Shown here: piece by piece, positions 1 through 35,098 of the stretch
Layout of the letters: each line of letters begins with the position of its first letter
How positions within the stretch are numbered: position 1 is the stretch's first letter
Virus record (IMG/VR): IMGVR_UViG_3300046167_000212
Coordinates: 1-35,098 of that record
Reading direction: 5' to 3' (one strand)
DNA: 35,098 bases
Source: a virus
The notes under the pieces: generated by a model
What the model saw: only the letters and a program-made list of their open reading frames with translations
What the model was told of the DNA's origin: nothing
Database searches by the model: none
Translations under genes and position numbers: made by a program

Positions 1-155
1 CGGCAAGTAAGAAAGGCTTATACGCCAATATTCATGCTAAGCGTAAGCGCATCAAGGCCGGCTCTGGCGAAAAGATGCGCAAGCCCGGCGAGAAAGGCGC
101 GCCTACAGCTAAGCAATTCAAGAAGGCCGCTAAAACGGCTAAGAAGAAGAAGTAA
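1..155 (+). CDS. Small lysine-rich basic protein, C-terminal part (wraps from 34965)
   Basis: The reading frame enters from the left edge (codons from base 3) and stops at TAA 153-155. Its 5' part is at 34965-35098. Joined across the ends it gives a 52-residue protein beginning MAASKKGLYANIHAKRKR and ending in a lysine run. More than a third of residues are Lys or Arg and no acidic patch is present, which fits a nucleic-acid-binding or DNA-condensing role. No function is established by the sequence. The stop overlaps the ATG of the adaptor gene by one base (TAATG), so the two are translationally coupled. It is the last of four consecutive tiny basic genes. Confidence 0.8.
   Translation, partial: ASKKGLYANIHAKRKRIKAGSGEKMRKPGEKGAPTAKQFKKAAKTAKKKK
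3..130. repeat. Left copy of 128-bp terminal direct repeat
   Basis: These bases match 34971-35098 except at position 23 (C here, T there) and position 29 (T here, C there). The repeat lies inside one small gene, so joining the ends restores an uninterrupted reading frame. This is the signature of a circular assembly read past its origin, or of a circularly permuted genome. It is not a classical non-coding terminal repeat. Confidence 0.93.
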
Positions 156-778
156 TGGCACTGACTAACTACTCCGAACTTAAAAGCTCAATTGCTGACT
201 TCCTGAACCGTGACGACCTGACATCGGTAATACCGACGTTTATCTCACTGGCAGAGGCTCAGTTTGCGCGTGATCTACGTCATTACAAGATGGAGAACCG
301 GGCTACTGGGACAATCGATAGTCAGTACATGACTAAGCCCGGCGATTGGCTTGAGACTATCCGCATCCACCTAACGAGCAACAACACTCGTGCGCTGGAT
401 CTGGTGAGCGCTCAGACGATGGCTGATAAGCGATCAGGCAACCTCGATACTTCCGGTGTGCCAAGATTCTATCGGCACTCAGAAAATCAGTTTGAGTTCT
501 TCCCTACCCCGGATGGGTCGTATGGCGTAGAGCTATTGTATTACCAGCGAGTACCTGCGCTGTCAGACTCGGACACGACTAACTGGCTACTGACCGAAGC
601 CCCTGACGTGTATTTGTATGGCTCATTGGTACACAGTGCGCCGTATCTATCGGACGATGCTCGCACAGCGGTATGGGCGCAACTTTATGGTGCTGCAATG
701 CAGCGTCTTAACCAATCATCGGATGAGGCTGTCTTCTCAGGCGTGGGCCTCGTCATGAAAAACAGGGGACTCGCATGA
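155..778 (+). CDS. Head-tail adaptor protein (SU10-type)
   Basis: This 207-residue protein has the pattern of SU10-like podoviral adaptor proteins: an N-terminal helical part (SELKSSIADFLNRDDL, then FISLAEAQFARDLR), a central strand-rich part with FEFFPTPDG and VELLYYQRVPALSD, and a helical end after PDVYLYGSLVHSAPYL. Adaptors form a dodecameric ring under the portal and join it to the tail nozzle. The assignment rests on recalled family motifs, not a search. The start ATG overlaps the preceding stop, and the gene overlaps the next one by four bases (ATGA). Its position at the head of the tail gene block fits the role. Confidence 0.75.
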   Translation: MALTNYSELKSSIADFLNRDDLTSVIPTFISLAEAQFARDLRHYKMENRATGTIDSQYMTKPGDWLETIRIHLTSNNTRALDLVSAQTMADKRSGNLDTSGVPRFYRHSENQFEFFPTPDGSYGVELLYYQRVPALSDSDTTNWLLTEAPDVYLYGSLVHSAPYLSDDARTAVWAQLYGAAMQRLNQSSDEAVFSGVGLVMKNRGLA

Positions 779-1155
779 GCTTTACTAACTACCTTGAAAC
801 AGAAATCCTAGACCATGTGTTTGGCGGCAACGCCTACACAGCTCCCGGCACTCATTATTTGGCCTTGTTCACAGCAGCGCCTAGCGATACCGGCGGTGGC
901 ACAGAGTGTTCTGGCACTAGCTACGCCCGGCAGACTGTCGCGTTTACTGTGTCTGGCAATGAGGCCACTAACAGTGCGGCTGTCGAATACCCAACGGCAG
1001 GAAGCAACTGGGGAACGATCACTCACGTAGGTGTGTTTGATGCGGCATCTAGCGGCAATCTAATGGCTTATGGCACGTTGTCAGCATCTAAGGCCGTAGA
1101 GACCGGGGATGTATTCCGTGTACCTGCTGGTGACTTAGACATCACGCTCGACTAA
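775..1155 (+). CDS. Small tail/virion protein, Gp80-like
   Basis: This 126-residue protein opens SFTNYLETEILDHVFGG, followed by YTAPGTHYLALFTAAP. That opening is common in short phage structural proteins encoded beside tail fibres. The rest is rich in Gly, Ser, Thr and Ala with alternating hydrophobics, as expected for a beta-sandwich, and ends in VPAGDLDITLD. No catalytic motif is visible. It overlaps the adaptor stop by four bases and its own TAA overlaps the next ATG (TAATG). A minor tail or fibre-attachment role is likely from context but not shown. Confidence 0.6.
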   Translation: MSFTNYLETEILDHVFGGNAYTAPGTHYLALFTAAPSDTGGGTECSGTSYARQTVAFTVSGNEATNSAAVEYPTAGSNWGTITHVGVFDAASSGNLMAYGTLSASKAVETGDVFRVPAGDLDITLD

Positions 1156-2033
1156 TGAATTACGGTCAGTGGAAATACGGCTATGCCGCGTATTCCACGG
1201 CTGATCTTGAGGAAGGCACTAGCTTAGGGCCAGCAACATCCTCAGTAGCCGTTAGCTGTGTACGTGTTAGGTTTGGCGATCTAACCGTCACAGTAACGTC
1301 TGCGACTTCTCCGGTGGCAAGTTGTATCCGTGTAGCCGGGGCCACCATTACAGCTACGGCGAGCACATCATTTGCTGCAACGCGTGTACGCAAGTCGCCA
1401 GTTGTTATTCCTGCATCATCTAGCACGGCATCCGCTGGCGAAAAGATAAAGCTGGGCGCATCAACAGTATCTGCGTCCGCTACCGTTACACCATCCGCTC
1501 AGAGGGTTAGAGAGGCCGATACAGCAATTACAGCGGCTTCGACTACTTCTGTCATTGCCGGCGTCATACGGCAGGTATCGAGCGTTATATCGGCTTCTGC
1601 GACGATCACACCTAATGGCGAGCGTGTCTTTATTGCCGACACGGCCATTGCCGGGTCTAGCGCGATTGCTATCGAAAGTGCAAGGACAAGGAATTCTGCG
1701 TCTGCAATCGCTGCAAGTGGTATAATTAGCGCCAGTGGCGTAAATGTAGTACGCGGGGCGCTGTCAATCGCAGGTGTGGCGACAGTAACTCCGAATGGCG
1801 CAGTAACAGTTAATACAGGGTCAGCTATCAGCGGAACAAGCGTTGTTGCTGGCTCAGGAATAATTCTTTGGGTTGATCAGCCGATTGATGCAGAGACATG
1901 GACTGATCAGGCAGAGATAAGTGCTGATTGGTCAAACGTAGTTATTAGCAGCGCGACTTGGACAGATACGACTGAAGATAGCGCTACATGGACAGATCAA
2001 ACCATTACCGACGAGATATGGGAGGCCGCTTAA
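1155..2033 (+). CDS. Repeat-built tail fibre-like protein with tryptophan ladder
   Basis: This 292-residue protein is composed almost entirely of Ala, Ser, Thr, Val and Ile. After about 28 non-repeated residues comes a tandem 20-residue repeat, about ten copies, each with a basic/hydrophobic step (RVRKS, RVREA, VIRQV, RVFIA, VVRGA) then a TAITA/SAISG-like strand. The regular period and lack of charge fit a beta-solenoid or triple-stranded fibre. The last ~50 residues switch to a 10-residue period with Trp at five successive positions (ETWTDQ, ADWSN, ATWTDT, ATWTDQ, EIWEA). It sits between the Gp80-like gene and the S74 tail fibre, so a fibre or fibre-base role is inferred. No family is recognised. 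Confidence 0.65.
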   Translation: MNYGQWKYGYAAYSTADLEEGTSLGPATSSVAVSCVRVRFGDLTVTVTSATSPVASCIRVAGATITATASTSFAATRVRKSPVVIPASSSTASAGEKIKLGASTVSASATVTPSAQRVREADTAITAASTTSVIAGVIRQVSSVISASATITPNGERVFIADTAIAGSSAIAIESARTRNSASAIAASGIISASGVNVVRGALSIAGVATVTPNGAVTVNTGSAISGTSVVAGSGIILWVDQPIDAETWTDQAEISADWSNVVISSATWTDTTEDSATWTDQTITDEIWEAA

Positions 2034-4847
2034 ATGGCTGACACAACGACTACCACCTACAGCCTGACTAAGCCCGAAGTAGGCGCTTCAGAAGATACGT
2101 GGGGAACTAAGCTTAATACTAACTTTGATTCTATTGATGACATCTTAGATGGCACCACATCGATCACTGGGCTGACGCTTGGCGGCAACATCACCTTTGG
2201 GGATAACAACAAGGCTATCTTCGGTGCGGGTAGCGACTTACAACTGTATCACGACGGAGGTACAAGTTTTATTGATGATGTAGGCACTGGAAACCTACAC
2301 ATTAGAACTGACGGCGCTTCGATTAAGCTCAGAACTTCTGCAAACGCAGACATGATTGTTGCTGAAAATGGTGGTGCGGCGAAGCTATATCACGCGGGTT
2401 CACAGAAGCTCGCAACCCTAAGTACAGGCATCGACGTTACGGGTGTCATCACCACAGACGGTATGACTACCTCTGCTGACATTAACTTTGGTGACAATGA
2501 TAAAGCAGTGTTCGGTGCTGGCTCTGACCTACAGATTTATCATGATGGTAGTCATAGTTACGTTAGCGATCAAGGTACTGGAAGGCTTGTTTTAAATTCT
2601 TCTGGCGGTGGTGTTCGCATTGAAAAGTCACCTACAGAAAACATGGCTATTTTTACACCTGACGGTAATTGTGAACTGTTCTACGACAACAGTCTAAAAC
2701 TAGCCACAACCTCCACAGGCATCGACGTAACTGGCACAGTTGTTTCTAACGGTTTAACGCTAGAAAATAATGCTGAATATTTAAAGGTAACAAACTCTAG
2801 CGGAAGTGCTACTAGAGCGTTTGGTGTAAATTCCGCAAATAATCTGTACATCGGCGGTATTGATGCCGACATAGGCCCAATATTATTTGTAGACAATGGA
2901 GCTACTCTAGCAACACTAGGCCCAACAGGCATCGACGTAACTGGCACAGTTGTCAGCGATGGTGTTCAGTCTACAGATGGTGATATTAAAGTTACAACTT
3001 CAGGTTCTTTTGTTGGTTTTAATTCTCAACGAGCAGGGGTTCCAAGTTCTGGCGGCTATCAACTTGGAAGGCTGAACTTTGACGCTTATAGCACAGGTAC
3101 AACATTTGTATCTGGAGCGTCGATACAATCATTTTCAGATGGTGCGGCTTGGACATCTTCCAGCACTCCTGCATACCTGTCTTTGCAAACAACGCCATCA
3201 GGAAGCACATCCTTAAAAGAAAGGCTTAAAATAGCTAACAACGGAGACATCAGCTTCTACGAAGACACTGGCACGACTGCAAAGTTGTTCTGGGATGCTT
3301 CTGCGGAGGCGTTGGGTATCGGCACTAGTTTGCCCAGTTACACTATTTCATCTAGAAACGACTCTGCAATTTCATATCCTCTATCTTTAGAGTCAGCAAC
3401 TTTAGGTACTGTAGGTAATACCGTTGGTATGCTTTTTGGTTTTTCAGGAAATACTTATCAAAAAGGTGCGGTAATTTTTGAGTCAGTAGATGCTAATGCT
3501 AGAGGAAAAATGCACTTTGCATTAGATAATTCAGCAGGTAGCGGAAATGTACAGTTATCTGATGCCAAAATGACTATTGATTACAGCGGCAATGTCGGTA
3601 TTGGCACTAGTCCATCATCAAAACTTCATGTTTATTCTGCTGCCAGTACGGCGTCTATTGTGCAAGACGCTGGCACGGCGCTGCGGTTTCTCAACAACAG
3701 CGGCACAAACTTTATTCAATCTGGGACTTCGCTTACAAGCGACTCCAAAGCGCCGCTAATTTTTAGCAGCATGCTTGGCGTCACGGAGTGGATGCGCCTT
3801 GACACTAGCGGCAACTTGCTGGTTGGTACTACTACTACTGACGGCGGCTTTGATGAATCAGACGGAGGTGCATCTACGGTATTTATGGGTGCCTCTATTG
3901 GTGGTGCCGCAAACGGTTCTGCTTTTGTATCCCGCAGAGCCGCACCGCTTCAGTTAAATCGTCAGGCTAACGATGGTGACATTGCAGTATTCCGCAAAAA
4001 CGGCACCACAGTCGGTAGTATTGGTACCACATCAAGCAGACTTTCAATCGGCTCTAATGATGTTGGTTTGTTCTTTGACAGCACAAACGAAAGATTTACT
4101 CCGATTGACCAAACTAACCAAACTGACAGAGATGCCGCTATTGACTTGGGGTACGCCTCAAGCCGCTTCAAAGACCTTCACCTGTCAAACGGGATAAATC
4201 TTGGCGGTAATTCGGCTGAGATTTTAGAAGCTAGAACGGAAACAGGGTTTGTTAAATTAACTGCTTCGCATTCTGGCGGCGGCTCTAACAGTGCGGGATT
4301 TATTTTCCGAACACGTAATGGGACTGCTGGAACAAACGAAAAAATGAGGCTGACCAAGGAAGGCAACTTGCTGGTTGGTACTACTGATAGTACGCCAAAT
4401 GGTTTATCTATATCAGGGGCTATCGTAGCCTTCAATGACGGAACAAGATATGCAATCTCTCTTGCAACAAACACATCAGCAACATCTACAGCCGCCGCCA
4501 TTAGTAATACAAATGGCTTAGTTGGTACTATTACAACTAGCGGCTCATCAACAGCCTACAACACTTCATCAGACCAACGCCTCAAAGAAAACATCGTAGA
4601 CGCACCTTCTGCTTCTGAGGACATTGATGCTATCCAAGTACGTTCGTTCGACTGGAAGGCTGACGGTTCACACCAGAAGTACGGCATGGTTGCTCAGGAG
4701 CTACAAAGCGTTGCACCAGAGGCAGTGTCTGAAGGCGCAACCGAAGAAGACATGATGGGCGTAGACTACTCAAAGCTAGTACCTATGCTTGTAAAAGAAA
4801 TTCAATCACTACGTGCCAGAGTTGCACAACTTGAAGGAGAAGCCTAA
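2034..4847 (+). CDS. Tail fibre with C-terminal S74 intramolecular chaperone
   Basis: A 937-residue fibre. It has repeated modules of the kind [13 protein letters not shown] plus GIDVTGT found in many marine-phage fibres, seen at about residues 50-300. A long beta-rich shaft follows. From residue ~846 it has a peptidase S74 (intramolecular chaperone) domain. The auto-cleavage Ser and Lys lie in SDQRLKENI, followed by [20 protein letters not shown] and [16 protein letters not shown]74 domains trimerise the shaft, then cut themselves off. The protein is the probable host-recognition fibre. It begins two bases after the previous stop and its stop overlaps the next ATG. A 29-bp exact DNA repeat lies within it. 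Confidence 0.9.
2715..2953 (+). repeat. Pair of 29-bp exact direct repeats inside the tail fibre
   Basis: Bases 2715-2743 and 2925-2953 are identical over 29 bp (starting acaggcatcgacg and ending cacagttgt). Each encodes the GIDVTGTVV step of the fibre module. They are 210 bp apart and in frame (70 codons). Recombination between them would remove or add one module without a frameshift. Confidence 0.85.
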
Positions 4848-5164
4848 TGGCTACATGGACAATCGCAAACCTTGAGCGTAACGTGGCAGACGGCGGTGTA
4901 ACCGTTGCACACTGGCGTGTTACTGAATCTGAAACTGTTGGCACTGGCGATGACGCTGTGACCTACTCTGCATCCTCATACGGCACTGTAGGCTTTACAC
5001 CCGATGCTGATGCTGACGGCTTTGTAGCTTACGACAGCCTGACAGAAGCTACTGTATTGGGCTGGGTACACGAGTCAGTTGATCAAGACGCTACTGAGGC
5101 GGCACTGACAGCCAACATCGAATCACAGAAAAACCCTGTGTCTGCAAATGGGATGCCTTGGTAA
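4847..5164 (+). CDS. Small tail fibre-associated protein (DUF7936-like)
   Basis: This 105-residue protein begins [17 protein letters not shown], followed by VTVAHWRVTESE, and ends in NPVSANGMPW. The WTI.NLER start and the G.PW end are typical of a small protein found downstream of tail fibres in marine phages (the DUF7936 name is from memory). It is acidic, with no signal peptide or membrane segment. Its ATG overlaps the fibre stop (TAATG), so it is probably co-translated with the fibre and could be a fibre chaperone or tip component. The exact role is unknown. Confidence 0.6.
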   Translation: MATWTIANLERNVADGGVTVAHWRVTESETVGTGDDAVTYSASSYGTVGFTPDADADGFVAYDSLTEATVLGWVHESVDQDATEAALTANIESQKNPVSANGMPW

Positions 5165-5193
5165 TTAATTAACCACAACTTGGAGTAACGACG

Positions 5194-5442
5194 ATGGGAA
5201 AAAATGAAAAGACCCCAATCACCGTGAACGACAAAGAGTATTACGTTGAAGATTTTACCGATCAGCAGCAGCTACTCTTGAACCACGTAAATGATCTAGA
5301 TCGCAAGTTAGCGAGTGCTAGGTTTAATGTAGATCAACTAGCAGTCGGTCGTGATGCCTTCATTCAGCGTTTAGCAGAAGCGCTAGAGCAGGAAGTTATT
5401 ACAGATGCCGATTACGCTGAGGTTGCTGATCAGGAGGATTGA
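5194..5442 (+). CDS. Small DUF6447-like protein
   Basis: An 82-residue acidic protein with ITVNDKEYYVEDFTDQQQ, followed by LLLNHVNDLDRKLASARFNVDQL. This pattern is a short strand pair then one long amphipathic helix, and is found in small phage proteins near tail genes (DUF6447-like, recalled). The start ATG 5194 has a GGAG site nine bases upstream. Its TGA overlaps the ATG of the next gene by one base, and its last codons carry that gene's AGGAGG ribosome site (5432-5437). No enzymatic motif is visible. Confidence 0.6.
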   Translation: MGKNEKTPITVNDKEYYVEDFTDQQQLLLNHVNDLDRKLASARFNVDQLAVGRDAFIQRLAEALEQEVITDADYAEVADQED

Positions 5443-6917
5443 TGCCTCTCATAACTCTGGATATCCCACCGGGGATTGTACGGAACGGAACAGACCTAGA
5501 GTCATCGGGTCGTTGGAGAGATGCTAGCCTCATAAGATGGCGAAACAACTCTTTGCGACCTGTTGGCGGCTGGGATACCAGAAAAGCTGCGGCGGCGTCA
5601 CAACCGCCCCGTGGCGCTGTTACGTGGCTAGATAACTCAGGTGACATTCACTATGCCTTTGGCACTGCGGACAACCTGTTTACGGCACTAGATTCCAACA
5701 CGATTGTAGATATTACGCCTGCTGGACTGACCTCAGGCAACGTCAATGCAGTTGAGAATCTGGGTTTTGGCGGTAACTTCTACGGCAACGAATACTACGG
5801 CACGAGCCGGGTTGCTGGCATCCCTACAGAATGCACTACGTGGTCGCTGGATAACTGGGGCGAGTATCTTGTTGCGTGCTCTAGCGATGATGGCAAGCTT
5901 TACCAGTGGCAGCTCGATAGCGCTACAGATGCGGCTGTTGTCGCAAATGCGCCTACCGGCAACACATCTATCCTTGTAACTGAAGAGCGCTTTGTCTTCT
6001 GTCTTGGGGCCGGCGGTAACCCACGTAAGGTGCAGTGGTCAGATCGAGAAGATATTGATACGTGGACGCCTGCTGCGACCAACGAGGCCGGTGATATCGA
6101 ATTGCAGACCTCTGGCAAGATCATGCAGGGCATCCGTATTCGTGGCCGGGCATTAATCATTACAACCACTGACGCACATGTGGCATCTTATTCTGGGCCA
6201 CCGGTAGTGTACGGCTTCGAGCGTGCTGGTACGGCGTGTGGTGGCATATCGCGTGCATCAGCCGTGGCAGTAGATGAGGGCGCGTTCTGGATGGGTCAGA
6301 AGTCGTTCTTCATTTACAACGGCTCAGCAGTACAAGAGATCCCATGTGATGTCGCAGACTACGTGTTTGACGATATCAACAACTCGCAGGCGTCAAAGGT
6401 CTGTGCAGTGCATAACTCACAGTATGGTGAGGTTTGGTGGTTCTACCCATCGCGAGATTCTCAAGAGAACAACCGCTACGTCTCTTATAACTACCAGCAA
6501 CAGTTTTGGATGATCGGTCATCTATCTCGCACGGCAGCAGTCGATCGCGGCGTGTTCCGATACCCCATGTGGTTCGATTCCGATGCAAATGTCTTCAACC
6601 ATGAAGTCTCTCTGTCGCACGATGGCGATGAGATTTTTGTGGAGAGCGGGCCTATCTTTGTAGGCGAAGGCGAAAACGTCGTGCGTGTCACTGAGGTGAT
6701 ACCTGATGAAAAGACGCAGGGCCAAGTCACCGCTACATTTAAGACGCGCTTCTACCCTAACGCCGCAGAAAGCTCTCACGGGCCGTTTACCATGACCAAC
6801 CCTACCAGCGTAAGGTTCACCGGCAGACAGCTCCGCATGAGGCTTACAGGCAGTGATTTGACTGACTTCCGTGTAGGCAATATGAGACTAGACGTTAAGC
6901 CCGGAGGGCGTCGGTGA
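5442..6917 (+). CDS. Tail nozzle / packaged-DNA stabilisation-like protein
   Basis: A 491-residue protein rich in beta strands with repeated WSLDNWGEYLVACSSDDGKLYQW-type blades, of which only short pieces are quoted (LYQWQLDS, VWWFYPSRDS, GAFWMGQKSFFIYNG). This beta-propeller-like pattern matches podoviral nozzle or gp10-like packaged-DNA stabilisation proteins. The N-terminus (LDIPPGIVRNGTDLESSGRW) is typical of that group. ATG 5442 is preferred over the in-frame TTG 5439 because the AGGAGG at 5432-5437 leaves four bases before ATG and only one before TTG. It follows the adaptor and fibre genes, consistent with a short tail. A long non-contractile tail is not supported by any gene seen. Confidence 0.65.
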   Translation: MPLITLDIPPGIVRNGTDLESSGRWRDASLIRWRNNSLRPVGGWDTRKAAAASQPPRGAVTWLDNSGDIHYAFGTADNLFTALDSNTIVDITPAGLTSGNVNAVENLGFGGNFYGNEYYGTSRVAGIPTECTTWSLDNWGEYLVACSSDDGKLYQWQLDSATDAAVVANAPTGNTSILVTEERFVFCLGAGGNPRKVQWSDREDIDTWTPAATNEAGDIELQTSGKIMQGIRIRGRALIITTTDAHVASYSGPPVVYGFERAGTACGGISRASAVAVDEGAFWMGQKSFFIYNGSAVQEIPCDVADYVFDDINNSQASKVCAVHNSQYGEVWWFYPSRDSQENNRYVSYNYQQQFWMIGHLSRTAAVDRGVFRYPMWFDSDANVFNHEVSLSHDGDEIFVESGPIFVGEGENVVRVTEVIPDEKTQGQVTATFKTRFYPNAAESSHGPFTMTNPTSVRFTGRQLRMRLTGSDLTDFRVGNMRLDVKPGGRR

Positions 6918-7573
6918 GCGGTGGCGCTTCACCTCCACCTCCCGGCGGCCCAGAGTGGAAGCCTTGGGGTGAGCGACTAAACGACTACCTAAATCGGGTG
7001 CGCTCGCAGCTCGCATATAAAAACGCAAGCTCTAGCGCGAAAGATGACGGTGTTATCTTGTGGGACTCTACAGGCTACCCGGTCGTCTCTAGCGGCGGTG
7101 AGTTCAAGCAGATCGTCTTAGCGGATGGTCATGGCGACTTTGCCATCACTTCTGATTATGCCTACGCCGCGGCGGATACAACGTATGAATTAACCTACAC
7201 TGCGGGGAGCAACAACACGGGCCTCACGCAAAGCGGATCACAGATAGCATTTGGTGAAGCTGGTTATTACTTGGTCAGCTTCTCTGCGCAAATCTTCTCG
7301 TCAAGTAGTAGCACTGTGGAGTTCGTGTTTTGGCCGAAGATTAATGGAACTAACTTAGGCGGTAGCACAATCAGGACGGCGCTACACGGCAACTCAGAGA
7401 CCACAGTTGTAAGTCGAACGGCGATTATCAAGGTCGATGCAGATGATTACCTTGAGGTTGCAACGGCGGCAGATAGTACAAACGCGTCATTAAAAGCGTT
7501 TGCGGCAAGCGGCATTTCGGATGAGCCGGCATGTCCTGCGACGACTTTAACAATCATACGAGTCCATAGGTGA
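6914..7573 (+). CDS. C1q-like jelly-roll tail/receptor-binding protein
   Basis: This 219-residue protein starts at GTG 6914, which overlaps the previous stop (GTGA), with GGAGGG at 6903-6908. The N-terminal ~50 residues are Gly/Pro-rich, then helical (GERLNDYLNRVRSQLAYKN). Residues ~85-219 have the strand pattern of a C1q/TNF-like jelly roll: GEAGYYLVSFSAQIFSS, VEFVFWPKINGT, TAIIKVDADDYLEVAT, ending TLTIIRVHR. Such domains sit at phage fibre tips or serve as receptor-binding or head-decoration trimers. The fold call is from pattern recognition and the role is inferred. Confidence 0.6.
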   Translation: MSGGASPPPPGGPEWKPWGERLNDYLNRVRSQLAYKNASSSAKDDGVILWDSTGYPVVSSGGEFKQIVLADGHGDFAITSDYAYAAADTTYELTYTAGSNNTGLTQSGSQIAFGEAGYYLVSFSAQIFSSSSSTVEFVFWPKINGTNLGGSTIRTALHGNSETTVVSRTAIIKVDADDYLEVATAADSTNASLKAFAASGISDEPACPATTLTIIRVHR

Positions 7574-7578
7574 TATAA

Positions 7579-7947
7579 TTGGCAACCATAGTAGAAGAAT
7601 TAGTGCGGTGTCAGTCTTGGTTAGAGGCAGCTTTGGAAAGAGCAAATGGCACGCACACTATCGAAGACGTGGTTGAGGCTGTTGCGGAAGGAAGAATGCA
7701 GTTTTGGCCGGCACCACGAGGATGTGCGGTAACAGAGATTATTAAGTACCCCAACAAGAAGGTTTTACATATCTTTTTAGCTGGGGGTGAGTTAGATCAG
7801 ATCGTAGATATGGATAGTTCTGCGGCTGATTTTGCACGAATGAACGGTTGCACTGCTATGACAATCGCGGGACGCAAAGGCTGGGCTAGAGTGCTGAAGG
7901 ACAAGGGCTATGAAGAAGCCTACACAGTATTAGCAAAGGAACTTTGA
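7579..7947 (+). CDS. Conserved phage protein, function unknown
   Basis: This 122-residue protein reads from TTG 7579, with AGGTGA five bases upstream. The only in-frame ATG is 39 codons further in and would cut the conserved start. Key stretches are HTIEDVVEAVAEGRMQFWPA, then VTEIIKYPNKKVLHIFLAGGELD and a helix near AADFARMNGCTAMTIAGRKGW. This compact alpha/beta arrangement resembles the small GNAT-like proteins encoded among virion genes of many phages. No acetyl-CoA P-loop can be pointed to with confidence, so the acetyltransferase idea is weak. Confidence 0.6.
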   Translation: MATIVEELVRCQSWLEAALERANGTHTIEDVVEAVAEGRMQFWPAPRGCAVTEIIKYPNKKVLHIFLAGGELDQIVDMDSSAADFARMNGCTAMTIAGRKGWARVLKDKGYEEAYTVLAKEL

Positions 7948-7948
7948 T

Positions 7949-9772
7949 ATGTCAGGTGGAAAAGGTGGTAGTCAGTCAACAGAGGTAACAATCCCACCGT
8001 TCATTGAGGCGGCGGCAAAGGAAAACCTACGACGAGCGCAAAAGACGGCTGGTATGGGTTATCTGCCCTACTACGGCCCAGAAGTAGCAGCATTCTCTCC
8101 ATTACAAGAGCAGGCCATGCGTGCCACTGGCGGTGCAGCAGAGGCTTTTGGTCTGGCCGGCCCCGGCTTTGACCCACTAGCAGGTATGCCTCGCGCTGAT
8201 TTCTATGACGGTGGCTTGAGGGGATATGGCTCAGGTGGATTACTAGAAGAGGCGCTAGGTGAGCTTGCAACACGCAGCCCAACTCAGTTTGCTGCTTATC
8301 GAAACTTGCCCACCCTAACGCCACCTGTAGCGGGCGAGCCTCCCGCCCCTGTAGACGGCGGCTTTTTCCCATCTCCCGGTGGCGGCGAAGGCGTTAGCAC
8401 GTACCCTTTTGGAAATCCTTTTCAGCCCGGAGGCGGTAACACTTACCCTGTCTTCAGTGGCACAGATGGATACCCTTCTGGTTTTGGCGGAATGGTTGAC
8501 TTTTTTGACCCTGAGCTAAGTTCAGCTGCTGGTGGTCGTGGCATATCTCAGCAGATGCAACAACTGCAAGAGCAAGTAGATCAAATGCGAACCCAGCCTG
8601 CTTTTGACCCGTCCGGCATTAATGAGCGCATTTCCGGATTGGAAGGCCGTTTCTCCGGTATAACGCCCTTTGACCCATCTAGCTTGCAACAAGATATAAG
8701 AGAGTTGCGCGGTCGCGAATCATTTGACCCTAGCGACTTAACTGCGCGTCTTGCTGGGCTAGAAGGCAGAGTAGGCGGAATATCTGATTTTGACCCATCT
8801 GGCCTACAGGCTCAAATCTTGGCTAATCAAGAGCGCATCGGCGGCATGACGCAGTTTGATCCGTCTAGCATAAACGAACGAATCGCTGGGATAGAGGGTC
8901 GAGTAGGGGGAATGACACAGTTCGACCCATCTGGGCTTCAAGCACAGATTTTAGCTAACCAAGAGCGCATCGGCGGCATGGGTCAGTTTGATCCTTCAGG
9001 CATCAATGAAAGAATAGCAGGCATTGAAGGCCGCATCGGCGGCATGAGCCAGTTTGACCCCTCTGGGATAAACGAGCGGATAGCCGGTATCGAAGGCAGG
9101 CTCGGTGGAATTAGCCAGTTCGATCCGTCAGGCTTGCAAGAGCGCTTGGCGGGCGTAGAAACTCAGCTTGGTGGATACCAGCCATTTGACCCAAGCGAAC
9201 TGCAAGCGCAAATAGCTTCCTTACGTGAGCGCCCGACTTTTGATCCTTCAGGTTTGCAAGGTCAAATTTCTGGTCTGGAGCAGCGACTCGGAGGCATGAA
9301 TCAATTCGATCCTAGTGGGTTACAAGCTCAAATTGCAGCGAATGAGCGAAGACTATCAGGTTTAGGTCAGTTTGATCCTAGCGGCTTACAGCAACAGATT
9401 TCCGGCTTAGAGCAACGCCTTGGCGGAATGAATCAGTTCGACCCTAGCGGCTTGCAAGCCCAGATAAATGCTAATCAAGAAAGGCTCGCAGGCATGGGTC
9501 AGTTCGACCCTAGCGGTTTGCAGTCTCAAATATCGGGGTTAGAGAAACGGTTGGGTGGCATGAGCCAGTTCGATCCTAGCGGTCTACAGCAGCGACTCAG
9601 TGGCTTAGAGAGTCAGATAGGAAGTTTCCAACAATTCGATCCTAGCGGACTAGCGAGTCAGATAGCGGCACTACAGCAGCAAGTAGCAGGCTTACAGTCG
9701 ACCACACCAACATATGGCGGATTGCGCCCTACACCCTCGGGATTTAATCCTGTGAAAGGCGGAGGTAACTAA
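7949..9772 (+). CDS. Putative ejection/virion protein with seventeen 22-residue repeats
   Basis: A 607-residue protein. Residues 1-~215 include IPPFIEAAAKENLRRAQKT and LPYYGPEVAAFSPLQEQAM, motifs common in marine phage virion proteins, then a Gly/Pro-rich linker. Residues 219-584 are 17 tandem units each starting FDPS (e.g. FDPSGLQAQIAANERRLSGL). Fifteen units are 22 residues and two are 18. Each unit places hydrophobics at positions suiting a two-times-eleven (hendecad) helical repeat broken by the FDPS turn. No catalytic motif is present. It is followed two bases later by another gene whose protein also repeats every 22 residues, which suggests paired structural proteins ejected or built into the tail. 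The role is inference. Confidence 0.7.
   Translation: MSGGKGGSQSTEVTIPPFIEAAAKENLRRAQKTAGMGYLPYYGPEVAAFSPLQEQAMRATGGAAEAFGLAGPGFDPLAGMPRADFYDGGLRGYGSGGLLEEALGELATRSPTQFAAYRNLPTLTPPVAGEPPAPVDGGFFPSPGGGEGVSTYPFGNPFQPGGGNTYPVFSGTDGYPSGFGGMVDFFDPELSSAAGGRGISQQMQQLQEQVDQMRTQPAFDPSGINERISGLEGRFSGITPFDPSSLQQDIRELRGRESFDPSDLTARLAGLEGRVGGISDFDPSGLQAQILANQERIGGMTQFDPSSINERIAGIEGRVGGMTQFDPSGLQAQILANQERIGGMGQFDPSGINERIAGIEGRIGGMSQFDPSGINERIAGIEGRLGGISQFDPSGLQERLAGVETQLGGYQPFDPSELQAQIASLRERPTFDPSGLQGQISGLEQRLGGMNQFDPSGLQAQIAANERRLSGLGQFDPSGLQQQISGLEQRLGGMNQFDPSGLQAQINANQERLAGMGQFDPSGLQSQISGLEKRLGGMSQFDPSGLQQRLSGLESQIGSFQQFDPSGLASQIAALQQQVAGLQSTTPTYGGLRPTPSGFNPVKGGGN
8603..9700 (+). repeat. Coding tandem repeat, ~66-bp unit (FDPSG units)
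   Basis: The unit TT(T/C)-GA(T/C)-CC followed by a serine codon recurs seventeen times, usually every 66 bp. Codons vary freely between units while the residues are kept, so the array is held by selection on the protein and is not a recent DNA expansion. Confidence 0.85.
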
Positions 9773-9774
9773 GA

Positions 9775-11722
9775 ATGGCAGGATCAGCAACCGGGCCGGG
9801 CATGATGCCTACCAAAGGCATGCCACAACAAATGCTTGCGAGCGGCACTCCCACAGCAGGAATCAAGCCAGCGCCTAACGCAATAGGCATGGGGCAGATG
9901 TACGCCGGCGGTACACCTGACTTTAATGAGCGAACTGGGATGGGATATTTAGGTGGTACTCGTGACTTCGATGAAAGCGCAAATCCCAGCCCATTTCCAA
10001 ATGAGATTGGCGGCGGCCCAACTCCAGCATCAGGCGGCAAGGGTGGTGGTCAGCAAGGCGCCTGCACAACCAAATGTATATCAGCAAGCATCAGGCGGCC
10101 TCCAGCAAGCTATGGGCGCAACTCGCAGAGAGATGGGCTTTCAGCCTTCTCCAGTAAGAGGGTTCGGCTATCAAGCAAGTGATGTATCTCCAACGACCGG
10201 CGGTTACGCTGGTGATGTAGCTGCGCCTCGTACGGGGTATGCTGGTGACGTCCGCGGTACAGGTTATACCGCCTGCGCAAGTTGGGGCTCCAAGCGTGGG
10301 TTACGCTGGCGACGTCCGTGGTACAGGCTACACGGCAAGAGCAGTAGATGCGCCAAGCATGCGTTACGCTGGTGATGTTGGCGCTATTACTGGGCCATAC
10401 GCTGGAGACGTAACATCAGCGACAAGGACCATATGCTGGTGACGTTACTGGCATGGGATATACAGGCTCCCAGCATAGCGGGAAACATTGGTCAGTTCGT
10501 TAACCCCTTTGAGCAGCAGGTGGTTTCTGGTGCACTAGGTGATATTGAGCGTCAGCGTCAGATGCAAGCTAACCAACTAGGGGTCACAGTTCGCTGCGGC
10601 TAAAGCATTCGGTGGCTCACGTCAGGCTATCCAAGAAGCAGAGCTGGCTCGATCTGCAATGGAGCAAGGCGCGAGCACTGCGGCAGCACTACGTCAGCAG
10701 GGATTCGGTCAGGCTCTACAGGCTGCGGGGCAGCAAGCTCAAATGGGTGCTCGTGCGTCTGAGTTTGGTCTTGGCCAAGGTCTACAGGCTCAATTAGCAA
10801 ACCAAGCCTGCTAGACAAAGATTCGGTGAGTTTGGCGCACAACAGGATGTTCAGACTCAACTTGCCAACCAAGCGGCGCGGCAACGGTTTGGGGAGTTCG
10901 GTGCGCAACAGGGCATGCAAGCTGCATTAGCAAATCAAGCTGCAAGACAGCGATTTGGCGAATTTGGTGCCGGACAAGACATTCAAGCGCAATTAGCTAA
11001 CCAGCAAGCGCAAGCAAGATCTGCTGAATTTGGGGCAGGACAGAGCATCCAAGCTCAGTTGGCCAATCAGGCGGCTAGACAGCGCTTTGGTGAGTTCGGT
11101 GCGCAGCAAGACGTCCAGACACAGCTTGCTAACCAAGCAGCCCAAGCAAGAGCGGCAGAGTTTGGTGGAGGGCAAAGTATTCAAGCCCAACTTGCGAATC
11201 AGGCTGCCCGTCAAAGATTGGGCGAATTTGGATCTCAACAAGGCATGCAGGCGGCATTGGCTAATCAGGCCGCACGTCAGCGCTTTGGAGAGTTTGCAGG
11301 CGGTCAAGGCATACAAGCTCAACTCGGCTAACCAAGCGGCTCAGGCACGCGCACAAGAGTTTGGATTGGGCCAGAGCATGCAGGCGCAGCTTGCTAATCA
11401 GGCGGCAGGATTGTCAGGCTCACAGCAACGTATGGGCGCGGCTTCTCAACTGGCTAACTTGGCCAACCTTGGCTTTGGCATGGGTCAGACAGTACAGCAG
11501 CAAATGTCTCAGCAAGGTGCTATGCAGCAACAGCTCCAGCAGCAAATCATGAATGCGGCACGTCAGCAGTTTGAAGGCTTCCGTAACTACCCAGCTCAAG
11601 CGCTTGGTTACTACGCTCAGGCACTGGGTGCCACACCTACACCGCAGTCTAGTACAACTTCACGTCAGCCCGGTCTCTTTGACTATCTGACGCTTGGCGC
11701 ATCGATGTTCCCCGGGGGATAA
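9775..11722 (+). CDS. Repeat-rich putative ejection protein, interrupted by seven +1 frameshifts
   Basis: One gene is split into pieces in successive frames. It starts MAGSATGPGMMPTKGMP at ATG 9775 and ends LTLGASMFPGG at 11722. The intended path changes frame by +1 near 10057, 10262, 10425, 10465, 10581, 10807 and 11326. Removing one base at each joins conserved text: YAGDV-rich Gly repeats (about 10200-10470), then FVNPFEQQVVSGALGDIERQ, GGSRQAIQEAELARSAMEQ, and from about 10750 a 22-residue repeat of the type EFGAGQSIQAQLANQAARQR. The C-terminus holds Gln-rich helices. The NPFEQQVV...GGSRQA stretch occurs in many marine phage virion proteins. Corrected length is about 645 residues. It is either a sequencing artefact or a decayed gene. 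Confidence 0.7.
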
Positions 11723-11724
11723 AT

Positions 11725-12027
11725 ATGGTGGCGACTGATCAAAACCCACAGCAACAACAAACACTCAAAGGTTTGCTGGATATGTTGCAAGATGAAGAAG
11801 CGCGTAAAGCCTTGGGTAGAATGGGTGTTGCTGCGGCGTCACTACAACAACCTTTTAGTGTTGCGCAACCGGCTCAGCTTATGGCGGGCGGCGGGCTTTT
11901 GCAGCAGCCGACGCACCCGGTAATGACCTCAGCAGGAGCGGGAATGATGGGCGTTGACACGCAACAAGGTGGCGGCGTCGATATGGAAAAAATTCAAAAG
12001 TTCATGAAAATCTTAGGCATGGGTTAA
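11725..12027 (+). CDS. Small Met/Gln-rich unknown protein
   Basis: A 100-residue protein starting at ATG 11725, two bases after the upstream stop. It contains a charged helix (LKGLLDMLQDEEARKALGRMG), an Ala/Gln/Gly-rich centre, and ends IQKFMKILGMG. There is no signal peptide, membrane segment or known motif. It lies between the two groups of putative ejection proteins and is translated in the same run, so a minor virion or assembly role is possible. I do not recognise a family. Confidence 0.55.
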   Translation: MVATDQNPQQQQTLKGLLDMLQDEEARKALGRMGVAAASLQQPFSVAQPAQLMAGGGLLQQPTHPVMTSAGAGMMGVDTQQGGGVDMEKIQKFMKILGMG

Positions 12028-12038
12028 AGGATAAAGTT

Positions 12039-13301
12039 ATGGGAAACACAACAAGCGGACAGCCTATGACCGGCATGAAAGACGAAGAAGAGCGCCGTAT
12101 GATGCAGATGCTTGCGGCACAGCAAGCGGCAAATACACCTCAAGCACGTGCGGCTGAGCAACGATTTATGCAACAACGTGAGCAGGCAATGCGACCTGCT
12201 ACTAGTGTTAGCGGCGGCTCTACGACTGCTAAACCAGAAGCGCCGGGACTGCTTAGCCGTTTAGGCCGTGGAGCCTTAGATGCGCTGCAAGATCCTGTGC
12301 GTAATGCTCAAATTGTTGCAGCCTTAAATTCTATGCGCTTTCAGCCTGACCCAAGTTTGGTTAAGTCAGTGCAGGCAAGAGCGGAAGGCGTACAAAAGCG
12401 CCGTCAAAGCTTCCAAGATACAGAAGTAGCATTACAGCTATTAGAACAAAGAGGCGCATTGGAAGGGTATACTCCAGAGCAAATACAGCAGTTAAGAAAT
12501 TCTCCACGATTAGTCATGGCGTTGGCTGAAGAGGCTATGAGAGCGCCTAAAGCGCCTTCAGTATTCATGCAAAAAGTGGCCGCATTAATAAGTACGGGAA
12601 TGTCGCGCGCTGATGCAATTAAGCAAGTTATAGAGGGCGAGGCAGCGGGAACCAGCATAAATATGCCTGACCCTGCTCGCGGCGCAATCTATAAAGCAAC
12701 TTTTGAGTCGGATGCGGCAATGCAAAGCGCGGCACGCACAGCGCTCGATACTATCAACAAAAGTAACGAAACTTTGAGCTTGCTGCAAAGAGGAAATTTA
12801 AATTTAGGTTTGGCTAACCCTGCGTTGCAATTTAAAGATCGTTTGCTCGCCTTGACTGGGAATATGGACGCTGCTTCGCGCGCATCTGATACTGATCTAC
12901 TGAATTCTATGCTTGGAACAGATGTATTCGGAGCCATTAAGGCGCTTGGCATTGGTGCGAGGGGATTGGATACGCCAGCCGAAAGAGAGTTCTTACGTGA
13001 AGTTCTGACAGGAACGACCACGATGGAGCCAGAAACCATTGAAAAAATGGCACGGCTACGAGCGAAATACGCCAGAAAGGCGATCAATCGCTACAACGAA
13101 GCAGTAGAAAGAGGGCAGTTTACGTATATTGAAAACGCCATGAACCAGCCTAAAGGCTCTCGGTATAGTAAAATTGAAGCACCACAGCTACTCGATTTGA
13201 CCCCAGTGCAACGCCCGGCTGGATATCCAGAAGAAGAGTGGAAAAGAGTGCCGGCATCTGAGCGGCAGCAAGTAAGAGATGAATTTTTGCGTAGAGGATA
13301 A
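12039..13301 (+). CDS. Putative internal virion protein
   Basis: A 420-residue, mostly helical protein. The N-terminal ~75 residues are Met/Gln-rich and low in complexity (RRMMQMLAAQQAAN). Next is LLSRLGRGALDALQDPVRNAQIVAALNSMRF, of which the LDALQDPVRNAQ part is typical of phage internal proteins. The C-terminal half has EREFLREVLTGTTTMEPETI and a helix through YARKAINRYNEAVERGQF. No enzymatic signature is visible. Its position between repeat proteins and a 717-residue partner, upstream of the portal, suits an ejection protein. It ends PEEEWKRVPASERQQV, like the C-terminal tails of other ejected proteins. Confidence 0.6.
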   Translation: MGNTTSGQPMTGMKDEEERRMMQMLAAQQAANTPQARAAEQRFMQQREQAMRPATSVSGGSTTAKPEAPGLLSRLGRGALDALQDPVRNAQIVAALNSMRFQPDPSLVKSVQARAEGVQKRRQSFQDTEVALQLLEQRGALEGYTPEQIQQLRNSPRLVMALAEEAMRAPKAPSVFMQKVAALISTGMSRADAIKQVIEGEAAGTSINMPDPARGAIYKATFESDAAMQSAARTALDTINKSNETLSLLQRGNLNLGLANPALQFKDRLLALTGNMDAASRASDTDLLNSMLGTDVFGAIKALGIGARGLDTPAEREFLREVLTGTTTMEPETIEKMARLRAKYARKAINRYNEAVERGQFTYIENAMNQPKGSRYSKIEAPQLLDLTPVQRPAGYPEEEWKRVPASERQQVRDEFLRRG

Positions 13302-13307
13302 AGTTAA

Positions 13308-15461
13308 ATGACAACACCAGCGCAACAAGAGTACCTTGCACAGCAACGTCGACGATATGAAGAGCAAGCTTTATTTCAAGCAGAAGGCGGTCGCTTAGAA
13401 GAGCGTGATGGTCAACGCGCATTCGTTTCGCCAAAATTTTCCACAACTGACCCAACCACGATTTCTGCTATTGCTGATGAAATTCAAGCTGGCGGATCTC
13501 TTGATACGTTTCTCGAAAAGCAGATGGCGCAATCCTACGTGCAAAAAAGACCGCTTGAGGCTGCTGCTGCAACTTTTACGCAAGGCATCCCATTCGTTGG
13601 TGAGTCAATCCCAGAAGCTGTTGGCGTCGTTAGCCCCGAGAGTCGTGCCGAAATGGAGCGCTTGCAAGAGGCCACAGCTACAGCATTCCCCGGTACAGCA
13701 ATGGCAGCGCGCACTGGCGCCGCAATCTCTACCGCCCCTGCTGGTGGACTCATCCCCGGAATCTCAAGGCTTGAGCGCGCGATTGATACACCATTAGAAG
13801 CTGGTGTAGCTGCAACTGCTTTTGGTGGCGCAGAAGGTCTTGCTAGTGGAATGGGCGCTTCGGAAGGCACTGTTGGCGAAAGATTTATGGAAGCGCTGCC
13901 AACTGCGGCTGTGTCTGCCGTAGCCAGTGGCCCTATCGGCTTCCTAACTAACATATTTGCTCGCGGAGTAGGCTCTGCCCTATCAGATCGCCGTGCTGTC
14001 AGTGAAGTTGCGAAAGAGCTAGGTATATCGCGAGAGGCGGCAACAATTGTAGGTCAGACCTTAGCAAGAGAGGGCGGGAGCTTAGATCAAGCTATAGCAA
14101 ATCTACGTAGAGCGGGTGAGGCCGGCATGTTAGCAGATGCTGATAAGGCTGTTGCGGCGGTTTTAGATGCATCAATGACAGCGGCAGGATCAGGTCGTGT
14201 TGCTGCTGAGAGAGCTGTTACTGAAAGAGTGCAGCAAGAGTCAGAGCAGTTAGGCGGTGCGATGACGCGCGCGCTAGGCAGGGAGCCTACCGGAATGCGA
14301 ACTGCGGCAGAAGAGGCGGCGGCTCGACATGGCCCTATGACGCGCCTCGCTTACGCAGAAGCTTACGCACAGCCGATTGATTATCTAAGCGCGGCAGGTC
14401 AGCGAATAGAAACTGTTTTAGAAAGAATACCCGATCAGTACAAGCAGCGAGCGTTTGCGGCTGCTAATGATCTAATGCAGATAGATGGCGTGCGTAATCA
14501 GCAAATGAGGGCAATCATCGGTGACGATGGCGGGGTCGTTTTTGAGGAAATGCCTAATGTGGTGCAGCTTGATTATTTGAAGCGCGCACTGCAAGACATT
14601 GCTTATGGGCCCGATTTTATGCCAGCGCTAGCTACCAAGCCCCAAGGTGTTGGTGGCAAACTGAACGCTTTGGCGGGAGAGTTGCGCGGTGCGTTAGGGG
14701 ATGCTGTTCCCCAATATGATCAAGCGGTAAGACGTGGCGGTGACGCAATACGAGAAAGGCTTTCTGGTGAAATGGGAGTCAGACTGCTAAATGCCAATGT
14801 TACTCGTGAAGAGGTTATGGAGGCAGTGCGCGGCGCATCGGCCACAGAGCTAAACGCCATGCGATTGGGCTTGCGTAACCAAATTGACGAAATCATGGCT
14901 AACGTCAAAATGTCTATTAATCAGGGCGATGTAGAGTCTGTTGGCGCCGCTCGTAAGCTATTGCGAGAGCTTAGTAGCGCTGCAAATAAGCAGAAGCTTG
15001 AAATGTTATTGCCTGCGCAGCGATATAACACATTGATGAAAAAGCTTACTGAAATTAGGTCTGCCTTTGAGCTGCAAGGCGAGTTAGCCGTGGGAAGTAA
15101 AACTGGGCAACGTCAGGATATTTTAAAGATGATCGACGAGTTGACAGCTCCCGGCGTTATCAGATCAGCGGCAAGAGGTGAGCCAGTTAAGGCTGGTCAG
15201 CGTGTTATACAGTTTTTAACCGGCGAAACCGACGAATCTATGCAGGCTCGTCGGTCGGAAATCTTTAGAGAAGTCGCAGACACATTGACGACAATACGAG
15301 GGCGTGACGCAGAAGAGGCACTAATGATTGTGGCTGAGGCCATGCAAAAAGGTAAAGTGACAGCAGATAAGGCTGGATTTGTAAGCAGAGTTTTGCAGCG
15401 TGCTACTGTGCCGGCTTCATCTGAGTTAGCGCCTATGTTGATACTAGATTCGGAGCAGTAA
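13308..15461 (+). CDS. Large putative ejection/internal virion protein
   Basis: A 717-residue protein starting at ATG 13308, with an AGGATAAAG ribosome site six bases upstream. The N-terminal ~50 residues are charged. Residues ~85-225 are Gly/Ala-rich with PFVGESIPEAVG, MAARTGAAISTAPAGGLIPG and EGLASGMGASEG, a pattern of membrane-interacting amphipathic helices common in phage ejection proteins. The C-terminal half is long alpha-helix with conserved-looking charged faces (DYLKRALQDIAYG, RRGGDAIRERLSGEMG). No transglycosylase motif was found. The start of portal follows its stop by one base. The role is by context. Confidence 0.65.
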   Translation: MTTPAQQEYLAQQRRRYEEQALFQAEGGRLEERDGQRAFVSPKFSTTDPTTISAIADEIQAGGSLDTFLEKQMAQSYVQKRPLEAAAATFTQGIPFVGESIPEAVGVVSPESRAEMERLQEATATAFPGTAMAARTGAAISTAPAGGLIPGISRLERAIDTPLEAGVAATAFGGAEGLASGMGASEGTVGERFMEALPTAAVSAVASGPIGFLTNIFARGVGSALSDRRAVSEVAKELGISREAATIVGQTLAREGGSLDQAIANLRRAGEAGMLADADKAVAAVLDASMTAAGSGRVAAERAVTERVQQESEQLGGAMTRALGREPTGMRTAAEEAAARHGPMTRLAYAEAYAQPIDYLSAAGQRIETVLERIPDQYKQRAFAAANDLMQIDGVRNQQMRAIIGDDGGVVFEEMPNVVQLDYLKRALQDIAYGPDFMPALATKPQGVGGKLNALAGELRGALGDAVPQYDQAVRRGGDAIRERLSGEMGVRLLNANVTREEVMEAVRGASATELNAMRLGLRNQIDEIMANVKMSINQGDVESVGAARKLLRELSSAANKQKLEMLLPAQRYNTLMKKLTEIRSAFELQGELAVGSKTGQRQDILKMIDELTAPGVIRSAARGEPVKAGQRVIQFLTGETDESMQARRSEIFREVADTLTTIRGRDAEEALMIVAEAMQKGKVTADKAGFVSRVLQRATVPASSELAPMLILDSEQ

Positions 15462-15462
15462 G

Positions 15463-17562
15463 ATGGATTTAAAACCAATGACAGAGCAGGACATTGAGGG
15501 CATTGCACGCGAGGCTGTGCAGGATGCTGTTGATTTCTGTGAATCTGAGATTGCTGAAGACCGGATTAAGGCTCAGCGTTACTTTGATGGTGAGACTGAC
15601 GTAGGCGAGGAAGAGGGCCGATCGAAGGTCGTATCGACTAAGGTGCGGGACACTATCCGCGCTATCAAGCCTTCTCTCATGCGCGTGTTTTTATCAACTG
15701 ACAAGCCTGTAGAGTTTGTTCCGCGCAGCCAAGAAGACGTGCAGATGGCTGAGCAAGCCACAAAGTACATGCACTACCAGTTCAATGAGCTAAACGGTTA
15801 CCGGGTGCTTAACGATGTCTTTCACGATGCGCTGGTCAAAAAGGTTGGAGTTGCCAAAATCTATTGGGACACTTACCAAGAGCAAGAAATTTTTGATTTC
15901 CAAGATCTTAACGAGATGGAGTTTTCCGTCTTGGTTAACGAGGATAACGTCGAGGTTATCAAGCATACGACCAAGATGGTCATGGAGATGGATGAGTTCG
16001 GCATGGAGATGGAATCTCCCCGGCATGATCTCAAGATTGCGCGCACGGTTGATCGCGGCAAGATGTGCGTGGAAAGCGTACCGCCCGAAGAGTTTTTCAT
16101 CGATCGTAACTCTCGCTCTATCGACGATTACTACTGTGTTGCGCATCGCACTGAAATGCGTGTGGGCGATCTGGTTTCTATGGGTTATGACTACGAGGAC
16201 GTCTACGATCTAAGCGGCCTACAGCACTCTGACACCTTCTCTGAGGTCGAGGAGTACCAGCGTAGGGGCTACGAAGAGGATTACTCTGACGAGGACGTAC
16301 AAGACCCCTCAATGCGCCTAGTGGCGGTGACAGAGGCATATATCAAGATTGATGCTAATGGCACAGGTGTACCGACGCTGCATAAAGTCACATTGGGCGG
16401 TAATCAGTACAAGCTATTGGACTTTGAGCCTTGTGGGCATATCCCGTTTGCCGTGTTCGAGGTAGACCCTGAGCCACACACATTCTATGGCCGATCAGTT
16501 GCTGATCTCATTCTCAATGATCAAGACGCCGCTACAGCTATGCTTCGCGGTGTGTTGGATAACGTCGCATTGACCAACAACCCTCGCGTAGAGATCGTTG
16601 ATGGCGCTGTGAATATTGACGACATTCTGAACAACGAGATTGGCGGAATCATTCGAGTAAAGCAGTCAGGCGCTGTACAACCGCAGGCCGTCCCGTTTGT
16701 CGCTGGTCAGACCCTATCTGCCTTACAGTATTTTGATCAGCAGGTAGAAGACAAGACCGGTGTCACAAAGGCGTCTACTGGCCTTTCTCCCGATGCGCTA
16801 CAAAGCACCACTGCTACAGCCGTAGCGGCTACGATGCAGGCTCAAGCGGCGCAAATCGAGGTTATGGCTCGCAACTTAGCAGAAGGCGGTATGCGCCAGA
16901 TGTTTAAACTCATGCTCAAGTGCATGGTTGAGAACGTCGATGAAGAGCAAATGATGCGCTTGCAAGGGCAAAGTTACGTGCCAGTTGACCCCCGGTCATG
17001 GAATGTTGGCATGGATGTTTCTATTAACGTCGGCCTCGGAACTGGACGCGAAGACCAAAAAGTCGCTGTACTGAATCAGGCGCTGCAAATGCAGATTCAG
17101 ATATTCCAAAGTTACGGCCCCGGCAACGGCGTAGTGTCATTATCAAATATTAGGAATACACTGTCTGACATTCTTGCGGTGAATGGCGTACGCAATTCCG
17201 AGCGTTACTTTATGCCTATCGACCCGCAGATGGAGCAGCAGATGATGATGCAACAGCAACAGGCGCAAGGTCAGCAACAGCAGGGCGATCCAAACGCGGC
17301 GTACCTACAGGCTGAGCAGATGAAGGCGCAGGCTAAGATGCAGTCTGATCAAATGAAGATCATGGCTAAGTCACAGCTTGATCAGCAGAAGATGTTGTTG
17401 GATGCGCAGAAGGCTATGGCGACAGACGACCTCAAGCGCGATGAGATGGATCAAGACTTACTGATTGCTGCTGCGGAGATTATCGGCAAGTACGGCACCG
17501 CAGTAGATGTCGAAAGAATTAAACAGCTACAGAATGCACCTAGACCAACTATGGGTATGTGA
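15463..17562 (+). CDS. Portal protein (P22-type)
   Basis: A 699-residue protein with portal hallmarks of the P22-like class: VDFCESEIAEDRIKAQRYFDG, SKVVSTKVRDTIRAIKPSLM followed by RVFLSTDKPVEFVP at the N-terminus, VGVAKIYWD, PPEEFFIDRNS in the wing, and YGRSVADLILNDQDAATAML. The C-terminus is a Gln/Met-rich helical barrel ending in PRPTMGM. Portals form the dodecameric DNA gate at one capsid vertex. It precedes scaffold and capsid genes. No frameshift or missing segment is seen. Confidence 0.92.
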   Translation: MDLKPMTEQDIEGIAREAVQDAVDFCESEIAEDRIKAQRYFDGETDVGEEEGRSKVVSTKVRDTIRAIKPSLMRVFLSTDKPVEFVPRSQEDVQMAEQATKYMHYQFNELNGYRVLNDVFHDALVKKVGVAKIYWDTYQEQEIFDFQDLNEMEFSVLVNEDNVEVIKHTTKMVMEMDEFGMEMESPRHDLKIARTVDRGKMCVESVPPEEFFIDRNSRSIDDYYCVAHRTEMRVGDLVSMGYDYEDVYDLSGLQHSDTFSEVEEYQRRGYEEDYSDEDVQDPSMRLVAVTEAYIKIDANGTGVPTLHKVTLGGNQYKLLDFEPCGHIPFAVFEVDPEPHTFYGRSVADLILNDQDAATAMLRGVLDNVALTNNPRVEIVDGAVNIDDILNNEIGGIIRVKQSGAVQPQAVPFVAGQTLSALQYFDQQVEDKTGVTKASTGLSPDALQSTTATAVAATMQAQAAQIEVMARNLAEGGMRQMFKLMLKCMVENVDEEQMMRLQGQSYVPVDPRSWNVGMDVSINVGLGTGREDQKVAVLNQALQMQIQIFQSYGPGNGVVSLSNIRNTLSDILAVNGVRNSERYFMPIDPQMEQQMMMQQQQAQGQQQQGDPNAAYLQAEQMKAQAKMQSDQMKIMAKSQLDQQKMLLDAQKAMATDDLKRDEMDQDLLIAAAEIIGKYGTAVDVERIKQLQNAPRPTMGM

Positions 17563-17563
17563 T

Positions 17564-17824
17564 TTGAACATCAAGGATCGGGCGGCGCACGTTAAGCGCC
17601 TCCAGAACGATGAATCGTTCAATATGCTGTTAGACGAGATTAGAGAAGACACAGCCAATGTCTTCCTAAACCCGCACTCTTCTTCGGAAGACCGGGAGGA
17701 AGCCCATCAAATAGTGAGGGCGTTAGCGAAGATTGAAGATCGCATGGCAGTCATCCTTTCGGATGAAGCGATGTTCGATAGACAACAAAGGAGATCAGCA
17801 CCGTGGAAACGACTGATGAATTAA
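17564..17824 (+). CDS. Small protein between portal and scaffold
   Basis: About 86 residues if it starts at TTG 17564, two bases after the portal stop. An in-frame ATG at 17507 would give 105 residues but overlap portal by 56 bases with an unconvincing N-terminus. The later start gives NIKDRAAHVKRLQNDESFNM, a form seen in small phage proteins after portal. The rest is helical and acidic (LLDEIREDTANVFLNP, EEAHQIVRALAKIEDRM). The 3' end overlaps the scaffold start by 22 bases and carries its AAAGGAGA ribosome site. A role in head assembly is inferred from position only. Confidence 0.6.
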   Translation: MNIKDRAAHVKRLQNDESFNMLLDEIREDTANVFLNPHSSSEDREEAHQIVRALAKIEDRMAVILSDEAMFDRQQRRSAPWKRLMN

Positions 17825-18756
17825 AGTTCGATGGCAGCATCGAATCGGCAGTAGACCTTCTCGTTCAAAACGAGGAACAAGAGCAGGAGGAAGCGCCTGT
17901 TGCTGAAGTTTCTGAACAACCTGAAGAGGAATCAGAAGAAGAAGTAGCAGAGCAGCCTGACACTGAAGAGGAAGACTACGAACCCGAAGAGGAAGAGGTC
18001 GCAGAGCAGCCCAATACCTTCACCGTCAAAATTGACGGAACGGAGACAGAGGTAACGCTAGACGAGCTTCAGCGTGGTTATAGTGGTCAGAAGTATATTC
18101 AGAAAGGCATGCAGGAGGTCGCTGACCTGCGGAAAAGAGCCGAAACCGCTAATGCGACACTGGCATCGGCAGGCGAAGCGGTACTTGCCTTGTATCAACA
18201 GATGCAGGCACCCGGATTTGCCCAAGCCCCAGTGGAGCCCAAGAAGGAAGACTATGAGTCTGACATGATTGGGTACATGGAAGCTAATTTGGCATATCAA
18301 GACGCTCAAAAAAAATACGAGCAAGATATGACTCAAATGCAACAAACGCTTGCTTACCAGCAACAAGCTCAACAGCAAGCACAACAAGCCTATCTAGAAC
18401 GCGAAATGGAGACGTTACGTCAGGTTATGCCTGAGTTCTCCGATCCAGAAAAGGCAACCAAAACACGCGAGTCTATGCTCAGAATGGGCACAGAAGTATA
18501 TGGCTATCAGCCAGAAGAGATCTCCGCTGTGATGGATCACCGGGCAATACGTGTATTGAACGACGCCATCAAGTATCAAGAGATCATGCAGGGCAAAGAC
18601 AAGGCAGTCGAAAAGGCTACCAAAGGCCCTAAGCGTAAGGTTGTTAAGGCTGGATCGAAGAAGACAGCTTCAAATCGCAATGATGGTAGACAGGCTCGAT
18701 CAAAACTTAAACGCTCAGGAAGCATCAACGATGCTATGAGCTTAATTCTTGAATAG
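17803..18756 (+). CDS. Capsid scaffolding protein
   Basis: A 317-residue protein starting at GTG 17803 with an AAAGGAGA site upstream. Residues ~20-75 are an extended Glu-rich acidic stretch. A short beta segment NTFTVKIDGTETEVTLDEL follows, then Gln/Ala-rich coiled coil (about 100-215), and a strongly basic end (KGPKRKVVKAGSKKTASN, then RSKLKRSGSINDAMS). An acidic start, a coiled-coil middle and a basic capsid-binding tail are typical of scaffolds, and the gene lies directly between portal and major capsid protein. The assignment is by architecture and synteny. Confidence 0.82.
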   Translation: METTDELKFDGSIESAVDLLVQNEEQEQEEAPVAEVSEQPEEESEEEVAEQPDTEEEDYEPEEEEVAEQPNTFTVKIDGTETEVTLDELQRGYSGQKYIQKGMQEVADLRKRAETANATLASAGEAVLALYQQMQAPGFAQAPVEPKKEDYESDMIGYMEANLAYQDAQKKYEQDMTQMQQTLAYQQQAQQQAQQAYLEREMETLRQVMPEFSDPEKATKTRESMLRMGTEVYGYQPEEISAVMDHRAIRVLNDAIKYQEIMQGKDKAVEKATKGPKRKVVKAGSKKTASNRNDGRQARSKLKRSGSINDAMSLILE

Positions 18757-18767
18757 AGGTAATTATC

Positions 18768-19968
18768 ATGGCACAGCCAACCAACACCTTTGACAGCTAT
18801 GATGCTGTCGGTATCCGGGAAGATTTGGAAGACGTTATATATGACGTATCGCCGGAAGAAACCCCACTATATTCAGCTTGCGCAAAAGTCAAAGCAAGTA
18901 ACACTCTTCACGAGTGGCAGACTGACTCGCTTCGTTCTTCAGCGGCTAACGCTCACATTGAAGGCGATGCAACTACTGCAACTGCGCGTACCGCGACTTC
19001 ACGTCTCGGCAACTACACGCAGATCTTTAAGAACGCAGTAGTTATTCCTGACACAGACGAAGGTCTGAAGAAGGCAGGTCGTGCAGCGGAAGTTGCTTAT
19101 CAAATGCTCAAGACTGCTAAAGAGCAGAAGCTTGACATTGAGAAGGCGCTTTTCGACAACAACGCGCGCGCTGCTGGTAACTCAACCACAGCTCGTGAGC
19201 TTGCTGGTGCGCCAGCGTGGATGATCACCAACACTGACTTCGGTTCAGGTGGTGCAGACGCTACTGGTGACGGTACAGATGCACGTACAGACGGCACTCA
19301 GGCTGCTTTCTCTCAGACTCGTTTTGACAGCGTAATGCAGTCAATTTGGGAGCAAGGCGGAAACCCTGACTCTGTCTATCTGTCAGCTTTCCAGATGAAC
19401 GTAGCTCTTGGCTTTGCCGGGAACAACAACCAGCGTTCAACTGTTAAGGCAGAAGACGAGCGTGTTATCAAGCACATGGATGTGTATGTAACGCCTAAAC
19501 ACCTTTGGGCCTCCGCAGCGTAAGTTGCGAGAGATAATCGCGTGAACTGCTGGAAAGCTAAGTCGAAAGATATGCCAATCAGCAGCCAAGGTTCGCAGCA
19601 ATGCGTTCAAGGTTCAGAGACTAGGTCATGGAGTCCCACAGGGACAGTAAAGGCCCACGAGTGCGCGACATCCTACGGGATGAAGATATAGTCCGATACT
19701 CCAGCGAAAGCCGGAGAGCTTAGGATAAAGAGCCTAAGCATAACGATTGTGGGGTACAGTAGAGTTCATTCCATCGCGTGAGAACCGTTCGCGTGACGTC
19801 TTCATTATGCAAGACGATATGTGGGCTGTTGGTGTTCTTCGTCCAACTAAGAACATCGCACTTGCGAAGACTGGTGATGCGACTACACGTCAGGTGACTA
19901 CTGAGCTGACCCTCATTTGTAAGAATGAGAAGGCTTCAGGCATGATCGCTGATTGCACAACTTCTTAA
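18768..19968 (+). CDS. Major capsid protein (DUF5309-like), split by a group I intron
   Basis: Exon 1 is 18768-19496 (243 codons) and exon 2 is 19750-19968. Joined they encode 315 residues, reading across the junction as VYVTP|WGTVEFIPSREN, in frame. Unspliced message would stop nine codons into the intron (TAA 19521-19523). Motifs of the DUF5309/SU10-like capsid family are visible: DLEDVIYDVSPEETPLYS near residue 20, RTATSRLGNYTQIF, EIALAKTGD-like NIALAKTGDATTRQV, and the ending LICKNEKASGMI. The fold expected is HK97-like. A GAGG ribosome site precedes ATG and a strong terminator follows the stop. The family call is from memory of its motifs. Confidence 0.88.
19497..19749 (+). ncRNA. Group I self-splicing intron (subgroup IA-like), no ORF
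   Basis: A 253-nt insertion starting after exon U (19496) and ending in G (19749). P1 is GCCUAAA (19493-19499) with UUUGGGC (19504-19510), with the U.G pair at the splice site. P2 is 19514-19519/19524-19529 with a GUAA loop. P3 is 19538-19543/19663-19668. P4 is CUGCUG 19547-19552/CAGCAG 19580-19585. P6 is 19594-19597/19602-19605 with a GCAA loop. P7 is GACUA 19619-19623/UAGUC 19689-19693, inside the hallmark AAGAUAUAGUCC. An extra hairpin at 19633-19645 lies between P7 and P3, as in subgroup IA. P8 is 19670-19673/19678-19681 with a UACG loop, P9 is 19699-19716 with a GAAA loop, and P9.1 is 19718-19739. It is too short for a homing endonuclease and none is seen elsewhere. Confidence 0.95.
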
Positions 19969-19982
19969 TCGAAGTGACATAT

Positions 19983-20006
19983 AGGGGGCTTCGGCCCCCT
20001 CTTTTT
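19983..20006 (+). terminator. Rho-independent terminator after the capsid gene
   Basis: Stem AGGGGGC (19983-19989) pairs with GCCCCCT (19994-20000) around a TTCG tetraloop, followed by CTTTTT. It lies 14 bases after the capsid stop and 11 bases before the next ATG, so it would reduce read-through from the capsid gene into the downstream genes. Confidence 0.93.
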
Positions 20007-20017
20007 GGAGACTGAGT

Positions 20018-20218
20018 ATGTATAAGGTAACTATCGGTGCGCTGTTCATTGACGGCAAGAAGCATGTCCGAGGCGACATGGTAGATTTATCAGCAGAAAA
20101 AGCGGCAGCTTATAGCAATAACTTAGAGCCATGCGAAGCGCCTAAAGCAAAAGCAAAGCCCAAGGCAAAAGCTAAAGCAACTCCGCGAAAGAAGAAGGCG
20201 TCTACAAGTGAAGGTTAA
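20018..20218 (+). CDS. Small protein with Lys/Ala-rich tail
   Basis: A 66-residue protein with a compact N-terminal part (YKVTIGALFIDGKKHVRGDM, then VDLSAEKAAAYSNN) that reads like a small beta domain, followed by a PKAKAKPKAKAKATPRKKK tail. The ribosome site TTGGAG directly follows the terminator tract. Short proteins with an Ala/Lys tail are common directly after capsid genes and may bind the head or DNA, but no function can be shown. Its stop lies inside the start of the next gene (overlap 11 bases). Confidence 0.65.
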   Translation: MYKVTIGALFIDGKKHVRGDMVDLSAEKAAAYSNNLEPCEAPKAKAKPKAKAKATPRKKKASTSEG

Positions 20219-20495
20219 AGAAAATTTCCGCAACAATCACGACGGCACTTTTACCGTTGAGAAGCAGTTCGATAACACGCCGTATTTAGAGCGCACTCAA
20301 ATGTTGCGATCTATGGGCGCAGGTAAGCTCCCAGAGTCATGGTGTGTCGGCTCTATTCCTATGCACTTGTTAGCGCAGTGGATGAAGGAAGAGAATGTGG
20401 CTTGGGATGATCGTGATGGTCGCAGCAAGCTTATTATGCGCAAGCTAAACGATCCTGATTTTAAGAAGCTACGCATTGTCGAAGGCAAAGTCTAA
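20208..20495 (+). CDS. Small conserved phage head-region protein
   Basis: A 95-residue protein starting at GTG 20208. Stretches NNHDGTFTVEKQFDNTPYLE, IPMHLLAQWMKEENVAWDD and KLNDPDFKKLRIVEGKV match a small protein commonly found between capsid and tail genes in podo- and siphoviruses. There is no catalytic motif, signal peptide or membrane segment. It overlaps the preceding gene by 11 bases and the following candidate gene by 20. A head-completion or internal role is possible but unproven. Confidence 0.65.
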   Translation: MKVKENFRNNHDGTFTVEKQFDNTPYLERTQMLRSMGAGKLPESWCVGSIPMHLLAQWMKEENVAWDDRDGRSKLIMRKLNDPDFKKLRIVEGKV

Positions 20496-20691
20496 GAAGG
20501 CTCTCAAGGCAAAAATAAATGCTCTTAATCAACAGATCGAGGTGTTAATTAAGGACAGGGACGCATTGCTGCGGCTGTACATAGGAGATGTTAATGAAAT
20601 CATTATTGATGCTGAGTACACCGTTGTTGATGTTGATGGCCCTCAGCCTAAACGCACAAGAACCAATCGTAACCGAATCGACCACAAATAG
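20476..20691 (+). CDS. Small basic coiled-coil protein overlapping two neighbours
   Basis: A 71-residue reading frame starting at TTG 20476. Residues 8-35 form a clear amphipathic helix (KALKAKINALNQQIEVLIKD). A short strand part (EYTVVDVDGPQP) and a basic end RTRTNRNR follow. If absent, 98 bases would be non-coding in an otherwise packed genome, which supports it. Against it are the TTG start and a 98-base overlap with the signal peptide of the next gene. The overlap segment reads sensibly in both frames, so a genuine gene overlap is possible. Confidence 0.45.
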   Translation: MSKAKSKKALKAKINALNQQIEVLIKDRDALLRLYIGDVNEIIIDAEYTVVDVDGPQPKRTRTNRNRIDHK

Positions 20692-21151
20692 TACGGTTAC
20701 AACAAATGGCAAGATGGAGACTGTGGTAAAGACGCCACCTCCATCTGCTATTTCCCCTCAGATAATTTCCGGCGGTAATTCAGACCTATGCACGGTCGGT
20801 GTGGCCGGGGCCGTTCAGACACAGATCCTTGGCATCTCAATGGGCACGACCCTAACTGAGGAAAACTGTGTCACCTTGAAGCGGGCCAAAACCTTATATG
20901 ATATGGGAATGAAGGTCGCTGCCGTCAGCACGATGTGCTCTGGGTCAGAGCAGGTCTTCAACGCCATGATGAACGCCGGTACTCCGTGCCCTTACAAGGG
21001 ACTAATCGGTGACGAGGCAAAGGCTGCGTGGGAGGCGGATACATTAGTTGCCGCTGTAACTGTGAGTGAGGAAACAGGTGAATCGAATGACGATACTACC
21101 AAGGGCGCTAGCGCTGTTGCTGGCGTTCTGGGCCTCTTGCTCTTGCTCTGA
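20594..21151 (+). CDS. Exported protein 1 of cassette
   Basis: Start ATG 20594 is chosen over ATG 20588 because AGGAG (20583-20587) then lies six bases upstream. The 185-residue protein has a signal peptide (MKSLLMLSTPLLMLMALSLNA, cleaved before QEP, quoted here as 21 or fewer: MKSLLMLST...LSLNA). The mature part has SDLCTVGVAGAVQTQILGIS, CVTLKRAKTLYDMGMKVAAV and FNAMMNAGTPCPYKGLIGD, with paired cysteines suggesting oxidised folding outside the cytoplasm. The C-terminus is a short hydrophobic run (AVAGVLGLLLLL), possibly membrane-anchored. This pattern recurs in phages as a hypothetical protein. It is the first of five exported proteins and its 3' end overlaps the next gene by 65 bases. Confidence 0.7.
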   Translation: MKSLLMLSTPLLMLMALSLNAQEPIVTESTTNSTVTTNGKMETVVKTPPPSAISPQIISGGNSDLCTVGVAGAVQTQILGISMGTTLTEENCVTLKRAKTLYDMGMKVAAVSTMCSGSEQVFNAMMNAGTPCPYKGLIGDEAKAAWEADTLVAAVTVSEETGESNDDTTKGASAVAGVLGLLLLL

Positions 21152-21944
21152 GACGATCTATGGGGCAACGCCTAATGCGGCCTCTGCGGGCCTCAATTGG
21201 GTTATGAGCAATGTTCTGCCAGAGCAGGCGGGATTGCAGGTAACCGGCGTTGTTTACCAATACACGGCAGTTAAAGACCCAGAAGACGATATGGTCGTGC
21301 ATGTGCAGAACCAAAATGCGCAAGACAGCGGTTATATCTTTCGTGAGACAGACGATTGGTCTGGCCTGCCCGGTAATACGATCAACAAGCTGATACCCGT
21401 CGGTGACGTCCCTATACAGCTATGGGGCGATGGATCGATTGATGTGGAGGGCCAAGGGCAAGTGACTGAGCCTAACGTGGTTTACACATACAAATACGAC
21501 CCTTGTTATGACCCACAGAGCGACCCTTCATGCCCCGGCTATTTGCCTCCAATTCCTGAGCCTGAGCCGGTAGATGTCTACGACGCGCTGAATGATCAGG
21601 CGGTGCTAGAGGCAACACAAGAGACAGATCCTGAGCTATTCGACCGAGACGGCAAGAACAGGCGTGAGGTAGAGCGTGAGGCCGATGACCGGTTAGAGCA
21701 GGGGCTTGCGGCTTCAGAGAATGCGTTAAATATCGCTAGTGGGTCAGCACAAGACTTTATGGTTGCAGCGATGGCTAACGAGATGCGATTTGACCCCTAT
21801 TATGCGGCAAAGCTAGAGGGTGGCGTTTACCGGGACGTTGTAGCGCTACCAAGCAAAGATATACCTGATAACCCGCGGGGCTTGCGTAATGGCCTTGCAC
21901 AACAACTCTTGCACCAAAAAATGATCGAATCACAATACAAGTGA
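21087..21944 (+). CDS. Exported protein 2 of cassette
   Basis: Start ATG 21087 gives 285 residues. The upstream in-frame ATG 21066 would put seven charged/polar residues before the signal. The signal peptide is MTILPRALALLLAFWASCSC with a SETIYG mature start. The preceding Cys could be lipid-modified but the lipobox is poor. The mature N-terminus GATPNAASAGLNWVMSNV is followed by repeated glutamate/proline segments and a Cys pair (YDPCYDPQSDPSCPGY). The C-terminal half is helical and charged (REVEREADDRLEQGLAASEN). No homologous function can be named. It ends ten bases before the next ATG. Confidence 0.7.
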   Translation: MTILPRALALLLAFWASCSCSETIYGATPNAASAGLNWVMSNVLPEQAGLQVTGVVYQYTAVKDPEDDMVVHVQNQNAQDSGYIFRETDDWSGLPGNTINKLIPVGDVPIQLWGDGSIDVEGQGQVTEPNVVYTYKYDPCYDPQSDPSCPGYLPPIPEPEPVDVYDALNDQAVLEATQETDPELFDRDGKNRREVEREADDRLEQGLAASENALNIASGSAQDFMVAAMANEMRFDPYYAAKLEGGVYRDVVALPSKDIPDNPRGLRNGLAQQLLHQKMIESQYK

Positions 21945-21954
21945 GGTATGAACG

Positions 21955-22449
21955 ATGTACAAATTAGTAGTTAGTGCGCTTGCACTGTTAGCACTTCCGG
22001 CGCTGGGGGAAGAGGCAATCATCACCGGGAACGTAGAGTCTAAGTGTCAAATCAATACCGATATCAACGGTGTCTTTGGCAACCCGACTGCCGGCACATT
22101 AAGCACATTGCCAGCAGATGGCGGTGTTATGCCCATCATTCGATACGACGTTGCACTAGGAGAGGCGTACACGGCCCGTGTCATTGCTCCCAGTAGCTTT
22201 AGCACGTCACCTACGCTAGACGATATTGTTGTGTGGACTGCCGACGTTGAGGTCAACGAGGTCTCAGATACAGCTATGTCTGACTACGAGACCGATAAGA
22301 TTCAGTACGAGTACACGACTGAGTTTGACCTACACACCGCGGGTTCTACGTGGTTTAAGGTAACGAGCAAGGCGGAGTACGGGTACGGTCGATCACTCCC
22401 CGGCGGTCAATATCGAGCTATTGTGATGGCAGAATGTATCGCCAACTAA
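21955..22449 (+). CDS. Exported protein 3: pilin/spore-coat-U-like candidate
   Basis: A 164-residue protein with signal peptide MYKLVVSALALLALPALG. The mature part (EEAIITGNVESKCQINTD onward) is beta-rich, with one Cys in the first strand and another in the last (MAECIAN). That arrangement resembles fimbrial subunits and spore coat U-type Ig folds, where these cysteines bridge. YGYGRSLPGGQYRAIV precedes the last strand. The match is architectural only and no family hit can be claimed. The ribosome site GAGGTATGAACG is directly upstream, and its TAA overlaps the next ATG (TAATG). Confidence 0.65.
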   Translation: MYKLVVSALALLALPALGEEAIITGNVESKCQINTDINGVFGNPTAGTLSTLPADGGVMPIIRYDVALGEAYTARVIAPSSFSTSPTLDDIVVWTADVEVNEVSDTAMSDYETDKIQYEYTTEFDLHTAGSTWFKVTSKAEYGYGRSLPGGQYRAIVMAECIAN

Positions 22450-22835
22450 TGAAAGCGGTATATGCAACACTTGCTTTTGCGATGGCCTCTCTGGCTCAAG
22501 CGCATGAGATGTTGCCAACATATCCTCGCCTCAAGCCGTCATACGTTGACGACGTCATGCAGGTGCAGATGCGGATGTTTAATAAGCGTCAGGATGTGGA
22601 GTGGTATGAGGTGGGCGTCTTTGATGCCGAGTGGAAAGCAGTGCCATTTGTCACTGGCTACCGCATATTGAAGGTAGAGTACCTGTCGCACGTACGGTTT
22701 GACGTGTATGTCAGAGAGTCTGATGCGCAGCGTGCGCGCTACATTTGCTCGCAGTCGAAGTTAAGGCGCGATGACTCAGAAGGTACGGTGATTGCCTCGC
22801 GGATATGCTCTAAATTTAAGCCACCGTTACTATGA
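22449..22835 (+). CDS. Exported protein 4: small Ig-like/chaperone-like candidate
   Basis: A 128-residue protein starting at ATG 22449, which overlaps the previous stop. Signal peptide MKAVYATLAFAMASLAQA, mature start HEMLPTYPRLKPSY. The strands VMQVQMRMFNKRQDVEWYEV, AVPFVTGYRILKVEY and FDVYVRESDAQRARYICSQS resemble the order of strands in PapD-like periplasmic chaperones, here without the usual length of 220 or so residues. Two Cys near the C-terminus may pair. It directly follows the pilin-like gene and overlaps the next gene (ATGA). Confidence 0.6.
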   Translation: MKAVYATLAFAMASLAQAHEMLPTYPRLKPSYVDDVMQVQMRMFNKRQDVEWYEVGVFDAEWKAVPFVTGYRILKVEYLSHVRFDVYVRESDAQRARYICSQSKLRRDDSEGTVIASRICSKFKPPLL

Positions 22836-23251
22836 AGAGGATCGCATTATTACTGCCGTTTCTGTGCGTCAGCGCGTATGGGCAGAACAACTCACTTAAC
22901 TTACAGCTCCCTAGTGGGCCGACCAGCTACCAATCAGATAAGTTCCGGGCCGGTGATTTAGATTGCTCTAACGCGATAGGTGGCGGTACGAACTTAGAAT
23001 TTGGCGTCACCGGTATTATTAACAATGCTGAAGACCCCTTCTCTGGCCGTGACCCCATCAATCCACAGCGGAAAGATATCGGCGTCTATGCGCGCATTGT
23101 CATACCGTTAGATGGCCCAGAGGAAAGAATTAACTGCAACACCCTGTACAAGCTAGAGCTAGAGAAGAAGCAGCTAGAGGTACTGAAGTTGCGTCGTGAG
23201 GTTGATAACCTCCGTGCGATGGCTAAAGGCAACGGGGAGTTCGAGAATTGA
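22832..23251 (+). CDS. Exported protein 5 of cassette, C-terminal coiled coil
   Basis: A 139-residue protein with signal peptide MKRIALLLPFLCVSAYG and mature start QNNSLNLQLPSGPTSY. Its centre is Gly/Asn-rich (RAGDLDCSNAIGGGTN, LEFGVTGIINNAEDPFSG), then GVYARIVIPLDGPEERINCN. A charged coiled coil follows (LYKLELEKKQLEVLKLRREV). Two Cys flank the beta part. The mix of outer-membrane-like strands and coiled coil suggests an envelope-bound assembly protein, but the function is unknown. It starts on an ATGA overlap and its TGA overlaps the TTG start of the next gene. Confidence 0.65.
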   Translation: MKRIALLLPFLCVSAYGQNNSLNLQLPSGPTSYQSDKFRAGDLDCSNAIGGGTNLEFGVTGIINNAEDPFSGRDPINPQRKDIGVYARIVIPLDGPEERINCNTLYKLELEKKQLEVLKLRREVDNLRAMAKGNGEFEN

Positions 23252-23754
23252 GCGAAGACATCGAAGATCAGGTCAAGATGGTAACCGGGCATGTGTCCAA
23301 GATGTCATGGGGTGCGCGTATTGCGGCCTTTGGTGTGGTTAGTAGCTTGTGTGGAACGCTATATGGCGGGTTCTTGATGTATCAGAAGGTCGAAGAGATC
23401 GCGACGTTAGATCTTGGTGCATACCAGCAGCAGATGGAAGTCATGGACACCAAAGTGACTGAGGCCGTGGAGTATAGCCGGGACATTAAAAATGGTCTGC
23501 GCGATGATATAATCAGGATCGAACAGCAGGCAGATCGCACTGAAGATTTAGTACGAAGTAATACGCGTGAGCTACGTGACGCTATGGATGCTGTGCAGAA
23601 AGATGCGCGTGAGATGATAGACGCGGCAGATGATCGATTCGAGACGCGACGTGAGCAGTTGCGAGCCTCTCAAGATCAAGACATGAAGGAGCTGGAAGAG
23701 CGGTTAGAGGCGCTAGTCCAGAAAGCATTAGACAACCCACTGGCGGACAAGTAA
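23248..23754 (+). CDS. Membrane-anchored coiled-coil protein (spanin-like topology)
   Basis: A 168-residue protein starting at TTG 23248, overlapping the previous stop. Residues ~1-23 are cytoplasmic by the positive-inside rule (GHVSKMSWGAR). Residues ~24-44 are one transmembrane helix (IAAFGVVSSLCGTLYGGFLM). Residues 50-165 are an unbroken charged coiled coil (LRDDIIRIEQQADRTEDLVR). N-in topology with a periplasmic coil resembles an inner-membrane spanin, and the location just before holin and endolysin fits. No outer-membrane partner is clearly identified, so the spanin role is inference. Confidence 0.6.
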   Translation: MSEDIEDQVKMVTGHVSKMSWGARIAAFGVVSSLCGTLYGGFLMYQKVEEIATLDLGAYQQQMEVMDTKVTEAVEYSRDIKNGLRDDIIRIEQQADRTEDLVRSNTRELRDAMDAVQKDAREMIDAADDRFETRREQLRASQDQDMKELEERLEALVQKALDNPLADK

Positions 23755-23960
23755 TGGATACAGCAGGAGAGGCATTAAAGCGCATAGAGATACACCAAGC
23801 AGAATGTGAGGTGCTGCGTAAGTCTATAGACGACAGGCTCGACAGAATAGAAAAGCGACTTGATGACGGTGGGAATCAGTTTAAACGACTCGAACGAATG
23901 ATTTGGGGCAACACGGTTCTCGTGGTTAGCCTATTAAAAGGCTTGGAGTATTTAGGATGA
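23754..23960 (+). CDS. Small coiled coil with C-terminal membrane segment
   Basis: A 68-residue protein with a helical N-terminus (ALKRIEIHQAECEVLRKSID) and charged coil (DRLDRIEKRLDDGGNQFKRL), ending in a hydrophobic tail (WGNTVLVVSLLKGLEYLG) that could insert in the membrane. The architecture resembles XhlA-type haemolysin enhancers that act with holins. The ATG overlaps the previous stop (TAATG) and the gene overlaps holin by four bases, so it is part of the lysis cluster by coupling. Confidence 0.6.
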   Translation: MDTAGEALKRIEIHQAECEVLRKSIDDRLDRIEKRLDDGGNQFKRLERMIWGNTVLVVSLLKGLEYLG

Positions 23961-24433
23961 AATTTGATGCAATCAAAGGTTTGGTTGGTGAGTTAGCTCC
24001 TACTATTGGCGCGGCTCTTGGTGGCCCTGTAGGGGGCGCGGCGGCAGGCATGCTGGCACAGGTGCTAGGTTGTGAGCCTACGCCACAGAAGATTGAGAAG
24101 GCGCTACAGACGGCCACACCAGAGCAACTGGCTGAGATCAAGAAGGCTGAACTTGACTTTGAAGTCAGGATGAAAGAGCTTGAAGTTGATGTATTTTCCT
24201 TAGAAACAAAGGATACACAACATGCTAGAGAATCATTCTCAGAGGATTGGACGGCAAGATCTATCGCTATTCTGTCCATACTGCTGTTTGGTGGGTATGT
24301 GTTTCTCGTTACTCTCCAGCCTGCTGATGACAACGACCTCAATGTCGTTAACCTCGTGCTGGGTTATCTCGGGGGCATCGTGTCTTCTGTGGTGAGCTTT
24401 TACTTCGGCGCTAGTAAGTCGGGTGGAAAATGA
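23957..24433 (+). CDS. Holin, GTA-type with three membrane segments
   Basis: A 158-residue protein with the layout of the 3-TM holin family associated with gene-transfer agents. The first membrane segment is Gly/Ala-rich (LAPTIGAALGGPVGGAAAGM), a long charged linker follows (about residues 45-95), then two C-terminal segments (SIAILSILLFGGYVFLVTL and GYLGGIVSSVVSFYFGAS) and a short Lys tail. It would make the pores that release endolysin. The gene overlaps endolysin by four bases (ATGA), the usual holin-lysin arrangement. Confidence 0.82.
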   Translation: MKFDAIKGLVGELAPTIGAALGGPVGGAAAGMLAQVLGCEPTPQKIEKALQTATPEQLAEIKKAELDFEVRMKELEVDVFSLETKDTQHARESFSEDWTARSIAILSILLFGGYVFLVTLQPADDNDLNVVNLVLGYLGGIVSSVVSFYFGASKSGGK

Positions 24434-24846
24434 GCAAGCTATCTGATCAACTAAGAGTCCACGAAGGCGTACGCAAGCACGTATACCTTTGCTCTGCGGG
24501 ATACGAGACCATTGGTGTAGGCCGTAACATTGCCGACTCTGGCCTTGGCTTGTCTGACGACGAGATCGACTACCTGCTGAAGAATGACATCACGCGATGC
24601 CGTAAAGAGCTAGAGACGTACTCGTGGTTCTCTGATCTCGATGAGGTACGCCAAGACGCACTTATCAATATGTGCTTCAACTTGGGCCTCAGCCGACTGG
24701 CTAACTTTAAGAACGCCCTATCCTCTATGGCTGTTGGTGCATACGCAGATGCTGCTGAGCATTTTCTGGACTCACGCTGGGCCAGTCAGGTGGGTAACCG
24801 GGCGCAAGAAGTAGCCCACATGATCCGCACTGGAGAGTACCCCTAA
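24430..24846 (+). CDS. Endolysin, GH24 T4-type lysozyme with E-C-T triad
   Basis: A 138-residue soluble lysozyme that cleaves peptidoglycan glycan strands. The catalytic signature is E12 (HEG), C21 (YLCSAG) and T27 (GYETIGVGRN), with spacings of eight and five residues. That matches the E-8-D/C-5-T rule of GH24 lysozymes, here with Cys in place of the common Asp. The C-terminal lobe has DALINMCFNLGLSRLANF and SRWASQVGNRAQEVAHMI. No signal or SAR segment is seen, so export depends on the holin just upstream. Length is typical for the family. Confidence 0.9.
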   Translation: MSKLSDQLRVHEGVRKHVYLCSAGYETIGVGRNIADSGLGLSDDEIDYLLKNDITRCRKELETYSWFSDLDEVRQDALINMCFNLGLSRLANFKNALSSMAVGAYADAAEHFLDSRWASQVGNRAQEVAHMIRTGEYP

Positions 24847-24864
24847 GTTCCACGTAGAACACTC
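24847..24864. promoter_or_regulatory. Imperfect palindrome after endolysin
   Basis: The 14-bp segment GTTCCACGTAGAAC is palindromic except at one pair of positions. It lies just after the endolysin stop at the beginning of a 142-bp gene-free control region. It could bind a dimeric regulator, but no second copy was noticed. Confidence 0.35.
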
Positions 24865-24923
24865 CGCTGTCGCTTATGGCGACACACCTAGCAAGGTAGC
24901 TATCACGCTATCTGTGTCAGATG

Positions 24924-24952
24924 TTGCAACACACGCTATATGTATGTAGTAT
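24924..24952 (+). promoter_or_regulatory. Candidate sigma70 promoter for the early/middle operon
   Basis: TTGCAA (24924-24929) and TAGTAT (24947-24952) are 17 bp apart. The first gene of the downstream operon starts at 24989, with GGGAGAAGG before the ATG. No coding frame occupies this region and endolysin ends 78 bp upstream. Confidence 0.5.
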
Positions 24953-24956
24953 CTCT

Positions 24957-24976
24957 TATGTGCAATTAAGCACATA
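24957..24976. promoter_or_regulatory. Inverted repeat (candidate operator) at the predicted start site
   Basis: Perfect 7-bp arms TATGTGC and GCACATA flank six AT-only bases. The repeat begins five bases after the candidate -10 and therefore covers the expected transcription start. A repressor bound here would block the operon at 24989 onward. The HTH proteins at 26713 and 26925 are possible ligands. Confidence 0.5.
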
Positions 24977-24988
24977 CGGGAGAAGGCT

Positions 24989-25375
24989 ATGTACGTTGAT
25001 ATCTATGACCTCAATCAGAGGTTTCCGGGTTGGCAATCAGACATCGATCTAATCGTTGGCGAGACGCGTGGCGAGCTAGTCGCGTGGGCGTTTCTTAATG
25101 ACTACGACGAGTTGATGTCTACTGCCATTTTTGAGGTTTTCTATAAGGCCGCTGAGCAGTCGTGTCGTAAGGACATGGCTGAGTGGCTTATGAATCTATT
25201 CGTTGATAGTCAGGCATCAGGGCCGTGGGTTAACACTACGCGTGACTTGTACTGGGATGGCTGTCGCTGGTTCCTTGAGAAGTATCTGGTTGAGGAATCA
25301 CATAACCACAACGCCCAGATGGGCGAGCCTGACGATCTGGCTGCTTATAATTATGAGAGGGGGATGTCGCTATGA
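24989..25375 (+). CDS. Unknown acidic protein, first gene of operon
   Basis: A 128-residue acidic protein, rich in Trp and aromatic residues (LYWDGCRWFLEKYLVEE). Helical regions include ELMSTAIFEVFYKAAEQ. It has no signal peptide, zinc motif or membrane segment. It is the first gene after the promoter/operator at 24.92-24.98 kb with GGGAG upstream, and overlaps the next gene by four bases. I do not recognise it. Small acidic leading genes often encode host-takeover factors, which is only a possibility here. Confidence 0.6.
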   Translation: MYVDIYDLNQRFPGWQSDIDLIVGETRGELVAWAFLNDYDELMSTAIFEVFYKAAEQSCRKDMAEWLMNLFVDSQASGPWVNTTRDLYWDGCRWFLEKYLVEESHNHNAQMGEPDDLAAYNYERGMSL

Positions 25376-25617
25376 GCGATAAGTTACTGAGTCAGGAAGA
25401 GCTGGATGCGCTGTTCTGGATTACTGACCGGCCTAAGACTGTCGGTGAGGCTGAGATGGATGCACGGCTACAGGATTACTTAGAGCTGTGTGAGCAAGCG
25501 TTTATTGCCGGCTGGACTGACTGCGAGGAAAACATCCTTGCGGGAGAGTACAAAACAGATGCCTATTACAACGGCTATCACCAATCGATGAAGCTCAAGG
25601 GGGAGCGTAATGATTGA
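25372..25617 (+). CDS. Unknown small acidic protein
   Basis: An 81-residue helical, acidic protein (SQEELDALFWITDRPKTV, then LQDYLELCEQAFIAGWTD) ending YYNGYHQSMKLKGERND. The AF-IAGW and YYNGYH pieces recall the AFSQGYAAG and ETGYYGRY of the next gene, so the two could be distant paralogues. It starts on ATGA overlap with the previous gene and overlaps the next by eight bases. Confidence 0.6.
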   Translation: MSDKLLSQEELDALFWITDRPKTVGEAEMDARLQDYLELCEQAFIAGWTDCEENILAGEYKTDAYYNGYHQSMKLKGERND

Positions 25618-25861
25618 TTACGAAGAAGTGTTAACGAAGAGCTGGGAGCATGCCATGCGGTTACTGGCTAGAGAGTTTCGGCAAGGCTTTGAGACCGGGT
25701 ATTACGGTCGCTACATGGAGCTGAAGCCGCGCATGTCTGATGCGTTCTCACAAGGGTATGCGGCAGGTGAAGAGCTTGCACGCGTGGAGTATGCGCAGAG
25801 TGTAGCTCCACAACAGGGTTACGAAGATGTGACCTATGAAGAAATGGCAAAGGGAGCCTAA
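25610..25861 (+). CDS. Unknown small protein with Gly-Tyr motifs
   Basis: An 83-residue protein with RQGFETGYYGRYMELK and DAFSQGYAAGEELARVEY. These resemble the spaced Gly-Tyr helices of the preceding gene product. A GGGAG site precedes ATG 25610 inside the end of the upstream gene. No domain or function is recognised. The position just before the putative annealing protein suggests it belongs to the early DNA-metabolism operon. Confidence 0.6.
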   Translation: MIDYEEVLTKSWEHAMRLLAREFRQGFETGYYGRYMELKPRMSDAFSQGYAAGEELARVEYAQSVAPQQGYEDVTYEEMAKGA

Positions 25862-25863
25862 TT

Positions 25864-26472
25864 ATGAGTGATATTCCACAGCCTGTTATTGATGTTTTAA
25901 AAGAGATTGGCGAGACAGCCAAGACCTCTACTTGGGACTGTCATGGCACGCGCGTCATCTTGCACAAAGCGCTTGAGAAGATTGCGGCAAAGAAAGGCAT
26001 TGCCTTTGATGCGCCCGTCCACTTAGTCACTGACCCAGTCAACAATCAGGTAGCGATTCAAGTTACCGGGAGGCTGGGTGATATGGAGGCTTGGTCAATC
26101 GGTGAAGTTGCGCCAAACAACTGCAAGAACGCTTACCCGTTCGCTATGGCAGAGAAGCGCGCCAAAGACCGGGTGATCCTCAAGCTGGCCGGTTTACACG
26201 GTTACGTGTACTCAGAGGATGAGGCTGAAGACTTCAAAGAATCACCTCACGCCGCACTGTTGGCTTACAACGAGGCAGTGCGCGAGAACATCGACTTTGT
26301 GCTTGATGTCAAGACAGCGATAGCCAATGAGGAATGGGATCAGTTGCGAGCGATCATCGAAGAAACGCCAAACGATGTGAAGCTTGCTTTAAACCTTGCC
26401 CCCAGTAAGGGCGGCATTTTTACAACGCACGAAGTTAAGTGCATGAAGCAAAACCCAAAGGGAGATAAGTAA
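25864..26472 (+). CDS. Putative single-strand annealing/recombination protein
   Basis: A 202-residue protein of a conserved phage group with HGTRVILHKALEKIAAKKG, VAIQVTGRLGDMEAWSIGEV and especially NAYPFAMAEKRAKDRVILKL. An N-terminal beta-alpha part followed by a conserved Lys/Arg helix is reminiscent of Rad52/Sak-type annealing proteins, and the next gene is SSB-like, which supports a single-strand DNA role. The residues after ~130 are a separate helical part. This is inference from pattern and synteny. The family is sometimes annotated with an unrelated tRNA-modification name, which nothing here supports. Confidence 0.5.
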   Translation: MSDIPQPVIDVLKEIGETAKTSTWDCHGTRVILHKALEKIAAKKGIAFDAPVHLVTDPVNNQVAIQVTGRLGDMEAWSIGEVAPNNCKNAYPFAMAEKRAKDRVILKLAGLHGYVYSEDEAEDFKESPHAALLAYNEAVRENIDFVLDVKTAIANEEWDQLRAIIEETPNDVKLALNLAPSKGGIFTTHEVKCMKQNPKGDK

Positions 26473-26729
26473 TGGAGTATGACAACACTAACCGGGGCGT
26501 TCTGTTTAAGAACGATAAGAAGGCCGACGAGAAGCATCCTGATTACAAGGGGAGCTACATGGACGTCAATGGCAATGACCACTGGCTAAATGCGTGGCTG
26601 GCTAAAGATAAGAATGGCAACACCTACATGCGTCTGACTACCAAGCTCAAAGATGATGTCCACAAGCAGGGCATGCAGCAGGCGCGTCAGGTGATAGATC
26701 AGGGAGATGATAGTGATATCCCATTCTAA
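26472..26729 (+). CDS. Putative single-stranded DNA-binding protein
   Basis: An 85-residue protein with short alternating strands (NRGVLFKNDKK, KGSYMDVNGNDHWLNAWL, NTYMRLTTKLKDD) as in small OB-like folds and the C-terminal tip DDSDIPF. The DD.DIPF tip is the classic SSB tail that recruits replication and repair proteins. Full-length bacterial SSB is about 170 residues, so this is a minimal form. It starts on an overlap with the upstream annealing-type gene (TAATG) and its end overlaps the next gene. Confidence 0.6.
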   Translation: MEYDNTNRGVLFKNDKKADEKHPDYKGSYMDVNGNDHWLNAWLAKDKNGNTYMRLTTKLKDDVHKQGMQQARQVIDQGDDSDIPF

Positions 26730-26928
26730 AGTGGCCGCAGAGCGCTTCTGTGATCTTCTACGAGACGCTGGCGATGATACCGGCATACACCTCAGATCGC
26801 AGTTAAACGTCTCTAGAGCCACTACATACCGCTGGAGGCAAGAGATTGATTCAGTGGACACACTTGGCATGCTGGCTGATTACTTTGGCGTGCCAATTAC
26901 TGAGTTCTTACGGGAGAAAGAGCAATGA
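26713..26928 (+). CDS. HTH transcriptional regulator, Cro/YdaS-like
   Basis: Start GTG 26713 is preferred because AGGGAG then lies about seven bases upstream; ATG 26707 directly abuts it. The 71-residue protein has GIHLRSQLNVSRATTYRW as the helix-turn-helix, followed by a DTLGMLADYFGVPITEFL helix pair. The architecture is that of small Cro or YdaS-like repressors. It may act on the palindromes at 24957 and 27198, or on the phased repeats at 27266-27315. It overlaps the SSB gene by 17 bases. Confidence 0.65.
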   Translation: MISHSKVAAERFCDLLRDAGDDTGIHLRSQLNVSRATTYRWRQEIDSVDTLGMLADYFGVPITEFLREKEQ

Positions 26929-27149
26929 GTCAGAAGAAAAGGATCTTATCGCACCTAAACAGCGGTAAGCGGCTAACTAGGCTGAGTGCGTGGCACGAGC
27001 TAGGCGTTATTGAGTGCCCGGCACGCATCTCTGAGCTGAGGGCAGAGGGTCACACAATCTTCTCAGAGCGGAAGACGGTGTTGAATCGATTTGGTGAGTC
27101 AGTGCGGATTGCCGAATGGTTTATGCCGTTGCAATGTAAACGTCCCTGA
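26925..27149 (+). CDS. Helix-turn-helix domain protein (HTH_39-like)
   Basis: A 74-residue protein, LSHLNSGKRLTRLSAWHELG followed by ECPARISELRAEGHTI, ending in a strand pair FSERKTVLNRFGESVRIAEW. The pattern (LxxGxxLT..A...lgv...ARIseLR..G..I) is the small winged-helix-like phage HTH of the HTH_39 type. It follows the other regulator with an ATGA overlap. The TGA is followed within ten bases by the inverted repeat at 27159-27176. A regulatory role in early transcription is likely. Confidence 0.7.
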   Translation: MSQKKRILSHLNSGKRLTRLSAWHELGVIECPARISELRAEGHTIFSERKTVLNRFGESVRIAEWFMPLQCKRP

Positions 27150-27176
27150 AAAAAGAAACCCCCTCGAGAGAGGGGG
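27149..27176 (-). terminator. Rho-independent terminator facing left (minus strand)
   Basis: CCCCCTC (27159-27165) pairs with GAGGGGG (27170-27176) around GAGA. On the minus strand the hairpin is followed by TTTCTTTTTT, so it terminates transcripts coming from the right. On the plus strand it has only an A-tract upstream and no U-tract downstream, so it would be poor as a plus-strand terminator. All genes are on the plus strand, so a leftward transcript from the control region is implied. Confidence 0.6.
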
Positions 27177-27197
27177 AGTCACGGGAGTTCCACTATG

Positions 27198-27228
27198 TTG
27201 ACTAAGGGGGTCAAACTTGTGGTATCTT
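27198..27228 (+). promoter_or_regulatory. Candidate promoter with overlapping inverted repeat
   Basis: TTGACT (27198-27203) lies 19 bp before TATCTT (27223-27228), which is preceded by TG one base away (extended -10). The -35 is part of the inverted repeat TTGAC...GTCAA (27198-27214). Spacing is longer than ideal. The promoter would transcribe the candidate RNA at 27347 and the operon from 27534. Confidence 0.4.
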
Positions 27229-27262
27229 CAACCTCGGCTAGAAGTAAAAGATGTGTGTATTG

Positions 27263-27315
27263 TACGTTACGTTACAACGTGTGACAACTCGTTACGATGT
27301 GTAAGAACTTGTTAC
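27263..27315. repeat. Helically phased GTTAC-type repeats
   Basis: GTTAC occurs at 27266, 27271, 27291 and 27311, with related GTGAC at 27281 and GTAAG at 27301. From 27271 on the copies recur every 10 bp, one helical turn, and the perfect GTTAC copies every 20 bp. Such phasing places all sites on one face of the DNA, as in replication-initiator or regulator binding arrays. The function is not shown by sequence alone. Confidence 0.6.
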
Positions 27316-27346
27316 CTTTCTACACACTTCTTTCCTTCAAGTCAGA

Positions 27347-27458
27347 GATTACTGGGCGTTAGGCCGGGGAACCGAAGAACCCCGGAGCGGAGTTGACCCT
27401 CTTCATGATGCGCCCCGCTGGCCGAGAGCAGGTCAAGCGGATAGATGACAAGATTCGA
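27347..27458 (+). ncRNA. Candidate structured RNA (closed two-hairpin fold)
   Basis: Terminal stem ATTACTG (27348-27354) with CAGTAAT (27451-27457), plus a G.T pair outside. It encloses hairpin CCGGGG (27364-27369) with CCCCGG (27380-27385), and a long hairpin TTGACCCTCT (27393-27402) with AGAG (27425-27428) and GGTCAA (27431-27436). An alternative stem AGCGG (27386-27390)/CCGCT (27415-27419) competes with the second hairpin. The 112-base element precedes the gene at 27534 by 75 bases. I do not recognise it as any known riboswitch or ribozyme. It may be an operon leader RNA or an origin hairpin. Confidence 0.5.
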
Positions 27459-27533
27459 TACAGTAATTAACGCTCGTCATTATTGACTAACTTCATGTCA
27501 GAGCCTGCTCTGGCATTAAAAGGGGAAGTGTGG

Positions 27534-27779
27534 ATGAAATTAAGTAAAGAAGTAAGACTTCGACTCTGTGAGTGGGGCGGTGAAGGTGGGATTGTCGTAA
27601 GTGATGGTTGGGAGGATAAAGATGCCCTTCTGCGAGCAGATATTCTTAAAGATTGGATAGAGGATCTCACTTGCTTGTACAGTGATGCACTGCTCGACAT
27701 GGGTGGGGCCAACGCGACAGGCGTACAATTTATTGAATTAACTGAAGAGTATTTTTCAGTAGTAAGAGGCGGAAAATAA
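27534..27779 (+). CDS. Unknown small acidic protein, first of operon
   Basis: ATG 27534 has AGGGGAAG six bases upstream and is preferred over the in-frame TTG 27483, which would start inside the control region. The 81-residue product (KLSKEVRLRLCEWGGEGG, LLRADILKDWIEDLTCL, then FIELTEEYFSVVRGGK) is acidic with one predicted helical core. No motif is recognised. Its stop overlaps the next ATG by one base (TAATG), so it is coupled with the following gene. It lies downstream of the phased repeats and the candidate RNA and is the first gene they could control. Confidence 0.6.
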   Translation: MKLSKEVRLRLCEWGGEGGIVVSDGWEDKDALLRADILKDWIEDLTCLYSDALLDMGGANATGVQFIELTEEYFSVVRGGK

Positions 27780-28015
27780 TGAATCAGTTCGTAGTTGTAG
27801 ATATGCGGTCAGGCATGATGGATGGCATGTATCCAAGTTTGGAAAGTGCCAAGGAAATGGCAGAGTTCATGGAGAGCCGATACAAAGGCAGTTTTTTCAG
27901 AGTGCTGGAAATGCACGACGATGGCCGGGAGTCTCCGTGGTTTTTCCCTCCTGATCACCTCATGCATTGGGAAATGAAAAAAGTGTTTTACAAGGATAGG
28001 GAGTACGTGCAGTGA
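27779..28015 (+). CDS. Unknown small protein
   Basis: A 78-residue protein beginning MNQFVVVDMRSGMMDGMYPS, with a Glu/Lys helix (SLESAKEMAEFMESRYKG) and a strand (FFRVLEMHDDGRES). The compact alpha/beta layout is like small phage-encoded host-modulating proteins, but no family is recognised. The ATG overlaps the previous stop (TAATG), and its TGA overlaps the GTG of the next gene. It belongs to the operon leading to the replication-type gene. Confidence 0.6.
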   Translation: MNQFVVVDMRSGMMDGMYPSLESAKEMAEFMESRYKGSFFRVLEMHDDGRESPWFFPPDHLMHWEMKKVFYKDREYVQ

Positions 28016-28386
28016 TAATTCTAAAAGACGGCACTTACTACGAGCCAAGCGATGAAGAGATTATCAACTGGCAGAGAGCCTACGATAAGATCGATGTCCA
28101 TAAGGAGCTGGCGGCTATAGCTAACTGGGCTGATGCGAATCCTAGCAAGCGGAAGGTGAATGGCCCGAGGTTTGTGGTCAACTGGCTCAAGCGTGCTAAC
28201 GATAGTGGTGGCTCACCTTTCACGCAGAAGTTTAAGTCGGAAGGTGGTAAAATTAGCTCTCGGGATATGGAGCTGGAAGACGAGCTTTATCACGACTTCT
28301 TAGGTACGCATCAGGAGTATTTCCTCAACAAGTACGGTCGGTGTTACACGAAGACCGGGGAGAGAATAACTCGTGAGCAGCCATAA
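28012..28386 (+). CDS. Replication protein, DnaT/helicase-loader-like C-terminal domain
   Basis: A 124-residue protein starting at GTG 28012 on a GTGA overlap. YEPSDEEIINWQRAYDKIDV followed by ELAAIANWADANPSKRK and FVVNWLKRANDSGG is the conserved C-terminal module of phage replisome-organiser and DnaT-like helicase loaders, where it contacts single-strand DNA or the helicase. The usual N-terminal DNA-binding domain is missing, so it is a stand-alone short version, or its partner is elsewhere. No polymerase or helicase gene is seen, implying use of host replication proteins. The assignment is from motif memory. Confidence 0.6.
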   Translation: MIILKDGTYYEPSDEEIINWQRAYDKIDVHKELAAIANWADANPSKRKVNGPRFVVNWLKRANDSGGSPFTQKFKSEGGKISSRDMELEDELYHDFLGTHQEYFLNKYGRCYTKTGERITREQP

Positions 28387-28759
28387 CTGGGTAGTAAACA
28401 ACGAATATCAGGCGCGTGAGCTATGTAACTACATCATGGCTAATGTGGATCAAAAGCTGACCTATCAGATCAAGCCACAAACACGCACCAGTCAACAAAA
28501 CAAAGCCATCTATGCTTACTGCGCGCATGTCGCAAGGGAGCTGGATGCTCGGGGGAAGGATATGCAGCAGGTCGTGACAATGTCGATCTCACCAACCAAA
28601 GAGCTAGTGAAGCTCATTATGTGGGACAAGGTGCAAGAGGCACTATTCGGTAGGAAGTCATCGGCTGACCTACTAACTAACGAGGTCGACGACGTGCAAC
28701 GTGTTATTGGAAGACATCTCGCTGAGACCCACGACATTGATGTGCCATTCGGGCGATGA
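28373..28759 (+). CDS. ninB: NinB-like recombination protein
   Basis: A 128-residue protein starting at GTG 28373 and overlapping the previous gene by 14 bases. TYQIKPQTRTSQQNKAIYAY, AHVARELDARGKDMQQVV and KLIMWDKVQEALFGRKSS are the NinB (lambda Orf) signature. Lambda Orf binds SSB and single-strand DNA and can replace RecFOR functions. The presence of an SSB-like gene (26472) and NinG just downstream makes a phage recombination set. The length matches NinB. Confidence 0.85.
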   Translation: MSSHNWVVNNEYQARELCNYIMANVDQKLTYQIKPQTRTSQQNKAIYAYCAHVARELDARGKDMQQVVTMSISPTKELVKLIMWDKVQEALFGRKSSADLLTNEVDDVQRVIGRHLAETHDIDVPFGR

Positions 28760-29001
28760 GTCACATGCGTCGATGCATCGTCTGCAATGCAGTCATGATG
28801 CCATTTTTCTACAACGAGAAACCTCACCGCCTGCAAGGCTTCCGCTGTACCTGTGGTGTATGGGAGCGTGCGGTAGCAGATGAAAGGAATTTAACCTATG
28901 CCGACTTCAACAAAGCCGAAAAAGCAAAAGACCGTAGCCAAGCTAAGGGAAGAGGCCGCGGTATTACTCCAGAAGCTTGTCAGAATGAAGGCTGCGGATG
29001 A
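28756..29001 (+). CDS. Small zinc-ribbon protein overlapping ninG
   Basis: An 81-residue product on an ATGA overlap with ninB. Residues 1-40 carry CIVC and CTC (CIVCNAVMMPFF, then GFRCTCGVWERAV), a plausible four-cysteine zinc ribbon. The C-terminus (SQAKGRGRGITPEACQNEG) overlaps the start of ninG by 104 bases in another frame. The N-terminal zinc part is likely real; the tail may be a by-product of the overlap. No function is known. Confidence 0.55.
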   Translation: MSHMRRCIVCNAVMMPFFYNEKPHRLQGFRCTCGVWERAVADERNLTYADFNKAEKAKDRSQAKGRGRGITPEACQNEGCG

Positions 29002-29329
29002 GCACGGGCTTGCCTCTTGTGTGACCTGCGGGAAGCGACAGCACTACAAGGAAATGGATGGTGGGCACTTTATTAGCCGCAAATGGACTGCTACGAAGCT
29101 AATCGAAGAGAACATACACCCTCAGTGTAAAGGCTGTAACCAATACGCCAGTGGCCGGCATGATGACTACTCACTGTACATGGTAGACACCTACGGTATC
29201 GAGATGGTCAGAGAGCTGAACGATAAGAAGCGTGAGCTGTGTAAGCAGAACCGCATTGAGCTGGAAGATATTAAGGTGGAGCTGAAGCTAAGGATTGCAG
29301 AGCAAGCTGTACGCCTTGGAGAAAAATAA
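28898..29329 (+). CDS. ninG: NinG/Rap-like recombination endonuclease
   Basis: A 143-residue protein. The basic N-terminal coil (KPKKQKTVAKLREEAAVLL) leads to a Cys-rich core with C41/C44 (CVTCGK), MDGGHFISRKW with H57, and H74/C77/C80 (IHPQCKGCNQYASG), then a helical end. This is the NinG (Rap) family, an HNH-like, zinc-containing enzyme that resolves branched DNA recombination intermediates in lambda. AAAGGA eight bases upstream supports ATG 28898. It is unlikely to be the intron's homing enzyme because it matches NinG across its whole length. Confidence 0.88.
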   Translation: MPTSTKPKKQKTVAKLREEAAVLLQKLVRMKAADEHGLASCVTCGKRQHYKEMDGGHFISRKWTATKLIEENIHPQCKGCNQYASGRHDDYSLYMVDTYGIEMVRELNDKKRELCKQNRIELEDIKVELKLRIAEQAVRLGEK

Positions 29330-29422
29330 TAAAAAAATGGCTCAACCACCTTGCGCACCGTGTCAGTATATGAGACATTAGGGGTGTCGGGGATGTCCCG
29401 GCTAGTTTACGGGAGAGACACA

Positions 29423-29617
29423 ATGACCAACCTAAGCCTAGACGCAATGCTCGCAGTCCGCTCGGCGGTTGCTGGCGCGGGCCTCAAATGGACGCACGAG
29501 ATACGCACTGCCATACGAACGTCAGAGCTATCCACCAACCTGTACCTTGCTGACCCAGAGCGCTTCGATATAGTGCTTGAGTCAGAGATTTCTTACTTTA
29601 CTGACATGGCCGCATAA
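29423..29617 (+). CDS. Unknown small protein
   Basis: A 64-residue protein from ATG 29423 with GGGAG six bases upstream; an upstream in-frame ATG (29351) lies in a stretch without a ribosome site. It has AMLAVRSAVAGAGLKW and ELSTNLYLADPERFD helices and an acidic end. The stop lies inside the terminator loop at 29614-29617. It may be translated from its own short transcript ending there. No family is recognised. Confidence 0.55.
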   Translation: MTNLSLDAMLAVRSAVAGAGLKWTHEIRTAIRTSELSTNLYLADPERFDIVLESEISYFTDMAA

Positions 29618-29628
29618 GCGGCCTTTGT
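29608..29628 (+). terminator. Short rho-independent terminator containing a stop codon
   Basis: GGCCGC (29608-29613) pairs with GCGGCC (29618-29623) around ATAA, followed by TTTGTT. The loop TAA (29615-29617) is the stop codon of the gene at 29423, so translation to the end would open the hairpin and make termination depend on ribosome position. Confidence 0.65.
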
Positions 29629-29629
29629 T

Positions 29630-29818
29630 ATGAACGCTGATATCGAGATACGCATTCTAAGCTTGCTCCGGGCGCATTACCTCCAACACGAGGTAGCGTC
29701 CATCATCGAGTTGGAGTTCCCGCAACTTAATGAGTTTGACGTTGAAGACTTGCCCGTGCGGATTAAAAAAATAAAACAGGTAACACAAGGACGTCATGAC
29801 TGCGCCAATCAACCCTAA
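29630..29818 (+). CDS. Unknown small protein
   Basis: A 62-residue protein reading from ATG 29630, with no good ribosome site, so confidence is lower. It is helical and acidic, then basic (LSLLRAHYLQHEVASIIELE and LPVRIKKIKQ). It overlaps the sigma region 4 gene by 23 bases. It could be a regulatory partner or an unused frame. No motif is recognised. Confidence 0.45.
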   Translation: MNADIEIRILSLLRAHYLQHEVASIIELEFPQLNEFDVEDLPVRIKKIKQVTQGRHDCANQP

Positions 29819-30020
29819 TAACTATATGACGCTTACCGAAGTTGCCTATGAGCTAGGCATATCCAGACAGCGTGTAAAGCAAATCGAGACCGCGGCACTG
29901 AAGAAGCTGCGCAACAACAAAAAAATGAGGGCTTACTATGAAGGAATTATCGACGGACGCATGGTCAACAATAGTAATCGTGTTCTTGATATTGGTAGTG
30001 GCTATGGGCGTCGTTGGTAA
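29796..30020 (+). CDS. Stand-alone sigma factor region 4.2-like DNA-binding protein
   Basis: A 74-residue protein. Residues 11-39 (YMTLTEVAYELGISRQRVKQ, then IETAALKKLR) match the sigma70 region 4.2 helix-turn-helix that reads the -35 box, including the SRQRVKQIE core. There is no region 2, so it is not a full sigma factor. Proteins of this size can act as RNA polymerase-targeted regulators in phages. The residues after ~50 overlap the next gene and may be unimportant. AAGGA upstream of ATG supports the start. Confidence 0.75.
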   Translation: MTAPINPNNYMTLTEVAYELGISRQRVKQIETAALKKLRNNKKMRAYYEGIIDGRMVNNSNRVLDIGSGYGRRW

Positions 30021-30162
30021 CGGCGACTACGAAGACGCGCTTGCAGAAGAGGCGCACTACACTAATATGGTTTGTGCTGGGCACTGGCCTGACTACAAAA
30101 ATCTGGGGATTAGTTGTGAAGCTCAACAGCGAGCAAATGCAGGAGGCAATGTCTCTTTCTAA
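29938..30162 (+). CDS. Small membrane protein
   Basis: A 74-residue protein. A single transmembrane helix lies at residues ~10-28 (WSTIVIVFLILVVAMGVVGN). A short exported or cytoplasmic tail with EEAHYTNMVCAGHWPDYKN and CEAQQRAN follows, with two Cys. GAGGG seven bases upstream supports ATG 29938. It overlaps the sigma-like gene by 83 bases. The W-P-D-Y motif occurs in small phage membrane proteins of unknown role. Confidence 0.65.
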   Translation: MKELSTDAWSTIVIVFLILVVAMGVVGNGDYEDALAEEAHYTNMVCAGHWPDYKNLGISCEAQQRANAGGNVSF

Positions 30163-30310
30163 CCGAGGCGTAGACACTTGGTCTATCTCTCAACTCATGG
30201 GTGTACACTACGACACCATGAGGAAGTATCTAAGGCAGTACGAGCGGTACGGGGAGTCGATATTCACTAAAGATCCTGTGCCAGTTGATGAGTCTGTGGA
30301 TAAGTCTTAG
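30116..30310 (+). CDS. Small HTH protein upstream of terminase
   Basis: A 64-residue protein from GTG 30116 (GGGGAT six bases upstream). NSEQMQEAMSLSNRGVDTWS then ISQLMGVHYDTMRKYLRQYE is a homeodomain-like helix-turn-helix (resolvase or terminase-small type). A longer reading from ATG 30014 lies mostly in the membrane protein frame and is rejected. It is 240 bases before terS and might regulate packaging or late genes. The function is inferred. Confidence 0.6.
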   Translation: MKLNSEQMQEAMSLSNRGVDTWSISQLMGVHYDTMRKYLRQYERYGESIFTKDPVPVDESVDKS

Positions 30311-30342
30311 AATTGGGGCGTCATTAGCAGTGAGGCGATAGT

Positions 30343-30549
30343 ATGCTGCAAGTGGTTGGTATCCAGTGGTATCCGGTACGACCGGGCAACATGCCTAAGA
30401 ACGAGAGAACGGTGCTTGTCGCATTCGACGACATGACTGTGGAATCTTGGCCTCTTACTTTTAGTGACATTATGGACGGAGAGATACGGGCAGGACACAG
30501 CATGGGGCTGTACTGGGCCGACTCAATACCGCACCCAGAAGAGGATTAG
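30343..30549 (+). CDS. Unknown small protein before terS
   Basis: A 68-residue protein from ATG 30343 with GAGG seven bases upstream. It is beta-rich, with WYPVRPGNMPKNERTVLVAF and DDMTVESWPLTFSD, ending in an acidic tail (SIPHPEED). It resembles small phage proteins of the DUF551 kind in the GNMPKNERTVLVAF core, but this is a weak recollection. It ends four bases before the terS start. Confidence 0.5.
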   Translation: MLQVVGIQWYPVRPGNMPKNERTVLVAFDDMTVESWPLTFSDIMDGEIRAGHSMGLYWADSIPHPEED

Positions 30550-30553
30550 TACG

Positions 30554-30860
30554 GTGGCAGCTACTAGACGGCAGAAAGTTCGCGCTGTGAAGGATGAAGA
30601 AAACAGACGCGCATTAAGCATTAGGGGTAAGGCCGAATACATCTTTGATTTAATTGATCAAATCGGCGAGCTTGACCCTAAGAAGGACGAGCACTTCGCA
30701 GCTAAGGTTCAGCAGAAGAAGACACAGGCTGAACTACGGACTCAAGATGCTCGCTAAGACGCTACCTGATCTCAAGCAAGTCGATGCTGACTTAACAAGT
30801 AGCGATGGTTCCATGACTCCACCAATGGTGATTGAACTTGTCGCAAAAGGTCTCGATTGA
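30554..30860 (+). CDS. terS: Terminase small subunit, with one +1 frameshift
   Basis: Start GTG 30554. The first frame gives MAATRRQKVRAVKDEENRRA, RGKAEYIFDLIDQIGELDPK and a helical KKTQAELRTQDA, then stops at 30757. The +1 frame continues AKTLPDLKQVDADLTSSDGS and SMTPPMVIELVAKGLD to 30860. A C-terminal VIELVA is typical of small terminase subunits, and the gene abuts terL. Removing one base between about 30748 and 30757 restores a ~101-residue protein. It recognises the packaging site and recruits terL. It is a probable sequencing insertion, otherwise a split gene. Confidence 0.7.
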
Positions 30861-32119
30861 ACTACCGCCTAAACTAGCCAGCCTCTTTACAGGCGAGGCT
30901 AGATACCGTTGCTCATACGGTGGCCGGGGAAGCGCTAAGACTCGCTCATTCGCTCTAATGACTGCCGTATGGGGTATGCGTTGGGGCGTAGCTGGTAAGC
31001 AAGGTCAGATCCTATGCGCTCGTGAACACCTTAACTCACTCGATGAATCCTCTATGGAAGAGGTCAAGTCAGCTATCCGCTCAGTTCCTTGCCTCATGGA
31101 TTACTACGAGATAGGCGAGCGATACATTCGTAGCCGGGACGGTAGGATCACATACGTGTTTGCCGGCCTACGCAGGAACCTCGATAGCATCAAGTCGAAG
31201 GCCCGTATTCTACTGTGCTGGGTCGATGAGGCTGAGACTGTTACTGAGACGGCTTGGCAGAAGCTTATCCCTACAGTGCGAGAGGACGACTCTGAGATAT
31301 GGGTAACGTGGAACCCTGAGAACAAGCACTCTGCTACGCACCATCGATTCCGGGTTAATGAGCCTGAGCAGTGCAAGATCATAGAGATGAACTGGCGGGA
31401 TAATCCGTGGTTCCCTCATGTGCTAGAACAAGAGCGTCAGGAAGACCTCAAGAAGCGCCCGGATGTTTACGATCATATCTGGGAGGGTGACTTCAGGATC
31501 TTCTCAGAGGGCGCGTACTACACGCAGGAGATGGCTAACGCCTTACACGAGAACAGGATAGATCGTGTGCCATACGAGCGGTCAGTAGGTGTAGGTGACG
31601 GCATGGGACTTAGGTGTAGGTGATTCTACGGCCATCTGGTTCGCTCAGTTTGTCGGCCCTGAAGTGAGGCTCATTGATTACTACGAGAACTCTGGGGTTG
31701 GGCTAGATCACTACGCACGCATCCTACAAGAGAAAGGCTACGTGTATGACCAGCACATTCTTCCGCATGATGTCCGGGTCAGGGAGCTAGGCAGTGGCCG
31801 GTCACGGCTAGAGGTTTTAGATAACTTAGGTGTACGCCCGGTACAGATTGCACCGCAGCTTAACGTAGACGATGGCATCCAAGCGGTCAGGTCTATGCTC
31901 GATCTATGCTACTTTGACAAGGACAAATGCGAGAAGGGTATCGATTGCCTCAGGCAGTATCGCCGGCAGTACAACGAGTCGATGATGGTCTGGAATGAGC
32001 GGCCCTTACACGACTGGACATCACACTGTGCGGATGCATTCCGCTATCTCGCTATCGGATACAGGAAGACCTCAGACTGGGGTGAACCTATCCGTAGGAA
32101 TCTTGCAGGGATTGTATGA
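30832..32119 (+). CDS. terL: Terminase large subunit, with one +1 frameshift
   Basis: Walker A lies at residues 30-37 (GGRGSAKT) and Walker B at 126-133 (ILLCWVDE, catalytic Glu 133), giving the ATPase motor. The ATPase part ends in KKRPDVYDHIWEGDFRIFSEGAYY and runs out of frame at 31594. The +1 frame resumes at TAWDLGVGDSTAIWFAQFVG, the RNase H-like nuclease start with its first Asp, continues HILPHDVRV and ends with CADAFRYLAIGY, another acidic active-site region. Removing one G near 31594-31595 joins them. The start TTG 30832 (or 30838) lies within the end of terS. Complete length is about 428 residues. Confidence 0.85.
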
Positions 32120-32607
32120 AAATTGTTCTAGATGCCTGTTGTGGTGGCCGCATGATGTGGTTCGACAAACATGATGATCGTTGCTTATTTGCTGATTGCA
32201 GAGAGGGCGTGATGGGAATAAGTCATTTGCCATCGGCTCAGGGTAGAAGTCCCAAATCGGTACAGCCTGACGAGCTACATGATTTTCGTGATATGCCATA
32301 TGAAAACGAATCATTTCATCATGTCGTTTTTGATCCTCCACACGTTCGCAATATATCTATGAAGTCTGTTACTGGCTTTAGTTATGGCTCGCTAGATAAA
32401 GATACGTGGCAGGATGATTTGCGACTAGGATTTGCTGAGTGCTTCCGTGTATTGAAGCTCAATGGCACACTAATATTTAAATGGAATGAAGTGGATATCC
32501 CTCTGCGAGAGGTTTTGGCTTTGACGCCAGAGAAGCCGTTGTATGGTCATCGTAGCGGCAAGAAAGCAAACACACATTGGGTGGCATTCTTAAAAAGCAT
32601 TGTCTGA
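32116..32607 (+). CDS. SAM-dependent methyltransferase with DPPH motif
   Basis: A 163-residue protein. VLDACCGGRMMWFDK at the start is the cofactor-binding motif I; VVFDPPHV (residues 71-77) occupies the place of the D-P-P-Y catalytic motif of DNA adenine methylases, here with His replacing Tyr. LKLNGTLIFKWNEVDIPL follows. It may methylate DNA bases or another substrate; the altered motif leaves this open. The ATG overlaps the terL stop (ATGA), so it is coupled with packaging. Small methyltransferases of this type are common beside terL in marine phages. Confidence 0.75.
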   Translation: MKIVLDACCGGRMMWFDKHDDRCLFADCREGVMGISHLPSAQGRSPKSVQPDELHDFRDMPYENESFHHVVFDPPHVRNISMKSVTGFSYGSLDKDTWQDDLRLGFAECFRVLKLNGTLIFKWNEVDIPLREVLALTPEKPLYGHRSGKKANTHWVAFLKSIV

Positions 32608-32613
32608 TATAAT
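32605..32613 (+). promoter_or_regulatory. Candidate extended -10 promoter element
   Basis: TGATATAAT is a consensus extended -10 (TGN then TATAAT). It lies at the methyltransferase stop and 24 bases before ATG 32637. No good -35 hexamer stands at the expected distance, which extended -10 promoters tolerate. Confidence 0.4.
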
Positions 32614-32636
32614 CGGGTCTTCACATTGGAGGCTTT

Positions 32637-32759
32637 ATGGCTACTGATACTGAATTCGAGTGTATGAGCTGTGGCGAACGTGGCGATCGTTCCGAAATGG
32701 TTGAGGTGGAAATAGCCATTGTCTGCGAGTTATGCGAGGCGCTTCAGCATGGCGGGTAA
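32637..32759 (+). CDS. Tiny zinc-binding protein (40 residues)
   Basis: This short frame starts at ATG 32637, with TTGGAGG four bases upstream. The protein MATDTEFECMSCGERGDRSE continues to CELCEALQHGG: two CxxC pairs 22 residues apart, a compact zinc ribbon. It starts downstream of the extended -10 candidate and overlaps the next gene by 11 bases. A regulatory or DNA-binding role is plausible only from the zinc ribbon. Confidence 0.6.
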   Translation: MATDTEFECMSCGERGDRSEMVEVEIAIVCELCEALQHGG

Positions 32760-34143
32760 GATAAAGGGCCTACTCGACGCAGGCGTTGAGGTAGCCAATC
32801 TCATTAGGCTGGGCTTTCTAAAAGAAGAGTCTGCTAACAACCCTTCTGCCGTAAAGTCTGCGCGCACAAAGTATGAGAAAACACTCAAATCATCGCCGGC
32901 AGTTCGACGTCGTGAAGAGCAGCGACTTGCTGGAGAGACGTTATTTACTGCGCTAGATATCGGCGAGCGCAATATTTTAGAGCCAGAAGATCTTCTTGAT
33001 TACACCTTAGTGCCGGTATTCGGTGACAAAACGGCGATCGGGGAAGTAAGTCGATTACGTGGGCTTGATCTAGATGTCCCGGCTGAGTCGCATGGTGGCG
33101 TTGATTACTCACAGCGTTATCAAGGAACCGGGCGCGGTTATATGTCCATGGGTGATGCGGCGAAACGCAAGCAGGCCAACTTTGACTTCGCGGCTGACCA
33201 GACTGGCACCGATAAAGTCGCTGGCGTTTACACGGCTGGAGCCGATCCATCGTTTAATTTTGCTACGCCAATTGCTGAGCTTATGTTCAAACAAACGCAA
33301 TCAGCAGGAGTGGCGAAGAAAAGCGCGGCTGAGTTTGATCGAGAGCTGCGCAAGATACGGCCCGATTGGGTTGGTCTAGATGACCCTCGTGCGTTAGATC
33401 AGCTCATGGGAACAGGCGATTTCCAGCGCAAAGGCAGTGGCGCGTTACGCATAGATTTCATCGATACTATGGATAAGGCGAAGTATCGAGACATGGGATT
33501 TGCTGTAAGGCGAGATGCGGTAGAGGCCGTCACTCGACCTGGGTTAGAGAATATTTCGCGCGGGGACTCTGGCTTCGGCGTTATGAGGGCAATGCCCGGC
33601 GAAAAGACATATGTTGAGGAAGGCTTGCATCAGAGCTATGACACTATCATTCCGGGAGACTACATCGGCGGCTTATTAGAATCGCTACCGGCAAATGTGA
33701 TGTTTCCTGATACGTTCAAGTGGATGCAACAGAAAGGCCGGTCGCCAAGCAGCCAATTAGGCTCATTAATGATGGATCCTAAGCTGTATCAAAAAGCTGA
33801 TGAGAGTTGGCTCGAAGGCATTAATCGGTACTTGAAAACAGGCAAGCCGGATGTGGACATCCAGAGCAACCCTTTGGCTTCATTAGCGGCGATTAAAGCT
33901 ATGGAAGAGTCTGAGGGCCTATTGGAGCGCCTGCCTCAAAAAGACACTGAGTCTTACAATTACAGCGATATCTTGCCGATCAAGCGCTCATTAGACCCAG
34001 AAGAGCGTGAGGGTTTCTTTGGTGGTTATAGCCCAGCATTTACAGGCGTCCCCGAAACTTTGGTTCGCGGCTTATTAGAGCTGGGAGCGGGCGCGCGCAC
34101 TGGCACGTTAAACCAACAAGCATTATTCGACTTGGTGTTGTGA
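32749..34143 (+). CDS. Large virion-associated-type protein (polyvalent-domain-like)
   Basis: ATG 32749 gives 464 residues; an upstream in-frame start (32719) would put ten residues inside the zinc protein. Parts include KIKGLLDAGVEVANLIRLGF, DYTLVPVFGDKTAIGEVSRL, GALRIDFIDTMDKAKYRDMG and GDSGFGVMRAMPGEKTYVEE. The DFID.MDKAKYRDMGF and Pro/Gly-rich surroundings recall domains found in large phage polyvalent proteins carried in virions. No protease or nuclease motif is evident. It ends two bases before the next ATG. It probably belongs to the ejected proteins, by inference. Confidence 0.5.
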   Translation: MAGKIKGLLDAGVEVANLIRLGFLKEESANNPSAVKSARTKYEKTLKSSPAVRRREEQRLAGETLFTALDIGERNILEPEDLLDYTLVPVFGDKTAIGEVSRLRGLDLDVPAESHGGVDYSQRYQGTGRGYMSMGDAAKRKQANFDFAADQTGTDKVAGVYTAGADPSFNFATPIAELMFKQTQSAGVAKKSAAEFDRELRKIRPDWVGLDDPRALDQLMGTGDFQRKGSGALRIDFIDTMDKAKYRDMGFAVRRDAVEAVTRPGLENISRGDSGFGVMRAMPGEKTYVEEGLHQSYDTIIPGDYIGGLLESLPANVMFPDTFKWMQQKGRSPSSQLGSLMMDPKLYQKADESWLEGINRYLKTGKPDVDIQSNPLASLAAIKAMEESEGLLERLPQKDTESYNYSDILPIKRSLDPEEREGFFGGYSPAFTGVPETLVRGLLELGAGARTGTLNQQALFDLVL

Positions 34144-34144
34144 T

Positions 34145-34561
34145 ATGCCAAACCCATATGAAGATTACGGGTTATTAGACTTTTTCAAAGACGCACACAT
34201 CTTGTCTGGCGGCCCTATGACGCGCTTAAAGCATGGCGCATATCCAGACATCATCAAGCGTGAAATAGAGCGGCAATACCCTGATATTGGCCAACGAGTA
34301 GACCGTGGCGTTCTTGATATGGCTATCAATTATGCCGGCGGTTATGACTGGGCGGCTCGTAGCGGACTAGATCCTCAGATAACGAAAGAGCAAGCGCGCG
34401 CTTATCAATACATGGACTACGGCGATAGACCGGAAGACTCAATCCAAGACTATTATGAGAATGTGGCAGGCATTGATGCATTTTCTGGTGAGCGAGCCAC
34501 AGATGAAGAATTGGCTCGTATGGCGGTAGAGTACGCTCGCGGTAAGTATCAGAAGCGCTGA
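34145..34561 (+). CDS. Unknown acidic protein with virion-like context
   Basis: A 138-residue protein, Tyr-rich and acidic (DYGLLDFFKDAHILSGG, AINYAGGYDWAARSGL, YQYMDYGDRPEDSIQDYY), ending VEYARGKYQKR. No membrane segment, zinc motif or known fold is seen. It starts two bases after the polyvalent-like gene and ends 11 bases before the basic-protein cluster. It may be an internal or assembly protein; the sequence does not show more. Confidence 0.55.
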   Translation: MPNPYEDYGLLDFFKDAHILSGGPMTRLKHGAYPDIIKREIERQYPDIGQRVDRGVLDMAINYAGGYDWAARSGLDPQITKEQARAYQYMDYGDRPEDSIQDYYENVAGIDAFSGERATDEELARMAVEYARGKYQKR

Positions 34562-34572
34562 GGTGGTATAAT

Positions 34573-34827
34573 ATGGCTACACCGAGAAAAGGTAAGGCAA
34601 AAGTTAAGGTTACGGCCTCCGGCAAGAAAGTTTCGTATGGGCAAGCCGGTAAGGCCAAGGATGGTAAGTCGCGAGTACGGCCCGGAACCAGTAAAGGTGA
34701 TGCCTATTGTGCGCGCTCTTCTGGTCAGATGAAGAAACACCCGAAAGCGGCTGCCAATCCTAATTCACCACTGAGGCTTTCACGTAAGCGCTGGAAATGT
34801 TCCGGCACTAAGTCGAGGAGAAAGTAA
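34573..34827 (+). CDS. Basic protein, DUF6321-like
   Basis: An 84-residue basic protein with PRKGKAKVKVTASGKKVSYG, AKDGKSRVRPGTSKGDAYCA and LSRKRWKCSGTKSRRK. This layout matches a small basic protein (DUF6321-like, recalled) found in cyanophages and other marine phages. AGGTGG at 34561-34566 serves as its ribosome site, with a TATAAT spacer. About 35 percent of residues are Lys or Arg, so nucleic-acid binding is likely. It is the first of four consecutive basic genes. Confidence 0.75.
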   Translation: MATPRKGKAKVKVTASGKKVSYGQAGKAKDGKSRVRPGTSKGDAYCARSSGQMKKHPKAAANPNSPLRLSRKRWKCSGTKSRRK

Positions 34828-34877
34828 TGGCATGTGGTTACGGTAAGAAGAGAAAGGGGAAGAAACGTGGCAAATAA
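34827..34877 (+). CDS. Very short basic protein (16 residues)
   Basis: ATG 34827 overlaps the preceding stop (TAATG). The product MACGYGKKRKGKKRGK has nine Lys/Arg residues in 16. GAGGAG just upstream is a strong ribosome site. It is too short to assign a fold. Its context between other basic genes suggests a related role, but it could also be a leader that keeps ribosomes on the message for the next gene. Confidence 0.5.
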   Translation: MACGYGKKRKGKKRGK

Positions 34878-34978
34878 AGGATTCAAACCCTTGTGCGGGC
34901 TTTCCAACACCATCACTTTGCAAGGCGAGCGGTAAGTGCAGAGCCAAGAAGCGGAGTAAGCGATATGGCAGCAAGTAA
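34867..34978 (+). CDS. Small Cys-rich basic protein with one +1 frameshift
   Basis: GTG 34867 reads MANKGFKP and then, in the +1 frame after one extra C at 34888-34890, CAGFPTPSLCKASGKCRAKK and RSKRYGSK, stopping at 34976-34978. With the base removed it is 36 residues, with three Cys and eleven Lys/Arg. Without correction it ends early (34936) with a non-basic tail. It overlaps the 16-residue gene by 11 bases and the next basic gene by 14 bases. Confidence 0.55.
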
Positions 34979-35098
34979 GAAAGGCTTATATGCCAACATT
35001 CATGCTAAGCGTAAGCGCATCAAGGCCGGCTCTGGCGAAAAGATGCGCAAGCCCGGCGAGAAAGGCGCGCCTACAGCTAAGCAATTCAAGAAGGCCGC
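34965..35098 (+). CDS. Small lysine-rich basic protein, N-terminal part (wraps to 1-155)
   Basis: ATG 34965 begins MAASKKGLYANIHAKRKRIK and continues GSGEKMRKPGEKGAPTAKQF to the window end. The remaining codons are at the left edge, ending at 155, for 52 residues in total. CGGAG eleven bases upstream is the ribosome site. It is the most Lys-rich member of the basic cluster and directly precedes the adaptor gene in the circle. Confidence 0.85.
   Translation, partial: MAASKKGLYANIHAKRKRIKAGSGEKMRKPGEKGAPTAKQFKKA
34971..35098. repeat. Right copy of 128-bp terminal direct repeat
   Basis: This is the partner of bases 3-130, with two internal mismatches (34991 and 34997). The bases just outside diverge at once (34970 A against 2 G). 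Trimming one copy gives a circle of about 34,968 bp. Confidence 0.93.

Follow-up and report, generated by a model that had tools for sequence, protein, structure and literature searches.

Short group IA introns at about 11 sites of an SU10-type phage capsid gene appear to spread between phages as DNA

Group I introns that interrupt capsid genes already have precedents (PMC3706429). Two introns in genes for virion structure were described in Cluster J mycobacteriophages: the 265 nt intron of BAKA lies in a tail gene and has no ORF, and that of LittleE lies in the major capsid gene. Splicing of both was demonstrated by RT-PCR (PMC3706429). In cyanophage S-PM2, the insertion site of the psbA intron is cut by F-CphI, an adjacent free-standing endonuclease with an Endo VII motif, in what is called collaborative homing (PMC6083498). 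In Bastillevirinae, several group I introns can occupy one phage gene (DNA polymerase, terminase); their mean length is 802 nt and many contain nuclease genes (PMC11878797). Two observations on intron movement are relevant as well: co-conversion of flanking markers is a known companion of homing (PMC3984707), and spread by reverse splicing was proposed for fungal rDNA introns (PMC1299323). No paper on introns in SU10/DUF5309 capsid genes was found in our limited search of the literature, which leaves their absence unproven.

Here, we analysed a viral DNA stretch of 35,098 nt (IMG/VR record IMGVR_UViG_3300046167_000212), referred to below as the window. Its capsid gene appears in the ORF list as two reading frames, at 18768-19523 and 19747-19968. 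The original prediction, made from the nucleotide sequence, held that a group I intron without an endonuclease gene separates them. The gene is composed of the following features:

18768-19496, plus strand: exon 1 of the major capsid gene (codons 1-243), ending in CCT with U at the 5' splice site; PF17236 positions 3-222, and intronless relatives
19497-19749, plus strand: group I (subgroup IA) intron, 253 nt, no ORF, last base G; RF00028, empty sites in relatives, and covariation in 23 introns
19521-19523, plus strand: in-frame stop codon if the intron is kept, ending ORF 18768-19523 and a truncated product of 251 aa
19750-19968, plus strand: exon 2 of the major capsid gene (codons 244-315 and the stop codon); PF17236 positions 223-291, and intronless relatives

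An Rfam search of the window gave RF00028 as its sole match, at 19487-19716 on the plus strand, over the full model and with 79.9 bits (E 6.1e-19; gathering cut-off 50 bits). The boundaries follow from relatives in IMG/VR that lack the intron. In six of these (L006, L007, L008, L010, L011 and L012), the DNA matches the window up to 19496 and restarts exactly at 19750. The junction thus lies there and nowhere else, and the splice sites had been predicted correctly to the base. The nearest intronless relative is L007, with a capsid protein that is 97% identical and DNA that is 91% identical up to the insertion point. A cultured relative, Octadecabacter DB virus 2, likewise has an SU10-type capsid gene without an intron. 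The ends obey the group I rule, as T at 19496 is paired to the guide G and the intron terminates in G at 19749. According to the ORF list, the intron (19497-19749) contains no ORF and hence no endonuclease gene of its own.

The host gene is an SU10-type major capsid gene (PF17236). Joining the exons keeps the frame (...VYVTP|WGTVEF...) and yields a protein of 315 aa that matches PF17236 SU10_MCP with 285.8 bits (cut-off 24.1 bits), compared with 202 and 68 bits for the separate pieces. In this alignment, exon 1 stops at profile position 222 and exon 2 begins at 223. Together with the Rfam match, the empty sites and the covariation described below, this bears out the prediction of a group I intron without an endonuclease gene in a major capsid gene.

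The predicted fold contains the following elements:

19493-19510, plus strand: P1, GCCUAAA(CACC)UUUGGGC, 7 bp, in which the 5' exon GCCU and AAA pair with UUU and the guide GGGC; U.G at the splice site
19501-19505, plus strand: P10 5' strand ACCUU, five pairs with exon 2 GGGGU at 19751-19755
19538-19544, plus strand: P3 5' strand UCGCGUG, which pairs with 19662-19668; covariation alignment
19619-19623, plus strand: P7 5' strand GACUA, which pairs with UAGUC at 19689-19693; RF00028 alignment, invariant in 23 introns
19624-19655, plus strand: P7.1/P7.2 hairpins between P7 and P3; covarying helices in alignment columns 153-184, a mark of subgroup IA
19682-19694, plus strand: GAAGATATAGTCC, the conserved P7 3' region; sequence and RF00028 alignment
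19699-19739, plus strand: P9 and P9.1 hairpins; covarying helices

In an alignment of 23 related introns, 41 of the 62 consensus pairs showed compensatory two-sided changes, and the fold of the window intron beat 199 of 200 shuffles (z -3.3). P1, P10, the P7 signature and P9.1 are all present as first described. The covarying P7.1 and P7.2 hairpins, which are the mark of subgroup IA, sit between the P7 5' strand and the P3 3' strand, and their presence places the intron in this subgroup. These two helices serve in group I classification (PMC3984707). Judged by sequence and predicted structure, the window intron is a canonical representative of group IA and a structurally normal member of RF00028, with presumed splicing activity.

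Splicing initiated by guanosine would restore the frame of 315 codons between codons 243 and 244, with the 5' exon end GCCU paired to the intron guide GGGC in P1 and exon 2 paired alongside in P10. When the intron is read through, eight codons are added before the stop that ends 27 nt into the intron, at 19523. Without splicing, a truncated capsid protein would be produced. Because this in-frame stop lies inside the intron, capsid output probably depends on splicing, as had been proposed.

Next, we focused on related introns. These were found by a scan for the P7-P9 signature, followed by alignment of the spliced capsid protein to each contig and by further scans and alignments; all records (L numbers) are metagenome-assembled contigs. 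Numbered by codon and phase in the window protein, the introns occupy sites 30/0, 86/2, about 100/2, 111/1, 113/2, 116/2, 120/2, about 123/0, 214/1, 241/2 and 244/0. This makes about 11 positions, of which about 100, about 123, 120 and 241 are from divergent capsid genes aligned at 31-37% identity and may be a codon or two off. The site of the window intron, 244/0, is also filled in L088, L099, L105, L200/L205, L204, L210/L211, L216 and L224. The intron at this site in L204 (3171-3435) belongs to a clearly different group I lineage. Five capsid genes contain two introns each (L086, L099, L105, L109 and L205). All but two of the related introns are about 240-275 nt long and lack an ORF; the exceptions, of 873 nt at about codon 100 (L109) and 921 nt at about codon 123 (L377), both lie in divergent SU10-type capsid genes. 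The original prediction that ORF-less introns of such a size are uncommon does not hold, as the 265 nt BAKA intron and the majority of the 30-odd relatives identified in this work are likewise short and ORF-less.

As intron-bearing contigs were mostly found by their intron sequence, frequency can be read only from a sample chosen by portal gene and blind to introns, in which 5 of 56 complete capsid genes (about 9%) contained one. RF00028 searches over 80 whole records of this sample gave five matches, all in the capsid gene. Among 21 intron-bearing records picked by sequence, 20 had RF00028 matches, every one in the capsid gene, and a scan for the P9.1 signature, which is independent of the capsid, identified 29 loci, 27 of them in the capsid gene. 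As nearly all of these matches fall there, this is essentially a lineage of capsid-gene introns. It is unusual for one capsid gene to be repeatedly invaded, at about 11 sites, by introns that are mostly enzyme-less.

The introns are matched to the sites that they occupy. At every site, the last four to five exon bases pair with the guide in P1, and guide and exon co-vary between sites (GGGC/GCCU, GUCU/AGAU, GCCU/AGGU and GCGC/GCGU). They do so even within one site, codon 111, where exon and guide are GCGU/GCGC in L119 and GCCU/GGGC in L196. P10 pairs better with its own exon than with the exons of other sites (permutation p 1e-4); the own-site test for P1 is biased, since the register was chosen on P1 pairing. 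From these pairings, the related introns look functional and adapted to their sites, rather than debris.

Closely related alleles differ in intron content. The capsid protein of L088 is identical to those of intronless L123 and L124, and its intron is 98% identical to that of the window, in capsid genes that differ by 11%. L099 and L105 are 99.3% identical over their common stretches and both contain the site-244 intron, and a second intron is found at codon 214 in one and at codon 113 in the other. We compared 13 intron-bearing alleles with the nearest allele without that intron (<10% divergence), in pairs that are partly non-independent. Exon differences were in excess within 6 nt of the intron (27 versus 6 expected), at 7-15 nt (26 versus 9, p 0.0016) and at 16-30 nt (29 versus 16, p 0.03), with no excess at 31-60 nt (25 versus 31). 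Summed within 15 nt, there were 53 differences versus 15 expected (p about 5e-5), almost all of them synonymous, in windows that were set after a first look at the data and that want confirmation in an independent set. Control pairs gave a ratio of 1.07 at the same positions. A first version of the test, which was rank-based over 7-30 nt and allowed a divergence of up to 15% within pairs, gave no more than a suggestion of such an excess (combined p 0.06).

The P1 target shows a similar pattern. At site 30, GCCT is found in 3 of 175 intronless alleles versus all eight intron-bearing ones, and at site 244 in 20 of 174 versus all nine. At site 30, even the U that must precede the splice site is missing from most intronless alleles; the intronless alleles at sites 86 and 116 contain the target more often than those at sites 30 and 244. 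As the local excess is almost entirely synonymous and the target is mostly absent from intronless alleles, the introns seem to arrive together with a short patch of donor exon. Such donor-like patches point to homing-like gene conversion at the DNA level, rather than to reverse splicing into the recipient's own mRNA. Selection on P1 and P10 after arrival could contribute to the patches nearest the site, although they reach beyond those positions. The mode of spread was originally called unclear; it can now be narrowed, as the flanking patches point to DNA-level gene conversion from intron-bearing donors, with a putative endonuclease behind it.

We therefore favour, with a probability of roughly 0.8, a family of group IA capsid-gene introns, presumably self-splicing, that spreads between phages at the DNA level through a presumed endonuclease. 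A break or gap at an intronless site would be repaired from an intron-bearing allele, and the repair would copy the intron and a stretch of donor exon that ranges from a few bases to about 30. The window copy contains no endonuclease gene, and either an enzyme acting in trans would make the break or this intron would be a deletion derivative of endonuclease-bearing ancestors. Exchange may also take place within one gene. The codon-30 intron of L205 (972-1221) has ends of the codon-30 type and, over a core of about 110 nt, is identical to its neighbour at codon 244 in that gene. Gene conversion between the two introns is the best reading. In the tree of intron cores, few deep branches are strongly supported and chimeras of this sort are a confounder, and we claim no count of jumps from that tree.

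An unlikely alternative is that introns reverse-spliced into capsid mRNA, expected to be abundant and late, and reached the genome by reverse transcription and recombination. This would explain their confinement to the capsid gene and the sharing of target sequences among sites: GCCU occurs at three and AGAU at three of ten tabulated sites, which exceeds random T positions (p 0.002). However, the stability of P1 by itself favours GC-rich targets and may explain this sharing, the target is mostly absent from intronless alleles at sites 30 and 244, and a recipient mRNA would be unable to supply donor-like synonymous flanks. Reverse splicing may still account for the initial insertion at a new site.

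Still less probable is that the introns are old and vertically inherited, with many losses by recombination with spliced cDNA. Some intronless alleles have kept intron-adapted codons, as shown by the 20 with GCCT at site 244. Codon 243 of intronless L110 retains the adapted exon end ACGCCT, as if an intron had been precisely lost, and L110 does not differ near site 244 from intron-bearing L210. Such codons are nevertheless gone from most intronless alleles, introns are common to divergent capsid genes and missing from near-identical ones, and at least nine changes are forced on well-supported branches of the capsid tree. It is very unlikely that the intron is retained as a regulator of capsid output, with splicing as a timing or stress switch. 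The interrupted gene is needed in large amounts and unspliced mRNA would give a truncated protein, but an intron at any site is found in only about 9% of the sampled relatives, the sites vary, and near-identical phages do without. Finally, although the raw sequence shows two separate ORFs, two genes, a broken capsid gene, a frameshift or an assembly artefact of 253 bases are ruled out by the exact empty sites, the strong Rfam match and the independent contig L088, with a 98% identical intron at the same site, which leaves such readings a negligible probability.

DNA-level spread as favoured here would call for something that breaks the intronless site. Pfam and PHROGs scans of most ORFs and genome-wide searches for HNH_3, GIY-YIG and phrog_1035 revealed no homing endonuclease in the window, and the only nuclease match in the endonuclease search of the window was a NinG-type junction endonuclease at 28898-29329. 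The long introns of L109 (6931-7803) and L377 (minus strand, ORF 1892-2584) each contain, within P8, a gene of the Endo VII/HNH type; one scan for relatives of the L109 endonuclease recovered nothing besides the query and two remote loci. Members of a sister clade (L097, L110, L113, L205, L210/L211, L216 and L385) have a free-standing gene of the Endo VII type at a distance of 1.5-3 kb downstream from the capsid gene. Free-standing genes of this type in the intron-bearing clade are:

L372, 1162-1464, minus strand: Endo VII-type gene of L110
L369, 3712-4014, plus strand: Endo VII-type gene
L370, 3843-4169, plus strand: Endo VII-type gene
L371, 2014-2298, minus strand: Endo VII-type gene

The sister-clade gene is a candidate trans-acting homing endonuclease and could just as well encode a resolvase; its co-occurrence with introns is confounded by membership of a single clade, in which the record of intronless L083 also has a match. 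We tentatively suggest, as a scheme about which we are doubtful, that enzyme-less introns at about 11 sites are moved, and exchange their cores as in the L205 chimera, via endonucleases acting in trans. This would be many-site collaborative homing on one structural gene.

By itself, the window intron is ordinary; the surrounding pattern of many sites, and of differences in intron content between near-identical alleles, is not. The capsid alleles are natural before-and-after pairs for how group I introns without an endonuclease spread in protein genes, as DNA or as RNA. In practice, common environmental phages can have a split capsid marker gene, which gene callers and capsid-based surveys may overlook or cut short. 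Two side observations concern other loci of the window. The terminase large subunit occupies two overlapping frames (30832-31623 and 31595-32119) with a +1 shift at a 13-base repeat, TAGGTGTAGGTGA, which may be a sequencing error, a true frameshift or programmed frameshifting. At 10915-11722, a protein consists of repeated AQ-rich units (QAQLANQAARQRFGEFG...) and the same repeat occurs in the neighbouring frames, which suggests frame shifts or indels in a repetitive gene.

Compared with other RF00028 introns of subgroup IA, the window intron shows no structural difference: it has the same core helices, the U.G pair at the 5' splice site, the terminal G and P7.1/P7.2. It resembles the LittleE and BAKA introns in being a group I-like intron in a gene for virion structure, with splicing in the window deduced from sequence. 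The LittleE intron differs in its length of 819 nt and its endonuclease gene. For LittleE and BAKA, one site per gene is known and no repeated invasion has been described, whereas the SU10-type capsid gene has about 11 sites. The Endo VII-type gene 1.5-3 kb downstream of the sister-clade capsid genes is reminiscent of F-CphI in S-PM2, with a putative role in homing, although no such endonuclease gene was found in the window. Like the introns of Bastillevirinae, those described here can occur several to one phage gene; the Bastillevirinae introns are longer and often nuclease-bearing, and none has been reported in a capsid gene.
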